NCBI GenBank assembly: GCA_027451985.1
Contig: DAIDHS010000002.1
Span: forward strand, 1 to 64,000
Direction of reading: 5' to 3'
DNA: 64,000 nucleotides
DNA from: Elusimicrobiota bacterium
GTDB lineage: Bacteria > Elusimicrobiota > Elusimicrobia > UBA1565 > UBA9628
The notes under the pieces are model-generated. The model was given only the letters and a program-made list of their open reading frames with translations, was not told the DNA's origin and ran no database searches. A program made the position numbers and the translations under genes. Below are positions 1 to 64,000 of the stretch, piece by piece (positions within the stretch are counted from its first letter, which is position 1; every line of letters starts with the position of its first letter).

Positions 1-2195
1 TCCTCCAGCGCGATGCCCACCGTCGGCCCGGGCTTCGTCGATTTCATCGCATATCCGGGACGCGAACTCGACGTCAAATAATCCCCGATGTGAATGGGCC
101 CGCCCTCCAAATCCACCTTCACCGGCACGCGCCCCGTCAAGGTGATGGGCGGGTTGCTCTCGTCCTTGGGGTCCCCCAACTCGATGCCGGGGGACGTCGA
201 GACCACCCCGAAGATGTCCGCCTCGTAGGGCTTTTGCGATTTTTCTACCGCCACCGCAATACGCTTGCCCGAAGGCGAGTCGTGCGGGCCCACGCTGGAC
301 TGATCCAGCACCGTGGCGTTTTTTTCGGGATCGCGACTCAAGACCACCACGTCACCAGGAGAGACGTCCTGCCCCGGGTAGCGCTCGGCCAAGTCGGGCG
401 CGCCGGGGTGCATGTTGCCATAGATGTCGTAGGCGTAGACGCTGGCCCAGGCGTCCGGAGTCGAGGTGCCGATGGTGCCGTGGTTGTTGCCGTTGCAAGG
501 CACCAAGCCGCCAGCGGCCGTGGTGCACACGTCGCCAGCCAAGGTCGCCGCGCCCGTGTTGGTCACTTGGTAGGAGCCCCCGGTCCCGAAGAAGGTGCTG
601 CCGGTGACCGTCAAATCATTCGCTCCAGCGCCCGTGGCCGTGGTGCCCGTTCCTATGGATGTTCCCGCGGAAGTGCCACCGGCGATGGTTAACCCAGCGG
701 CGCTATCGTTGTGTATTCCGCCTCGCGCTTGGATTTGAGTCTGGAAGTAAGGCGTGCCGCCGGAAACATAAAGCCCCCCCGGTATCACGATGTAGGAGCT
801 GGCGTAGATATATGGATTGGCCGCGGCGAATCTCAAGTTGCCGGATCCGTTTTGCGCGCCCGCGATGTCCAAGTAGCCGGCCAACTGCATGTTGCCGCTG
901 GTGTCCAGCGCCGCGGTCGGGGCGACTCCATCGACGCCCCACGTAAACCCTCGGCCCGCCGTGGCGTCCATGGTCGTTTTGATTGAATAATCGGTCACCG
1001 GGCCATAATCGTAAAGAGAACCGTTGCCCATCGTTTCCGCGTAGACATTGCCGCTGTTCCAAAAATAAATGCCGTCGCCGTTGGCGGCGGCGACAGGATA
1101 ATCGGCGTTCGCGGCAAGGCTCGTGGCGATACTTGTCGTACCGGATCCCGTCACCGCGCCGGAAAGCGTGATCGCTTGGTTGCCCGTAATAAAAGCGGGA
1201 GCGCCGGTGACTTGCGACCACGGCACCGTGCCCACGGTCAATGCTCCGTTATTGAAGTACCAGGCCCACGCGCTGCTCGATTCATTGTAAAACCCCTGGA
1301 TGTTCGCGCCCGCGTCGACCATCAGCACGCTCGGATAAGAACTCGGGACGCCGGTGAAATTGATGCCCGCATAGCCGCCGTTTGATCCGGAGATATCCAG
1401 AGAGCCATAGCTGCCCGAAAAATCTTGAATCAACGTGCTTCCCGTTGCGCTCAAGCCGATGCCCGTGCGGGCCGTGGCCGCGGTCGTTCCCCCGGTGCCG
1501 CCGTTGGCCAAGCCGACTGTCCCGGTCAGCGAAATATTCGGCGCGGTCCCGCCTGATGAAGCCAACGGAGCCGAGGCTGTCACCCCGGTCACCCCGGTGC
1601 CCGCCGGTGTGCCGCACGTCAAAGTTCCGCCCACCGCCGATACGTATTGCCCCAGCGAGCACGCCGTAGGAAATCCCGTCAGGCTGCCCCAGGGCAAGTT
1701 CGTCAGCAGGGCGCCGCTGACAGCCGGCAACTGGCTTGATCCGTTTAACTGCACCAGCTCGCTCGCTCCGTTGAAGGTATTTCCTTGCAGAGTCAGTTGG
1801 CCGAAGCCGCCGCCGTTGTTCGACGCCTCCAAGGCGTTGGCGGTTATATCGTAATAGATCGTCCCGTTTCCCGCGTAAGCTGTAGGAGCCGTCGTCGCGA
1901 CGAAGAGCGCCGCGCCCTTGAAGGTCGAGCTGCCGTCGACCAAGAGCTTGTTCATGATCTCGAAGGTCTGGGCCGAGGCGTCGGGAGGGTTCAAGAGCGC
2001 GCCAAGAAGCGCCGCGGCAACGGCCAAAGGTCCGCGAACCAAGGTTTGCCTGAAGCCGGGCGCGCGAGAGGAGGCCGTAAGGACCGCCGATTCAGGCGCA
2101 AAAAGTCCGGCGTTGAGCAACGCCGCGCTTAAAATAGCGGCCAGAAAAGATTTTCCGCGATTCTTTTTGCGTTTGGGTGAGTCCGGCCCCAACAT
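1..2195 (-). CDS. Secreted/surface phage tail-fibre-like protein; 3' end of the gene lies outside the window
   Basis: Minus-strand frame open from ATG at 2195 to the window edge (MLGPDSPKRKKNRGKSFLAAILSAALL...), absent from the ORF track because its stop is outside. Contains GLANGGTGGTTAATARTGIG (tail-fibre-repeat-like) and a C-terminal AERYPGQDVSPGDVVVL...GVVSTSPGIELG...LTGRVPVKVDLEGGPIHIGDYLTSSSRPGYAMKS module. RBS-like GGAAGGGGAGG upstream. Confidence 0.75.
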   Translation of the reverse strand, partial: MLGPDSPKRKKNRGKSFLAAILSAALLNAGLFAPESAVLTASSRAPGFRQTLVRGPLAVAAALLGALLNPPDASAQTFEIMNKLLVDGSSTFKGAALFVATTAPTAYAGNGTIYYDITANALEASNNGGGFGQLTLQGNTFNGASELVQLNGSSQLPAVSGALLTNLPWGSLTGFPTACSLGQYVSAVGGTLTCGTPAGTGVTGVTASAPLASSGGTAPNISLTGTVGLANGGTGGTTAATARTGIGLSATGSTLIQDFSGSYGSLDISGSNGGYAGINFTGVPSSYPSVLMVDAGANIQGFYNESSSAWAWYFNNGALTVGTVPWSQVTGAPAFITGNQAITLSGAVTGSGTTSIATSLAANADYPVAAANGDGIYFWNSGNVYAETMGNGSLYDYGPVTDYSIKTTMDATAGRGFTWGVDGVAPTAALDTSGNMQLAGYLDIAGAQNGSGNLRFAAANPYIYASSYIVIPGGLYVSGGTPYFQTQIQARGGIHNDSAAGLTIAGGTSAGTSIGTGTTATGAGANDLTVTGSTFFGTGGSYQVTNTGAATLAGDVCTTAAGGLVPCNGNNHGTIGTSTPDAWASVYAYDIYGNMHPGAPDLAERYPGQDVSPGDVVVLSRDPEKNATVLDQSSVGPHDSPSGKRIAVAVEKSQKPYEADIFGVVSTSPGIELGDPKDESNPPITLTGRVPVKVDLEGGPIHIGDYLTSSSRPGYAMKSTKPGPTVGIALE

Positions 2196-2236
2196 CCAGA
2201 CCTCCCCTTCCTTTAAATTATCTTAAGGACTAAATA

Positions 2237-2265
2237 AGTGTAGTCCTAGCTTGGTTTTCTGTCAA
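2237..2265 (-). promoter_or_regulatory. sigma70-type promoter TTGACA-N17-TACACT
   Basis: Minus strand: TTGACA at 2265..2260 and TACACT at 2242..2237 with a 17-nt spacer, upstream of the tail-fibre-like gene. Confidence 0.6.
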
Positions 2266-2280
2266 GGAGAGGCGGGAACT

Positions 2281-3093
2281 TTAGGCCCCGCCCGTTGCGT
2301 TGTAAACGCGCGGCAGGCCGTTATTCTGCTTATAAGGCCTGGCCCAAGCCGCAGGGCAGGTTCCGCCGAGGCACGGGATGATGGCGTCGATGCCCCGGTC
2401 GGCGCGGTGGATGAAGAGTCCTTTAACGCTCTGGGAAGCGTTCGCGGGGCCGGGCTCGTCCGTGTAGAGCGCCCACGTTCCGGCGGTTTTCAGCAGCCGA
2501 AGATTCAACTCCGCCTCGCGGCTTTTTCCGAAGAGCGAGTAATGCTTGAGGTAGATGATGGTGATGACCCCGCCGGTTTGCGGGTCCACGCCCGCAGCCA
2601 GAACGCGGATGGCCGAAGTGCTGAAAATCGCGTGGCAGAGCTCGACGCCGCAGTTTTGGTCCTCGCCGAGCCTGGCCGCGCCGCGGACCGAGCAGGACCG
2701 GATGGGCCCGTCCACGGGAAAATTCCGCCTATTCTCCGGGTGATCCGACGACGTGAAGGACAAATCCGAAATGTCGCCCGCGGCGTCCAAATCCAGCGAG
2801 AATTCCATGTAGGAAGAAGGCGTGTCGTCGTTGTCCACGCGGACCAGATCTTCCCGCGCGGCGGCCTGGGCCGGGGCAATCGGCGTCTCTTCTTGAGCGG
2901 CAAAAACGGGTGTCAAAAGCGCTCCGGCCGGGAAAGGCGCCTCGGCTTGCCGCAAAGTCTGCGATTGGACTAAATTAAGCTGGGCGAAGAAGCCGGCGCC
3001 CTCTTGGGCTCCGGCCGGGCATGCGGCCGCAGCGCAAAAGAGCGTGGCCAGGCTCCAGAACCCGCGGCGCGCCAGCTTTCGGTTTAAAACCAT
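2281..3093 (-). CDS. Exported hypothetical protein
   Basis: Signal-peptide-like N-terminus MVLNRKLARRGFWSLATLFCAAAACPAGAQ. The 3657 start in the ORF track is an over-extension into sucD antisense. Confidence 0.6.
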   Translation of the reverse strand: MVLNRKLARRGFWSLATLFCAAAACPAGAQEGAGFFAQLNLVQSQTLRQAEAPFPAGALLTPVFAAQEETPIAPAQAAAREDLVRVDNDDTPSSYMEFSLDLDAAGDISDLSFTSSDHPENRRNFPVDGPIRSCSVRGAARLGEDQNCGVELCHAIFSTSAIRVLAAGVDPQTGGVITIIYLKHYSLFGKSREAELNLRLLKTAGTWALYTDEPGPANASQSVKGLFIHRADRGIDAIIPCLGGTCPAAWARPYKQNNGLPRVYNATGGA

Positions 3094-3170
3094 CGACACA
3101 TCATACCACAAGAAAGGACGAAAATGAACGCACGCCGGCCCTGAGGAGCCACGGGGCCGCCGCTCGGATG

Positions 3171-4064
<894 letters not shown>

Positions 4065-4107
4065 GGTTTGCCTCCCATATCCTTAGGACGCAAACCATTT
4101 CCGTTGG

Positions 4108-5274
4108 TCATGCCGCCCCCTTGGCCGCGGCGACGGCTTTTTGCGCCGCGCCCCACAAATCGTCCGCCTGGATAAGCTTCACACCTGAGCGGGCCAGAAG
4201 CTCGTTGCCCTTGTCCACGTTGGTGCCCTGCAGCCGCACCACCAGAGGCACGCGCATCTTGACGCGTTTTAAGGCCGCCAGGATGCCGCCGGCGATGACG
4301 TCGCACTTGACGATGCCGCCGAAGATGTTGACCAGCACCGCCTGGACCTTGGGATCTTTCAGGATGATCGTGAAAGCCTTGGTGACCCGCTCCTCGTCCG
4401 CCGAGCCGCCCACGTCCAAGAAATTGGCGGGCGTGCCGCCGGCCAAGCCAATCGTGTCCATCGTGGCCATGGCCAGGCCCGCGCCGTTGACCATGCAGCC
4501 GATGTTGCCGTCCAAGCCCACGTAGGAGATGCCGGCCTTCTTGGCGGCTTTCTCCAGGGCCGAGGACTCGTGATCGACGAGCTTGGCCAAGTCGGGATGC
4601 CGGAACAAGGCGTTGTCGTCCGCCACGATTTTGGCGTCCAAAGCCGCCAGACCCTTGGAGGTCAGGGCCAGGGGATTGATTTCCAAAAGGCTCAAGTCGT
4701 AATCAATGAAGATGCGGCACAGAGCCCGCGCCATGCGCGCGAACTCGCCCACCTTGTCCGCGGGCACGCCCATGGCGAAGGCCAGGCGGCGGGCGGCGTA
4801 GGCGGGCAGTCCCGCGTCCACGTCCACAGGCACGCGCAGGATGGCCTCCGGCTTTTCTTCCGCCAGCGTTTCGATTTCCATGCCGCCCTGGCCCGAGGCC
4901 ACGACGACCGGGGACGCGCTTTGGCGGTCCAAGACCACGGAAAAGTAGTACTCCTTCTCGATTTTGGCGGCGCCCTCGATGAGCACCGAGTCCACCTTGA
5001 TGCCTTGCCCCGCGGTCTGATGCGTGGACAAAGTCATGCCCAGGATGGACTTGGCGACGGCCTGCGCCTCCTTTGGAGTCTTTGCGACCTTGATGCCGCC
5101 GGCCTTGCCGCGCCCGCCGGCCAGCACTTGAGCCTTGATGACCCAGGGGCCCTTGCCGGCCTTCTTGAGCGCGGCGTTGAGCCGTCCGACCGTCTCAATG
5201 ACGCCGCCGGACGGCGGCACGCTCACGCCGCGGGCCTTTAAGATCTCCTTGGACTCCCACTCGAGAAGCTTCAT
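4108..5274 (-). CDS. sucC: Succinyl-CoA synthetase beta subunit
   Basis: MKLLEWESKEILKARGVSVPPSG..., GCMVNGAGLAMATMD, FLDVGGSADEERV, NIFGGIVKCDVIAGGI. Confidence 0.95.
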   Translation of the reverse strand: MKLLEWESKEILKARGVSVPPSGGVIETVGRLNAALKKAGKGPWVIKAQVLAGGRGKAGGIKVAKTPKEAQAVAKSILGMTLSTHQTAGQGIKVDSVLIEGAAKIEKEYYFSVVLDRQSASPVVVASGQGGMEIETLAEEKPEAILRVPVDVDAGLPAYAARRLAFAMGVPADKVGEFARMARALCRIFIDYDLSLLEINPLALTSKGLAALDAKIVADDNALFRHPDLAKLVDHESSALEKAAKKAGISYVGLDGNIGCMVNGAGLAMATMDTIGLAGGTPANFLDVGGSADEERVTKAFTIILKDPKVQAVLVNIFGGIVKCDVIAGGILAALKRVKMRVPLVVRLQGTNVDKGNELLARSGVKLIQADDLWGAAQKAVAAAKGAA

Positions 5275-5280
5275 CGCCCG

Positions 5281-6471
5281 CTATCTTTGGGCCAGCGGCG
5301 GGAACTTCCGCGCCGCGGGTCCGATGTAGAGCGCATTGGGCCTGAAGAGCCGGTTTTCCTGCCAGTACTCGAGCACGTGCGCGGTCCAGCCGGCCACGCG
5401 CGCGATGGCGAAGATGGGCGTGAAGATGTCCGTGGGAATGCCCATCTGGTGGTAGATGATGCCGGAGTAAAGATCCACGTTAGGGAAGATGCCTTGTTTA
5501 CCCTTCTTCTGGATCATCACTTCCTCGATGCGCTCGGTGATCTGGAAAAGCCGCGAGGCCTTGGTCTTCTCGGAGGCGCGGCGGGCGTACTCTTTGAGCA
5601 GGCGGGCGCGCGGATCGTAGGCCTTGTACATGCGGTGCCCGAAGCCCATGATCTTCTTCTTCTTGGCCAAGGCGTCGTCCACGTAAGTCTCCACGCGGGC
5701 TGGGTCGCCGATTTCAAGCAGCATTTTCAGAACGGCTTCATTGGCGCCGCCGTGCAGAGGCCCTTTGAGCGTGCCCACGCCGGCCGAGATGGCGGAGTAC
5801 ATGTCCGACAAGGTCGAGGCCGTCACCAGCGAGGAGAAGGTGGACGCGTTCATCTCATGGTCCAAATGGAGCACCATGGCGACGTCCATGACCTTGGCGG
5901 TAGTGTCGTCGGGCTTCTCGCCGAAAAGCATGTAGAGGAAGTTGGCCGCGTGCGAGAGCTTGGGGTCGGGCTCGACCGGCGTCTGGTTCTGGCGCAGGCG
6001 GTGGAACGCCGCCACGATGGTCGGGAAGCGCACGGTCAAGGCGATGGCCCGGTTCAGGTTGGCCTCGGGCGAGCGCTCCGGATTGTGATCGAACGCGGCG
6101 AGCAGCGACACGATGGTGCGCAGGGCGTCCATCGGGTGGCAGGTGTGCGGCAGGAGCTTGATGAAGTCCATGACCTGCTGCGGCAGGGTTCTCAGCTTGG
6201 AAAACTCGTCTTTGAAAGCCTCGAGTTCTTTGACGTTGGGCAGCCGCCCATGCCAGAACAGGTAGGCAACTTCCTCATAGGTCGCGGAGCCGTTGACGAC
6301 CTCCTCGATGGGATAGCCCATGTAGTAGAGCTTGCCCGCAGCGCCGTCGATGGAGCAAAGCTTGGATTTAGCCGCGACCACGCCTTCGAGGCCGGGGGAG
6401 TACGATTCAGGCGTCTTGTTGTCCATCACGGATTTAAGCAACGCATCGGCATTGGATTTTGCTTCGGGCAT
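5281..6471 (-). CDS. gltA: Citrate synthase
   Basis: LEGVVAAKSKLCSIDG, HLDHEMNASTFSSLVTASTLSDMYSAISAGVGTLKGPLHGGANEAV, MGFGHRMYKAYDPRA. Confidence 0.95.
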   Translation of the reverse strand: MPEAKSNADALLKSVMDNKTPESYSPGLEGVVAAKSKLCSIDGAAGKLYYMGYPIEEVVNGSATYEEVAYLFWHGRLPNVKELEAFKDEFSKLRTLPQQVMDFIKLLPHTCHPMDALRTIVSLLAAFDHNPERSPEANLNRAIALTVRFPTIVAAFHRLRQNQTPVEPDPKLSHAANFLYMLFGEKPDDTTAKVMDVAMVLHLDHEMNASTFSSLVTASTLSDMYSAISAGVGTLKGPLHGGANEAVLKMLLEIGDPARVETYVDDALAKKKKIMGFGHRMYKAYDPRARLLKEYARRASEKTKASRLFQITERIEEVMIQKKGKQGIFPNVDLYSGIIYHQMGIPTDIFTPIFAIARVAGWTAHVLEYWQENRLFRPNALYIGPAARKFPPLAQR

Positions 6472-6481
6472 AAAAGCCTCC

Positions 6482-7525
6482 TTAGTTGACGCTCCACGTC
6501 TCGGTTCCCGTCAAAAGCTTCTGCAAATCCGGCGTGCCGGACTTCTTCGCGGCCGCGATCTGCTCCTCCATGAGTTCGTGCAGGATGGGCTGCTTCACAT
6601 CGCGGAAGACCCCCACCGGCGAGGGAAACGGCGGGTGGCTCATGTGCGCCAAAAGGTGAGCCAGGGCGGGGCTCTGCGCCGCCTCGTCGTGGACCAGGAT
6701 GTCGGCCGGGGGCTTGCCCGCCTCGAACTCGACCACCTCGGGCAAGAAGCCCTTGCCCAGGCGTATGCCGCGGTTCTTGTCTTTGCCGAAGATCAGCGGC
6801 TGGCCGTGGACAAGCTGCACCAAGGCGTCCGAGCGCAAAGACTTGTCCGACGCGTCGGCCCAGGCGCCGTCGTTGAAGACGATGCAGTTCTGCAGGATCT
6901 CGACAAAGGCCGAGCCCTTGTGCAGGGCGGCGCGGCGCAGGACCTCGCCCAAGGAAGGCAAGTCCGTGTCCACCGCGCGGGCCACGAAGGTGGCCTCGGA
7001 GGCCAGGGCGATGGCCAGCGGGTTGATGGGCTGGTCGATGGATCCATAGGGCGTCGACTTGGTCTTTTTGCCGAATTCAGAGGTCGGCGAGGCCTGGCCC
7101 TTGGTCAGGCCGTAAATCTTGTTGTTGAAGAGCAGAATCTTGATGTCCACGTTCTTCCTGAGCGCGTGGATGAGATGGTTGCCGCCGATGGACAAGGCGT
7201 CGCCGTCGCCAGTGATGACCCAGACCTGCAGATCGGGGCGGGCGCACTTCAAGCCCGTGGCCACGGTCGGCGCGCGGCCATGGATGGAGTGGAAGCCGTA
7301 GGTGTTCATGTAATAAGGAAAGCGCGAGGAGCAGCCGATGCCCGAGACGAATACGTATTTCTCCCGCGGGATGCCCATGGACGGCAGGAGTTTCTGCACC
7401 GTGGCCAGGATGGCGAAGTCGCCGCAGCCGGGACACCAGCGGACCATCTGATCCGAGGTGAAGTCTTTCTTGGCCATGGCGGGGACCGGGCCCGCGGCCG
7501 GCAGCTTGGTCAGTTCCTCGTCCAT
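6482..7525 (-). CDS. korB: 2-oxoacid (probably 2-oxoglutarate):ferredoxin oxidoreductase, beta subunit
   Basis: WCPGCGDFAILA, GIGCSSRFPYYMNTYGFHSIHGRAPTVATGLK, TPP-binding GDGDALSIGGNHLIHALRKN. Confidence 0.92.
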   Translation of the reverse strand: MDEELTKLPAAGPVPAMAKKDFTSDQMVRWCPGCGDFAILATVQKLLPSMGIPREKYVFVSGIGCSSRFPYYMNTYGFHSIHGRAPTVATGLKCARPDLQVWVITGDGDALSIGGNHLIHALRKNVDIKILLFNNKIYGLTKGQASPTSEFGKKTKSTPYGSIDQPINPLAIALASEATFVARAVDTDLPSLGEVLRRAALHKGSAFVEILQNCIVFNDGAWADASDKSLRSDALVQLVHGQPLIFGKDKNRGIRLGKGFLPEVVEFEAGKPPADILVHDEAAQSPALAHLLAHMSHPPFPSPVGVFRDVKQPILHELMEEQIAAAKKSGTPDLQKLLTGTETWSVN

Positions 7526-7526
7526 T

Positions 7527-9410
7527 TCAATTCCCCCCGCGGCCCTTGTGCGCCGCTTCGATGCCGGCCTCGATTTCGGAAATCTTGAACGGCTGGCCCT
7601 TGACCTTATTGATGCCTACGGCGTTGACCAGATACTTGGCCCGCAGAATTTTAAGCAGCTGGCCGAGGTTCAACTCCGGCACGACGACCGATTCGTAATG
7701 GGACAAGATGGACCCCAAATCCGGCGGCAATGGGTTCAAGTGCCGCAGGTGAACCGCGGCCACGGACATCCCCTTGGCCTGGCAGTTCTTGACCGCGGCG
7801 GTAATGGCACCGTAAGTGCCGCCCCAGCCCACGACCAGAACCTTGCCATTCTTGGGCCCCATGACGGGCGTGGGCGCGATGTCCTGCGTGATCGCGTCGA
7901 CCTTGGCTTGGCGCAGGCGCACCATGCGCTCATGGTTATCCGGATCATAGCTGACGTTGCCGGTGCCCTCAGCCTTTTCCAGGCCGCCGATGCGGTGCTC
8001 GTAGCCGGCCGCGCCCGGGGTGACCCAGGGGCGCGCCAACGTTTTTTCGTCGCGCTCGTAGGGCTTGAAATTCTCCTTGGCCGGCGCCGCGGCAGGTTTA
8101 AAGCGTGGCAGCTTGGCCGCGTCCGGGATGAGCCAGGGCTCGGAGCCGTTGGCCAGGTAGCCGTCCGAAAGGAAGAACACGGGGGTCATGTACTTAACCG
8201 CGATGCGGCAGGCCTCAATGACCATGGTGAAGCACTCGGCGGGCGTCGCCGGGGCTACGACCGGCACCGGGCATTCGCCGTTGCGGCCGTACATGACCTG
8301 CAAAAGATCGGCCTGCTCGGTCTTGGTGGGCAGGCCCGTCGAAGGTCCCCCGCGCTGGACGTCCAAAATCACCAGGGGCAGCTCGGTCATGACGGCCAAA
8401 CCGATGGCCTCGGACTTCAGCGCCACGCCCGGACCGCTGGTGCCGGTGGTGGCGAGCTTGCCGCCGAAGGCCGCGCCGATGGCGGAGCCAATCGCCGCGA
8501 TTTCGTCCTCGGCCTGGAAGGTCATCACGCCGAAATTCTTGTGCTTGGAGAGCTCGTGCAGGATGTCCGAGGCCGGGGTGATGGGATAGCTCCCGTACCA
8601 CAAGGCCAGGCCCGAGAGCTGCGCGGCCGCGACCATCCCCAGAGCGGTCGCCTCGTTGCCGGTGATGTTGCGGTAGACTCCCGGCGCGATGACGGCCTTT
8701 TTGACCGTGTAGTGGTGGCTGAAAATCTCGGCGGTCTCGGCGAAGGCGTTGCCGGCCATCAGGGCCTTCTTGTTGGCTTCGACCATCTCGGGGGTCTTCT
8801 TGAACTTGGCCTCGATCCATTTCAGAGTCGGGTCCATCGGGCGGTCGTAGAGCCAGTACATCATGCCCAGGGCGAAGAAGTTTTTGCAGCGCTCGGCGTG
8901 GACCTTGGTGAGGTTCATGCCCTCCAGGGCGTTCTGGGTCAGGCGCGAGAGCTCGACGGGGATGAGGCGGTAGCTGGAAAGCGAACCGTCCTCAAGCGGG
9001 CTCTTGGCGTAGCCCACTTTGGCCAGGTTGCCGGCGGTAAACGCGTCCTTGTTGGCGATCAAGATGCCGCCGTTTTTCAAGTCCTTGACGTTGGCCTTTA
9101 ACGCCGCCGGATTCATGGCGACCAGCACGTCGGGCGCGTCGCCGGGGGTCAGCACCTCGCGCGAGCTGAAATGAATCTGGAAGCCGCTCACGCCCGGAAG
9201 CGTACCCGCGGGCGCGCGGATTTCCGCCGGGTAGTCGGGCAGGGTGGACAAGTCGTTGCCGGCCAAAGCCGTGGCCGTGGTAAAGCGCATGCCCGTCACC
9301 TGGATGCCGTCGCCGGAGTCTCCGGCGAATCGGATAGTGACCGAGTCGACGGTCTCAACAGGTTTTTCGGGGGTGCTGCTCTGGGAAGGAGGGGTCTGCG
9401 TAGCGCTCAT
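7527..9410 (-). CDS. korA: 2-oxoacid:ferredoxin oxidoreductase, fused gamma-alpha subunit
   Basis: N-terminal gamma-like domain (VTIRFAGDSGDGIQVTG) followed by alpha domain (GNEATALGMVAAAQLSGLALWYGSYPITPASDILHEL; TSGPGVALKSEAIGLAVMTELPLVI). Confidence 0.92.
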   Translation of the reverse strand: MSATQTPPSQSSTPEKPVETVDSVTIRFAGDSGDGIQVTGMRFTTATALAGNDLSTLPDYPAEIRAPAGTLPGVSGFQIHFSSREVLTPGDAPDVLVAMNPAALKANVKDLKNGGILIANKDAFTAGNLAKVGYAKSPLEDGSLSSYRLIPVELSRLTQNALEGMNLTKVHAERCKNFFALGMMYWLYDRPMDPTLKWIEAKFKKTPEMVEANKKALMAGNAFAETAEIFSHHYTVKKAVIAPGVYRNITGNEATALGMVAAAQLSGLALWYGSYPITPASDILHELSKHKNFGVMTFQAEDEIAAIGSAIGAAFGGKLATTGTSGPGVALKSEAIGLAVMTELPLVILDVQRGGPSTGLPTKTEQADLLQVMYGRNGECPVPVVAPATPAECFTMVIEACRIAVKYMTPVFFLSDGYLANGSEPWLIPDAAKLPRFKPAAAPAKENFKPYERDEKTLARPWVTPGAAGYEHRIGGLEKAEGTGNVSYDPDNHERMVRLRQAKVDAITQDIAPTPVMGPKNGKVLVVGWGGTYGAITAAVKNCQAKGMSVAAVHLRHLNPLPPDLGSILSHYESVVVPELNLGQLLKILRAKYLVNAVGINKVKGQPFKISEIEAGIEAAHKGRGGN

Positions 9411-9509
9411 AAATTCGGGATCCTTATATAAGCTTTGGTTGAAGCGGTATTAAGACTATACCTCTTTGCGCCGGGAGAGATCAAACGGACGGGAGCGCCG
9501 TAGGCGCCG

Positions 9510-10289
9510 TTATAAGACGCGGGCGACGACGACGGTGACGTTGTCCTCGCCGCCTGCGGCGTTGGCAGCCAAGACGAGGCTTTTCACCGTCGCAGAGGCG
9601 TCCTGGCCCGCGGCCAAAATCTCCGCGATTTCCTCGTCCTTGAGCATCTTGGTCAGGCCGTCGGTGGCCAGAAGCAAGGCGTCTGCGGCGCGCAGATCCA
9701 CGTCCGCCAAGTCCGCCTTGACCTCGGGTTCCGTGCCCAGCGCGCGGGTGAGCACGTTGGAGAGCCCCGAGGACGCCGCCTCCGCCTCGGTCATGACGCC
9801 CGCGCGCACGCGTTCCTGCGTCCAGGTGTGGTCGCGCGTCAGGCGGGAGAGCGCTTTTCCGCGGCAAAAATAAATTCGGCTGTCGCCCACATGCGCCAGG
9901 GCGGCCGAGCGCCGGCCAACCCAGGCCGCGGCCACGGTCGTGCCCATGCCGGCGTAGCTCGGCTCCTTGAGGCTCTTTTGGTGGATGCCCGCGTTGGCCG
10001 CGGCGATGAGGCTCTCCAGCGCCCGCGCGCGCGCGGAGGGACCCGCGGCGCCGGCGGGCTCCTCGTCGGGGAAAACCGCGGCGGACTTGGCCCCCTCCGA
10101 CAGGGCCTTGACCGCCATGGCGCTGGCCACCTCGCCGGCGCGGTGTCCGCCCATGCCGTCGGCCACCACCATCAGGCGCAGCGCGGAGTCGAGAGCGAAG
10201 GCATCCTCGTTTTGCGCGCGCACCAAGCCCCTGTCGGTAGCCCCGGCCAAATCCAAGCGCAGGGAGCCGCCCGTCTTCTTGCCGCTCAC
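9510..10289 (-). CDS. PP2C-family Ser/Thr protein phosphatase
   Basis: GATDRGLVRAQNEDAF, MVVADGMGGHRAGE, GMGTTVAAAWV, AHVGDSRIY, LLATDGLTKML, GGEDNVTVVV. GTG start (10289) overlaps the upstream stop (GTGA). Confidence 0.9.
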   Translation of the reverse strand: MSGKKTGGSLRLDLAGATDRGLVRAQNEDAFALDSALRLMVVADGMGGHRAGEVASAMAVKALSEGAKSAAVFPDEEPAGAAGPSARARALESLIAAANAGIHQKSLKEPSYAGMGTTVAAAWVGRRSAALAHVGDSRIYFCRGKALSRLTRDHTWTQERVRAGVMTEAEAASSGLSNVLTRALGTEPEVKADLADVDLRAADALLLATDGLTKMLKDEEIAEILAAGQDASATVKSLVLAANAAGGEDNVTVVVARVL

Positions 10290-12814
10290 GCGGCGGGCCC
10301 CGCGGCTCCCGAAGCCCGCATCCGCGCCAGGCAAGCGCGCAGGTCTTCGGCCAGAAGCGCGGCACGCTCGTAGCGCGCCTTGGGCGCCTTGGCCAGAGCC
10401 CGCTCAAGAACCGCTTTCAACTCCTGCGGAACCAGGGGGTTCAACGACGCCGGATCGGGGTGCGGCTTGTTGACGATTTGGAAGACCAGGGTGCCGACGC
10501 CGTCATGGCCCGCGAAGGGCTTCTCCCCGGTCACAAGCTCGAAGAGCACGGCCGCCAGAGAGAATACGTCCGATCGCGCGTCGGCCTTTTTGCCCACGGC
10601 CAGTTCCGGGCTCAGGTAGAAGGCCGATTCGGGCGCGCTCTTCCAGCCCAAAAGAGGGCTCGAAAACGCCGAGAGGCCCAGACCCGAGACGCGCAGGGCG
10701 CCGTTATCCTGCGCCCAGAGGCAGGCCGGGCTCAAATCGAGGTGAAGCGCGCCGCGCGCGTGCGCGTAGTCGAGCGCGTCCGCTGCCTGGGCGGCCAAGT
10801 CCGCGGCCTTTTCCACGGGCAGCAGGCGGTCCTTGCCCGTCCAAGCGGACAAGTTCGAGCCCGCGGGATCTTCCGAGACGGCGTAGAGGACGCCGTCCGC
10901 GTCGCCGGCCGCCAGCACGCGCGAGAGGCCCGGATGCTCCAGCAACGCGGCCGCGGCGACGTCCTTCAAGAGCGCCTCCCTGATTTTGCCCCTATGCTCG
11001 CCGCCCGCGCCCGGATCCAAGGTCTTGATCCGGACCTCGCGTCCGCCCGCGGCGTCCCAGCCGCGCAGGAAGGATCCATGCTCCCAGCGGCCAAGTTCCT
11101 CCCGGATCTCGTAGCCGCCTAAAGACGCGGACGCGATGGTTCCGGCCCCTTCGGCCGCCGAAACCCGCTTCGGCTCTTCCCGCGGGACGGGCGGCGCCGC
11201 GGCCCTCACGCGCAGCTCCTCGATTTTCTTCGCGGACGAGGCGCGCAGCCTCGGGTCGCGCTCGCCCAAATGCTCGAAGACGGCCGCGGCCTTGGCGTAG
11301 TTTTCCGCAGCCTCAAAGTCCGCGGCCAGAGCCAGAAGACCGGCCTTGACCTCGCGGCCCAGGCGGCAGGCGCGCAGGCGCTCAAAGGAGGCGTCCAAAA
11401 GCCCGTGCTGGCGCAGGGCCAGGCCCATCCGGCGGTTGATGTCCTCCTGCGAGGGCTGCTCATGGCGCCCCAAAAGCAGCAGCCGACGCAGGGCGACGAG
11501 CAGGAAGCCCAGGACCAGAATCGCGGCGGCGTAGGAAATTTTGATCCAGAGCCCGTTTACGAACCAGTAGGAGCCCGCGCCCGCCAGGGCGAAAACCGCG
11601 CACAGGCAGAAGACCGCGCCCCAGATGACGTTCAAAAACGGCAGCGCGACCGCGACGAAAAGCGCCGCCGCGGCCATGAGCCCGAGCTCAAGCGCGCCGG
11701 CCCAAGGCGGACGCGAGAGGAACTTCCGATCGAGGATGTTCTCGACCACGTTGGCGTCGGCCTCCACCGCGGGCATGCGCGCGCCGACCGGCGTGTTGAC
11801 GAAAGAGGCCGTTTCGGGCGCGGTCAGGCCTACGAAGACGATCTTGCCCTGAAAAGACGCGGCGGGCGCCGATCCGTCCATCACGTCCTTGAAGGAGTCA
11901 TAGTGGAACGTGCGCGCCGGTCCATTGAAGGTGACCAGCATCCGTCCGCCGGACTCGAGAGGCACGAAGAAGTTGCCCGCGCGAATCTCCCGGCCGTCCA
12001 CCACGGACGCCTCCCCGGGTTTGAGGCCGCGCGCGGCCAGGGCCACGGCCAGCCCGTAGGACGGGATGTCCGCGCCCCAGTAGTGCGAGACCGCGGCGTC
12101 GCGGCGCACCACGCCGTCGGAATCCGGCGTCAGGCCCGCGCGGCCAAGGCCCAGCGCCGCCTGGGCGAAAGGCGGAAGGGGATAGAGCGCCGAGAAGTCT
12201 CCCGAGGCTGCCAGGTCCGGAAAGGACGAATTCGCCTCCGGGTGAAGGCAGTCGCTCGAAACCGAAAGCGGAAGGGGCGCCGGCTTGAAGTCGTCGCCCG
12301 AGCCGGGCACGAGTTCTAAAGGCAGGATGACGTTGCCGGCCTGGCGCAGGGCGGACAAGAGCCGCGCGTCGCCGTTCAATCGGCTCTCGGCCGAGGAGAA
12401 ATAAAGCCGGAAGAGATGCCCGCGATCGAGAATGCGGCGCCTGGAGGCCAGTTTCTGATAGCTCTGGGCCAGGGCCTTGACCTCCTCCAGGCCCGCGCTC
12501 CGCTCGGGTGTGAAGAGCGGGACGTCTAGAGCCACGATTTTGGGCTTGGCCGATGAAATCTTGTCCAGAAGCCTGGCCAAAAGCGCGCGCGGCCAAGGCC
12601 AGGCGCCGTAACGCAAAAGCGAGGCCTGATCGATGGCGATGACGTCGATGTCCGGATCGGGATCGACGCTCTGGCGCAAAAGAGAGCGCGCGTCGTAAGT
12701 TTTGAGCTCCAGGTGCGTTAAAAACGGCAGCTTCGCCGGGAATTGGTAGGACAATCCGACCGCGGCGACGGCCAAAAGCGCGGCGATCGCGTCGCCCCAG
12801 CGTCCGCGGCTCAT
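10286..12814 (-). CDS. CHASE2-domain transmembrane protein with C-terminal degenerate Ser/Thr kinase (pseudokinase) domain
   Basis: N-terminal CHASE2-like region (ELKTYDARSLLRQSVDPDPDIDVIAIDQASLLRYGAWPWPRALLARLLDKI), about three TM segments, then a kinase fold with VRIK, LHLDLSPACL, VSGLGLS, YLSPEL, DVFSLAAVLFELVTGEKPF. Confidence 0.85.
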   Translation of the reverse strand: MSRGRWGDAIAALLAVAAVGLSYQFPAKLPFLTHLELKTYDARSLLRQSVDPDPDIDVIAIDQASLLRYGAWPWPRALLARLLDKISSAKPKIVALDVPLFTPERSAGLEEVKALAQSYQKLASRRRILDRGHLFRLYFSSAESRLNGDARLLSALRQAGNVILPLELVPGSGDDFKPAPLPLSVSSDCLHPEANSSFPDLAASGDFSALYPLPPFAQAALGLGRAGLTPDSDGVVRRDAAVSHYWGADIPSYGLAVALAARGLKPGEASVVDGREIRAGNFFVPLESGGRMLVTFNGPARTFHYDSFKDVMDGSAPAASFQGKIVFVGLTAPETASFVNTPVGARMPAVEADANVVENILDRKFLSRPPWAGALELGLMAAAALFVAVALPFLNVIWGAVFCLCAVFALAGAGSYWFVNGLWIKISYAAAILVLGFLLVALRRLLLLGRHEQPSQEDINRRMGLALRQHGLLDASFERLRACRLGREVKAGLLALAADFEAAENYAKAAAVFEHLGERDPRLRASSAKKIEELRVRAAAPPVPREEPKRVSAAEGAGTIASASLGGYEIREELGRWEHGSFLRGWDAAGGREVRIKTLDPGAGGEHRGKIREALLKDVAAAALLEHPGLSRVLAAGDADGVLYAVSEDPAGSNLSAWTGKDRLLPVEKAADLAAQAADALDYAHARGALHLDLSPACLWAQDNGALRVSGLGLSAFSSPLLGWKSAPESAFYLSPELAVGKKADARSDVFSLAAVLFELVTGEKPFAGHDGVGTLVFQIVNKPHPDPASLNPLVPQELKAVLERALAKAPKARYERAALLAEDLRACLARMRASGAAGPAA

Positions 12815-12836
12815 TCGATGCGCTCCATCGCTCTCC

Positions 12837-13841
12837 TTAATGCTGGTAAATCGTGAATACCGCCGCGTCCTCGGCCCAGTCGGTGCGCGAGGCGTCGAGG
12901 CGCTGCAAGACGCCGAAGTAGCCGCCCAATGACGGATCGATCTCGGCCGCGGTCAATGGCGTCTTGGTCGCCACGGCGCGGATGGTCTCGGCCGAAACCG
13001 TCTGCCCCGCCGGCAGCTGGGCCACGAGATGCACGCCCTCGGACTCCAGAGCCTTGCCAGGGTAGGTCCAGCTTTGACCGGCCGAGAGCTTGATCTCGGG
13101 CGCGAAGCTGTTGGGCGCGACCATCTGCGCTTGGTCGTCCATGCCCACGTCGTAGAGATAGACGTAGCAGTCCTTGGTGCAGGAGACAGTCATCGAGTCC
13201 TCGTCGCCGTCTATGAGGCGCGTGCGCGCGAGATTCAAAGTCACGCGGAAATCCGGATCGTGGTAGGACGGCACGGACGCGATGCAGGCCTTCAAGTCGA
13301 CCGCGTAGCGGCAGTCGGGGCAGTCGGGCGCGTTTTGGTAGCCTTCGCCGGCGACCTCTTCCTTTAATATACGCCCCAACTGCGTGGTGCGCAGGATGTT
13401 CTCGACCAAGTTCTTCTGCCCGCGCAGGCCCTCCTGCTGGAAGACCAGATCCTGCGAGCGCACTGAGACGCCCAAGAGGCTTTTCATGGCTAGGCTGCGC
13501 GCTTCCGAAATCGCCTCGGCGCGGACCTGCGCGCGGCTTTGGGAGTCTCCCGCGATCACGGCCGCGGTGCTTTCGATCCAGGTGCAGTCGAGGGCCTTGT
13601 CCTTGTCCAGCACCGCAGCCGGCGCGGGCGCGGCCTCGGGCGGCAGGACCGCGGAGGACACGGCTCGGCTGCCTCCGTGCTCGGACATCTCCCGAGTCAA
13701 GACGCTCTGCGCGGACGAGGCGCGAGCCTGGATGGCGGCATAGTCGGGCGCGGGCGCGGCTTTCGCCGGCGCATGGGCGCAGCCCGCGGCCAAAAACGCC
13801 GCGGATGCCGCCGCGAAAAAAAATAAAATCGTTCGCCGCAT
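12837..13841 (-). CDS. Lipoprotein with DUF4384-like C-terminal domain
   Basis: Lipobox in MRRTILFFFAAASAAFLAAGC; SMTVSCTKDCYVYLYDVGMDDQAQMVAPNSF is DUF4384-like. The upstream ATG (13856) falls in a TATAATG -10-like element, so 13841 is preferred. Confidence 0.75.
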   Translation of the reverse strand: MRRTILFFFAAASAAFLAAGCAHAPAKAAPAPDYAAIQARASSAQSVLTREMSEHGGSRAVSSAVLPPEAAPAPAAVLDKDKALDCTWIESTAAVIAGDSQSRAQVRAEAISEARSLAMKSLLGVSVRSQDLVFQQEGLRGQKNLVENILRTTQLGRILKEEVAGEGYQNAPDCPDCRYAVDLKACIASVPSYHDPDFRVTLNLARTRLIDGDEDSMTVSCTKDCYVYLYDVGMDDQAQMVAPNSFAPEIKLSAGQSWTYPGKALESEGVHLVAQLPAGQTVSAETIRAVATKTPLTAAEIDPSLGGYFGVLQRLDASRTDWAEDAAVFTIYQH

Positions 13842-13948
13842 AGCGTCTTCGCGCATTATAACCGTTGCGCGCGCCGCCGCGCAAAGCCTATAACCGTCCC
13901 GATGAAAACCCTGGTCCATATCCGGTTCTTGAACGCCGCGGAAAAAAT

Positions 13949-14638
13949 CTAGGGCGCGCCCAACGCGGCCAGCTTCTCCGGCCGGGGCACGAAAATCCGG
14001 CCGTTTTTCTCCCCCACCAAGCCCGCGCGCTTCAAGGCGGCCAAGGCGCGGCTCAGGGGCTCGCGCGAGGTGCCCAAAAGCTCGGCCAGATCCCGCTGGC
14101 TGTAGTCTCCGTCCAAAAAGCGCCCGCCGCCCGCGCGCGAGCCCTTTTGCGCCAGCGATGAAAGGGTCTTGGCCGCGCGCCCGAGCAGGTTGCGGAAAAG
14201 CAAATCCTCCAGGGCCTCGTTGGCCAGACGCAGGCGTCGGCAGACGATTTTAAGAAGGTAGAAAAGCAGCGCGGGGTTGCTTAGGAGAAGCCGCCTAAAA
14301 TCCGCCTGGCCGATGAAGAGCGCCTGAACGTCTTCCTCGGCCAAGGCCGCGGCCGAGCGGCTCGCGCCCTCGATGAGCGCCATCTCGCCGAAGAAGTCGC
14401 CGCGTTTGAGCCACGAGAAGGTCTTTTTCTTGCGCCCGCCCGCGGCGGTGAAAATCTTGACCCGGCCCGAGAGCACCACGTAGAGCCCGTCCGCCGCCTG
14501 GGACTTTAGGAAAATGGTTTCGCCGGCGCGGTAGCTCCGGGGCTTGGCCAGCCGTGCGACCGCGGCCAAGTCGCGCGCGGGCAGGGGGGAAAACAGCGGG
14601 ATGCGCTTTAAAAGGCGGACGTCTCCGGCAGGCGCCAC
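13949..14638 (-). CDS. Crp/Fnr family transcriptional regulator
   Basis: cNMP-binding fold (YRAGETIFLKSQAADGLYVVLSGRVKIF, RGDFFGEMALIEGASRSAAALA) plus HTH_Crp (YSQRDLAELLGTSREPLSRALAALKRAGLV). Confidence 0.9.
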   Translation of the reverse strand: MAPAGDVRLLKRIPLFSPLPARDLAAVARLAKPRSYRAGETIFLKSQAADGLYVVLSGRVKIFTAAGGRKKKTFSWLKRGDFFGEMALIEGASRSAAALAEEDVQALFIGQADFRRLLLSNPALLFYLLKIVCRRLRLANEALEDLLFRNLLGRAAKTLSSLAQKGSRAGGGRFLDGDYSQRDLAELLGTSREPLSRALAALKRAGLVGEKNGRIFVPRPEKLAALGAP

Positions 14639-14695
14639 GGCTTAAGGATAGGCCAAAAGCCGCGCGAATTCAAGGCCGCTCTGCGGCCGAACGAT

Positions 14696-15163
14696 CTAGC
14701 TTCTGGCGGAAGCGTGGGCGGCGCGGGAGGCGCCGGCTGTTTGCGGCTTGCCGCAGTTGATCATCCACGGTGTGCCGTAACGATCCACGAACATGGCGAA
14801 GCGCTGGGCCCAGAAGGTCTCCTGCAAAGACATGGTGACGGCGCGAGCCCCTTGCGAGAGCGCCTTGAAAATCCGTTCGGCCTCCTGGGGCGATTCGACG
14901 TCGAGGGTAATCGAATAGCCCTGGGGCGTGTAGTAGTAGTGCGGCGGCGCGTCCGCGCCCGCGAAGCTCTGCCCCCCCGCCTCCAGGCGCGCGTGGATGA
15001 TCTTGTTCCCCCAGTCCGCGGGCCAGTTTTTGGGCGCCTCCTTGGCCATGGGCGACTCGCCGTAGCGCATCAAGAAAACGATTTTCCCGCCCAAGCACTG
15101 CGCGTAAAACTTGAGCGCCTCCTCGCACGTCCCGTCGAACGTCAAATGCGGGGTGATTTTCAT
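14696..15163 (-). CDS. VOC-family (PhnB/glyoxalase-like) protein
   Basis: MKITPHLTFDGTCEEALKFYAQCLGGKIVFLMRYGESPM...FVDRYGTPWMINC. Start corrected from 15190 to the ATG at 15163. Confidence 0.85.
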   Translation of the reverse strand: MKITPHLTFDGTCEEALKFYAQCLGGKIVFLMRYGESPMAKEAPKNWPADWGNKIIHARLEAGGQSFAGADAPPHYYYTPQGYSITLDVESPQEAERIFKALSQGARAVTMSLQETFWAQRFAMFVDRYGTPWMINCGKPQTAGASRAAHASARS

Positions 15164-15251
15164 CACTCTCTCTCCTGCACGGCGCCCCAAGGCGCTATGC
15201 TTTTTGATTTTAACATTTCTCGGACGCGCGCTACGGACGCTGACGCGGATC

Positions 15252-16514
15252 CTACAGCGCGTAGCTCAGACCCGCGAAGGCGTAGGGGTAGCTGTAGTTG
15301 TAGAGATAGAAGCTCTCGAAGGCCATGTTGGAGGACGAGGAGACGTAGCCGCCTGAGACCTGTGCGCTCAGGCCCGGCAGCAGGACCGGGTAGCCTGCGG
15401 AAAATGACAGTGTGTGCGTGTCGGTGTAGACTTTGCCGCCCAGATAGCGGCCTGCGCCGTCTTGCACCGGGCGACCCAGATAGTCGCGGCGGGAGAAATT
15501 GTAGGAGAAGCTCAACCGAAGCTTGCCCGCGATGACGAGATTCAAGAGGGGCCCCGCGGAAAATTCGTCGTAGCTGTAATAGTTCGGGCTGAACTTGAAA
15601 ACACTGGAGTTGGACTGGAAGTTGTCCACGTCGTTCTGGTTGGAGCGCAGTGCAGTATAGCCCAGGCTCAGGCTCGCTTGGCCCGAAATCGGGAGCCCGG
15701 CGGGATTTCCCGGCAGCTTCTGGCTTACGGAGACGACGGCATTGCCCATCCAGTCTTGGCGCGCGCTCCCGGTCAGGGAGAACGTCTTGGCGCCGGTGTC
15801 GCCCTCGACGACTTTTTGATCGCCGTAGTCCAAGTAGGACCCCCCCGCGGACGCGCTCAAAAGGCCTCCCGCCCAGAAGGCGAAGTCCGCGGCCGCAGTG
15901 TAGCCGTAAGAGACGAAGTTCAAGTCGCGCCCGTTGGAGAGGAGCTCCGTGCCGAAGAGCGGCGAGCGCCCGGGTTGGTAGTGGTAGTAGTCCGTGTTGG
16001 AGACGGAAAAATCCTGGCGCACGGACTTGACCGCGCCCTGCCCGGTCCATTCCAGCTCCGCGCCCGCGCTCTCCTGCCCGAAATCGAAAATGCCCGCGCC
16101 TAAGGACTCCTGGCTGTTGATGGTGGCCAGCTCGCTTTTATAGGAGGCGTTGGGCTTGACGGCCCAGGCGCCGAAGGAGTGAATCCAGCGCAGGCCCGCG
16201 GCGTCGTCCAAGGCCTGGGTGACGAGCGTGCCGCCGCCGCCGATTTGGTTGACCTGGCTGCTGTGCGAGTACTGGCCGTTCAAGGAGGGCAAAAGCGCGT
16301 CCTGGTCCGAAAGTTTGATCCCGTCGCCGAAGAGCCAGTCCGCGCTGCCCATGGTGGTGTCGTTTTCGCCGCTGTAATCGTGGAAGAACATCCTTCCGCC
16401 GCTGGCGTCTAGCCTGAATATGGGAGAGGTTTCCAGCGCCGCCGCCGGGACCGGAAGCCCGGAAAACGCTAGGCAGGCGCACACAACCGCGGCGCAGCCG
16501 CGCGAGGCTTTCAC
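15252..16514 (-). CDS. Putative outer-membrane beta-barrel protein
   Basis: Signal peptide (MKASRGCAAVVCACLAFSGLPVPAAA); alternating amphipathic, aromatic-rich strands; ends in SYPYAFAGLSYAL. Confidence 0.65.
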   Translation of the reverse strand: MKASRGCAAVVCACLAFSGLPVPAAALETSPIFRLDASGGRMFFHDYSGENDTTMGSADWLFGDGIKLSDQDALLPSLNGQYSHSSQVNQIGGGGTLVTQALDDAAGLRWIHSFGAWAVKPNASYKSELATINSQESLGAGIFDFGQESAGAELEWTGQGAVKSVRQDFSVSNTDYYHYQPGRSPLFGTELLSNGRDLNFVSYGYTAAADFAFWAGGLLSASAGGSYLDYGDQKVVEGDTGAKTFSLTGSARQDWMGNAVVSVSQKLPGNPAGLPISGQASLSLGYTALRSNQNDVDNFQSNSSVFKFSPNYYSYDEFSAGPLLNLVIAGKLRLSFSYNFSRRDYLGRPVQDGAGRYLGGKVYTDTHTLSFSAGYPVLLPGLSAQVSGGYVSSSSNMAFESFYLYNYSYPYAFAGLSYAL

Positions 16515-16532
16515 GCGGTTAGTTCACCCTTT

Positions 16533-18122
16533 TTAATTGCACGTGCAAGTCGGCGCCGTGCAAATGCCCGTGGTGGCGGAACAAGTGCCCGGCGTGCAAG
16601 TGTAGGTGGTGCAAGTCGTGCTCCCTGAAGTCGAAGGGGGCGGGACGTAGTTGATTGCGGAATATGATGGCTGGGCGATGGTGGGCGCGGTGTAGCTATA
16701 CTGCGCGGTCGGCGCGCTCTGCGTCGGCGGCTGCATCGTGGGTGGCGGCATGGCGGCCATGGCCGCAGCAGAGCTCGGCGGCAACACGGGCGGCTGGACC
16801 GGCGGCGGCGCCATGCCGCTGGGCGCCTGGCCCGGATTTGCCCCCGCGGCCAAGGCCGGCCCCGTCCGCGGCGGCGCTCCCGGCGCGGCGGACGCGCGCG
16901 CCGCCAGCGCCGCGTTTTGCGCCATCACTTGGCGCGCATGGAGGTACTGCTGCTGGAATTGCTGCTGGTAGGCCGCCGCCGTCACCATCGCGGCCGTGGG
17001 CGAGGCTCCGGGAGAGGCCGCGGCGTGGGCCAGCATGGCGCTTTGCTGGGCCTGCTGCATCTGCAGGCTCAGCTCCCGGCCCGCGAACCACTTATTCATG
17101 ATTGCGTCGGCCTGGCGGTTTTTGGGCGGCTTGACTGGAAAAGCGCCCGGCTCCCTGGGCGCGAAGGGCGGCGCAGGCCGGCTTAAGTCCTCGAGCGCTT
17201 TGCCTTCCTCAAAGCCCTTTTGCAGGCGCGCGTCGCCAAACGCCGCGGACGCCGGGCCGCCCAAGGCGGCGCCGGAACGGCCGGCTTCCTCGCTCAAGGC
17301 CTCGGCCGCTTCAAGCATGGTCTGGGGATTCTTGGTCGCCAGCGCGTCTTGAACCGCGACGGCCAAGGACGCGCGGCCGCGCGCGCGGGCCTCTTTGAGC
17401 ATCGCCTTGAGCCGGGCCTTGATTTGCGCTTTTACGGGCCGGCTCAACGACGCCTTGCCCGCACCGCCGAAGACCGCCCGGATCGGAGACAAGAGCCCGC
17501 CCAAAGCCCGGACGCTGTGCCCCGGCAGCACCAAGGATTCCGCGCCGAAGGGTCGGCCGCGCAGCAAAACAGCGACGCCCACCGCGCCCTGATAGACCTG
17601 GACCACGCTCGCGCCCGCGCCCGCCGCCACGCTGAACTCCGTGCCGCGCACCGAGGCCACGGCCTGGGGAGTGCGGACTTCGAAGACGCGCCGATAGTCG
17701 CGCGACGCCTTGACCCAAATTTTTCCCAGCTTCAAAAACAGCGTGACCTGTCGCGGCGCCTCCTCGGGAATGTAGAGCTCCGAGTCGGGTTCAAGACGGA
17801 CCTCGGAGCCGTCCGCCAGAACGAAGGCGCCGCTGCCGTCCGTACCGGTGACGACGCGGTCTCCGGCCTGCGGCGGCAAAGACGCGGAAGTCAGAGGCTC
17901 GGCCAGCGCCGCGCCTTTCCTATAAATGAAAATCCGGCCGCTCAGGGCCTCGACTCTGGCCGCGCCTCGGGAGGCGGCCGCGGCCGGAATCGCGAAGCTC
18001 GGCCGGATTTGGGGCGCTCCATCGGGCGAGAGGACTCCTTGGGCGAAGGCGGAAAACGGCAACGCGGCGCTCAAAACCAGCGCCAGCGCCGAGACCGCCG
18101 CCGAGCGAAACGATTTTTCCAT
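16533..18122 (-). CDS. FecR-domain exported protein with Pro/Gln-rich region and Cys/Thr-rich C-terminal tail
   Basis: Signal peptide; FecR-like VFEVRTPQAVASVRGTEFSVAAGAGASVVQVYQGAVGV; tail STTCTTYTCTPGTCSATTGICTAPTCTCN. Confidence 0.8.
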   Translation of the reverse strand: MEKSFRSAAVSALALVLSAALPFSAFAQGVLSPDGAPQIRPSFAIPAAAASRGAARVEALSGRIFIYRKGAALAEPLTSASLPPQAGDRVVTGTDGSGAFVLADGSEVRLEPDSELYIPEEAPRQVTLFLKLGKIWVKASRDYRRVFEVRTPQAVASVRGTEFSVAAGAGASVVQVYQGAVGVAVLLRGRPFGAESLVLPGHSVRALGGLLSPIRAVFGGAGKASLSRPVKAQIKARLKAMLKEARARGRASLAVAVQDALATKNPQTMLEAAEALSEEAGRSGAALGGPASAAFGDARLQKGFEEGKALEDLSRPAPPFAPREPGAFPVKPPKNRQADAIMNKWFAGRELSLQMQQAQQSAMLAHAAASPGASPTAAMVTAAAYQQQFQQQYLHARQVMAQNAALAARASAAPGAPPRTGPALAAGANPGQAPSGMAPPPVQPPVLPPSSAAAMAAMPPPTMQPPTQSAPTAQYSYTAPTIAQPSYSAINYVPPPSTSGSTTCTTYTCTPGTCSATTGICTAPTCTCN

Positions 18123-18152
18123 AAATTATCGCCGTAATGAGACGGCGAAAAA

Positions 18153-18181
18153 AGTATAGGCCGCGCCGGCGGTTTTGTCAA
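18153..18181 (-). promoter_or_regulatory. sigma70-type promoter TTGACA-N17-TATACT for the FecR gene
   Basis: Minus strand TTGACA 18181..18176, TATACT 18158..18153, 17-nt spacer; a CGCCGT-N6-ACGGCG hairpin (18130..18147) lies in the leader. Confidence 0.65.
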
Positions 18182-18253
18182 TGCGACTTTAGTCACGCGG
18201 CCGATGGGAAGTCCCTTGACACGCCCGGCTTCGGGGCCTACCCTTCTTTCAGC

Positions 18254-20101
18254 GTGAAACTCAAATCCCGGGCCGCGCTGGGGCTGGCCTGCGCCCTGCT
18301 TTGGGCCGGCGCCGCTTCTTTGCCCGCGCAGGACGAGTCCGCGCCCGACGCGAGCCAAGTCCGGCCCGTTTCGGTCCCGGACTCGCTGGGCGGGGCCGCG
18401 GCTTTTTCTCTCGCGCCCCAATTCCAGGACCAAAGCCTTGACCTCGGCCTCCTCGGCGGCATTAACGCCTCCGCGCTGCCGACGGCCGCGGCGACCCCGC
18501 CCATGATGGCGGCGCAAGCCTTCCGGCCCGCTCCCGCGGCGCCGCCGGCTGAACATCCGGTTCGCTCCCAAGGGCCCCGGGCCGCCGCGCGCGCGGCGCC
18601 CAAACGGGCCGCGCAAAAACAAGGCGCGCTGCAAGGCTTAGAGCGGACGGCGAGGCTCCTGTCCAAGCCGGGCGCCTCCCAAGCCGCCTTGAGCGCCGCC
18701 TACGACGGCGACGCGCCCACGGAGCCCGGCGGCTCCGCGGATGCGGTTCCAGGCGGCGCACTCGAAGCGGATGTGCGCTCCGCGGCCGGACGCTTCGCCG
18801 GGGACGACGGCGCCTTGAAAATTTCAGCCTTCGTGCGCGGCGCGCTCAAAAACAGCGGCCTGAGCAAGGACGAGGCCGCGGAGCGCATTTATTCCGCTTT
18901 GCCGGAGGACGCGCCCAACCGGGAAGCTTGGATTGAGGCTCTTTACAACGACACCGGCCACGCCTGGGCGCCTTCCCGCTTCCGCAACGACGACATAGTC
19001 GGCGCGCTGGAGCACGTGCGGGAAACCCCCACCCATGGAGGCAAGGACCAGGTCTCCGCCATGGCCCAGCGCCTGCTGCATCGCCGCGGCGTGGCCTACA
19101 GCCAGATGGAGAAAAACCGCTTCACTCTCATGCCCAACGGCAGTTCGCCTCTCAACCGCTTCGCGGCGGCGATGAAGAAAAGTTTCGGCGTCGAGGTCGA
19201 GTTCTGGGCCGACAAGCTCGTCGACCTCAAGGCCGGAGCCTACTACAGCTCCAGCGTGACGGCGCGGCGCTACGTCGGCGGGAAGATGGGGCTTCCGGCG
19301 GAGGCGGTGGCGAGCGGGCGCCCTTTCGCGAAGGACGACGCGCAGGCGGCCCACGAGATAGTCCACGCCGTCACGCGCAAGCGGCGCTACCAGGGCGACT
19401 CCGACCCCATCCACGGCTGGCTTGAGAACGCGCCGGCCTTGAAGGACGACCCCAACTACGCGAAATATCTCTCGCTCGACGAGCTAGACGCCTACGACGT
19501 CACCCAGCGGGTGCTCGTCGCCAAGGCTCAGGCCGCCTACGAGCGGCGGGAACGGGGCCTGCCCGCCCCCTCGCCGGTCGCGTTGCTCGAACAGGCCCGG
19601 CACTACCTCTACATGCTGCGAAACTACATCGCAGTCGCGCGCGCGGCCGACAAGGAACTCGCCGCCATGGCCGGCCGGCTTCGCTCGGGCGAGGGAAGGA
19701 GAATCGACATGCCGGGCGGCCTAACGCAGGCCGCGGAATTCCCGGACGGCACGCCCGATCTGTGGAGCAAGGACGGAATGCTCCACGCCAAGTTTGCCTC
19801 CGGCCTGGAGTACGTCTTTCCTCTGCGGAACGTCTCCAGCGCGGCGCCCTCCGAGGCGGAGCTTGCCGACGCCCTGGAACGCCAAGCCGACGGCTTGGAC
19901 GACATCGCCGCGGACAAGGGTTTCGCGGCGCTCAAGGTGGGAACCGCGATGGGGCGCCTCATCGCGCTTTTCTCCGGCCCGAGCGCGCCCGAGCCGGAGG
20001 CCGTGCGGCGGGGATTTGCCGCTCTGGCGGACGCGGAGCATTCCAACCCCGCGACCCTCAGCCAGAGAAAGAGCTGGGCGCGGCGCACTGCCTTGAATTA
20101 G
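18254..20101 (+). CDS. Exported protein with HExxH motif, putative zinc metalloprotease-like
   Basis: GTG start gives signal peptide VKLKSRAALGLACALLWAGAASLPAQ; AAHEIVHAVTRKRRY...YLSLDELDAYDV. Confidence 0.65.
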   Translation: MKLKSRAALGLACALLWAGAASLPAQDESAPDASQVRPVSVPDSLGGAAAFSLAPQFQDQSLDLGLLGGINASALPTAAATPPMMAAQAFRPAPAAPPAEHPVRSQGPRAAARAAPKRAAQKQGALQGLERTARLLSKPGASQAALSAAYDGDAPTEPGGSADAVPGGALEADVRSAAGRFAGDDGALKISAFVRGALKNSGLSKDEAAERIYSALPEDAPNREAWIEALYNDTGHAWAPSRFRNDDIVGALEHVRETPTHGGKDQVSAMAQRLLHRRGVAYSQMEKNRFTLMPNGSSPLNRFAAAMKKSFGVEVEFWADKLVDLKAGAYYSSSVTARRYVGGKMGLPAEAVASGRPFAKDDAQAAHEIVHAVTRKRRYQGDSDPIHGWLENAPALKDDPNYAKYLSLDELDAYDVTQRVLVAKAQAAYERRERGLPAPSPVALLEQARHYLYMLRNYIAVARAADKELAAMAGRLRSGEGRRIDMPGGLTQAAEFPDGTPDLWSKDGMLHAKFASGLEYVFPLRNVSSAAPSEAELADALERQADGLDDIAADKGFAALKVGTAMGRLIALFSGPSAPEPEAVRRGFAALADAEHSNPATLSQRKSWARRTALN

Positions 20102-20138
20102 CAGGTTGCCGAAAAAGGAAGCTGCGCCAAGGGAGTCT

Positions 20139-20167
20139 TTGACAAGCGCCTCGGGGCCTAGGACAAT
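20139..20167 (+). promoter_or_regulatory. Promoter-like TTGACA-N17-GACAAT upstream of the PLD gene
   Basis: TTGACA 20139..20144, GACAAT 20162..20167, 17-nt spacer. Confidence 0.5.
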
Positions 20168-20252
20168 GGGCCATTGGACCCTCGCCGCGAAGCGCGGGCC
20201 CAACTATCCTAGTTCGATGAAGCCGATGACTTCAAAACCTTTGGGGGAAACC

Positions 20253-21464
20253 ATGAGAACGAGACACCACGCCGGAATTCGCCTGAGCGCGGCGCTCTTG
20301 GCCGCGGCCTTTCTCGCCGCCGGCGCCGCGCGTTCGTTCGCCATCGAAGGCGAAGGCTCTTTCGACGGAGGCCCAGACGACGTGGGGCCGGCGTTTAACG
20401 CCCTGACCGAGGGCCCGGCGCCCTTGGACCTTTCCCAGCTTTCGAATTTATCGGCGGGCGCGCTTTCCAGCGTGCTGCCCGGCGCCGCGCTGGCAGCGTC
20501 CGCGGCGCCTGCCCCCATCGAGTCCAAGCCCGTGCGCCGATGGGCCGCGCCGCCCCCCGTGCAGTCCGGCGAGTACACTCTTTTAACCGAGCCCTTCAGC
20601 GGCCGGGCCGCGGTCTTGAACCTCATCAACAACGCGCAGACTTCCATCAACCTCACCATCTACGAAATCGAGGACCCGCCCACGATTTCCGCGCTCATCA
20701 ACGCGGCCCAGCGCGGCGTCACGGTGCGCGTCATCTACAACCTTTATTCCTTCCGCGGCCGCGACCCCAACGCGAAGTACATCGCCCAACTGCAAGACGC
20801 GGGCGTGCAGACCCAGGCGGCCAGCCGCCAGTTCGAGGTCACGCACGAGAAAGCCATCACCGCGGACGGCAAGTCGGCCGTCATCATGACCTTCAACTTG
20901 GTGCCCAACTACTTCTCGGGCACCCGCGACTTCGGCATCGTGACCGCCAACGCCGCGGAGGTCGCGGAAATAGACTCGGTTTTCAACGCGGACTGGAACG
21001 GCGAGCCGGCCGATCCGACCCTGCCGGAGCTGGTCTGGAGCCCGGAGAACTCCCGAGAGAAAATTTTGAGCGTCATCAACGGCGCCACAAAAACGCTTGA
21101 GGTCTACGGCGAGGAGACCGAGGACCCCGAGTCCATGCAGGCCCTCATCAACGCGGCCCAGCGCGGCGTGGCGGTACGCTTTATCACCGCGGTGTTGAGC
21201 GACCGCGGCGGGCAAGACGGCAACGCGGCCGAGCGCCAGGTGCTCAACGACAACGGCGTCCAGGCCAAGGCTTTGAACAACCCGTACATCCACGCGAAGG
21301 TGGTGCTGGCGGACTATGGAACGCCCAGCGCCCAGGTGTTTCTGGGCTCGGAGAACTTCTCCAAGACATCGCTCGATAAAAATCGCGAGTTGGGCATCAT
21401 CTTGAACAACCCGCCGCTCATGGACAGCATCGAGAGCACCTTCAACGCGGACTGGGCGCAGTAA
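20253..21464 (+). CDS. Secreted phospholipase D-like protein (two HKD motifs)
   Basis: Signal peptide MRTRHHAGIRLSAALLAAAFLAAGAARSFA; HEKAITAD and HAKVVLADYGTPSAQVFLGSENF; two internally similar halves (LINAAQRGVTVRVIYN / LINAAQRGVAVRFITA). Confidence 0.85.
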   Translation: MRTRHHAGIRLSAALLAAAFLAAGAARSFAIEGEGSFDGGPDDVGPAFNALTEGPAPLDLSQLSNLSAGALSSVLPGAALAASAAPAPIESKPVRRWAAPPPVQSGEYTLLTEPFSGRAAVLNLINNAQTSINLTIYEIEDPPTISALINAAQRGVTVRVIYNLYSFRGRDPNAKYIAQLQDAGVQTQAASRQFEVTHEKAITADGKSAVIMTFNLVPNYFSGTRDFGIVTANAAEVAEIDSVFNADWNGEPADPTLPELVWSPENSREKILSVINGATKTLEVYGEETEDPESMQALINAAQRGVAVRFITAVLSDRGGQDGNAAERQVLNDNGVQAKALNNPYIHAKVVLADYGTPSAQVFLGSENFSKTSLDKNRELGIILNNPPLMDSIESTFNADWAQ

Positions 21465-21663
21465 GGCCTCTCATTGGGAAAAGAAGAGAAATCAAACGCC
21501 TTTCGGAGCAAGATTTCTCATCACCGCATTCGCGCTAGCCGCCTTGAGCCAAGGCAGTGAGTCTGCGCTCTGTCTTGAAGGAAATGAGGCGATATTTCAT
21601 GAACATATAACCATCCTGTAAGCCTCCCACATTTATTTCTCCCTATATCGGCGCCGCCGCTCA

Positions 21664-21692
21664 TTGACATAATGAATGTTCTGGTCTATCAT
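21664..21692 (+). promoter_or_regulatory. Promoter TTGACA-N17-TATCAT of the HTH-DUF1232 gene
   Basis: TTGACA 21664..21669, TATCAT 21687..21692, 17-nt spacer; overlaps the ORF-track start at 21672. Confidence 0.6.
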
Positions 21693-21723
21693 TTGTTCGT
21701 GCTGTATAAACAAATGATGGACC
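21683..21723. repeat. 15-bp inverted repeat (14/15 match), putative operator
   Basis: GGTCTATCATTTGTT (21683..21697) N11 AACAAATGATGGACC (21709..21723). Confidence 0.75.
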
Positions 21724-22364
21724 TTGCGGATGAAGCCGGGCTATCTTCTGAAAAGCTTGGGGAACTCCTGGGCGTTTCCGGGCTCACCATCAGGCGCTGG
21801 AAAAGCTCGGCAAAAAATGCAGATTTGCCGCCGCTCTACGAGCGCGCGTTCTCCAAGGGCGTTGAACGCCTCGTGGTCGATGGGCACATCAACCCAGAAT
21901 CACGCCTAGCCCAGTCCATCATCAGCGAGGGGCGCGTGCTTTCATTCCAGGCCACGCTCAAAACCTTGGGTTTCTCTGACGCCCTCAAGAACCGCAAGGG
22001 CGACCCCAACGACGCCATCGTAGAAGGACTTTCGCAAATCGGCGCAGCGCCCTCTCGCGTTAAAGAAGTGGACGCCGGACGACGCAAGCTTTTTAATTTC
22101 GCCAAGATGGGCGCAGAGTGGAAGCGCCGCATCGGCGGGCTCTGGAGCGTGGTGCGCTCGCCCCAGCTTACTTTCATGGACAAGCTCGTGGCCTACGGCG
22201 CGCTCTTCTATCTTCTGACGCCCTTCGATCTCATCCCAGACTACATTCCGGTCATCGGTCTCTTGGATGACTATGCGGTCTTGGGCCTGGCCTTGGCCTA
22301 CTACATCAAGCGCTTCCCGCATCTTTTTCCCAAGGAGGCGTCCGCCGATCCGAGCCGTGCGTAG
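21714..22364 (+). CDS. HTH + DUF1232 (YkvA-like) membrane-associated protein
   Basis: N-terminal HTH-like LADEAGLSSEKLGELLGVSGLTIRRWKSS; C-terminal DUF1232-like LVAYGALFYLLTPFDLIPDYIPVIGLLDDYAVLGLALAYYIK. Start moved from 21672, which lies between -35 and -10, to 21714/21717. Confidence 0.8.
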   Translation: MMDLADEAGLSSEKLGELLGVSGLTIRRWKSSAKNADLPPLYERAFSKGVERLVVDGHINPESRLAQSIISEGRVLSFQATLKTLGFSDALKNRKGDPNDAIVEGLSQIGAAPSRVKEVDAGRRKLFNFAKMGAEWKRRIGGLWSVVRSPQLTFMDKLVAYGALFYLLTPFDLIPDYIPVIGLLDDYAVLGLALAYYIKRFPHLFPKEASADPSRA

Positions 22365-23628
22365 GCCGATTCTCGCCGCCTGCTGCGTCCTGTTGCCGGC
22401 GCTCATGGAGCCTGCCGGCGCCACGGCACAGGCGCGCGGGTTTTCGCTCAAAGACATCGTCGCTTTGGCGCTGGCTCAAAACCCTCAGATCCTTGCGGCC
22501 AAAAGCCAGTACGAAGCCGCGCTTCACCAGGTCGATCAAGCTTACGCGCCGCAGGATCCGCAGATATCCCTAATGCGGACTTCAACTCCCAACGGCTTAG
22601 ATCAAGCCCAAACGCGCACATTCCAGGTTAGCGAATCCTTCCAATTTCCGGGCGTTTCCTGGCTCCAGGGCGGCCAAGCCCGCCGTAACGCCGAGATCGC
22701 CAAACTCATCTATGAGGCGGCGTTGCGCGACGCGCGGGCGCAAGCCCAAACCCAGTTTTACCAAACGGTTCTTGACAGCGCTTCGGCTCAAATCGCCTTG
22801 GAAAACGCGCAGAGCCTGGCCGAAGTGCTCGCCGTGGCTCAAGCAGCCTACACAGCGAACCAAGTCGCGCAGACCGATCTCATCAGCGCACAGTTCGCGG
22901 TCTTCGCCGCGAGCCAAGCCGCCTGGACCGCGCAGGCCGCCCAAGCAAATGACGAAGCCGCGCTCAATCAGATTCTCGGCCGCGATCCGCGGGAGCCGCT
23001 GGAACTTGACGGAGAGATCAAGATTGAGCCGCTGAAGACGACGCCCGCGCAGGAAACCAGCCGCGCATTGGCCGCGCGGCAAGAGTTGCTGGAAGCGATG
23101 CTGACGGAGAAAAACGCCAAAACCGCGCTGCGCCTAGCCCAGATGGAGCTTTTGCCGAGCTTCAATGTCTCCTGGGCGCGGAACGACTACCCACCCGGCT
23201 CGACCAGTTCCATAAAGCCGCAAGGTCCTTATCATGACTATTCGACCGCGTTAACGTTCAACGTGCCCGTCTTCTTTTGGCTCCATCAAAGCCAGGACGC
23301 CCTGGCCGCTCGAAAACTTTTAAGCGCAGCGCGGATCAACCGTCGAGCCGCCGAACTTCAGACCATCGGCGCCGTGGACCAACTCGACCGTTCCGCCCGC
23401 CTAGCCTACAAGACGGCGCTCCTTTACCGCGATGAGATGATTCCGCTGGCGGAACAGAACTTCCGCGTGGCGCTCGTCGCCTACCAGTCGCAAAAAATCG
23501 ACTTCACCACGCTTTCAAGCATCTTGCAGAGCCTCTACTCCGCGCGCATTGCGTACCTAACCGCGGCCAATCAGTTTCTGGCCGGAAAAATCGCCTTGGA
23601 GCAGGCCACGGGAGGGCCGTCGTCATGA
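22357..23628 (+). CDS. TolC-family outer membrane efflux protein
   Basis: FSLKDIVALALAQNPQILAAKSQYEAALHQVDQA; coiled-coil outer membrane efflux pattern. GTG start overlaps the end of the preceding gene. Confidence 0.88.
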   Translation: MRRPILAACCVLLPALMEPAGATAQARGFSLKDIVALALAQNPQILAAKSQYEAALHQVDQAYAPQDPQISLMRTSTPNGLDQAQTRTFQVSESFQFPGVSWLQGGQARRNAEIAKLIYEAALRDARAQAQTQFYQTVLDSASAQIALENAQSLAEVLAVAQAAYTANQVAQTDLISAQFAVFAASQAAWTAQAAQANDEAALNQILGRDPREPLELDGEIKIEPLKTTPAQETSRALAARQELLEAMLTEKNAKTALRLAQMELLPSFNVSWARNDYPPGSTSSIKPQGPYHDYSTALTFNVPVFFWLHQSQDALAARKLLSAARINRRAAELQTIGAVDQLDRSARLAYKTALLYRDEMIPLAEQNFRVALVAYQSQKIDFTTLSSILQSLYSARIAYLTAANQFLAGKIALEQATGGPSS

Positions 23629-24674
23629 GGAAAACCGTCTTTGCGTTCCTTATTGTCGTTCCGTGCGCTCTTAGCTCGCGCCAGCCAGCGGAAGCTTTGC
23701 CTCATTCGCCGGCGCTCGAGTTCAAGGTTCCCGATGAAGACATCCATGGCCTGAAATCCGTCCGGGTCGAGGCTCGGATTTTGCCGGGCGCGCTCGAAAC
23801 CACGGGCCAAATCGCCTTTGATCCGCGCCGAGTCGCCACGATTTCCTCGCGGGTGCAGGGCCGCATCGAGGAAGTTAAGGCCAGCCTTTGGGACACGGTC
23901 ACCAAGGGCCAGCCCATCCTCAAGCTCTACAGCCCGGACTTCATGACCGCCGAGGCCGAGTACCTGCAGGCCGAAAACCTGGCCCGGTCGCCGGACTTGG
24001 CGGGCACATCGGCCTGGATGGCCAAGGCGGCCAAGAGAAAGCTCGAACTTCTGGGCATGGACGACGCGGACATCACCGAGCTCAAAAACCCATCGCCTGA
24101 CGTTTGGATCCGCGCGCCTTTGGGCGGCATCGTCCTGCAGGAGCAAGCAGTCCGCGGCGCAGCCATCAACCCAGGCGACGCGCTCTACCAAGTAGGCACG
24201 CTCAACAAGGTCTGGCTTACCGCCGACGTCTATGAGGATGAAATCGGCCGCATCGCCACCGGAGAAGAGCTTGCCGCCGTCACCGACGCCTATCCAGGCA
24301 TGATTTTCCGCGGCCAGATTTCCCGTGTGAGTCCGGACATCGACGCCGGCACTCACACCGAACAAATCCGCTGCGAGGTGGACAACCCCGGCTTGAAGCT
24401 CAAGCCGGGCATGCTCGCGCGCGTGAACATAGCGGTCAAGCCCACCTGGGCCGTAGTCGTGCCGCAGAAGGCGCTGGTCTTTGATGATGACTCCTTTTAC
24501 GCCTTCGTGGAGACCAAACCGGGCTTCTTCGAGCGGCGCGCGGTCCAGGTGGCTCAGTGGAACGAGCGGGGCTACGCCCGCGTTGTTTCGGGTCTCAAGA
24601 GCGGCGAGAAAATCGCTCTGGACTCCCTTACTCTCAACGCCCTGTGGCACAAGAGCCGAGGGGAAAACTACTGA
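23625..24674 (+). CDS. RND efflux periplasmic adaptor (HlyD/CusB-like)
   Basis: GQIAFDPRRVATISSRVQGRIEEVKASLWDTVTKGQPILKLYSPDFMTAEAEYLQ; VWIRAPLGGIVLQEQAVRGAAINPGDALYQVG. Confidence 0.9.
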   Translation: MRKTVFAFLIVVPCALSSRQPAEALPHSPALEFKVPDEDIHGLKSVRVEARILPGALETTGQIAFDPRRVATISSRVQGRIEEVKASLWDTVTKGQPILKLYSPDFMTAEAEYLQAENLARSPDLAGTSAWMAKAAKRKLELLGMDDADITELKNPSPDVWIRAPLGGIVLQEQAVRGAAINPGDALYQVGTLNKVWLTADVYEDEIGRIATGEELAAVTDAYPGMIFRGQISRVSPDIDAGTHTEQIRCEVDNPGLKLKPGMLARVNIAVKPTWAVVVPQKALVFDDDSFYAFVETKPGFFERRAVQVAQWNERGYARVVSGLKSGEKIALDSLTLNALWHKSRGENY

Positions 24675-27600
24675 TGCTGCGCCGGCTCATGAACCTCGCG
24701 CTCAAGGAGCGCGGATTCGTCATCATCGGCGCCCTCATCCTGACCGTCGCCGGCTATTTCGCCTTCCGGGCGCTGGACATCGAGGCTTACCCCGACCCGG
24801 TCCAGCCTGAAATTGAGCTCACCACCCAGCCCTACGGCATGAGCGCCGAAGAGGTCGAGAAGCTGGTCACCGTGCCGCTCGAGTGGGGCTTGGCCGGCAT
24901 GCGCAACATCTCAGACATTCGCACGATCTCGCTTTTCGGCCTCTCCGATGTCAAGCTCTACTTCTCTTGGGACAGCAATTACTATTGGGACAAGGTCGAA
25001 ACTCTGAACCGCCTGCAACTGGTCAACCTCCCGTTGCCGGGCGTCGCTCCCGGCATCAACCCAGATAACCCCATCGGCGAAATCTATCGCTACCGGATCA
25101 TAAGCCCCAACCACGATCTCATGGCTGAAAAGGAAATCCAGGATTGGGTGGTGGAAAAGCAGCTCAAAACCGTGCCCGGGGTACTTGACGTCGCAGGCTT
25201 CGGGGGGCTGACCAAGGAATACCACGTCAACGTCGATCCGGACAAACTGGTCCACTACGGCATCTCTTTGCCGATGGTGACCCAGGCCGTCGCGGACGCC
25301 AACAGCAACGTAGGCGGCAGCTACCTGCCCGTGGGCAGCCAAGCCTTCGACGTGCGCGGCATCGGCTTCATCCGCAGCCTCGACGATATCCGCGACATCA
25401 CTTTAGCCACGGTCAAAGGGACGCCCATACGAGTCTCCGACGTCGCGACGGTGCAAGTCGGGCACGCGCCTCGCCTGGGCATCGTGGGCTTCAACAACCT
25501 TGATGACGCGGTCGAGGGCATCGTCTTGATGCGCAAGTACGGCAACACGCTGGAGACCTTGAAAGGCGTCGAGAAGAAGGTCGCCCAGCTCAACGCCTCG
25601 GGCATGATGCCGCCGGGTTTTAAAATCATCCCCTACTATGACCGCACCCAGCTAGTCGACGTCACGCTCCACACAGTATTTGAGAACTTGGCCGTAGGCA
25701 TGATTCTGGTCTTGGCCGTGCTCATCGTCTTCCTAGGCGATCTGCGCACCGCCTGCATCGTCGCGATCAACGTCCCTTTGTCCATGTGCGGCGCCTTTAT
25801 CCTGCTCTACCTCACCGGAACCTCGGCCAATCTGCTCTCTTTGGGCGCCATCGACTTCGGAATTCTTATCGGCACAACCATTATCGTGGTCGAGAATGTC
25901 TTCAGGCATATGGTCACGGACCGCAAGTCGAACCAGAGCGACTGGCAGTGCATCAGCAACGCCTCGGAGGAGGTAAGCGGCCCCATCCTATACTCCACCA
26001 TTATTTTTCTCATCGCATTCCTGCCGCTCTTTACCATGACGGGCGTTGAAGGCGCAATCTTCTCTCCCATGTCGCGTACATACGCCTTCGCTTTGAGCAT
26101 CGCCATCCTGCTCGCGGTGACCCTTTCGCCGGTCCTGTGTTCCTATGCCTTGCACCAAGGCATCAAGGAGCGCAGTAACGCCGTGTGGGAAAAGTTTCAA
26201 AGCTTCTACCACGATCTTTTCGTCAAGGTTCTGAAGCGCCCGCGTCTGACGGTGGGGGCCGTGTGCACGCTCATGGCCGCAGGTCTAGCGCTCTTCCCGT
26301 TCCTCGGCGCCGAGTTTTTGCCCAAGCTCGAAGAAGGCAACATATGGGCGCGCGCCACCATGCCACTAACCATTTCGCTCGGGGCCGCGGACAAGCTGGC
26401 CGAGGGCGCCCGCCGCGACTTCCTGTCCTTCCCCGAAGTCAGGACCGTAGTCTCTCAGTTGGGTCGGCCGGACGACGGCTCGGACACCTCCGGTTTCTTC
26501 AACGCCGAATTCTTCGTGGATTTGAAGTCCCGCTCGCAGTGGCCCAGCGGCATGACCAAGGACAAGCTCATCGGCCTGATGAACGCCAAGCTCCGCCGAG
26601 ATTTCCCCTGGGCCGACTTCGGCTACTCGCAAAATATCGAAGACAACGTCGAGGAGGCGCTGTCGGGTGTCAAAGGCGAAAACGCGGTCAAGGTTTTCGG
26701 GCCCGATCTCGTGCAGGACGAGTCCGTCGCCAATCAAGTGGCCGCCACCATGAAGCAAGTCCGCGGCATCCAAGACGTGGCGGTCTACCGCTCTCTGGGC
26801 CAGCCCAATCTTCTCATTGTTCCCAACCGCAGGACGTGCGCGCGCTATGGCTTGAACGTCGGCGACGTCAACGCCGTAGTGCAGGCGGCCATCGGCGGTC
26901 AGGCGGTCACGCAAGTGCTCGAAGGCGACCGCGCCTTCAACCTGATCGTGCGCCTAGCGCCTGACTACCGGCAAAGTCTTGCGGCCATCCGGCGCATTCC
27001 CATAGCCCTGCCAAGCGGCGGATACGTGCTCTTGGGTCAAGTCGCGAACATCCGCATGACTGACGGCGCGTCTTTCATTTACCGGGAGAACCTGCGCCGT
27101 TATGTGCCCGTGCGCTTCTCCGTCCGCGGTCGAGACATGAGCGACGCCATCGAGGCGGCCCGGCGCCGCATCGCCAGCAGCGTCAAAATCCCAAGGAGCG
27201 TGAATATCGACTGGGCCGGGGAGTATGGCGAGATGACGGCCGCGAACCGGCGTCTGGCAGTCATCGTTCCCATCGCTCTTTTTCTCATCGCCGGAGTGCT
27301 CTATTGGACGACCCTCTCGCTGACCAATACTCTCATCCTAATGGCGCAGGTGCCGCTGGCCTGTCTGGGCGGCATTGCAGCCCTGGCCTTTACGCGCACG
27401 CCTTTTTCCATCTCCGCTGCCGTAGGATTCATCTCCATTTTTGCCATCGCCATCATGGACGGCCTGCTGCTCAACTCCTACATCTTCCAGCTTTGGAACC
27501 AGGGCTACTCCCTAATAGACTCCATCGTCAAGGGCGCGGACCGTCGCTTCCGCGCGCTCATCATGACGGCCTTGGTCGACGGTCTAGGGCTCTTGCCGGC

Positions 27601-27778
27601 GGCATTATCAACCCGCATCGGCGCGCAGACCCAGCGCCCGCTGGCCATCGTGGTCATCGGCGGCTGCTGCTCCATCGCGCTCTTGACCCGCGTGTTCCAG
27701 CCCACATTGGTCTATCTCTTCCACCGCCAGCTCGGTCTCACCGAAGAGCTCCGGCCGGCTGCACGAACTGCAAGTTAA
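24674..27778 (+). CDS. RND efflux transporter permease (CusA/CzcA-like)
   Basis: MLRRLMNLALKERGFVIIGALI..., two large periplasmic loops, TM4 LLSLGAIDFGILIGTTIIVVENVFRHM. Translationally coupled to the adaptor. Confidence 0.92.
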   Translation: MLRRLMNLALKERGFVIIGALILTVAGYFAFRALDIEAYPDPVQPEIELTTQPYGMSAEEVEKLVTVPLEWGLAGMRNISDIRTISLFGLSDVKLYFSWDSNYYWDKVETLNRLQLVNLPLPGVAPGINPDNPIGEIYRYRIISPNHDLMAEKEIQDWVVEKQLKTVPGVLDVAGFGGLTKEYHVNVDPDKLVHYGISLPMVTQAVADANSNVGGSYLPVGSQAFDVRGIGFIRSLDDIRDITLATVKGTPIRVSDVATVQVGHAPRLGIVGFNNLDDAVEGIVLMRKYGNTLETLKGVEKKVAQLNASGMMPPGFKIIPYYDRTQLVDVTLHTVFENLAVGMILVLAVLIVFLGDLRTACIVAINVPLSMCGAFILLYLTGTSANLLSLGAIDFGILIGTTIIVVENVFRHMVTDRKSNQSDWQCISNASEEVSGPILYSTIIFLIAFLPLFTMTGVEGAIFSPMSRTYAFALSIAILLAVTLSPVLCSYALHQGIKERSNAVWEKFQSFYHDLFVKVLKRPRLTVGAVCTLMAAGLALFPFLGAEFLPKLEEGNIWARATMPLTISLGAADKLAEGARRDFLSFPEVRTVVSQLGRPDDGSDTSGFFNAEFFVDLKSRSQWPSGMTKDKLIGLMNAKLRRDFPWADFGYSQNIEDNVEEALSGVKGENAVKVFGPDLVQDESVANQVAATMKQVRGIQDVAVYRSLGQPNLLIVPNRRTCARYGLNVGDVNAVVQAAIGGQAVTQVLEGDRAFNLIVRLAPDYRQSLAAIRRIPIALPSGGYVLLGQVANIRMTDGASFIYRENLRRYVPVRFSVRGRDMSDAIEAARRRIASSVKIPRSVNIDWAGEYGEMTAANRRLAVIVPIALFLIAGVLYWTTLSLTNTLILMAQVPLACLGGIAALAFTRTPFSISAAVGFISIFAIAIMDGLLLNSYIFQLWNQGYSLIDSIVKGADRRFRALIMTALVDGLGLLPAALSTRIGAQTQRPLAIVVIGGCCSIALLTRVFQPTLVYLFHRQLGLTEELRPAARTAS

Positions 27779-27805
27779 ATCTACCAGCAGGCCGCGAGCG
27801 AAGGT

Positions 27806-29527
27806 CTAGCGGCCGGCGTCTTCTTTGAGGTAGGTCGTCAGCTGCGCGGGCTTGGGCTTCAACTCCACCTTGGGCGGCTTCGCGTTCCGATCGAGGCTCA
27901 CCAGGAAGCCGTGGCCGGTCTTGTCTTCCCACGCCTCCTCGAACTGCTGCGCGGGAACGTAGCGCATGCCCTCGCCCGTGCCCGTGTCGTTGACGTAGTA
28001 GCCCAAAATCTTGCCGTTGGAGCCCAGCTCCGCGCCGGAAACGTAGACCGCGTGGTCCACGGGGCCGGGCTTGTCGTCCCAGAGCCGGTTCGAGCGCAGG
28101 GCCACGATGGCTCCGCCGCCGTATGCGATGGACTGCTTCAAATCCCGGGTCGTGGCCTGGTAGATGAGCTTGCTCGGCAGGTGATGGGCCGTGAGCAGCT
28201 GATTGGAATTGGGCATCTCCGTGCCCTCGAAGGGCGAACTGATGCCCGCTTGCGGGTCGTTCTCCCCGTACCAGCCGTTCTTGTAGGCCTCCTGGGCCAG
28301 CGCCGCCGGATTGGCGCTGATGTCGTGGGCGCGCAGGGCCTCGTACTGGGATTCCACGCCGCAGGTGCCCGACTTCTGATGGACGATGTAGGGCAGCGCC
28401 ACAAGGGGATGGCCGATGGTCGTGCTCATGCCGAAGTAATGCCAAAAGGTGATCTCGTACTCCTGCTTGATGCGGCTCATGGCCGCCTCGATGCCGCGCG
28501 CGCCGAAATTTTCCTGCTTGACCGCCGCGGCGTTGTCCAAGGAGGGCAGCGGCGGCGCGCCGCGGGCATACTTGGGGCGCAAGGACCGGTCGGACTTCGA
28601 GAACAGCGGCGAGAGATCTGGGCCGGGAACCTTCTTGGGCAAAACCAGGAGCGAGCCCGGGCCGGCCAGCACCGTCTGGCCCCCTTTGCCCGCCTGGGAC
28701 TGGTCGAAGAGGCCGCCGAGCCAGGCCTTCATGCGCATGAGCCCGAAGTTCTCCTGGTTGAGCCCGCTGGCCTCGAGCGTCTTGATCTTTCCCGCGACGG
28801 CGCGCACCATCTCCTGCTCGCGCGCCTTGTCGGCCTTGCTCACGACGAGCAGCGGTCGCAAATAAGGATACCAGCTGACGGGGATGGAGGTCTTCTTCCC
28901 CTTCACGAGATAGGAACCGCCCAGAGGCACCCTCTGCCAGAGAAACGCCCGGATGGACAGGCTGAACGCGTCGTTGATTTTTTTCGGCTCCTTGGCCCAC
29001 TTGAGGTACTGCGCGTGCGCGTAGCCGGCCTCGCAGTAGGTTTGGGCGAGGTAGCTTTTCTGCTGGGCGGGAGTGTAGGGGACGACGGGCATAGAGGGCC
29101 GGCTCTTGACGCCGTCGAAGGAGAGCATAAACGCCATGACGTTGGGCATGGCGTGGAGAAAGTCGCACTGGAACTGGGGCACGGGACCGTCGTAGTCCTT
29201 GAGCACGCCCGCCATCTCCGGGCAGGTCTGCGCGATGTTGACGTGCTCCCGGTAAGCCGCGCCGCCGGGCCCGGTCACGGAGCAGCGGGCGACGTAAACC
29301 TGCGTCTCGCCGGACTTGCAGGGGTGGAGATCCGCCGGGCCGACCACGGCCAAGCTCTTCTTCAGCGTATCGTAATCGCCCTTGTTCAAGCATTCGTAGG
29401 CGTAGTCCAGGTGCAGGCGGCCGGAGGACGCCGCGGAAACGCCATGGGCCGCGGCGGGAAGGGCGGCGGTGAAAGCCAGGAGGAAAGCCGAAGCCGCGGC
29501 GGAGAAAAAACGCTGCGATGGTTTCAT
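27806..29527 (-). CDS. Exported putative cysteine peptidase (C39-like/papain-like fold candidate)
   Basis: Signal peptide MKPSQRFFSAAASAFLLAFTAALPAAAHG; C-terminal SGTCGVESQYEALRAH...PVDHAVYVSG...GYYVNDTGTGEGMRYVPAQQFEEAW matches a Cys-His-Asn/Asp order. Confidence 0.6.
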   Translation of the reverse strand: MKPSQRFFSAAASAFLLAFTAALPAAAHGVSAASSGRLHLDYAYECLNKGDYDTLKKSLAVVGPADLHPCKSGETQVYVARCSVTGPGGAAYREHVNIAQTCPEMAGVLKDYDGPVPQFQCDFLHAMPNVMAFMLSFDGVKSRPSMPVVPYTPAQQKSYLAQTYCEAGYAHAQYLKWAKEPKKINDAFSLSIRAFLWQRVPLGGSYLVKGKKTSIPVSWYPYLRPLLVVSKADKAREQEMVRAVAGKIKTLEASGLNQENFGLMRMKAWLGGLFDQSQAGKGGQTVLAGPGSLLVLPKKVPGPDLSPLFSKSDRSLRPKYARGAPPLPSLDNAAAVKQENFGARGIEAAMSRIKQEYEITFWHYFGMSTTIGHPLVALPYIVHQKSGTCGVESQYEALRAHDISANPAALAQEAYKNGWYGENDPQAGISSPFEGTEMPNSNQLLTAHHLPSKLIYQATTRDLKQSIAYGGGAIVALRSNRLWDDKPGPVDHAVYVSGAELGSNGKILGYYVNDTGTGEGMRYVPAQQFEEAWEDKTGHGFLVSLDRNAKPPKVELKPKPAQLTTYLKEDAGR

Positions 29528-29603
29528 GCTTATGGTGTAGCCCCGTCCCGGCCGCGAGGTCACCGTCTAAAGACCCAGAAGCGCGTAGGACCAAAGGCCC
29601 ATT

Positions 29604-29632
29604 ATTGTTGTGTGCGCCGCGCGATTTGTCAA
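29604..29632 (-). promoter_or_regulatory. Promoter TTGACA-N17-AACAAT of the putative cysteine peptidase
   Basis: Minus strand TTGACA 29632..29627, AACAAT 29609..29604, 17-nt spacer. Confidence 0.55.
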
Positions 29633-29636
29633 GGGG

Positions 29637-30311
29637 TTACGGCTGCGTCCAGCCGAGCTTGCCCGCGACGTCGGGGCTTTGCAGGACGTTGGCCGCGTCC
29701 TTGGCGGCCTGCGCGAAAATCTGATTCAAGGCCGCGTTCTCGGCCGCGACCGGGTCGCCGTATTGGCTCAGCGCCGCCTGCGCGCGGTAGGTGGAATCCA
29801 AAATTCTCCAGTTGAACTCGCCGTCCCCCGCCGCGCGCGCGAACACCTGCAAGTTGAGCGCCAGCGTGAACTCCCCGCCCTCCGCGGCGTCGGGCTCCAC
29901 CGAAGCCTGCGTCACTTCGCCCAGGACGAAGAGCCTGGCCCCCTTGGCGCGCGCGGCCAGCTCGTCGTCATTCTCGGGGTCGTCCAGCACCGAAGCGGAG
30001 GAGACCAGACCGTCTTGGGAAAGTTCTTGCGCGAGCGCGCGGGTGATGTCTGCGGGAGAAAGCTCGGGCCAGGAGTCCTGCGGTGCGCGGGCCAGGTCCG
30101 GCGCGGAGGCGCCGGGCTCGGTCAGGTCATTCAAGGGCTGCACGGCCGCGGCGGCCGGAAAGAGCGGCGCCTGGGCGTCGTGCCCCGGCCAGAGCGGCTT
30201 GTTGGGCTTATAAAGGAAGGGCGCGCGGGAGCAAGAGGCAAGAACGGCCAGTATGGCAGAGAACGTTAGAACCGTGGTCCCTCCGCGCATCCGAACGCAG
30301 TTTTGTATCAT
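29637..30311 (-). CDS. Putative lipoprotein
   Basis: Lipobox in TTVLTFSAILAVLASC; no family recognised. Confidence 0.6.
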   Translation of the reverse strand: MIQNCVRMRGGTTVLTFSAILAVLASCSRAPFLYKPNKPLWPGHDAQAPLFPAAAAVQPLNDLTEPGASAPDLARAPQDSWPELSPADITRALAQELSQDGLVSSASVLDDPENDDELAARAKGARLFVLGEVTQASVEPDAAEGGEFTLALNLQVFARAAGDGEFNWRILDSTYRAQAALSQYGDPVAAENAALNQIFAQAAKDAANVLQSPDVAGKLGWTQP

Positions 30312-30369
30312 GGCCCCTTATTGTACCCCGACGGCAACGAAGTTCGACGCGGGTGCACTCGCGGTCGTC

Positions 30370-30954
30370 TCAGGACGACTGGTCCGAGGTGATCGCCATA
30401 ACATTTAAACTAACTTTTCCAAAAAGGTAGTAGAGCGGCTCGAAAGGCAGCCACAGGCCCTGGGAAAAACTCTGATGCAGGGTGTCTAGGATGCAGGCGA
30501 CGCCCAGAATGGCCGCCACCCAATAAAGCGTGCCGCTCGCCTTGGCCCAATAGCGCACCTGCGGGTGGGAGTCGTCCTTCGCGGCGCCGCGAGCCGGAAG
30601 GCAAGCAGCACCGGGCCGCATCGGGGAATGCTGTTGCGGCCCGGCATAACGCCGGGGCATGGCGGGCGGCTGGGCCGCGGGAACGGCAGGAACGGACGCG
30701 GGCCGCGCGCTCGCGCCCGGCGCGGCCGAGGGCGGCGGGGCGAACCAAATCCACAGAGTCCACTCGCCGCGCAGCTTGTCGGCGGCCTTGATTTCCCCCG
30801 CTCTGAAAAGCGCGTTCATCGCCGCCTCGGCCTCGGGGCGCTTCAAGGCCAGGCGCGTCATGACGTCCTTCAGGGTAAATTCGCCCAGCTCGCGGCACAC
30901 GCGCCGCGCGAGCTCGACGATGGAAGGGTCCGGCGCCGGAGGCGTCTGGGCCAT
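30370..30954 (-). CDS. Hypothetical protein, possible N-terminal winged helix and C-terminal TM
   Basis: N-terminal LARRVCRELGEFTLKDVMTRLALKRPEAEAAMNALFRAGEIKAADK; TM-like GTLYWVAAILGVACILDTL. Confidence 0.55.
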   Translation of the reverse strand: MAQTPPAPDPSIVELARRVCRELGEFTLKDVMTRLALKRPEAEAAMNALFRAGEIKAADKLRGEWTLWIWFAPPPSAAPGASARPASVPAVPAAQPPAMPRRYAGPQQHSPMRPGAACLPARGAAKDDSHPQVRYWAKASGTLYWVAAILGVACILDTLHQSFSQGLWLPFEPLYYLFGKVSLNVMAITSDQSS

Positions 30955-31010
30955 GAGGCGGATTCTACGATATTTTTCGGGTTTTGAAGCGGCGCTTAGC
31001 GTCTTAGGTT

Positions 31011-32405
31011 TTAGCGCAGGACGAGATCGGAGGACGCGCTCAAGTTCGCGGGCCAGAGCTGCGGCGCCTGCGAGCGGTTGTCGCGGCGCGCCGCGTCTTC
31101 GACGCGCGGCGTGACGTAGCGGTAGAGCGATTGGACGGTCACGTGGCCCGAGGCGTTCATCGCGCCGCCGTCAAGGCCCTTCAAGAGATAGTAGGTGAAG
31201 AGCCCGTGCCCGGCCTGGGGCAAGACGCCCGAGACTTGATTGGCGCGGGACGCGGAGAGCGCCGCGATTTTGCCGCCGCCGTCGACGAAGCCTTCGTCCA
31301 CCTCGGTCACCAGCGGCCGCACGCCCGCGGCCAGCACCGAGCGCCCGCCCGCGCCCGAGAAGCAGGAGTCGAGCGCCACCAGAACGTGCTTGGCGGGCAG
31401 CCGGCCCAGTTCCTTATAGAGGCGGCTTAAAGGGTAGGCGGTGTCCGAAAGATATTCCGGGTCGCCGTCCCAGGGCACCAGGTAGGCCGCGCCGCTCTCG
31501 ACGTCGGGCGCGCCGTGGCCGGAGTAGTAGAAGAACACCGTAGACTTGGCGTCGACGTTGTTGGGCAGCCAGGACTCGACGTCCTTGATGAGCCCCGCGC
31601 GCGTGGCCCGGTCGCCGGTCAAAAAGGCGATGTTGCGCTCGGGATAGCCCAACGCCAAAAGATAGTTGCGCACGGCTTCGGCGTCCCGGGCCGCGAACTC
31701 GGCCGGCGGCAGGTTCTGGTAGCCGGTGATGCCGACCACGACCGCGTAGTCGTCCGCGTGCTGGGCTTCGTGGAAGTCGGGCGGACCCAAGGGGAGAGAA
31801 TACGAGGCAACGGCGGGAGAAGAAGGAACGGACGCGACGGGCGGCGCAAAAACAGTGGGCGTAGCGGGAGGCGGCGCCGCGGGCTCGCTCTGCGCCGACG
31901 AATCTTGCGCTCCGCCCGCTTTTTGCCGCGCCAAGACTTGCTCAAGATAGGCAGCAATATTCAAATAGCCCTTATCTTTAGCAAGACTTATGGCCGTAAC
32001 CTGAAAAACATTATCGTACCCACATTCTTCCGCGCAGTCCTCCTTCAGACCAACATGAGCACCATGCGCCACTAGAAATTTAACCGCATCAAAATGGTTA
32101 TTCATTGCCGCATACATCAGCGGTGACAGCCCCATAAGAGCCCCTCGACCATCGACATTGGCGCCTCTTGCTACCAAAGTCTGAAGAACAATCATGTTCC
32201 CAGTTTGGGCAGCCAACTGGATTGGGATCATTCCGATGTGGCCAGTAAAATCTACGCCGTTGGCGTAGCCGTTGATATTCGCTCCGTTGGAAATAAGGGA
32301 TTCTGCAGTAGCCGTATCGCCTTTGAGGATGGCTTTATTAAGAGGTGTTCCGCAACTAGAAAGAAAAAAAGGGAGGAACAAAACAACAAAAAAACTCTTT
32401 CTCAC
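31011..32405 (-). CDS. Lipoprotein with N-terminal ankyrin repeats and C-terminal caspase-like (peptidase C14) domain
   Basis: Lipobox FFLSSC; ankyrin pattern (AQTGNMIVLQTLVARGANVDGRGALMGLSPLMYAAMNNHFDAVKFLVAHGAHV); caspase His STVFFYYSGHGAPD and Cys HVLVALDSCFSGAGG. GTG start. Confidence 0.85.
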   Translation of the reverse strand: MRKSFFVVLFLPFFLSSCGTPLNKAILKGDTATAESLISNGANINGYANGVDFTGHIGMIPIQLAAQTGNMIVLQTLVARGANVDGRGALMGLSPLMYAAMNNHFDAVKFLVAHGAHVGLKEDCAEECGYDNVFQVTAISLAKDKGYLNIAAYLEQVLARQKAGGAQDSSAQSEPAAPPPATPTVFAPPVASVPSSPAVASYSLPLGPPDFHEAQHADDYAVVVGITGYQNLPPAEFAARDAEAVRNYLLALGYPERNIAFLTGDRATRAGLIKDVESWLPNNVDAKSTVFFYYSGHGAPDVESGAAYLVPWDGDPEYLSDTAYPLSRLYKELGRLPAKHVLVALDSCFSGAGGRSVLAAGVRPLVTEVDEGFVDGGGKIAALSASRANQVSGVLPQAGHGLFTYYLLKGLDGGAMNASGHVTVQSLYRYVTPRVEDAARRDNRSQAPQLWPANLSASSDLVLR

Positions 32406-32415
32406 ATTCTATACA

Positions 32416-32427
32416 AGTGTTAACACT
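32416..32427. repeat. Perfect 12-bp palindrome AGTGTTAACACT between two genes
   Basis: Read directly; followed on the minus strand by TTGTATAGAAT before the GTG start of the ankyrin-caspase gene. Confidence 0.6.
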
Positions 32428-32432
32428 CGATA

Positions 32433-33926
32433 TTATACTAGGGTGGCAAAAGAAAAACCCTTGAATGCATCCTCAATACCTTGCCAGAAAGTAGCCTTCA
32501 CTACAGATTGCTTTGCAACTACATCTTTAACAGCAGTATCTGTATTGATTGCGACAACAGCTGCGCCCGCCGTAGTAATAGCACCTAGAGTCGTTATTAA
32601 TACTCCCATCCCTTTCTGTCCCATTCCAACCATCATAAGCCCCATCAAAGTCGCTAGTCCTGCAATAGCAGTTGCTGCCCAAGCTAAATACTTAGCAACT
32701 GAAAAAGCCCATGTGCCCCATATCCCTGCTTGCGCTATAGCCCCAAAAATAGCCGCGAGAACTAGCAGCACCATCGCAATCATTAAAAAAGTTCCCGCAT
32801 TTTGCACCAATCCCGCAAAAGGCGAGGCGGTAACGCCCGCCGATGGCGGCGGAGTCGTCGTGCCGCCGCCGCTATAGCCGCCGCTGCCTTGAAATCCTCC
32901 GTTGGTGGGCCCGCCGCCGCCAAAGCCGGTGTTGTCCTGGCTGGGCGCTGGCGCGCTGCCGCCGCCTCCGCTGATGCCGGCGCCGGTAATCGCGCTGCCG
33001 TTGGATTGCCCCGTATCGAAGCCCTGGCCTGAACCGCTCTTGGCATACTGCGCGTTGCCGTTCGAGCCGTAGGACGTGTTGCTTCCCATGCTCTTCAACT
33101 GGCACTGGGCGTTCCCGCTGCCGCACACGCCTTCCCCGGAACCGCCGCCGCCGTTGGACAAAGCTTGGAACGCATGTCCGCCGCTGGTAAAGGCCGCAAT
33201 CTTGCCGGGGCCCGCGCCCTTGGCGTTAGACCCCCCTTTTCCGCCGCCGCCGGCGCCCAGAGCCCCGCCCGAAAGCCCGGCCAAGGACGCGCCCCCCGCG
33301 ACGGAAGAAGGTCCGCCCATGTCCGAGCCCAGGCCGCCCGCGCCGTTTCCCAATCCGGACCCCGAACCCAAATCCTGCTGCCCAGCCGCGCCGGCCTTCG
33401 CTTTCGCTTTGGCCGCGGCCAGAGCCTTGGCCTTGGCCAAGGCGTCAAAGGGCGAAGTTCCGGCAGCGCCCGCCGCCCCGGCCTTGGCCGCGCCCGCAGT
33501 GGAAGCTCCGGCCTGGCCCGAACCAGACGCCGCGCCGTTAGCCGCGGCGTTTTCCATGCTTCCGGGGTAGCCGCCCTTGGCGTCGGCCATGCCCAGGGAA
33601 TTCTGGTACCAGGGCTTATTCGTCGGCAGGCCCGAGACGTTGCCATAATGCGGCTTGGCGAAAATGCTCGCGAGGCCGCTCTTTAAGCCCGCCTGGCCCG
33701 CGGCGCCCGGCTTCAAGGTCTTGCCGACTTGATAAGCGCCCACGCCCAGCGTGGAGACGGCGAAGACGACGGCCATCTTGGCGCCCAAGGACAGGCCCGC
33801 GCCCGAGCCCCAGGGCGACGCGCCGCCGCCCAAAAAGTCGGGCAGAAAAGGGATGAGCTTGTTCTTCTTTTTTTTCTGGCCCACCTTGGCCAGTTTGATG
33901 GAGGGAATCTGAACTTGGGCATCCAT
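32433..33926 (-). CDS. Gly/Ala-rich membrane protein A (N-terminal TM, low-complexity linker, C-terminal TM cluster)
   Basis: MDAQVQIPSIKLAKVGQKKKKNKL..LSLGAKMAVVFAVSTLGVGAYQVGKTL; long Gly/Ala linker; FLMIAMVLLVLAAIFGAIAQ...LAWAATAIAGLATLMGLMMVGMG. Confidence 0.65.
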   Translation of the reverse strand: MDAQVQIPSIKLAKVGQKKKKNKLIPFLPDFLGGGASPWGSGAGLSLGAKMAVVFAVSTLGVGAYQVGKTLKPGAAGQAGLKSGLASIFAKPHYGNVSGLPTNKPWYQNSLGMADAKGGYPGSMENAAANGAASGSGQAGASTAGAAKAGAAGAAGTSPFDALAKAKALAAAKAKAKAGAAGQQDLGSGSGLGNGAGGLGSDMGGPSSVAGGASLAGLSGGALGAGGGGKGGSNAKGAGPGKIAAFTSGGHAFQALSNGGGGSGEGVCGSGNAQCQLKSMGSNTSYGSNGNAQYAKSGSGQGFDTGQSNGSAITGAGISGGGGSAPAPSQDNTGFGGGGPTNGGFQGSGGYSGGGTTTPPPSAGVTASPFAGLVQNAGTFLMIAMVLLVLAAIFGAIAQAGIWGTWAFSVAKYLAWAATAIAGLATLMGLMMVGMGQKGMGVLITTLGAITTAGAAVVAINTDTAVKDVVAKQSVVKATFWQGIEDAFKGFSFATLV

Positions 33927-33930
33927 GGGT

Positions 33931-35490
33931 TTATCCTATCCTCTCGCTGGGAATTGATTGAACCACGGCGACGCGGGCGCTGGGCGCATAAATCGACGCA
34001 AAGCCGCCCAGGCCGCCCGAACTGCCCGTGCCGCTCATGGCGCCCGACTGCATGTAGGCGCCCATCGCGGCGACGATGGCGCCGACGCCGGCGTATTTGG
34101 CGATCTTCGTGAGGAGACTGCTGGGGCTCTTCTCTTGCGATCCCAAAGCCATCGCAATCGCGCTGGCCGCGACGAGTCCGCCCGACAAAGTCAGCATCGA
34201 ACCGACCGCCTGCTGGCCGCCCGAGCCGATGGACGCGCCCAGCGTCACCACGATAATGCCCAGCAACGCCGCGATGCTGGCCAACACCGTCGCCATCGTA
34301 GAGACCACGGTGAAGCTCTTCGTTAATTTATTCGCGATGTAAATCAGCACGGCCGCGGCAAAAATCATCATCATGGCTTCATTGAGCATCCCCTGCCAGG
34401 GCGCCGCATTGCTTCCCGCCTGCGGCGTGGGCGGCGCGCCGAACTGATTGCTGCCGGCCGAGCCGCCGTTGGTGGGGCCGTTGGCGTTGCCCGCGCCCGA
34501 ACCGGAGCCCGTTCCGCTCCCGCCGGTGGAAACGCCCGCAGCTCCGCCGATGGGCGTGCCGCCGCTGACGCCCCCGGTATCGTAACGGCTGGCGCCTCCG
34601 CCGTAGCCCGGGTTGGTCATCTCGCCGTTGACCTGCCGGGCTTGGCCCACGGCGCCGTTTAAGCCCAGGCCTTGCAGGCCGCTCTTGGCCAAGGAGGCCA
34701 GACTGTGCGTCGCGCCGAAGCCCGTAGTCTGCGCGGCCTTGCGGCCGGGCGAAGACGCCGCGCCGGCCTTGGGCGTAAACGACGCGCCCGAGCCGCCGCC
34801 GGCCACGCGCCAGGACCCGGACTTAAATCCATTGTCGTTCAAGGTGGGGATGCCGCGCACCGTGCTCCCGGCACCGCCCCCAGACGCGCCCGCGGACCCC
34901 GCGGCCGCCACTCGGCCCGCCGCCGCTCGGCCCGCCGCCGCTCCGGCTTTGGCCCCGGCGGCTTGAGCCATCGCCGCTCTCGCCGCGGCGGGATTGGCCG
35001 CGCGCAGGCTCGCCAGCGAATCTTCGGTTTGGCCCGCGCCGGCCGCCTGCGCCGAAGCGCCGCCGGCTCCCACGGCGCCCGCTTTTTGCGCGGCCGGCGC
35101 CGCGAAAGGCCAAAACGAATGCGCGCCCGGAGCCCCCGGCGCCGCGTGCATCGCCTTGTAGCCCAAAAATCCCACGCCGCCCGCCAAGGCGCTGCCGCCC
35201 ACGGCCAAGGCGATGATGCCCGCCTTGGTGGCCATGACCCCGCCGCCGAATCCCAGGCGCGAGAGGCTTTCCAAAAATCCCTCGCCGCCGGCCCCCGCGG
35301 CTCCGGGCGCTGGCGCGCCTGTCGAAAGAGCGTCCGGGACGGCTTGGCCTCCGGCCTCGACCGCGTCCACCCCCGCCTCGTCGATCACCGGGTTGCGGCC
35401 CAAAAGCGAGGCGAGCCCGCTCCAGAATCCGGAGGGCTTTTTCTCCTCCTTGTTCACGTCCGGCCTAATGTCGGGTTTGGGAAGGTCCAT
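33931..35490 (-). CDS. Gly/Ala-rich membrane protein B, same architecture as protein A
   Basis: MDLPKPDIRPDVNKEEKKPSGFWSGLASLLG...TKAGIIALAVGGSALAGGVGFLGY; long linker; C-terminal TM helices (MMMIFAAAVLIYIANKL, ASIAALLGIIVVTLGASIG...). Confidence 0.65.
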   Translation of the reverse strand: MDLPKPDIRPDVNKEEKKPSGFWSGLASLLGRNPVIDEAGVDAVEAGGQAVPDALSTGAPAPGAAGAGGEGFLESLSRLGFGGGVMATKAGIIALAVGGSALAGGVGFLGYKAMHAAPGAPGAHSFWPFAAPAAQKAGAVGAGGASAQAAGAGQTEDSLASLRAANPAAARAAMAQAAGAKAGAAAGRAAAGRVAAAGSAGASGGGAGSTVRGIPTLNDNGFKSGSWRVAGGGSGASFTPKAGAASSPGRKAAQTTGFGATHSLASLAKSGLQGLGLNGAVGQARQVNGEMTNPGYGGGASRYDTGGVSGGTPIGGAAGVSTGGSGTGSGSGAGNANGPTNGGSAGSNQFGAPPTPQAGSNAAPWQGMLNEAMMMIFAAAVLIYIANKLTKSFTVVSTMATVLASIAALLGIIVVTLGASIGSGGQQAVGSMLTLSGGLVAASAIAMALGSQEKSPSSLLTKIAKYAGVGAIVAAMGAYMQSGAMSGTGSSGGLGGFASIYAPSARVAVVQSIPSERIG

Positions 35491-35499
35491 GAATCGTCC

Positions 35500-36462
35500 T
35501 CACATGCCCATCATGCCCATCATCAGCATGGGCAACATCATCATCATCATCTGCATCATCGTGTTCCCTGAGTTGGGCGTGACCGGCATGGGCGTGGGCG
35601 GCGTGACTTTCTTGGTCGTCAGGTTCGTCGGGTTCTGCTTCAAGTTCATGGGCGTTCCGCCGTTGCCGATGCCCACGCCTCCGCCGCTCTGCCCGCCCAT
35701 GGCTCCAATTTGCCCCGAAGCGTGCAGGCCGTCGAAATTGGTGGAGAGGCCCGAGGCCGCGGCAGCGTTGGAGGCCGCGTTGGCCGACTCGACCGCGCCC
35801 TTGGCCGCGGCTTGAAGCGCGGCCATCGCGTTACCGCCGCTGGGAGCGCCTTGCCCGCTTAAATCCGAGGCGTTCTGCAGGCTCGTCTGGGTCTGGCCTT
35901 CGTTGAAAGCCCCCGCGCCCGCGCCCAAAGCCGCAATCGGAGGCGGGCTGTACGACGCGCCGGAGCCGCCGCCCCCCCCGCCGCCGGAATCGTTGGAGAA
36001 GCCGGAGCCCAAAGACGGCGACTCCACGGGAATCTCCGGAGCCGACGCGGCCGCGCCCGAGAGCGCCGAAGCGCCGCCGGCCCCGCCGTGCAGGCCCGCG
36101 ATGGCCGCCAAATCGTCCGCGAAGCTGCGCGGTTTCGCCGCTGTTTTTTTAGCCGCCTCGGGGTGCGGGAACAAGCCGTCCATCGCGGCCCCGCCTTCCT
36201 TTTGATAGGCTCCTTGGCCCGAGCCCTGGCCGGGTGCGGGCACGCCCAAAGGCGAACCCGGAGCGCCTTCGGGGTTGTTGAGGGAGTTGAGGCTCTGCTT
36301 GACGGTCATCAAATTACGGCCGAAGGCGCTGTCGTTGAGGCCCTGCCCGGACTGATAGCTGGGGTAGGACACCCAGACGCCCACCGCGGAAAAAATAAGC
36401 AGCAAAACCCACCAGTATTTTTTGAACGGATCGCTGTTCTTGGAGAATTTAATGGTGGTCAT
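35500..36462 (-). CDS. Gly-rich single-TM protein C with Met-rich C-terminal tail
   Basis: MTTIKFSKNSDPFKKYWWVLLLIFSAVGVWVSYPSYQ; Gly/Ala/Ser linker; ends NTMMQMMMMMLPMLMMGMMGM. Confidence 0.65.
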   Translation of the reverse strand: MTTIKFSKNSDPFKKYWWVLLLIFSAVGVWVSYPSYQSGQGLNDSAFGRNLMTVKQSLNSLNNPEGAPGSPLGVPAPGQGSGQGAYQKEGGAAMDGLFPHPEAAKKTAAKPRSFADDLAAIAGLHGGAGGASALSGAAASAPEIPVESPSLGSGFSNDSGGGGGGGSGASYSPPPIAALGAGAGAFNEGQTQTSLQNASDLSGQGAPSGGNAMAALQAAAKGAVESANAASNAAAASGLSTNFDGLHASGQIGAMGGQSGGGVGIGNGGTPMNLKQNPTNLTTKKVTPPTPMPVTPNSGNTMMQMMMMMLPMLMMGMMGM

Positions 36463-36541
36463 ATCGCCGTCTTGCGTCTCTTTGGGAGTTTAGCCCGCGG
36501 CTCGGGCTTTGTCAATAGAAAACGGCTTTGATTACCGTCTT

Positions 36542-38266
36542 TTAACCGACGTCGGGCTTAGGCGAATCCAAGGACGCCGGGAGAGCCGGCGGCTCATCGG
36601 CAGGCGCGGGCGCGGAAGGCGGCATCTGCGGCGGCGGCGCAGCCGAGGCCGCCAGCGGCTTGCCCGGCTTGCCGTATTCCTTGAAGATGGCCGCGATCTC
36701 GTCGTAGTCGAGCTCGTCGCGGGCCTGGAGTTCCGCCGCGAAGCGCTCCACGATGGGCCAATCGGTCTTCAGGGTGCGCTCGACCTCGGTCATGGAGTCC
36801 TGCAGCAGCTTCTGGGTCATGGCGTTCAACTTCTGCTTCAAGTCGTCCGAAAGCTGATCAGCCGGAATGCGGGTGAAATCCCCCACGAAGCCGTTCTCGC
36901 CCATGCCCAAGCGCCAGACCATGTCGTGCGCGATGGTCATGGCGTTGGCGAAGTCCGAGGAAACGCCGTCGGTGGTCACGCCGTACTTGATGCGCTCGGA
37001 GACGTAGCCCGCCAGCGCCACCTTGATGTGCGCCTTCAAGGTACGCGAGTCGGAGCTGTACATTTCCTCGCGCGGAATCGAGTGCACCACGCCCAGCGTG
37101 CCGCCGCGCTGAATGATGGAAGCCTTGAACACGTCGTTGGTCGGGTGGGTCAGGTAGAGCACCACCAGGTGTCCGCCTTCGTGGAACGCCGTCATCTCGC
37201 GCTCTTTGGCGGTCATGTTCAAGCGGTGCGCCACGCCGAGCTCGATGCGCTCGATGGCGGCCGAGATGTCCTTGTAGGAAACGGCCTCGCGTTTTTCGCG
37301 CGTGGCGATGACCGCGGCTTCCTTTAGGATGTTCTCGATTTCGGCCGGCGTCTTGTAGACCGACTTGCGCGCTAGGCGCGCCAAATCCACGGAGGGGTCC
37401 ATGCGGATGCGCTTGGCGTAGTACTCGAAAATCTCCTGGCGCTCCTGCAAATTCGGCCGGCCGATGGTGATCGTGCGGTCAAAGCGCCCGGGGCGCAGGA
37501 GCGCGGGGTCGAGGACGTCTCTCTGCGCGTTCATCGCGCCGATGACCACGATGTTGGCCTGGGTGTCCGCGAGGCCGTCCATCTCGACCAGCAGCTGGTT
37601 CAAAGTCTGGTTGCCCTCGGAGGAGCCGCCGAAAGCGTCGTGGAACACGCGCTGGCGGCCCAGCACCTCGATTTCATCGACGAAGATGATGCAGGCCCCG
37701 TAGGCCTGGGAATACTGCCGGGCCTGCTTGAAGAGCTTCCGGACGCGCGACGCGCCCACGCCCACGAAAATCTCCACGAACTCGGAGCCCGAAGTGGACA
37801 AGAAGGGCACGCCCGCCTCGCTCGCGATGGCCTTGGCCAGCATGGTCTTTCCGCAGCCGGGAGGGCCGATCATCAAAAGGCCGTGGATGATTTTGCCGCC
37901 CACGCGCTTTAAGACCGCGCGGTCCTTGATGAGTTGAACGACCTCCCAGGCCTCCCGCTTGGCCTCGTCCAGGCCCATGACGTCCGAGAAGCGCACCTTC
38001 ACGTTCTCGGCCGAGACCTTGGACTTCCTAAAGCGCGCGAAGCCGCCGCCGTACTCGACGATGTACAAGAGGCCCACGAAAATGACGGTCTGGAGGATGC
38101 CCCAGGGCAGCGAGGCGACGTTGATGCCGATGATGTAGCGGCGCACGCTTTCTTCCATGCCCGCCAGGTACCACAGCGGCAGGACGAAGGCCACCAGGCC
38201 GCCGATGATGCCGACGACCCAGAGCCAGTAGCGCTGCCAGAAAAGCCTTAGTTTAGCCCAGAACAT
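36542..38266 (-). CDS. FtsH-like membrane AAA+ zinc metalloprotease
   Basis: [22 protein letters not shown], pore [17 protein letters not shown], Walker [36 protein letters not shown]. Two N-terminal TMs with only a short loop. Confidence 0.92.
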
Positions 38267-38289
38267 AATCTTCGCTCTTGCCTGGAAAA

Positions 38290-38298
38290 ACTATACCA
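38290..38298 (-). promoter_or_regulatory. Extended -10-like TGGTATAGT upstream of the FtsH-like gene
   Basis: Minus strand TGG-TATAGT; no clear -35. Confidence 0.35.
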
Positions 38299-38343
38299 TT
38301 GTTTCGCTCGCCGCGCATCCCCCGCGCCGCGGGCCCGTCGCCG

Positions 38344-38883
38344 CTAGCCGCCGCCGCCCGGGCCGCCGTTTTGCGCCGCGTTCTGCGCGCCGCCGGAGCC
38401 GGGCAGCACGAATTGGATGGGCCTGTCGCGGTTAGGCACGTATTTGATGACCTTGAAGGTCAGCCCCGGCGACTTGTACATCCAGCCGATCTGGAGGACC
38501 GGGCCGGTCTTGACCGTGAGCGTCACCTCCTGCCAGACCTCGGTGCGCAGGATGTCTAAATTGGCCGAGGCCAGGTTCAAGAAGCCCTTCAATTGCCCGT
38601 TGTTGAAGCCCAGATAGTCCATCACGTCGTTGCGGATGTCGGCCTTCAAAAGGTTGTCGTCGCTCACGTAGGCGACGTTGCGGTGGGATTCCAGCTCCCA
38701 GCGCGTGGCCGCGTAATAGGAGGCGATTTCCATCTTCTGCACGAGAATCAGAAGCGCGAAAATCTTGGCGAAGGCGAAGAGGAAGAACATGAAGATGGGC
38801 AGCAGGAGCACGGTCTCCAAAGTCGCCTGGCCGCGGGAACGGCGGGAACGGAAGGGAGCGAAAGGGAACCGACGGCGGGCCAC
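38344..38883 (-). CDS. TadE-like pseudopilin
   Basis: SRGQATLETVLLLPIFMFFLFAFAKIFALL matches the TadE motif. The ORF-track start (38988) runs into antisense of the four-helix-bundle ORF, so GTG 38883 is preferred. Confidence 0.7.
   Translation of the reverse strand: MARRRFPFAPFRSRRSRGQATLETVLLLPIFMFFLFAFAKIFALLILVQKMEIASYYAATRWELESHRNVAYVSDDNLLKADIRNDVMDYLGFNNGQLKGFLNLASANLDILRTEVWQEVTLTVKTGPVLQIGWMYKSPGLTFKVIKYVPNRDRPIQFVLPGSGGAQNAAQNGGPGGGG
38834..38879. repeat. GGGAACGG-type degenerate repeat, left flank
   Basis: gcgggaacggcgggaacggaagggagcgaaagggaaccgacggcgg. Confidence 0.6.
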
Positions 38884-38898
38884 GTTCGTAAGCTTGGG

Positions 38899-39273
38899 AT
38901 GGGCATCCACGGCAAGCTGCGGGTTCTGGACATGGGCCGCGCCTTGACGCTCGATGTCTACCGGTACAGCCGGAATTTTCCCAATCATGAGCTCTATGGG
39001 CTAACCTCTCAAATCCGCAGAGCAGCCGTCTCCGTTCCGGCCAACATCGCGGAAGGCTCCGGCCGCCGGGGCGACGGCGAACTCCTCCATTCTCTTTCCA
39101 TCGCGTCGGGAAGCTTGGCCGAGTTGCGGACGCTGGCGAGCCTGGCCCATGAACTGGGCTACCTGCCGGCAGCGGCCTACAAAGTCATCCTGGACGAAGC
39201 CGAACAATTGGCTATATCGCTCAACGCGCTGATTGCCGCAAGGAAACGGAAGGAAACGGGAAGAAACGGATGA
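38899..39273 (+). CDS. Four-helix-bundle protein (S23 / 23S rRNA intervening-sequence protein family)
   Basis: ALTLDVYRYSRNFPNHELYGLTSQIRRAAVSVPANIAEGSGRRGDGELLHSLSIASGSLAELRTLASLAHELGYL is the family's hallmark pattern. The only plus-strand gene in the pilus block. Confidence 0.8.
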   Translation: MGIHGKLRVLDMGRALTLDVYRYSRNFPNHELYGLTSQIRRAAVSVPANIAEGSGRRGDGELLHSLSIASGSLAELRTLASLAHELGYLPAAAYKVILDEAEQLAISLNALIAARKRKETGRNG

Positions 39274-39376
39274 GACGGAAGGGAACGAAATGAAACAAAA
39301 AGAGGAAAAGCCGGCGCACGCGCCCCTTTCCGTTCCCTTCTTTTCCTTTCCGTTCCCTTCCGTTCCCTTCTCTCTC
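39238..39376. repeat. Purine-rich tract followed by complementary pyrimidine-rich tract (GGAAACGG / CCGTTCCCTT units), right flank
   Basis: aaggaaacggaaggaaacgggaagaaacgg... then cctttccgttcccttcttttcctttccgttcccttccgttcccttc. Confidence 0.65.
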
Positions 39377-40661
39377 ACGGGTATTCCCTCGTCTGGAAAT
39401 GCGGCGTGGGGCAGGGCCAGACGCTGGCCGAGCCGTCGGTCTCGCCGGTGCAGTCCGAGCCCCCGCCGGTCATGCCCATCCACAGCGCGATGCGCGAGTG
39501 CACCTCCGGAAGGCCGGGACCCATGATTTGGTCGAAGTTCACATTGAAATAGTTGGTGGGAGGCTGCCAGTGCACGGTCACCGGCCAGCCGCCGCCGTCG
39601 GCCTGGCCCAGCGGGTTGCGGTCGTCCATGGTCTCCAGCTCCTGCGGGTCCACGGTGACCAGCTGGAAGAGCCCGTTGCAGTTGGGAATGTTGCTGGGCA
39701 TCGACATCGGCGGGCTGCTGCATTCCGGCATGGGCATGCTGCCGATGAGCTCGTGCTGGAACGCGTTTCCGCAATAGCCGACCTTGGGCGCGCATTCGAA
39801 ATGGACGGCGTTCATGAACGAGCCCGCGTATTGATTGAACGAGGAGCTCAAGAGTTGGGATTCATTGAGCGCGTTGGGCCCGCCGGCGTTGAGCCAGTAG
39901 GATTTGGCCAGGAAGTCGTGATTGGAGGCCAGCCGCTGCAGGACGGAGTACTGCGCCCCCTCCACCGAGCCCAGCAGCTGGTAGACCTGGGTATAGAGGC
40001 CGTAGATGGTGGAAAAATCGCTGTACTGCACGTCCCAGTACTCCGCGGCGCGCAGGCGGAAGAGCACCAGCGTGTCCTGGCTCCAAGGAGGCGGAGGGCT
40101 ACCGTTGCCCGGGTTGTCGTCCGGCGTCGGGCCCGGGATGTTCGGATCCCAATCGCTGTTCTTGCGCGTCCCGATGCCGCCGTAGCCGATGTCCCAAGTG
40201 CCCTCGTCATGGCTGTAATCGGCGGTCTCCTGCGTGGTGGGATGGCAGGTCGGATCCATGGACGAGCTTCCGCCCGACTCGTGCAGGCTGCGCGGGAAAA
40301 TGCCCTCCTGGTACAAGACATCGTACCAGGGCGAAGTGCCCGGGCACGCGGTTCCCGGACCCCCGCAGACCGCGTCCGTGCGTCCGCCGCAGTCGATGGG
40401 CTGATCCTGGAACACCTCCTGGAAAATGCGCATGGGAAACGCCCCGTTGACGTAGGCCGAGCGGTTGAGGAAGTCCGAGTAGTTGGTCATCTCGACGAAG
40501 GCCGCGGCGTCGATGGCGAACTGGTGGCGGATTTTTTCCTGCGAGAGCTTGGCCGTCTCGTAGATGAGCCAGACGAAGAGCATCAAAGACGGGAAAATGA
40601 AAAGCGCCGGAATTAAAATCTGTCCCCTCCGGCCGATCCGGGCCCCGCGTTTTAAGCTCAT
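39375..40661 (-). CDS. TadG-like/Flp-associated pseudopilin-like protein
   Basis: MSLKRGARIGRRGQILIPALFIFPSLMLFVWLIYETAKLSQEKIRHQFAIDAAAF. Confidence 0.65.
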   Translation of the reverse strand: MSLKRGARIGRRGQILIPALFIFPSLMLFVWLIYETAKLSQEKIRHQFAIDAAAFVEMTNYSDFLNRSAYVNGAFPMRIFQEVFQDQPIDCGGRTDAVCGGPGTACPGTSPWYDVLYQEGIFPRSLHESGGSSSMDPTCHPTTQETADYSHDEGTWDIGYGGIGTRKNSDWDPNIPGPTPDDNPGNGSPPPPWSQDTLVLFRLRAAEYWDVQYSDFSTIYGLYTQVYQLLGSVEGAQYSVLQRLASNHDFLAKSYWLNAGGPNALNESQLLSSSFNQYAGSFMNAVHFECAPKVGYCGNAFQHELIGSMPMPECSSPPMSMPSNIPNCNGLFQLVTVDPQELETMDDRNPLGQADGGGWPVTVHWQPPTNYFNVNFDQIMGPGLPEVHSRIALWMGMTGGGSDCTGETDGSASVWPCPTPHFQTREYP

Positions 40662-40748
40662 GAATTCGACGGGCAAAAGCCCTTGTATATATAGCCCGGC
40701 CGGGCGGGCAATGCAAGGTAAAAAATGTTAAAAATCGCCGCCGGGGGG

Positions 40749-42260
40749 CTAATTCCAGGTCTGCATGTTGGGCTGGACCTCCTGCCAGGAGGTCTGGACC
40801 AGAACGACGTTCAAGCTGGGCACGGAGAGCTGATCGTTGTAGAACACGCCGCAGAACGCCGTGGTGCAGTTGTTGCTGCCGCTGGGGCATGTGGCGTTGA
40901 CGCTGCCCTTGACCCAGATGGCGCCGTTGAAATCCATGAAGCTCTTGATGTAGAGGTTGCCGCCGACGTAGACGAAGCCGCGGATGCCGACCGTGTTGTA
41001 CCAACCGCTGCCCTGGCCCGGCTGGCTGAAAGTCTGCGTTCCAAATTTCCATGTGGAGGAGGTTTTGTGGTAGCCCGCGTCAGCCGGATATTCCAGACTG
41101 GCGGCGGTGTCGTATGTGTTCTTGAGCAAGCGCTCGTGTTCTTGCCAGGCATCGGCGGGCACTTCGCCCGTGTAGGCGTAATCTCCTCCGCTTTCGATGG
41201 TCAGGTTGCCCATAACAATAACGGTTCCATAGAGCCCGGTGTCGTACGGGGTCGGATTTCCCAGGCCGTACCAGTTCGAATTCCTGCCGGTTAGTACCAG
41301 GTTGCCGTCCCAATACCACACATAGCTGCTGATGGAAACGCCGTTGCCCTGGCCGCCCACGCCCTTAGGATGCTCATAGGAGTCGCCGAACCAGTAAGTC
41401 ACGCTGGAGTTGATGCTGGCGTTGACGTTGGGCGGAACGTTGGCGCTCGGCGAGCAGTTTTCATTCGAAGTGGAGTTTTTTTCCCAAGTCGCTTTTCCGC
41501 TGGAAACCTGGTTTCCGGTGGCGGGGTCCCGGTAGCCGTAGCTGCTCTTGACGCAGCCGTAAACGTTCAAGGTGTTTGAGGCCGCGGCCTCCGCGCGCAA
41601 AGTGGCGAAGTCGAGGATGGGCAGTTCGGGCACCTGCTGGTAGTTCGCCCACCACTCCACGCCGTCGGTGTTGGGCGGCAAGGGCCAGGTGGTGTCCCGC
41701 GGATAAGCGGCGGTGCCGACGACGTCGCCGCGGGCGAACTTGCGCGGGAAATACCACTGCGCCGTGGTCGCGTCCAGCGTGATGTTCCCTTGGGACATGA
41801 TGGGCCCCCAATATAAACAGAGTCCCTTGCTGTAGTTGACGTCGCCTTGGGTCAAGAGCGGGCTGTAGATGGTCCGGTTCTGGTAGACCGCCTCGATTTC
41901 GCGGACTTCGTTGGTCGAGTTGTCGCGGCCCTCGCCCAATATCTCGACGCTGCTGTTGGCGGCGCTGGAAAGGCTGATGCGGTAGGTGCCCCCGGAGACG
42001 TCGGCGTAGGTCGCGTCGAAATTGTAGCCGGCGAGCGGAATGCCGGCCTGGATTTGAGCGAATGTCCCGGTCGAGCTTTTGGCCTCCCAGTAGCCGCGGC
42101 TCACGGCCGCTTCGGCCAGGTTGAAGGCGACGGTGGACTTCTGGTCCTTCACGGAGACCCGGGCCTCCTGCTGCGTCCACTCCACGACCGCGGGGATGAT
42201 GATGATGAGCGCCAGCATCACGATGATGACGCCGACCAAGACCTGTCCGCGATTTTTCAT
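40749..42260 (-). CDS. PilX-like pilus assembly protein
   Basis: MKNRGQVLVGVIIVMLALIIIIPAVVEWTQQEARVSVKDQKSTVAFNLAEAAVSRGYW. Confidence 0.65.
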   Translation of the reverse strand: MKNRGQVLVGVIIVMLALIIIIPAVVEWTQQEARVSVKDQKSTVAFNLAEAAVSRGYWEAKSSTGTFAQIQAGIPLAGYNFDATYADVSGGTYRISLSSAANSSVEILGEGRDNSTNEVREIEAVYQNRTIYSPLLTQGDVNYSKGLCLYWGPIMSQGNITLDATTAQWYFPRKFARGDVVGTAAYPRDTTWPLPPNTDGVEWWANYQQVPELPILDFATLRAEAAASNTLNVYGCVKSSYGYRDPATGNQVSSGKATWEKNSTSNENCSPSANVPPNVNASINSSVTYWFGDSYEHPKGVGGQGNGVSISSYVWYWDGNLVLTGRNSNWYGLGNPTPYDTGLYGTVIVMGNLTIESGGDYAYTGEVPADAWQEHERLLKNTYDTAASLEYPADAGYHKTSSTWKFGTQTFSQPGQGSGWYNTVGIRGFVYVGGNLYIKSFMDFNGAIWVKGSVNATCPSGSNNCTTAFCGVFYNDQLSVPSLNVVLVQTSWQEVQPNMQTWN

Positions 42261-42757
42261 CAGTTCATCACCTGCACGTTCTCCGAGGCCATGTGCAGGG
42301 CCTTCTCCCCGCCCTGGTAGATGGAGGTCTCGAGCGTCATGGCGATGGAGACGATGTTCATGTCGTCCGAGCGCGGAAAAGTAAAGGCCAGGTAGAACAA
42401 GTTATTGCTCAGGACTTGAGTGTCGTTGCCGTTGATCATCTCGAGGCTCTTGCCGTTCTGCAGGAAGGTTACGGTATTTCCCTCCTGCTCCGTGAAGGTG
42501 ATTTCGGAATAATAAGGCTGGCCCGAGGCCTGGGTGATGGCGATGGTCGAGCTCTGCGCCTGCCGGAGCTCCTTGGCCATCACGTACATCACGCTGCGCG
42601 CCTCCTGCTGGAGGGCGATTTTGGCCTTGGAGAGGATGAAGTAGCGGTTGACCTGGATGAACATGACCGCGCCCAAAGACGAGACGATGCCGATGATGGC
42701 GATGACCAGCATGACCTCGACGAGAGTGAACCCCGCCCGTGCGCGCGCGCTCACCAT
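42260..42757 (-). CDS. Prepilin-type minor pilin (PilW-like)
   Basis: RAGFTLVEVMLVIAIIGIVSSLGAVMF type IV prepilin motif. Coupled to neighbours. Confidence 0.8.
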   Translation of the reverse strand: MVSARARAGFTLVEVMLVIAIIGIVSSLGAVMFIQVNRYFILSKAKIALQQEARSVMYVMAKELRQAQSSTIAITQASGQPYYSEITFTEQEGNTVTFLQNGKSLEMINGNDTQVLSNNLFYLAFTFPRSDDMNIVSIAMTLETSIYQGGEKALHMASENVQVMN

Positions 42758-45294
42758 GAGAAGTTCTTCCCGCTGAGCGTCTGTCCCGCGATGATGGTCA
42801 CGCCCGTAATCTCCTGGTTCGAGATGTTGACCGCGCCGGTGCTGGTGATGACGGGATAGTAGGCGTAGATGTTGTACGGCGTGGCGGTGCTTTGCCGCAC
42901 CGAGACGCTGTAAGTCCCGTCCTCGAGGCTCGACGCGGTATAGACGGCGTTTTCGGTCAAAGTCGCCGAGCTCAAACCCACCGGCGTCGTCGCGGTCGAG
43001 ACTACGATAAGGACTCCCGTGGAAATGGGCTCGCCTTTGGAGCTGACGCTGCCCTCGATGGTTCCCATGGCGCCCGATATGGTGAAGGTGCCCACGAACA
43101 CGGTCTGGCCCATCGCCACGGTCCCCGAAAGGGAGCTGGGCGAGGCGGACTCCGTGGTGTCGAGCGGCACCTCGATGCTGTAGGTGCCCGTGGCCATGTT
43201 CACCGTGGTGAAATCGCCGTAAACGTCGGTGGTCTCCTGATCCTGGGTGTTGCCGTTGGAGTCGACCGCGTTGACGGTCAGGCCCTGGAGGCCGTTGACC
43301 CCGTCGCGGGTCACCCAGCCCGAAAGCCGCCCGCCTTGGGAGAGGGTGAAATCGACGCCGCTGGCCACTTCGCCCAAGGCCACCGAAATCGCCGCCGAGG
43401 ACTGCGAGATGTAGTCGGGGTTGGCATAATTGGGATTGGCGGTCACGGTGACGCTTCCCGTCGAAACGGGCAATAGATAGTAGCCCGTGTGCGCGTCGGC
43501 ATAGACGAGGCCGCCGCTTCCGTTGCCGCTGATCTCGATGGGGGACGGGACCGAAATCGGGTTGCCGTTGACGTCGGTCACCTCTCCGCTGACGAAGCCC
43601 CCGGTGGCCGTGCCGTAGAGGATGGTCGTGGAGCTCGGGAAGACGTAGGTCGAGCCCGTGGCCGCGATGGTCACGGTGTCGTTTTCCAGTTCGTAGAGGC
43701 CGCTGGTGATGTAGACCGTCCAGGTGCCCGTGGCGACGTTCGGCAGGTTGAATTCAGCCGAAGGCGGACTCCCGACGAGGTAGGCCGTCGTCGGAGACGA
43801 AAGCCCGTCCGTCGCGGAAATGACCGCGCCCGCCGCGGGCACGCCCGCGATGACGGGCTGCGTCGAGGAAAACGAGTTGAACGGCGGGTACGCGAGGACG
43901 TCGCTCGTGGTGAAGTCGACGGAGTCGTCGCCGGATTTGTAGGCGGGGCCGTAGCTGGAGCTCAGGAAACCCTGGCTCGAATAGCGGACCAGCTCCCAGC
44001 CGGACGCGAGCCCGCCGTTGGTGTCGAAACAGGCTCCCAGGCAGTGGCTTGGGCTGTGCGTCCCGCCGTTGTCCGACCAGCCCGCCGCGTCCAGGGTATT
44101 TCCCGTAGCTTCGTCGGTAATCCACCACGTCCCGCTGTGACTCCTGGCCATGATCTCCATGGTCGTGGGCCAGGTCCATTGATAAGCGCCCGGAGAGCAG
44201 CTCTGATAGGCCGTGCTGGCGTAGTAAGCGTCGGCCGCGACCGAGGTCCCGTCGACCGTGAACGTGGCCGTGTTCGCGACAAGATAGAAGCCGCCCGCGG
44301 GGATGACCGTGTCCGCCGTGCTCGCGTAATTGAGATAGTTCTGGACGTTATCGCACTCCATGTTGTTGTACCAGGAGACGTAGTTGAGCGTAATGCTGCT
44401 GACGGAAACGTCCTGCTCCGTCGGATTGTAAAGGTCCAGATATTCCACGTCGAACCCGTCCGACTGGGGCGTGGAGACCACCACTTGGCTGATGATCACG
44501 TTCGGATCGAGCCAAGCGGTTCCGGAAACCACTCCCGAACTCATACGCGTCAGCGAAAAGTTAGCGGTCACCGTCTGGTTGGCCGCGACCGCGTCGGGAA
44601 GATAGTCGCTGAAGTAGCCCTTGGCGGAGGCGACCAGGTTGTAGCTGCCCGGCGAGAGTCCTATGGAATAGTCCCCCTGCGCGTTGGTGGAATTGAACCA
44701 AGAAATGTTCTCGGCGACGACGACCAGTGCGTTGTCGATGGGCAAGCCCGTGCCCGCGTCCGTCACGGCGCCGCTGAACGCGCAGTTCGACTCGACCGTG
44801 TCTGGATTGGCCATGACGCTGTTCAAAACCAGCTTCTTGGTCTCGCCGCCTTCCTGCCACTCCACGTCGACGGTAATCTCGCGCAGCCCGGTATCCGGAG
44901 TCGTGGGCGGCAAGACTTGGAGCGTTCCGTTGTTCTGCTTGATGACCTGCACGTAGGTATAGCGGGTAAACGTCTTGCCGCCCTCGGTGATGGTTTCGGG
45001 AGGGAAGGTGTCCGTGTCGTAGAGCGTGCCGTCGGGGAGGCTCGCGGGCGTCATAGTCGGGACCACAGAAAAATACGTCTGCTGCTGAATGATCTGCATC
45101 TTCTCTTGGGCGAGGTTGGAGGCCAGCGTCTTGTCCTTGGCCATCTCGATGCCGCGCTGGACGCCGCCGAAAGCCGCGATGAGGCCCAGGACGGCCACGG
45201 AGAGAATGACCAGGGAGATCATCATCTCCACAAGGGTCACGCCCCTGCCTCCGGTCCTCCGCTGAGCCTTTAGGGACACCGCTTCCGCAGGCAT
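42751..45294 (-). CDS. Giant PilV-like minor pilin with carboxypeptidase-regulatory-like repeats and a lamin-tail-like domain
   Basis: GRGVTLVEMMISLVILSVAVLGLIAAF; repeats such as FSGAVTDAGTGLPIDNALVVV..NAQGDYSIGLSPGSYNLVASAKGY; VVVSTPQSDGFDVEYLDLYNPTEQDVSVSSITLNYVSW. Confidence 0.8.
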   Translation of the reverse strand: MPAEAVSLKAQRRTGGRGVTLVEMMISLVILSVAVLGLIAAFGGVQRGIEMAKDKTLASNLAQEKMQIIQQQTYFSVVPTMTPASLPDGTLYDTDTFPPETITEGGKTFTRYTYVQVIKQNNGTLQVLPPTTPDTGLREITVDVEWQEGGETKKLVLNSVMANPDTVESNCAFSGAVTDAGTGLPIDNALVVVAENISWFNSTNAQGDYSIGLSPGSYNLVASAKGYFSDYLPDAVAANQTVTANFSLTRMSSGVVSGTAWLDPNVIISQVVVSTPQSDGFDVEYLDLYNPTEQDVSVSSITLNYVSWYNNMECDNVQNYLNYASTADTVIPAGGFYLVANTATFTVDGTSVAADAYYASTAYQSCSPGAYQWTWPTTMEIMARSHSGTWWITDEATGNTLDAAGWSDNGGTHSPSHCLGACFDTNGGLASGWELVRYSSQGFLSSSYGPAYKSGDDSVDFTTSDVLAYPPFNSFSSTQPVIAGVPAAGAVISATDGLSSPTTAYLVGSPPSAEFNLPNVATGTWTVYITSGLYELENDTVTIAATGSTYVFPSSTTILYGTATGGFVSGEVTDVNGNPISVPSPIEISGNGSGGLVYADAHTGYYLLPVSTGSVTVTANPNYANPDYISQSSAAISVALGEVASGVDFTLSQGGRLSGWVTRDGVNGLQGLTVNAVDSNGNTQDQETTDVYGDFTTVNMATGTYSIEVPLDTTESASPSSLSGTVAMGQTVFVGTFTISGAMGTIEGSVSSKGEPISTGVLIVVSTATTPVGLSSATLTENAVYTASSLEDGTYSVSVRQSTATPYNIYAYYPVITSTGAVNISNQEITGVTIIAGQTLSGKNFSW

Positions 45295-45300
45295 GCTATG

Positions 45301-45329
45301 AGTTTAAGCCCAAAAGCGCCGCATTTCAA
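45301..45329 (-). promoter_or_regulatory. Promoter TTGAAA-N17-TAAACT upstream of the minor-pilin cluster
   Basis: Minus strand TTGAAA 45329..45324, TAAACT 45306..45301, 17-nt spacer. Confidence 0.5.
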
Positions 45330-45357
45330 CGCGCGTCCGGCGAGCTTTTGGTCACAA

Positions 45358-46398
45358 CTAAACCGAGAGGAACTGCTCGGTTTTGGCCCGGTCATAGGCC
45401 ACGGTCTTGGCGTTGAAGTCGAAGGCGGCCATGACGTGGCTTTGCAGCCGCCCCTGCGCCATCTTGTGCAGGCGCAGCTGGTAGGTCATGGAGTAAATCT
45501 CCCCCCGCACGCTCTCGACCTCGAGCCATAAGGCGCGCTCCCCCCAGGGTTTCATCATCTCGGCCATGTCCGCGGCGTAGCGGGCATAGTGCGCGTCGTC
45601 CATGCGGGACGTCACGGCCATGTTGAAAATGAGGATTCCGGCCTCGTCCTCCGGCGGAACGTTCTTGGCCGCAAAGCGCGGCGCCAGGGCCGCGCCGCAC
45701 TCGACCAACTGGATGAAGGAGTCCTCGCCGCTTTGCTTCTGCCGCAGTTTTTCCACCGCCTCATCCAAGGCCCGGATGAGCGGCATCTGGTCCGGCAAGA
45801 GGCCCGCGGTCAGCCACCGCCGGTGCGCGATATCCTCGATTAAAAGCGGCTCCGCGTCCAGGCCGATGCGGGCCAGAACGAGGTTGGGGCGGAATCCCTT
45901 GGGCTGCGTGAAAACGTCCGCCGCCAGGTTCAGGCCCGCGCCGGCGTTAATCTCAACGAGATAGTAGGGCAGGCGGCGCGTCTGAAAAAAAAGCATGGCC
46001 GGACCCAGCCAGAGCTGCGCACGCGCCTGCACAAAGCTGCGCCGCTCACCCGAGCGCAGGCGCTCGTAAAAGGAGCTCGGCGCGGCGGCCAAAAAACGGC
46101 TCAGCGCCAGGCTCGGATCGGCCTCGTCGGTTCCGCCGCAAGACGGGAAATAAGGGATGAGCGGGCTCTTAGCGTCGTTCAAGGCCTCAAAATGCACCGC
46201 GGCCAGAAACAAGGACCAGGCCTCGGTCCAGGCGACGAAGCGCCGACCCTGCCAGGCCGCAGCCGTGTTTTTCCACCACAGCGGCTCGCCCGCCTTCAAC
46301 TCCTCGGCCAAGCGGCGGACCATGGCGGAGCTCACGGGAAGCCCCGGCAGGGCCATCGGAGCCCGCTCCAACTGCTCCAAGAACTCCTGCTTGGTCAT
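45358..46398 (-). CDS. DUF2332-like protein
   Basis: PYYLVEINAGAGLNLAADVF and LLIEDIAHRRWLTAGLLPDQMPLIRALDEAVEKL resemble conserved DUF2332 blocks. Confidence 0.6.
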   Translation of the reverse strand: MTKQEFLEQLERAPMALPGLPVSSAMVRRLAEELKAGEPLWWKNTAAAWQGRRFVAWTEAWSLFLAAVHFEALNDAKSPLIPYFPSCGGTDEADPSLALSRFLAAAPSSFYERLRSGERRSFVQARAQLWLGPAMLFFQTRRLPYYLVEINAGAGLNLAADVFTQPKGFRPNLVLARIGLDAEPLLIEDIAHRRWLTAGLLPDQMPLIRALDEAVEKLRQKQSGEDSFIQLVECGAALAPRFAAKNVPPEDEAGILIFNMAVTSRMDDAHYARYAADMAEMMKPWGERALWLEVESVRGEIYSMTYQLRLHKMAQGRLQSHVMAAFDFNAKTVAYDRAKTEQFLSV

Positions 46399-46408
46399 TA
46401 AGTTTCGC

Positions 46409-47521
46409 CTAAGCCTTGGGAATCGGAAGGAAGAACCGAAAGGTCGCGCCCTTGCCCGGTCCCGGGCTCTCTACGGTGATGGAGCCCCGGTGGGCCTCCA
46501 CGATCTCCTTTGAAATCGCCAAGCCCAGGCCCAGGCGCCCGCCGTTGCCCGAGCCCTGGTAGAAGCTTTCGAAAATGCGGTTTAATTCCTCGGGCGCGAT
46601 GCCCTCGCCCGTGTCCGTGACCGCGAACGAGACGGAGCCGTCTTTCCGGGCCACGCGCACGGCGATGGTACCGCCCCGGGTGGTGTGGCGGATGGCGTTC
46701 TCAAGGAGATTGGTCAAGACTTGCGCCAGGCGCCTCTTGTCCGCGGACAAGGCAGGGAGCGCCCGTTCGGCCTCGACCGAGAGCGCGATGCCGCGAGCCT
46801 GGGCCCGGGCCTGCGGCCCCGCGGCCACTTCCGCGGCCATGGCCGCGACGTCCACGGGCTCGAACTCCAGGCGGAACTTGCCCTGCTCGATGGCGGCCCA
46901 GTCCACCAAGTCCGAGGCCAGATGGGCGACCTGGTCGATGCTGCCGGAGATGGCGGCCACGCGCTTGGCCTGCTCCGGGGCGAGCTTCATGCCCTCGGAA
47001 AGCAGTTCGAAATTGGTCTGCAGGCTCATGAGCGCGTTGGCCAGGTCGTGGGACGCCATGGACATGAACTTCGACTTCATGTGGTTCAAGTGGCTCAACT
47101 CCTCGTTGGCTTTCTGCAAATCGGCGATGAGACGGGCGTTCTCCTGGATGAGGTGCAGGCGCTCGAAGGCCCGCTCGATGGAGTGCTTGAGCTTGTCGAA
47201 CTCCACGGGCTTAGGGAAAAAGTCCATGACCGATTCCCGGATGGCCTCCGTCGCGGTGTCCAGGGAAGCCTGGGCCGTAAGCATCAGGATCTGGCTCTCC
47301 TTGTTAAACTGGCGGATTTGACGGATGGTCTCGATGCCGGTCATGTCGGTGAGGTTGTAATCCATCAGGATGACGCCGAAGAACTCGCGGCGCACGGCCT
47401 CGATGGCGGCGCTCCCGCTGGGCGCTTGGCTGACCTGGTAGCCGGCGACGTCCAAATTGTCGTTGAGGCTCTCCCGCATGTTGTCGTCGTCGTCGACGAT
47501 GAGAATTTTTCCGCCCTTCAT
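46409..47521 (-). CDS. Response-regulator receiver/histidine kinase hybrid
   Basis: REC (ILIVDDDDNMRESL, ILMDYNLTDMTG, DFFPKPVEF) then HisKA (FMSMASHDLANALMSLQ) and HATPase (NLLENAIRHTTRGG, DTGEGIAPEE, GLGLAISKEIVEAHRG). Confidence 0.9.
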   Translation of the reverse strand: MKGGKILIVDDDDNMRESLNDNLDVAGYQVSQAPSGSAAIEAVRREFFGVILMDYNLTDMTGIETIRQIRQFNKESQILMLTAQASLDTATEAIRESVMDFFPKPVEFDKLKHSIERAFERLHLIQENARLIADLQKANEELSHLNHMKSKFMSMASHDLANALMSLQTNFELLSEGMKLAPEQAKRVAAISGSIDQVAHLASDLVDWAAIEQGKFRLEFEPVDVAAMAAEVAAGPQARAQARGIALSVEAERALPALSADKRRLAQVLTNLLENAIRHTTRGGTIAVRVARKDGSVSFAVTDTGEGIAPEELNRIFESFYQGSGNGGRLGLGLAISKEIVEAHRGSITVESPGPGKGATFRFFLPIPKA

Positions 47522-49404
47522 GCCTGGACGCTCCGGACCGCCGCGGCCACGGGGAGATAAAGCCTGAAAGTCGTGCCGCGACCGGTCTCGCTCTCGACCT
47601 CTACGCGGCCTCTGTGCCTGTCCATGACCTTGCGCACGACGGCCAAGCCCAGGCCCGTGCCGCGCGCCTTGGTGGTGAAGAACGGCGTGAAAATCTTGTC
47701 GAGCACGTCGCGCGGCATGCCCGGGCCGCTGTCGGCGAGCTCAAGACAGACCGCGTCCCGGCCGGACATGGCCGTGCGCACGCGGATGGCGCCGCTCGCG
47801 GGCATGACCTCGATGGCGTTGCCGATGATGTTGCGGATGGCCTGCTGCATCTCGGTGGTGTCGATGTCCACGGGCGGGTTTTCCGCGCAAAAAACTTTGT
47901 CCACGCGGATGTGCGGCGGGAATGGATAGACCGAGAGCACATCCTCGAGCCAGGTGTTCAGGGCCACGCGTTCGGGCTTCAAGTCCCGGCTGCGGGAGTA
48001 GGTCAGAATCTCGTTGATGATGCCGTTGGCCTGCTGGATTTCCGATTCTATGATTTTGACGTGCTTGGATAGCTTGGGATCGCTCTGCAGGACCTGCGCG
48101 AGCTTGGTCTTCAAGAAGTAGACCGAGTTGTTGATGACGGCAAGGGGATTGCGGATCTCGTGGCCGACAACCGAAGCCATCTGCCCCACCGCGGCCAGCC
48201 GTTCCTTCTTGATGAGCTCGTCCTGCGCGGCCTTGAGTTCGCGCGTGCGCGCCTCGACCCGGGTCTCCAAAATCCTGGCGGATTTTTCCAGCTCCTGTTT
48301 GGCGTTGATGAGCTCGCCCGTCTTTTCGCGCAGGGATTCGCTCATCGTGGAAAAAGTCTGCGCCAGGTCTCCGATCTCGTCGTTGGTCATGAGCATCTGC
48401 GGCAAATCCTCGAATTCGCCGCGGGAAAGCTTCTCCGCGGCCTCGCGCAGCAGGCGCAGGGGGTGCGTGATGTTACTGGCCAGCGCCAGAGCCAGCAGGA
48501 CCACGATCAAGACGACCCACAGGATGACCTTCAAGACCTGGCTGCGCATTTGCAGGGCGCTCTGGTACGCCAAATTCAGCGGCTCCTGGATGTAGACAAT
48601 CCAGCCCAAATCCTTCACGTAGGCGTAGGCCCCCAAGAGGCGCGTGCCGTCCGAAAGATGGATTTCCCCGCCGCCGTCGCCGCTGGACTGCGTGGACACG
48701 ATGCGGAGCACGTCGTCGGAAAGCCGGGCGTCCGGCTTATAGACCTCCCGCGGGTCGGAGTCCGCGATCAAAAAACCGTCCGGAGCGGCCACCGCCGCCC
48801 GGCGCTGGCCCGTGGACGGGAACTCCATGGCCAGCATGGAGGACAGGCCGTTCAAGCTGATGGTGCCCGAAAGAACTCCGACCGGCGAGGATCCCTGCGG
48901 CGGCATGATGGCGACCGCGACGCGCACGTCGGGATAGAGGCCCTGGAATCGCTCAAGCCCGCCGATGTACTGCCCGCGGGCCATGGCGGTGAGAAAAAAG
49001 TCCTTCTGGCTCAAATCCCGCAGCGGCGCCCCGGCCCCGGCGTAGCGGCTTAAGCGCATGGTCTCCTGGCCCTTGGCGTTGGCTACGGAGAGCTCAAGGA
49101 CGGCGGGGTGGACGGCTAGAATCTTCTGTAGATACTGTTTCTGCTGGGCGGGATTCATGGACGCGAAGTCGCCCATCGAGGCGGTCTCGGAAAGCACCCC
49201 CTCGAACGTGGAGACGTACTTGGAGGCGGTGTCCGCGAAGCCCACGGCCATGGACACTTGCATGGCCAAGGTCTGCTTCTGGAGGGAGGACTGCGAAATC
49301 TTGATTAAGTTGTAGCAGACGAACCCCAGGGGAACCAGGGACGTGACCAGGAACCCGATGAGGATCTTATAGGCCAGCTTGCCGCGGCGCGCTCGATAAG
49401 CCAT
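47518..49404 (-). CDS. Sensor histidine kinase (extracellular Cache-like sensor, HAMP, HisKA, HATPase)
   Basis: Two TMs, ASNITHPLRLLREAAEKLSRGEF (HAMP), VGHEIRNPLAVINNSVYFL, DSGPGMPRDVLDKIFTPFFTTKARGTGLGLAVVRKVMDRH. Confidence 0.92.
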   Translation of the reverse strand: MAYRARRGKLAYKILIGFLVTSLVPLGFVCYNLIKISQSSLQKQTLAMQVSMAVGFADTASKYVSTFEGVLSETASMGDFASMNPAQQKQYLQKILAVHPAVLELSVANAKGQETMRLSRYAGAGAPLRDLSQKDFFLTAMARGQYIGGLERFQGLYPDVRVAVAIMPPQGSSPVGVLSGTISLNGLSSMLAMEFPSTGQRRAAVAAPDGFLIADSDPREVYKPDARLSDDVLRIVSTQSSGDGGGEIHLSDGTRLLGAYAYVKDLGWIVYIQEPLNLAYQSALQMRSQVLKVILWVVLIVVLLALALASNITHPLRLLREAAEKLSRGEFEDLPQMLMTNDEIGDLAQTFSTMSESLREKTGELINAKQELEKSARILETRVEARTRELKAAQDELIKKERLAAVGQMASVVGHEIRNPLAVINNSVYFLKTKLAQVLQSDPKLSKHVKIIESEIQQANGIINEILTYSRSRDLKPERVALNTWLEDVLSVYPFPPHIRVDKVFCAENPPVDIDTTEMQQAIRNIIGNAIEVMPASGAIRVRTAMSGRDAVCLELADSGPGMPRDVLDKIFTPFFTTKARGTGLGLAVVRKVMDRHRGRVEVESETGRGTTFRLYLPVAAAVRSVQA

Positions 49405-49439
49405 TGTTCCTCGAACATTGCAACGTCAAAAACAAAAAC

Positions 49440-49823
49440 CTACGCGCGGGCTCTGGACAGGAGCTGGCGGATGCGGATGGAGAGCTCGGCCAAATCAAAG
49501 GGCTTGGTGAGATACTCGTCCGCGCCCAAATCAAAGCCCTGGCGCTTTTCCTCGGAGGACAAAAAGCGGCCCGTCATCATGATGAGGACCGTCCCCTTGG
49601 GGGAACGCTTGCGCAGCTCCTGGCAAATCTGGAATCCGGAGGAATCCGGCAGCTGGATGTCCATGATGACCACCTGGGGATTGAGCTTCTTGGCGGCCTC
49701 CAAACCCGATTCAGCCGTGCCGGCCTGATGGCACTCGAAGCCTTCCAGCTCCAGAACCTCGGCGAGGCTCTCCCTGAGGTGCGCGTCGTCGTCGATAATC
49801 AAAAGCTTGGCCGAGTCCGCCAT
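49440..49823 (-). CDS. Single-domain response regulator
   Basis: MADSAKLLIIDDDAHLRESL...VVIMDIQLPDSSG...GADEYLTKPFDLAEL. Start corrected from 49874. Confidence 0.9.
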   Translation of the reverse strand: MADSAKLLIIDDDAHLRESLAEVLELEGFECHQAGTAESGLEAAKKLNPQVVIMDIQLPDSSGFQICQELRKRSPKGTVLIMMTGRFLSSEEKRQGFDLGADEYLTKPFDLAELSIRIRQLLSRARA

Positions 49824-49825
49824 GG

Positions 49826-50626
49826 TCACCTCCTGGAATCCCCGCCCGGAGGCACGAGCTTGTAGCCCACGCACGGGATGGTCGTGATAAATCGCGCGGC
49901 CGCGCCCAGCTTCTCCCGCAAACGCCGGACGTGGACGTCCACGGTGCGGGGCGAGCCGAAATAGTTGTAGCCCCAGACGCGCTCGATGAGGTAGGGGCGG
50001 CTCAAAACCCGGTTGGCCGAGCTCAGGAACACGTAGAGCAGGTCCAGTTCCTTCGAGGTGAGCGGCACGCGCTTGCCGGAGACGTGCAGCGTATAGCTGG
50101 TGAGGTTCAATTCGATGGGGCCCATCTTGATGAGTTCCTCAGAGGCGGTGTCCTGGGTCCGGCGCAAAACGGATTTGATGCGGGCGACGCACTCGGCCAC
50201 GTCCCAGCCCAAGGACAGGCACTCGTCGGCGCCCGCCTGAAAGAAGGCCAGCTTGACCGAAGTCTTGTCGGACGGGGACGAGGGCGCGGAGTCGGCGAAG
50301 AGCGGGCGCTTCAAGGCCGGATGGCCGGACCCGGCGGGAACCTTGGCCGGAGCCGCCGCGGGCGCCTCCGCGTGCTCCACGAGCGCGACGATGGGAAGCT
50401 GGCGGTTCGGGCCGCGGGCGCGCAAGTTCCTGACGAAAGCCAAGCCGTCCTCGTCGGCGAGCTTCTGGCCCACGATGAGCAGATCGCAGCTCGCGTGGGA
50501 GAGAATGCCCTGGACTTCTTTGGCGCGCTGGAGCGTCGTCACCGACATCCCGCTCGCGGAAAGCGCCTCCAGCAACGCCGCCCCGCGGCCCGGCTCCCGC
50601 GAGGCGTAAACGACGTTAACTCTCAT
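49826..50626 (-). CDS. OmpR-type winged-helix regulator with degenerate (pseudo-)receiver domain
   Basis: C-terminal Trans_reg_C (PLTSKELDLLYVFLSSANRVLSRPYLIERVWGYNYFGSPRTVDVHVRRLREKLG); receiver lacks the catalytic residues. Confidence 0.88.
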   Translation of the reverse strand: MRVNVVYASREPGRGAALLEALSASGMSVTTLQRAKEVQGILSHASCDLLIVGQKLADEDGLAFVRNLRARGPNRQLPIVALVEHAEAPAAAPAKVPAGSGHPALKRPLFADSAPSSPSDKTSVKLAFFQAGADECLSLGWDVAECVARIKSVLRRTQDTASEELIKMGPIELNLTSYTLHVSGKRVPLTSKELDLLYVFLSSANRVLSRPYLIERVWGYNYFGSPRTVDVHVRRLREKLGAAARFITTIPCVGYKLVPPGGDSRR

Positions 50627-50629
50627 GAA

Positions 50630-51076
50630 CTAGGCTTCGGGGCCTCCCTCGGTCTCCGGCGCCTCTCCGAGCTCGAGCGTCAAGCCGGAGAGCCCCACGG
50701 CTCCCGAGAAGAAGTTGTAGAGCACGCACACGACCAAGACCAAGGCGTCCATGAGGACCATGTAGAACGCGGCGAAAAGGAGCGCCGAGAGAAGCCGCAG
50801 GGCCATCCCCATCTCCGCGGCCCCGGAATTAGGGATGATCACGAAGGTCAAGAGGCCGCCCAAAAGCCCCAGAGTGCCCAGCAAGGCGGAAAAAACGGGC
50901 CGGACGGCCGCGACCAGCGCCACGCTTGCGATAACGCCGCCGATGATCATGATGACCGACTGCTCTTTAAGGAAGCCGACGGCGCCGCAAATGACGCCGA
51001 TAGCCACGGCGGTAGGGATCATCGGATGCACGATCCAATACGGATTCAAGCGTTTGACCTGGTAGTTCATAAGCAC
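50630..51076 (-). CDS. Small multi-TM membrane protein
   Basis: Several hydrophobic segments (MIPTAVAIGVICGAVGFL, SVIMIIGGVIASVALVAAV, ALLGTLGLLGGLLTFVII). Confidence 0.6.
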   Translation of the reverse strand: MLMNYQVKRLNPYWIVHPMIPTAVAIGVICGAVGFLKEQSVIMIIGGVIASVALVAAVRPVFSALLGTLGLLGGLLTFVIIPNSGAAEMGMALRLLSALLFAAFYMVLMDALVLVVCVLYNFFSGAVGLSGLTLELGEAPETEGGPEA

Positions 51077-51152
51077 GCTCCTTCGCCGCTCCGGCTCCGC
51101 GCGGCTACCGTGGAAAGATTAACAGAACTAAGAGCAAAACGCAAGCAGAGGT

Positions 51153-52277
51153 CTAAACGTGTAGACCGATGCGTTTGGGGTCGAGAATGATGAGGGTGCG
51201 CCGGCTTTCCCCCTCGCTTTGCAGGTGGATGGCCTTGACGTGGCAGCTCTCGCCGCGAAAGACGGTGTCGCCCTCCACGATGCGGTTGGGCTGCTCCAAG
51301 GCGGCTCCCACCATGCGGAGCACCTCCTGCTGCTGCGTGTCGATGACGTCCAAGAGGTGCAGGCGGCCGGGCCCGGCCGGGGAGACGTTCGGGATGGGGA
51401 AATTGGTGAAAAGCACGGCGTTGTCCTCGTCCACAACGATGGCGCGACTGTCCTTGGAAATGACCGCCGTCAGTATGGCTTGCCACCAATGGTTTTCCGC
51501 CTCGGCGCGCCGTTTGTCGCGGACCGAGCTCTGCGCGAGTTCGGTCTTGACCTTGGACAGGAACAAGCCCAGGGCCGCAGCCACCTCGCCGATCTCGTCC
51601 TGGCGGGGCGGGAACTTGACCTCCAAGGCCCGAAAAGAGATCGATTCGACGCCGTCGCGCAGATCCTGAAGCGGAGAGATGATGAAATGGTGGAGGAAAA
51701 AATAGAGGCAGAATCCAAGCACGGCCATGACCACCAGGGCCACGGCCGCGTACTTGCGCATATCCGCGGAAATGACGTCGAAAGCGCCTTTTTGATCGAC
51801 CTGCATGTCCAGCACGCCCAAAACCTCGCCGTTTGAAGAGAGCGGAATCGCGATGTCGAGCAGCGTGGAGTCCGGAACCGGGATCTGCACCGGCTCCTTG
51901 GCGACCAAAGCCTCCTGAATGGCGTCCGTGGGCAGGGACACCTGCTTGGTGAAGTCCCCCCAGGTCATGGCGATCTTGGTCGCGTCCGTGTACCAGCGCA
52001 CTTCGCCGTACTTGTTGAGATAGAGCAGATTCGCGATGCGCTCGTCATGCGCCATCTTGGTGATGACGTCGAGTTCGTTGAAGGAAATCGCCTCCTCGTT
52101 GCGCGCTAGGCCCTTGGTCAGGATGGGCGCGTAGAGGCGCGCCATATCCACCGTGTCCTGGACGAGCTTCTGCTTGAAAACCTGCTGGAAAAGGCCGTAG
52201 GCCACGAAGCCGCCCAGAATGGCGGCGTAAAGGCTGATGCCGGAAAACCACAGAATCCACTTGACGGTCAGGCGCAT
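51153..52277 (-). CDS. Membrane sensor protein (extracellular sensor + HAMP + PAS-like) without kinase domain
   Basis: Two TMs, FIISPLQDLRDGVESISFRALEV (HAMP-like), AIVVDEDNAVLFTNFP (PAS-like); ends without HisKA/HATPase. Confidence 0.7.
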   Translation of the reverse strand: MRLTVKWILWFSGISLYAAILGGFVAYGLFQQVFKQKLVQDTVDMARLYAPILTKGLARNEEAISFNELDVITKMAHDERIANLLYLNKYGEVRWYTDATKIAMTWGDFTKQVSLPTDAIQEALVAKEPVQIPVPDSTLLDIAIPLSSNGEVLGVLDMQVDQKGAFDVISADMRKYAAVALVVMAVLGFCLYFFLHHFIISPLQDLRDGVESISFRALEVKFPPRQDEIGEVAAALGLFLSKVKTELAQSSVRDKRRAEAENHWWQAILTAVISKDSRAIVVDEDNAVLFTNFPIPNVSPAGPGRLHLLDVIDTQQQEVLRMVGAALEQPNRIVEGDTVFRGESCHVKAIHLQSEGESRRTLIILDPKRIGLHV

Positions 52278-52292
52278 GGCGCAAACCTGCGG

Positions 52293-53672
52293 CTAAGGCC
52301 CGCCGCCAAAGACTTGCTGAACCCGCTCCAGACCCACCTCGGCGTCCGAGTTGTTCGGATCAAGCTCCTTGGCGACCGAAAACTCCTGGCGCGCTTTCTC
52401 GTAATTGCCCTCGTTGTAGTAAATCATGCCGGAGATATAGTGCTGCTCCGAGGCATGCCTGGCTTCCGCGGAGACTTGTCCCGGCGTCTGCGGCGCCGCC
52501 GCGGGCGCGGCTTGCTGCTGCGCCTGTTGCTGGGCCTGCTGCTGTTGCTCCTGTTCCTGCTTCTGCTTGGCGGCCGCCGCCGCCTCGGCCTTTTTCTGGG
52601 CTTCTTCCTTGGCGCGCGCGGCTCTTTCCTGCGCGGCCTTCTTGGCCTCGGCCTTGGCCTGAGCCGCCTCCCGGATGCCCTCGTGAGCCCTCTCAATAAG
52701 CTGCGTGGCGATGGCCGGGTCGTAGCCGTAACTTTCCGCCTTCTTCCACTCCGCGATGGCCTCGTCGTAGCGCCCGGCGTCGTAAAGCTGGCGTCCCAGG
52801 GAAGCGTGCTGCTGGGCCATCTCCGAGCGCAATTCCATCATCAGCTTGCGCGCTTTTTCGTCTCCAGGCCCGTACCGCAGGACCTCGTCAATCTTCTTCA
52901 AAGCCTCTTCGATGTGGCCCTGGCCGTAGAGCTGCAGGGCGTCCTCAAGCTTCTGGTTGGCCTCCTGCTCGCGCAGCCGGGATTCCGCCTGGGCGATGTC
53001 GGCGACCAATCCAGGATAGTCGGACTTAAGGACCAAGGCGGCGTACCACTGGTTCAAGGCGTCCTGCAGGCGGCGCTGACGGTAGGCCTCCTCTCCCCGA
53101 AGGAAATGCTGCCTAGCCAAATCTTCCCTCACCCGATCGAGCCAGTACCGGGCCTTAAAATTCCAGGGAGAGAGTTTCGTCGCCGCGCTCCACTGCTCTT
53201 CCGCCTCGGTGAGCCGCCCCTGCCGGTAGAGCTCCATTCCCTGCTCGAACTTATCTTCCACGAGCTGATGCTGGGAATAAAGCGGCCTGGAACTGCCGTT
53301 GAGCTCCGTCGCGGCCTTCTGCAGCATGAAGGCGTCGCTGTAATAAGGATCGATGGAGAGAATCTCGCCCGTGAGGGATTTGGCCCCGTTATAGTCGCCC
53401 TTCCGGTACAAATCGTAGGCGTTCTGATAGACGATGTGCAGGGCGCTTTGGGTGATGCGATCCTCCTCCAGCTTGACGGTCTGAAGGTAATCCTTTTTCT
53501 CGGCGTCTGAGCTAATCGTCCCCAGCTGGGTCTTCGACAAATCCAGAAACAAGCTTCCCAAATCATGGGAGTCACCCTTCACGCTCTGAGCCCGAACGCC
53601 GCGCCGCGAAGCGGCCGCCGCGAACGCCGCCGCGGCGCACACGACGGCCAGACGACGCATCCGCGCGCGCAT
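52293..53672 (-). CDS. Exported TPR-repeat protein
   Basis: Signal-peptide-like N-terminus; tandem TPRs (AYDLYRKGDYNGAKSLTGEILSIDP, GMELYRQGRLTEAEEQWSAATKLSP, GMIYYNEGNYEKARQEFSVAKELDPNN); charged Ala/Gln/Lys-rich linker. Confidence 0.8.
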   Translation of the reverse strand: MRARMRRLAVVCAAAAFAAAASRRGVRAQSVKGDSHDLGSLFLDLSKTQLGTISSDAEKKDYLQTVKLEEDRITQSALHIVYQNAYDLYRKGDYNGAKSLTGEILSIDPYYSDAFMLQKAATELNGSSRPLYSQHQLVEDKFEQGMELYRQGRLTEAEEQWSAATKLSPWNFKARYWLDRVREDLARQHFLRGEEAYRQRRLQDALNQWYAALVLKSDYPGLVADIAQAESRLREQEANQKLEDALQLYGQGHIEEALKKIDEVLRYGPGDEKARKLMMELRSEMAQQHASLGRQLYDAGRYDEAIAEWKKAESYGYDPAIATQLIERAHEGIREAAQAKAEAKKAAQERAARAKEEAQKKAEAAAAAKQKQEQEQQQQAQQQAQQQAAPAAAPQTPGQVSAEARHASEQHYISGMIYYNEGNYEKARQEFSVAKELDPNNSDAEVGLERVQQVFGGGP

Positions 53673-54571
53673 CAGAAACCCAGGCCTCCGCTGATGAGAG
53701 ACTTGATCATGGGCGAGAGCATCATGATAAACACCGTCGGGAATATGAAAATGATGAGCGGGATCAGCATTTTGGTTGAGGCTTGCGCGGCCAGCTTCTC
53801 GGCCCGCGAAAGGCGCCGGAAGCGCATGTCGGCGGCGTAGTTGCGCAGCAAGTCGACCAGGCTCGTGCCCAACTCGTCCGACTGGATGATGAGGCTCACG
53901 AAGGAGCGGATTTCCTGGATGCCAGTGCGCCGCGCGAAGCGCGTCAGGGCGTCGCGCCGCGAGTAGCCCAGTGAGACTTCGTCCAGCATGGTGCCGATTT
54001 CAGTCTCCAGCGGCCCTCTCTTGGCCGAACTCTTGATGATGCGGTCGAATGCCGTCAAATAGTCGAGGCCTGCTTCCAGTGTCAGCGCGGCTAGGTCCAC
54101 CAGAGGCGGAAAGTCTCCCAGGATTTGGGACTGTCGCTCCCGAATTTTCCGGTTGATGAAGACGTCCGGGAAAAGAAATCCGATGCCAACAAGCACGATG
54201 GTAATCACGACGGAACTCGTCCCGAACCACGCCGCCGCGCCGAAGGCGAGCGCGCAGAGCTCCTTCAAGTGGAGGATGTTGAGCGCGGAGGGCTTCTTGG
54301 GCCGGCCCAATAGCTGGTGCATCTCCTCGAGCTTCGACTCCAGGCCCGGGATCTTGATGAGCAAATAGTCCAGCCGGTCGACGATGGAGCCCTTGGGATT
54401 GATCCGCCCAAAGACCGTGGAGACGTTGATGTCTTTTTTCGTCAGCTGGGTCAAGTCCGTGGCGGCGGCGTCCGGCTCGGGGCTGAGCCAGTTGCGCAGG
54501 GCCGTGAAGAACCCCCAGGCGCTCAAGGCCGCCAGCAACGTCAGGAAGTAGCGCATCCAGGAGCCGCTCAT
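53672..54571 (-). CDS. tadC: Type II secretion system F-family protein (TadC-like)
   Basis: DFPPLVDLAALTLEAGLDYLTAFDRI...RTGIQEIRSFVSLIIQSDELGTSLVDLLRNYAADMRFRRLSRAEKLAAQASTKMLIPLIIFIFPTVFI. Confidence 0.9.
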   Translation of the reverse strand: MSGSWMRYFLTLLAALSAWGFFTALRNWLSPEPDAAATDLTQLTKKDINVSTVFGRINPKGSIVDRLDYLLIKIPGLESKLEEMHQLLGRPKKPSALNILHLKELCALAFGAAAWFGTSSVVITIVLVGIGFLFPDVFINRKIRERQSQILGDFPPLVDLAALTLEAGLDYLTAFDRIIKSSAKRGPLETEIGTMLDEVSLGYSRRDALTRFARRTGIQEIRSFVSLIIQSDELGTSLVDLLRNYAADMRFRRLSRAEKLAAQASTKMLIPLIIFIFPTVFIMMLSPMIKSLISGGLGF

Positions 54572-56181
54572 ATCTTGATGTCTCCCAGGCTGTTGATGAT
54601 CTTCATGCCGATGCCGATCCAGACCGTGCAGAAAAGCAGGATGCCCACGCCCAAAGGCCTGAAATAGAAGCTCTCCATAGGCCCGGGCTGGAACAAGAAC
54701 ATGATGATGAGCATGACCCAGGGCATGATACCCACGATGATGCCCTGGATGCGCTGCTGAGCGGTCATGGCCGCGGTCTTTTCAACGAGCTTCGACTCCT
54801 CGCGGATGATTTCCACGATGCGGTCGAAAATCTTGGTCAGGTTCCCTCCGACCGAGCGCTGGATGACCACGGACTTGATGAGATAGGACAAAAGATAGCT
54901 CGGCACGCGCTCCTGGATGCCCTCCAAAGCCTTTTCCAGCGGCGTGCCCAGCTGGTAATTCTTGAGGCAGAGGCCGAACTCCTCGGAGATGGGCGGCTGC
55001 ATGTCCTTCTGGACCAGCTCCAAGCACTGCACCAAATCGATGCCGGACTTAAGCCCGTTGGACATTAAAATAATGGTGTCCATGAGCTGCTTCTCGCACT
55101 TGCTTGCCCGGCGGAACCTCAGGTTGCGCAGAAGCCACCCGGGCAGGGACAAGCCGCCGTAGACGCCGAAACCCGTGAAAATGAGGAAGCCCCAAATATT
55201 GAAGGTGAAAAGTCCCACCAAGGCGCCCAGCGCGATGGGGCCGCCCACCAGATAATTGACTTTGATGACCAGGAACTGGCGCTCGTATTCGCGGGTCCAG
55301 TCCTTGGCCTTGGCCTTATAACGCGCGATCCACTCATCCAGGGACTTCTCGTTTTTCATCCCGAACAAATAGCCCGCCGCGAACATCATCAGGATGCCCA
55401 GAATCGAGAGCAGATAGGGAAGGGCGTTGTTCGCCGGCGCGCGCTTGCCTTCCAAAGCCAAAGCGGAAAACCCGCGCGGCGGCTGGTGCAGGATGTTGTA
55501 GGCGTCGTTGCTGAGCGCGGCAATCGCCATAACGGCCTGCCGATAGCGCACGAGCTGCGGGGGCAGGGCGGGAACGGCCGCGGTCCGGCCGTTTTTCTCC
55601 ATCGCCGCCAAATCTACGGCCACGGGAGGGTTCGGAGCGGAGGCCAAGGAATCGAGCATGGCCCCCATTTCCGAATCGATGAGCCGCAGATCGGCCAAGA
55701 GCGGACGGCCGCGGCCCTCCAGGGAATCGTCCAGGTGGGCGCGGTAGAGTCTGTCGATGGCCATTTCCATGCGCACGTGTTCGTCCGAGTAGTCGCTGAT
55801 GAGCGCCGTGGGCGCGAGCATTTCACCGCCATCAGAAGGCGGAAGCGCCTTGCGCGTCGTCTCGTAAAACGTGTAAAGCACGGCCACCGGTGCCTGCCAA
55901 AGGTCCGCCTCGTTGAGGATGCCCTGCGTGGGATCGTTCCATACCGGATGGTTGAGCATGGCGGAGAGGATGCGGTCGATCCAGGCGGGCGTCTGCAGGG
56001 CCGGATCCCTGTTGGCGCTGAAATAGTGGTAGAACTCCTGCATGTGCAGCTCGGCGCCGTTTTGTTGGCCGACCAAGTACTTGATGTCTTTACGGCTAAA
56101 AACCTCCTGAGCCGCGCACAAAGCCGGAGCTAGCGCAAGCGCGGCTAGGACGGCGCCCAACTTCAAGAACCGCGGCCTCAC
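54568..56181 (-). CDS. tadB: Type II secretion system F-family protein (TadB-like) with long exported N-terminal extension
   Basis: QLMDTIILMSNGLKSGIDLVQCLELVQKDMQPPISEEFGLCLKNYQLGTPLEKALEGIQERV...VVIQRSVGGNLTKIFDRIVEIIREESKL. GTG start at 56181 overlaps the previous stop (GTGA); the ORF-track start at 56715 is antisense over-extension. Confidence 0.9.
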   Translation of the reverse strand: MRPRFLKLGAVLAALALAPALCAAQEVFSRKDIKYLVGQQNGAELHMQEFYHYFSANRDPALQTPAWIDRILSAMLNHPVWNDPTQGILNEADLWQAPVAVLYTFYETTRKALPPSDGGEMLAPTALISDYSDEHVRMEMAIDRLYRAHLDDSLEGRGRPLLADLRLIDSEMGAMLDSLASAPNPPVAVDLAAMEKNGRTAAVPALPPQLVRYRQAVMAIAALSNDAYNILHQPPRGFSALALEGKRAPANNALPYLLSILGILMMFAAGYLFGMKNEKSLDEWIARYKAKAKDWTREYERQFLVIKVNYLVGGPIALGALVGLFTFNIWGFLIFTGFGVYGGLSLPGWLLRNLRFRRASKCEKQLMDTIILMSNGLKSGIDLVQCLELVQKDMQPPISEEFGLCLKNYQLGTPLEKALEGIQERVPSYLLSYLIKSVVIQRSVGGNLTKIFDRIVEIIREESKLVEKTAAMTAQQRIQGIIVGIMPWVMLIIMFLFQPGPMESFYFRPLGVGILLFCTVWIGIGMKIINSLGDIKI

Positions 56182-58463
56182 GTCAGCAGCCCTCCGCCGT
56201 GGGGCCCGCTGACGCCCGCCGCGGGCGCGGTCTTGCCTTGGGCGCCCGGCTTGGCTTCCCGATACACCGAGAGCGGCACCTCCAAGCCTTTGAGCTTGAA
56301 CTCCTCCTGGAAGGTGGGAATGTAGCCGCAACCGGAGAAATAGCCCACGCTCTGCCCCTGCTCGTTGACCGTGGTCTGATGGAATCGGAAGATGTCCCGC
56401 ATGGTGATCTGCATGCCCTCGCGCCCCGTCACCTCGGTGATGTAAGTAACCCGGCGCTTGCCATCCGAGAAGCGGGTCAGCTGGATGAAAATGTTGACGG
56501 CGCTCGAAATCATCTCGACCAGCACGGACATGGGGAGTTCTGAACCCGCCATCAAGCACATGGCCGAAAGACGCGAAATGGCGTCCGACGGCGAATTGGC
56601 GTGGAGCGTGGTGAGGCTGCCTTCGTGGCCCGTGTTCATGGCCTGAAGCATGTCCAGCGCCTCGCCGCCGCGGCACTCGCCGACCACGATGCGGTCCGGG
56701 CGCATGCGCAGGCAATTTTTGACCAAGTCGCGGATGTTCACCTCGCCCTTGCCCTCGATGTTGGCCGGGCGGCCCTCCAGGCGGACCCAGTGCTGCTTGG
56801 CCAAGCGCAGTTCGGCGGTATCCTCCACCGTGATGATGCGCTCGCCGTCCGGGATGTAGTTGGAGAGCATATTAAGGAAGGTGGTTTTTCCGGTGCCCGT
56901 TCCGCCCGAGATAATGACGTTTTTTCTCAATAAAACGCATTTTTCCAAAAAATCAATCATGTCCTGATTGCAGGATCCGAAGGAAACGAGCTGGTTGGGC
57001 GTGTAGGGCTTGGCGGAAAAACGCCGGATGGTCAACGTCGGGCCGGAAACCGCCAAAGGCGCGATGATGGCGTTGACACGGGAGCCGTCCTTCAAGCGCG
57101 CGTCCACCAGCGGCACGGACTCGTCGATGCGGCGCCCGACGGGCGCCACGATGCGCTTGATGACTTGAATGACCTGATCATCGTTGCGAAAACGCATGGG
57201 CAAAAGAACCAACTGCCCCTGCCGTTCTATGTAAATCTTGTCCGCCGCGATGACCATGATTTCGTTTATGCTGGGATCGCGCAACAGAGACTGCAGGGGT
57301 CCCAAACCCAGGATTTCGTCGACCAGTTCGCTGATGAACTGCTCTCTTTGAGCGCGGGAAAGCGGCAGGTTGCGCTCCTTTTGCATGAGCGCTTCGATTA
57401 TCGAAGCGACCTTGGTTCGGTTCTCCTCGTTCTGATTCTGATCGTCCGAGATGCGCACATGTTCGGTCTCCATCGCCGCGACCACGCTTTTATGCAGCTT
57501 TCCCTTAAGCTCATCCCAGAACGGAGGGACGCTCCCAGAGACGGCGGGGACGGACGACGTCTTGGCGGAAGGCTGAGACGTCTCGGCGCCGGAGGCTCCG
57601 GCCGGGGTCTTCCACAAAAAATCGGCGGCTTGGCCGAATTCCGGGCCTGAAATCGCGGAGTCCCAGCTCTTGAGGCCGGGCTGGACCTGAAGCGTTCGGC
57701 CCAGGACCAAGCGCAGCTGCTTGACCCACTCGCTTTGCAGCGATTCGACGACCAGTATTTTCTGGGTGTTGGCGCACTCGGGCAGAAGATCATCCCAAGG
57801 CATGTAGGCCAGAACATGCTTGTTCATCGTGCCGAAAAATCGGTCGACCTCTTTGGGAGAGAGCGCTCCCGGAAGGTTCGCTTGGTTGATGATGATCTCG
57901 AAGCGCTCAAGCGGGAAATGAAGATTTTTGAACTCTCCGAAGAGGGCGTAGGTCGCCTCGAAATGGGAGCGCTGCGGCAGGCAGGTCCAAAACACTATGT
58001 CGGCCACGTCGAAAGCGAAGACCTGCATGGGCAGGTACGGATCGACGTCCAGGAACAAGTCGTACTCCTCGGACAAAGCGCCCAAAATCTTCGCGACGGC
58101 CTGCGGCGAGAGCGACATGATTTCCTGGCGCTTTTTGGCCAGCGGCAGGAGCCCCACGCCCCACTTGGTCATGGGAATGCGTCCGCGCAGAAGCCGGCCC
58201 ACGCCCCCGCTGGGATTCTCTCCAACGACCGGGACGAGGCTGGCCAGCGAAGGCGGTTCTAGGGCCATCTGGAAGCTCAAGTCGTCTCGGCAGAGCGGGT
58301 CCATGTGCACGATGAGGACCTTGCGGTTCTGGCTGCCGGCCCAGGCCAGAGCGAGGTTCAGGGCAAGAGTGCTTTTACCCACGCCTTCGCGGGGTCCCGA
58401 GAACACCACGACGCGGCTCGCCCCCGCCCTGGGAACAGCCGCGTTGCCGCCTAATTCTGCCAT
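56178..58463 (-). CDS. CpaE-CpaF fusion: MinD-like ATPase domain joined to TadA/CpaF secretion ATPase
   Basis: N-terminal [29 protein letters not shown]-terminal CpaF ([68 protein letters not shown]). Confidence 0.93.
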
Positions 58464-58471
58464 TAAAGTCT

Positions 58472-59233
58472 CTACTTCACGATTTTCATGGTGATGAAAA
58501 GATAGAGAGAATCCTCCGACTCGGTGATGCTTTTATGTGTGAAGAGCCACCCCAGAATCGGGATGCTGCCCAGGAAAGGGACGCGGGCGGTGGATGTGCT
58601 TTTGATGCTCGACTTCAAGCCCCCAATGACGATGGTGTCGCCGCTTTTGACCTCAACGGTCGACTTGATTTCGCGATCGGTGACCGTGGGCACGGAGGTA
58701 TTGCCCACCTGCACGGTGTGCGAATAGTCCGGCGTCTTGTTGGTCACGAAAATGGCCGCCACGATGTTGCCTTTTTTGTTCGGATCCAAAATCGGCTTGA
58801 CGTCGAGCATGGTCAAAACGTCCTTGAATTCGCTGCCGATGCTCCCGGTCGCTCCAACGACCGGGTAGGGAATCTGCGTGCCTACCTTAAAATCCGCCTG
58901 GCTTCCCGCCTGGACCACCACGCTCGGATTAGAGAGCGTCTGCGCCTTACCCTCGGTCGTCAGCATGGTCAATGACGCTTGAAGCGCGGTTTGCCGGGCG
59001 AAATCTCCGATGGTGAAGATGCCCGTCGGAATCGCCTTTTCCGCGAAATTAATGCCGCTTTGCAGGGGCGGCCAACTCACGCCGAGTTCATTGTCCACCG
59101 ATCCGGAAATCTCCACCAGATCCGCTGAAATTTCAATAAGCGGCGTCGCATCCGGCTGGGCCTGCGCCCAAAGCCGGACGGGACGCCATAACACCAGCGC
59201 CAAAGCCGCCGACGCGATCAGTTGTCGTCTCAT
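58472..59233 (-). CDS. Short secretin-domain protein (CpaC/RcpA-like)
   Basis: Signal peptide, ISADLVEISGSVDNELGVSW, TLSNPSVVVQAGSQADFKVGTQIPYPV, VKSGDTIVIGGLKSSIKSTSTARVPFLGSIPILGWLF. Confidence 0.85.
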   Translation of the reverse strand: MRRQLIASAALALVLWRPVRLWAQAQPDATPLIEISADLVEISGSVDNELGVSWPPLQSGINFAEKAIPTGIFTIGDFARQTALQASLTMLTTEGKAQTLSNPSVVVQAGSQADFKVGTQIPYPVVGATGSIGSEFKDVLTMLDVKPILDPNKKGNIVAAIFVTNKTPDYSHTVQVGNTSVPTVTDREIKSTVEVKSGDTIVIGGLKSSIKSTSTARVPFLGSIPILGWLFTHKSITESEDSLYLFITMKIVK

Positions 59234-59281
59234 GATGTCGCCCTGTTGCCGAAAAGTTCGAACGCCTTAGCCCAACTTACG

Positions 59282-60040
59282 TCAATGCGAAAACAGTTGT
59301 CTGAAACTTGCCATCTGCATGGGGTGAAGTTCCACGTCCCCCTGCCCGCGCAAAATGACCGTCGTGTCCCCTTCCTTGCGCGAAAGCGCCAGGTACTGCG
59401 CCTCATCGGGGTTGAGCGCCAGGCCAATGACGGCCTTTTGCGCGAGCGCGCTGCTCTGCGCTTGGCCGCCCGACATCTTCTTGAACTGGGCCGCGTTCAT
59501 ACCCTGGCCCATGTTGTCCCCGACCGAAAGCACCAGGATGTCCTGCAGAATCGTCGCCGTGACCATCTGCTCGCTGCCGTCGGCCATTTTCGCGTTGAAG
59601 GTCACCAGCACGTCCACTCGGTCGCCCGGCTTGATAAGCGGCTCCATTTCCGGATCGATGGGCAAAATGGCGCCGCGGTAGCCCGGAGGAATCTTGACGG
59701 ACAAGCCCGCGTCGGGAGACATGACGCTCAGTTCCGACTGAGTAATCTGATCCCCCATGGGAATGCGCACGCGGGTGACTAGATTGTCGATCATCTTCAA
59801 ATCCGCGGGGCTCTTGACCTCGAACGCGTCCTGGGCCATGTACTTGCGGGGAATTTCCATGGTGTCGACCATGCTCTCCTGCAGCACCGTCCGCTGCGGG
59901 ATGTCGTAGCGCGCGACGATGACCTCGGCCATGGAGTAGGCGTTGCTCAGCGCCCTCTCCTTGCTGGTCAGCACGATGAAGTAGATGAGCGCCGCGGCCA
60001 TGGCGATCGCGAACGGAAGCAAGACGTTTTTCTTATCCAT
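59282..60040 (-). CDS. cpaB: Flp pilus assembly protein CpaB (SAF domain)
   Basis: AEVIVARYDIPQRTVLQESMVDTMEIPRKYM...RVRIPMGDQITQSELS...IPPGYRGAILPIDPEMEPLIKPGDRVDVLVTF. Confidence 0.85.
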   Translation of the reverse strand: MDKKNVLLPFAIAMAAALIYFIVLTSKERALSNAYSMAEVIVARYDIPQRTVLQESMVDTMEIPRKYMAQDAFEVKSPADLKMIDNLVTRVRIPMGDQITQSELSVMSPDAGLSVKIPPGYRGAILPIDPEMEPLIKPGDRVDVLVTFNAKMADGSEQMVTATILQDILVLSVGDNMGQGMNAAQFKKMSGGQAQSSALAQKAVIGLALNPDEAQYLALSRKEGDTTVILRGQGDVELHPMQMASFRQLFSH

Positions 60041-60043
60041 AGT

Positions 60044-60520
60044 TTATTGCGGCAATGGCTGCTCGATGGGCATGCGCACGCTCGTGCTGATGGTCCGGTG
60101 GCCGCTCCCAATGGGCGTGGCCAGCAGAATGCTGCTGATGGGGAAAACCAGCGGGACCTTATAAGTCCCGGTCACCAGAAGATCGTAATTCTGGACGTCG
60201 GCTTGGTTGTCCATGAGCGTTGGGATGTCCTGGGACGCCACGACGGCTCCCTTAATCATCCGGGACATGAACGTCTGCAATGTCGGCGTCACGTCTTCGG
60301 GTTGCCCGCCGTCGGGACCCTCGGCGACCATGGCGCCGATGCGCGCGCATTCGTACGTCGCGTGGTTAAGCATAATGACCCAGAACGCCAGATACCCCAT
60401 TTCCATGATGGTGAACACAATGGTCAGGAAAACCGGGAGAATGAGGAGCACCTCCACCATCGCCTGCCCCCCATCCTCCCTTCCCGGCCCACGCCTGCGC
60501 CTTAACGCCACGGTCTTCAT
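60044..60520 (-). CDS. TadE-like pseudopilin
   Basis: EDGGQAMVEVLLILPVFLTIVFTIMEMGYLAFWVIMLNHATYECARIGAM. Confidence 0.82.
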   Translation of the reverse strand: MKTVALRRRRGPGREDGGQAMVEVLLILPVFLTIVFTIMEMGYLAFWVIMLNHATYECARIGAMVAEGPDGGQPEDVTPTLQTFMSRMIKGAVVASQDIPTLMDNQADVQNYDLLVTGTYKVPLVFPISSILLATPIGSGHRTISTSVRMPIEQPLPQ

Positions 60521-60568
60521 TGCGCCGTTCCTGGCCGCAGGGTCCGCCCCGGGCCACTCGCCGGGAAA

Positions 60569-60799
60569 TCAACCGCCGTTGGGATTGGCGAGATTGCCCG
60601 CCGCGCCGCTGATGGACTGCGATATCTGATTGAAAAGATTGGGCAGATATTTCTTGATCGCCACGCCGACAATGAGAGCTCCCGCAACGATGACGGACAG
60701 CAAAAGCAGGTACTCGACGGTATTCTGCCCCTTTTTCTCCCGCACTCGGGCCAACACCCGCGCCAGCATCCGCGCCATCCTCAGCTTCATTTCGATCAT
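60569..60799 (-). CDS. flp: Flp-type pilin
   Basis: 76 aa; EKKGQNTVEYLLLLSVIVAGALIVGVAI, Flp motif G|xxxxEY. Confidence 0.85.
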   Translation of the reverse strand: MIEMKLRMARMLARVLARVREKKGQNTVEYLLLLSVIVAGALIVGVAIKKYLPNLFNQISQSISGAAGNLANPNGG

Positions 60800-60832
60800 A
60801 CTTCCTCCTGATTTGAGGTTTTTCGACGCCGT

Positions 60833-60997
60833 TCAATAATAGGACGTCAAAATCTTGATTCCAGCGGACTTGAAAAGCGTCGCCAACTGCCCCTGCAGGA
60901 ATCGAAACATGGCGGCAAAAAACAGCACCAGCGCCATGCTGATCAGCAGATATTCCACCGTGGATTGCCCGCGCTCTTTTCTGCGAAGAATTTCCAT
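60833..60997 (-). CDS. Second, shorter Flp-type pilin, absent from the ORF track
   Basis: 54 aa by hand translation: MEILRRKERGQSTVEYLLISMALVLFFAAMFRFLQGQLATLFKSAGIKILTSYY; G|QSTVEY motif. Confidence 0.78.
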   Translation of the reverse strand: MEILRRKERGQSTVEYLLISMALVLFFAAMFRFLQGQLATLFKSAGIKILTSYY

Positions 60998-61014
60998 TCC
61001 GCCATCCCTTTGGC

Positions 61015-61043
61015 AGTGTAACAGCGCCGTTTCTGATTGTCAA
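61015..61043 (-). promoter_or_regulatory. Promoter TTGACA-N17-TACACT of the flp/Tad operon
   Basis: Minus strand TTGACA 61043..61038, TACACT 61020..61015, 17-nt spacer. Confidence 0.65.
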
Positions 61044-61065
61044 GGCGTTCATGATTAAAAAACCA

Positions 61066-62046
61066 TTAAAACTTAAGGGTCATTGAAATCTGCTCGACCA
61101 CGCCCAAGGCGCCGAAAGGCACAAATGCATAGTCGATTCCGAGCCCATAGCCGAAGGCCTCGGAGGTATACATACCCAAACCGAAAGTAAAGCCGGAGGT
61201 TTCATTGAGATGCAAGGCCTGCAGCGCGCCATTAAAGCTTTGCCCCATATTATTAAGGTTGGACCAGCCCGCGCGCAGCGTCAACTGAGCCACCTCGAGA
61301 TACTGCTCCGGAATCTGGAACTCCGCGCCGATGCCGACATGCGCGTTATCGGCCGCCGGCTTGTTGACCTCGCAGCTCAAGGTCAGGAAGTCGTTGGCTC
61401 TCCAGCCGATGCCGCCGCGGACAATCGAGGACACGTCCGACATCCTGGCGCCCAGGTTCTGGGCGGCAAAGCCCAGGGACAGCCGTTGGGTGGGCTGCAA
61501 AATGGCGCCCAAATCTCCGACGATGCTGTCATGGACGGCGCCGGCATTGTCCTCGTGGACTTCGCGCAGCGTGGCGCCGAGGTAAAGGCGTTCGTACCAG
61601 AACGATCGGGCGACGGCCAAACTGCCGAAGCCGTCGTGAACCTGGACCGTCGAGCCCGGCTGCGGGATGCCGTTGGCGTCACGGACGTCGAAATTGCTGT
61701 CGCTGATGTAGGAGAAGTTCCCGCCGACCACGGTTCGGCCGAAGGGCTGGACGTAGGCCATGTAGACCGGTGTGTTCAGGCCTTGGACGTAGCTGAGATA
61801 GGAATACTGCAGTTCCCGCTCCTCGGCTCGCGCGACTCCGGCGGGATTCCAAATCATGGCGTCGGCTCCTTCGGCGATGGCCACGAACGCGTTGCCCAGC
61901 GCCATGGCACGCGCTGAACCTTGATTTAAATAGAGGAAAGCGGCTCCGCCCGTGCCCGCGGCCGAATTAATGGATCCCGCCCAAAGGCTTCCCGCTCCCG
62001 ACGCAAGAAGCCATCCGGCCGCGAAAAACAAGGCTCGCCGTTTCAT
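61066..62046 (-). CDS. PorV/PorQ-like (UPF0164) outer-membrane protein
   Basis: SAAGTGGAAFLYLNQGSARAMALGNAFVAIAEGADAMIWNPAGVARAEERELQYSYLSYVQGLNTPVYMAYVQPFG. Confidence 0.75.
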   Translation of the reverse strand: MKRRALFFAAGWLLASGAGSLWAGSINSAAGTGGAAFLYLNQGSARAMALGNAFVAIAEGADAMIWNPAGVARAEERELQYSYLSYVQGLNTPVYMAYVQPFGRTVVGGNFSYISDSNFDVRDANGIPQPGSTVQVHDGFGSLAVARSFWYERLYLGATLREVHEDNAGAVHDSIVGDLGAILQPTQRLSLGFAAQNLGARMSDVSSIVRGGIGWRANDFLTLSCEVNKPAADNAHVGIGAEFQIPEQYLEVAQLTLRAGWSNLNNMGQSFNGALQALHLNETSGFTFGLGMYTSEAFGYGLGIDYAFVPFGALGVVEQISMTLKF

Positions 62047-64000
62047 TGCAGGAGTATTTTCTTGACGGTTTGATAAACGTTTCCGCCGCCCAGCGTCTCT
62101 TCCTCGCGAATGACCGCGTAATAAATGCCGCGCGCCACGGTCCGGCCGGCCTGGTTGTCCTTATTCCAAACATAGGTCACCGGCCCTCCGTTGTAACTGG
62201 GCGCGGTGTCGGGGAAATCGTGGGTGAAAACCAACTCTCCGGCGATGTTGTAAATCCTCAGATGCGCCACGGCCTGGACCGGGAAGTAAATCTGGAACGT
62301 CGCGGTCGGATAGCTACTGGGCACGGGATTAGGATAAACGAAGGTGTTGGCCTCGAAATCGCCCTGCGGGTCGGCCGACGCGCCGCGCGTGACCGGGATT
62401 TCTCCGAAGGACTGATAATCGCTGGCCAGCGCGCTGGGAACGAGAACGTCGCCCGTGATGTCGTCGATGGCGCTCATGTCGGTCGAGGCCGCGACGGTGA
62501 ACTCATAGTTGCCGTCCGGGACCTTGGAATAGGTCAGATCCGTCCCGTCCCAAACGGCCTGCGCCGAGGTCCGCGCCGGCGCGACGGTGATAATGCGTTT
62601 AACCAAGGAAACCGACTCGGGAGGCGTGGGATTGCCGTACGAGTCAAACACAGTGCCCGGTTTGTAAATCTTGATGGCCACTTTCATCGGCTGGGAGACT
62701 TGGTAGTAGATGGTGCTGCTCTGGTGCGAGGCGTCCATGATGGTAGCGGCTTCATCGAAAACCTGCAGCGGCTGATAGGCGACGGTCGCCGCAGCCGTAG
62801 ACAATGACAGTGACGACTGTTCTGAAGCGATATCTTCGGCCGTGACTTGGACGGTATAGAAGCCCGGGGGAAGATAGTTGCCGCTATCGCTCAGCCCGTC
62901 CCAAACATCGCTGATGGAGACGCCCCCTTGCCGTTCCTGACCTGCGATGACGGTCCTAACCACGTTGAACGGGGCGCTCGTGTTCAAAATCCGGATGGTC
63001 ACGGACGAGGTCCGGGTCAGCGAGTAATCGATGGTATAAGGAGGCAACTGGACCGCCGCCGCACTGGAATTAAAAAGCTGGGGGATGGTGGGATTGACGG
63101 AAAAGGTCGGGAAGCCCACGTATCCCCGCTGCACCGCGATGGTTCCCTCGACTTTATCCGTCGCGAACATGGCCGGCGTGGTGGTGGACTGCGCCACCAA
63201 ATCGTAGACGTAATCCCCGTCCGGAACGGTCAGGCCGTTATTGTCGGTCCCGTCCCAAGCTTGGGTGACATTAAAGCGCCCCGCCCTAAAACCGTAGAAG
63301 GTCCTGATCGGCCCGACCTCCGCCCCGCCGGGCCCCACGACGTCCGCGCAGCTTCCGCTGCCCGAGATTTGTCCGCACGGCGGCCAGTCCGTGTTCTGAT
63401 TCAAGAACGTCGTACCCGGCGGATAGATGTTCCAGGCCACGTTCATGTCGTTGGAAAGCTCGTAGGCGATGGACGCGACGTCTCCCGTTGCGCCAACCAA
63501 TAGCGGCTGAGTCTGCACATTGGTGATGCGGAACAGGTCCACCGGGAACATGACCGTGGTCGTCGTGACCTGGGACGGCACGAAGGGATCCGAAGCCGCG
63601 AGCTGGGCCATATAGACTCCGGAGCTCACCACCTGGCCGTTGTCCCCGACTCCGTCCGACCACGTTTCGGAAATCCCCGTGTTGCCCGGGCGGACTTCGT
63701 TGCTGACCAATGTCTTGACCACTGCCCCCGATGAATTAATGATGAGGAAGTTGACGTTGGCTTCACGAGATAAGGAGTAATCGAATTGAAACGGATCGAT
63801 GCCCGCCACGGGCGGGCTCGAGCCCACGACCGTGGTTATCGGCGTAATCTGACTGACCCCGATGTAGCCGCGTGAAATTGGGATGAATCCGGTCTTGGCG
63901 ACGGAGGTCCAAATATAAGTGTTCGTGCTGATATTGAGGAAGGGCGTCCCTTCCTGCGAGGGCATGTTCGCGTAGATAACGAAGACGTAATCGCCGTCCG
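62043..64000 (-). CDS. Large surface protein of tandem FlgD-Ig-like modules with C-terminal T9SS-CTD/FlgD-Ig-like domain; 5' end outside the window
   Basis: Repeated VWDGTD..xxVPDGxYxxxVxA modules; C-terminus FVYPNPVPSSYPTATFQIYFPVQAVAHLRIYNIAGELVFTHDF...VWNKDNQAGRTVARGIYYAVI. Frame stays open to 64000 (PDGDYVFVIYANMPSQEG). Confidence 0.78.
   Translation of the reverse strand, partial: DGDYVFVIYANMPSQEGTPFLNISTNTYIWTSVAKTGFIPISRGYIGVSQITPITTVVGSSPPVAGIDPFQFDYSLSREANVNFLIINSSGAVVKTLVSNEVRPGNTGISETWSDGVGDNGQVVSSGVYMAQLAASDPFVPSQVTTTTVMFPVDLFRITNVQTQPLLVGATGDVASIAYELSNDMNVAWNIYPPGTTFLNQNTDWPPCGQISGSGSCADVVGPGGAEVGPIRTFYGFRAGRFNVTQAWDGTDNNGLTVPDGDYVYDLVAQSTTTPAMFATDKVEGTIAVQRGYVGFPTFSVNPTIPQLFNSSAAAVQLPPYTIDYSLTRTSSVTIRILNTSAPFNVVRTVIAGQERQGGVSISDVWDGLSDSGNYLPPGFYTVQVTAEDIASEQSSLSLSTAAATVAYQPLQVFDEAATIMDASHQSSTIYYQVSQPMKVAIKIYKPGTVFDSYGNPTPPESVSLVKRIITVAPARTSAQAVWDGTDLTYSKVPDGNYEFTVAASTDMSAIDDITGDVLVPSALASDYQSFGEIPVTRGASADPQGDFEANTFVYPNPVPSSYPTATFQIYFPVQAVAHLRIYNIAGELVFTHDFPDTAPSYNGGPVTYVWNKDNQAGRTVARGIYYAVIREEETLGGGNVYQTVKKILLQ

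Follow-up and report, generated by a model that had tools for sequence, protein, structure and literature searches.

A lone S23 gene between inverted word arrays at a TadG/TadE-like junction resembles a very small kind of selfish DNA

In the 64,000-nucleotide stretch of DNA analyzed here (the window), two inverted arrays of GGGAACGGAAG words enclose an S23 ORF and lie exactly between the stop of a TadG-like gene and the start of a TadE-like gene. This unit probably belongs to a class of tiny selfish elements that is widespread, in which an S23 gene sits between inverted word arrays in an arrangement comparable to that of RAYTs and REPINs. S23 proteins are already known from intervening sequences (IVS) of 23S rRNA, which have complementary ends, in Coxiella and Leptospira (PMC4990558), and heptamer arrays have been described in Xanthomonas (GGGAATC) and Nostoc (GGGGA[C/T]T) (PMC4692102); what appears to be new is the link between S23 and the words. 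Among open-access papers, preprints apart, we found none that links S23 to inverted word arrays or that deals with lineage-specific words. The S23 unit seems to be a very small form of selfish DNA not described before.

The S23 ORF (124 aa) occupies positions 38899 to 39273 on the plus strand. To its left lies a purine-rich array of GGGAACGG and AAGGG words (38834 to 38870, plus strand), which reads GGGAACGGCGGGAACGGAAGGG..., and to its right lies the reverse complement of the word array (39326 to 39374, minus strand; CCGTTCCCTTC on the plus strand). An inner purine array of AAGGAAACGG words (39240 to 39298, plus strand), in the same sense as the left arm, overlaps the 3' end of the ORF. The right arm terminates directly at the TGA (39375 to 39377) of the minus-strand TadG-like gene (39375 to 40676), and on the other side is the TadE-like gene (38344 to 38883, minus strand), delimited by its translation and by alignment with the relative G001. 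A preliminary description of this DNA had proposed GGAACG-type repeats on both sides of the ORF, complementary on the right and starting at the stop of the upstream gene, in a unit inserted antisense between these two genes; all of this is borne out, with the neighbors' names resting on sequence motifs (GQATLETVLLLP in the case of TadE), as Pfam and NCBIfam profiles gave no match for either. Alignment of the left arm with the inverted right arm scored 23.5, compared with a maximum of 21 in 2000 composition shuffles and a 99th percentile of 19.5 for pseudo-genes at other places in the window. In predicted RNA folds of both strands, the arms pair as a closing stem around the ORF (z of -1.75 and -2.14). 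The genome to which the window belongs (G000) has this one S23 gene and a single additional array of these words, which is ORF-less and lies between tgt-like and queA-like genes (names from reading the sequence). Elsewhere in the window, an FtsH-like AAA protease gene (36542 to 38266, minus strand; 447 bits against an NCBIfam FtsH cut-off of 600) lies inside the block of pilin-like genes, and a 15-nt tandem repeat, GCCGCCGCTCGGCCC (34904 to 34943; 2.7 copies, 96% match), lies inside a minus-strand alanine/glycine-rich ORF.

The protein belongs to the S23/IVP family, as first suggested, on the basis of profile scores above the cut-offs of both PF05635 (E 1.6e-31; 109.1 bits against 33.8) and TIGR02436 (E 3.8e-30; 104.3 bits against 24) together with a four-helix AlphaFold model (mean pLDDT 94.9). 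S23 proteins are widespread and structurally solved, and their function is not known. Foldseek ranked XCC0516 (2gsc), which is from Xanthomonas campestris, as the best structural match, followed by BT_0352 (2rld) and then by DGR Avd, a part of the DGR ribonucleoprotein. Avd has the same fold as S23 (TM about 0.8) plus a weak sequence match. A reverse transcriptase beside the Avd-like gene, as in a DGR, is missing here, since no PF00078 match was found in the genomes G000 and G001, or in G116 and G125. Because these four genomes carry one to nine S23 copies each, a reverse transcriptase was ruled out as the partner of S23, and a resident one is therefore not required.

The TadG/TadE junction could be resolved in 54 relatives, in which the gap was taken as the distance between the TadG-like stop and the GQATxE motif conserved in the TadE-like gene. 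The relatives belong to the Elusimicrobia; L141, the named record of the element of G065, comes from an Elusimicrobia MAG. The empty sites that the preliminary description had suggested looking for are the rule: the gap is 8 to 100 nt in 44 genomes (50 nt or less in 29 of them), and in the short gaps the stop and start codons often overlap. Only 10 genomes have gaps above 100 nt, and eight of these contain word arrays. Four carry S23, namely G000 (542 nt) and G001 (572 nt), both with an antisense S23 and GGGAACGG words, G065 (437 nt, sense S23, GGGATGA words), and G078 (458 nt, sense S23, GACGCGGA words). The other four have ORF-less convergent arrays in gaps of 125 to 265 nt: G025 (GGCAACGGAAAG), G094 (GGGATGAG), G073 (GGCGACAGAGGCC), and G071 (GTGGTCAAG). 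The remaining two long gaps (G051 and G062) are without clear word arrays. Among the 156 elements compared, the best matches to the ORF-less arrays of G094 and G073 were the S23 arms of their own genomes; in G025 and G071, no S23 gene was found. Of the same-genus genomes G000 and G001, the latter has a left arm that exceeds the other by 30 nt (three units), and the frame of the TadE-like gene is kept. Presence in all relatives at one uniform length, which would have spoken against mobility, is therefore not the pattern observed; repeat copies occur both with and without the ORF, and the earlier reading of a non-rRNA selfish unit with GGAACG-array ends is strengthened. Read from these alignments, the S23 unit is a true insertion, and the eight array-bearing junctions apparently represent seven independent events (G000 and G001 counting as one), because both the words and the orientation of S23 differ between genomes. 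No clean target-site duplication was found, since the repeats cover the ends of the element. The same junction also harbors GGGGACTGTCCCC-type hairpins in G018 (L172) and G022 (L179) and a long perfect inverted repeat or hairpin in G003 (L170); the site is therefore generally permissive.

Inverted arms are common around S23 genes at large. At 181 S23 loci (57 belonging to the class, 75 to named genomes spanning about 25 phyla, and 49 to viral contigs), the left flank was matched to the inverted right flank, with same-size pseudo-genes placed off target in the same loci as controls. The match exceeded the 95th percentile of controls at 152 loci and the 99th at 125 (45 of 57 in the class, 46 of 75 in the multi-phylum set, and 34 of 49 in the viral set), and nulls made across elements agreed with this excess. 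Direct matches above the 99th percentile were far rarer (6, 14, and 3, respectively). In the same flank test, the Avd-type genes that adjoin a reverse transcriptase in relatives mostly lacked arms, unlike the S23 elements. The G-rich arm is the 5' arm in 41 of 48 class elements and 51 of 59 multi-phylum elements; the arms being inverted, this applies whichever strand is read. Stop codons are commoner in left than in right arms (100 vs 40 elements); as a reason for purine-first arms this asymmetry was set aside, since composition explains most of it. Annotated plasmids also carry S23 with the same anatomy inside operons. On cyanobacterial plasmids (L331, L332, and L329), S23 separates cas10 from cmr3, cas6 from cas4, and one ribonucleotide reductase subunit gene from the other (Nostoc). 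In four genomes of one family (L013, L015, L016, and L020), S23 with different words adjoins what appear, from their translations, to be subunit genes of a xanthine-dehydrogenase-type operon. At L253 (G018:C62:1400-3100, about 620 to 1080), two clusters of AACGG-type arrays lie on either side of a small ORF that is not S23 and runs on the opposite strand; the left cluster is mainly forward and includes one inverted unit. The product of this ORF, a coiled-coil protein, is CCDC90-like (PF07798, E 7e-7, short of the curated cut-off). The ORF was considered as a second cargo and rejected, as a family search of relatives gave weak, scattered matches only.

GGAACG is the word of this one element only: S23 elements generally have inverted arrays, and the word varies by lineage. 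Across 107 elements, S23 pairs below 60% identity have a baseline word similarity (about 0.20), whereas pairs at 70 to 80% identity reach 0.48 and pairs above 80% reach 0.73; different S23 lineages within one genome stay at baseline. In a permutation test with 156 elements, in which the arms were permuted and pairs with homologous flanks removed, the 472 S23 pairs of at least 60% identity had a word similarity of 0.342, compared with 0.218 +/- 0.008 after permutation (0 of 2000 permutations reached the observed value). Shared words can cross phyla, as exemplified by GGCTGAAG-like words common to L125 (Pelagicoccus), L142 (Deltaproteobacteria), and L148 and by TCAGCNNTCAGC, common to L081 (Abditibacteriaceae) and L098 (Methylobacillus). 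Viral contigs contain a KLRAFELAD lineage with AGGCTGTAG and a LEVWKLAHQ lineage with TATCGGC. From these comparisons, the words differ by element in a manner that tracks the S23 protein lineage rather than host or site. The cognate signal is a correlation, and co-inheritance of the gene with its flanks could yield it.

The words also occur dispersed and without an ORF, mostly in carrier genomes. The S23 elements of G094, G117, and G065 carry the word GGGATGAGGGATGAGG (GGGATGA), which occurs in these genomes 210, 39, and 36 times, respectively, and in any other genome no more than six times, so that the three carriers account for 285 of about 303 matches in 147 genomes. Likewise, GAGTGCTGAGTGCTGAG (GAGTGCT) is found 51 times in its carrier G073 and at most once elsewhere, and CAAGTCACARGTCACA (CAAGTCACA) has counts of 162 in G116, 106 in G117, and 95 in G125, three of its four carriers, with reversed-pattern controls at 0 to 1. 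Some cases count against a coupling of words and S23: G124 has the cognate S23 and no dispersed CAAGTCACA arrays, and G094 and G102 have 30 to 35 CAAGTCACA arrays each, with no close cognate S23 found. In G025, an AACGG array family is dispersed mostly as convergent pairs, and no S23 was found in this 80% complete genome. The dispersed arrays of G125 mostly run in a single direction and are not paired; hairpins are therefore not required everywhere. No two S23 genes within one genome are more than 70% identical, while the words are multicopy. RAYT genes are single-copy per lineage and REPINs many, and the S23 gene is likewise single-copy per lineage with many words. The likeness to RAYT/REPIN systems thus lies in one protein gene per lineage per genome, many gene-less cognate repeats, and covariation of protein and repeat (PMC3116915, PMC8266576); dispersed protein-less cognate repeats occur in relatives, and the window's genome has its one ORF-less array. 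In contrast to the IS200-like TnpA-REP proteins and their REP palindromes, S23 is a four-helix bundle with no Y1 tyrosine transposase (no transposase profile matched, and S23 is the sole ORF of the element), and its repeats are tandem words of 7 to 10 nt in inverted arrays, where REPs are single palindromes.

Such a distribution could also arise if S23 were a nucleic-acid-binding regulator, with the adjacent arrays as its operator (autoregulation), the dispersed arrays as regulon sites at the ends and starts of genes, and the unit spread by horizontal transfer rather than by moving itself. The co-segregation of words and protein, the position of arrays at operon junctions, the inner arm that abuts the S23 start, and the action of Avd, the structural neighbor of S23, in a ribonucleoprotein would all fit this explanation, and dispersed TAACTGA arrays have been proposed to act in regulation (MacGregor, PMC4679880). 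However, the TadG/TadE junction has arrays in some relatives and none in others, with unrelated words from genome to genome, which resembles insertion more than a conserved regulon, and hardly any word family extends beyond a single genome. We therefore consider a regulator unlikely.

Quite improbable is the explanation that slippage at intergenic junctions made the arrays as ordinary simple-sequence expansions, with arms kept alike by quasi-palindrome correction and S23 as a passenger. Array length does change in whole units between G000 and G001, and the heptamer arrays of Xanthomonas and Nostoc, some of them in convergent pairs, are known examples of such repeats (PMC4692102). Nevertheless, slippage leaves unexplained the inverted arrays around 125 of the 181 S23 genes, the near-restriction of dispersed words to carrier genomes, and the match between word and lineage across non-homologous sites, where a coupling of protein and word already holds. 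The known heptamer arrays share with the S23 arrays the short G-rich tandem words at gene junctions and, in Xanthomonas, the convergent inverted pairs; they differ in that no protein partner was described for the repeats in Xanthomonas or Nostoc (PMC4692102).

Very improbable, finally, is a stray copy of a 23S rRNA IVS, in which the element would be a hairpin, RNase III would cut its arms once it is transcribed, and S23 would be, as usual, a passenger that is not expressed: the shared S23/IVP protein, the length of about 0.4 to 0.6 kb, the sporadic occurrence and presumed selfishness, and the complementary ends that form a stem (in the window, arms closing around the ORF on either strand; in the Coxiella IVS, bordering sequences excised by RNase III) are likenesses (PMC4990558), but the window element lies between two protein genes rather than inside an rRNA gene, elements of its type occupy operon junctions, Rfam found no rRNA at 15 further loci (mostly poorly armed, for which an rRNA origin was thereby rejected), and an rRNA origin accounts neither for arms made of lineage-specific word arrays nor for the dispersal of ORF-less copies.

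Under the selfish-element explanation that we favor, S23 would form a pentameric ring like DGR Avd that recognizes its own words and lets word-bearing hairpins be copied in trans, and one S23 gene per lineage would sustain a population of ORF-less arrays, as one RAYT does its REPINs. We infer the binding of words by S23 from the insertion, the co-segregation of protein and words, the dispersal of words in carriers, and the kinship with Avd. The protein lacks a recognizable nuclease or transposase domain, and reverse transcriptase is absent from the host genome; our preferred, though rather doubtful, suggestion is therefore that copying falls to host replication or repair, by template switching at S23-held hairpins, with slippage lengthening the arrays, as would fit the longer left arm of G001. 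A wider proposal is possible, and we hold it tentatively: S23 may be the specificity factor of an undescribed, cross-phylum class of mobile DNA, a pentameric ring without a known transposase domain that reads lineage-specific words of 7 to 10 nt and sustains both its own element and ORF-less arrays, with the rRNA IVS as a special case that landed in rRNA and the heptamers of Xanthomonas and Nostoc as footprints. Arrays of short words in bacterial genomes have so far been described without a known maker, and the coupling of S23 and words connects them to S23. If S23 binds its own words, orphan proteins and orphan repeats would explain each other, and a kind of mobile DNA without a recognized transposase would open to experiment.

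The left array of the window element encodes, on the opposite strand, the N-terminal leader (MARRRFPFAPFRSRRSRGQATLE) of the TadE-like protein, whose proposed start, a GTG at 38883, lies inside the element. When window positions 38881 to 39273 are compared with L161, the S23 core of 264 nt shows two non-synonymous differences between G000 and G001 and not one synonymous difference, the TadE-like gene next to it has a dS of 0.21, and the C-terminal end of S23 and the inner array have diverged strongly; recent recombination of the S23 core would account for this mosaic. In eight elements of the class (L012, L014, L025, L031, L060, L074, L076, and L078), no stop codon interrupts the S23 frame as it crosses the right array into the gene downstream, and the resulting in-frame fusions include TadE in G065 and G078. 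In several fusions, the part encoded by the array looks like a secreted protein's signal peptide, SLVLSLIPLSLIPLSLAHA in L014 being one example. S23 elements in this way rewrite host genes, the right-hand array encoding the N-terminus of the downstream protein in several cases.
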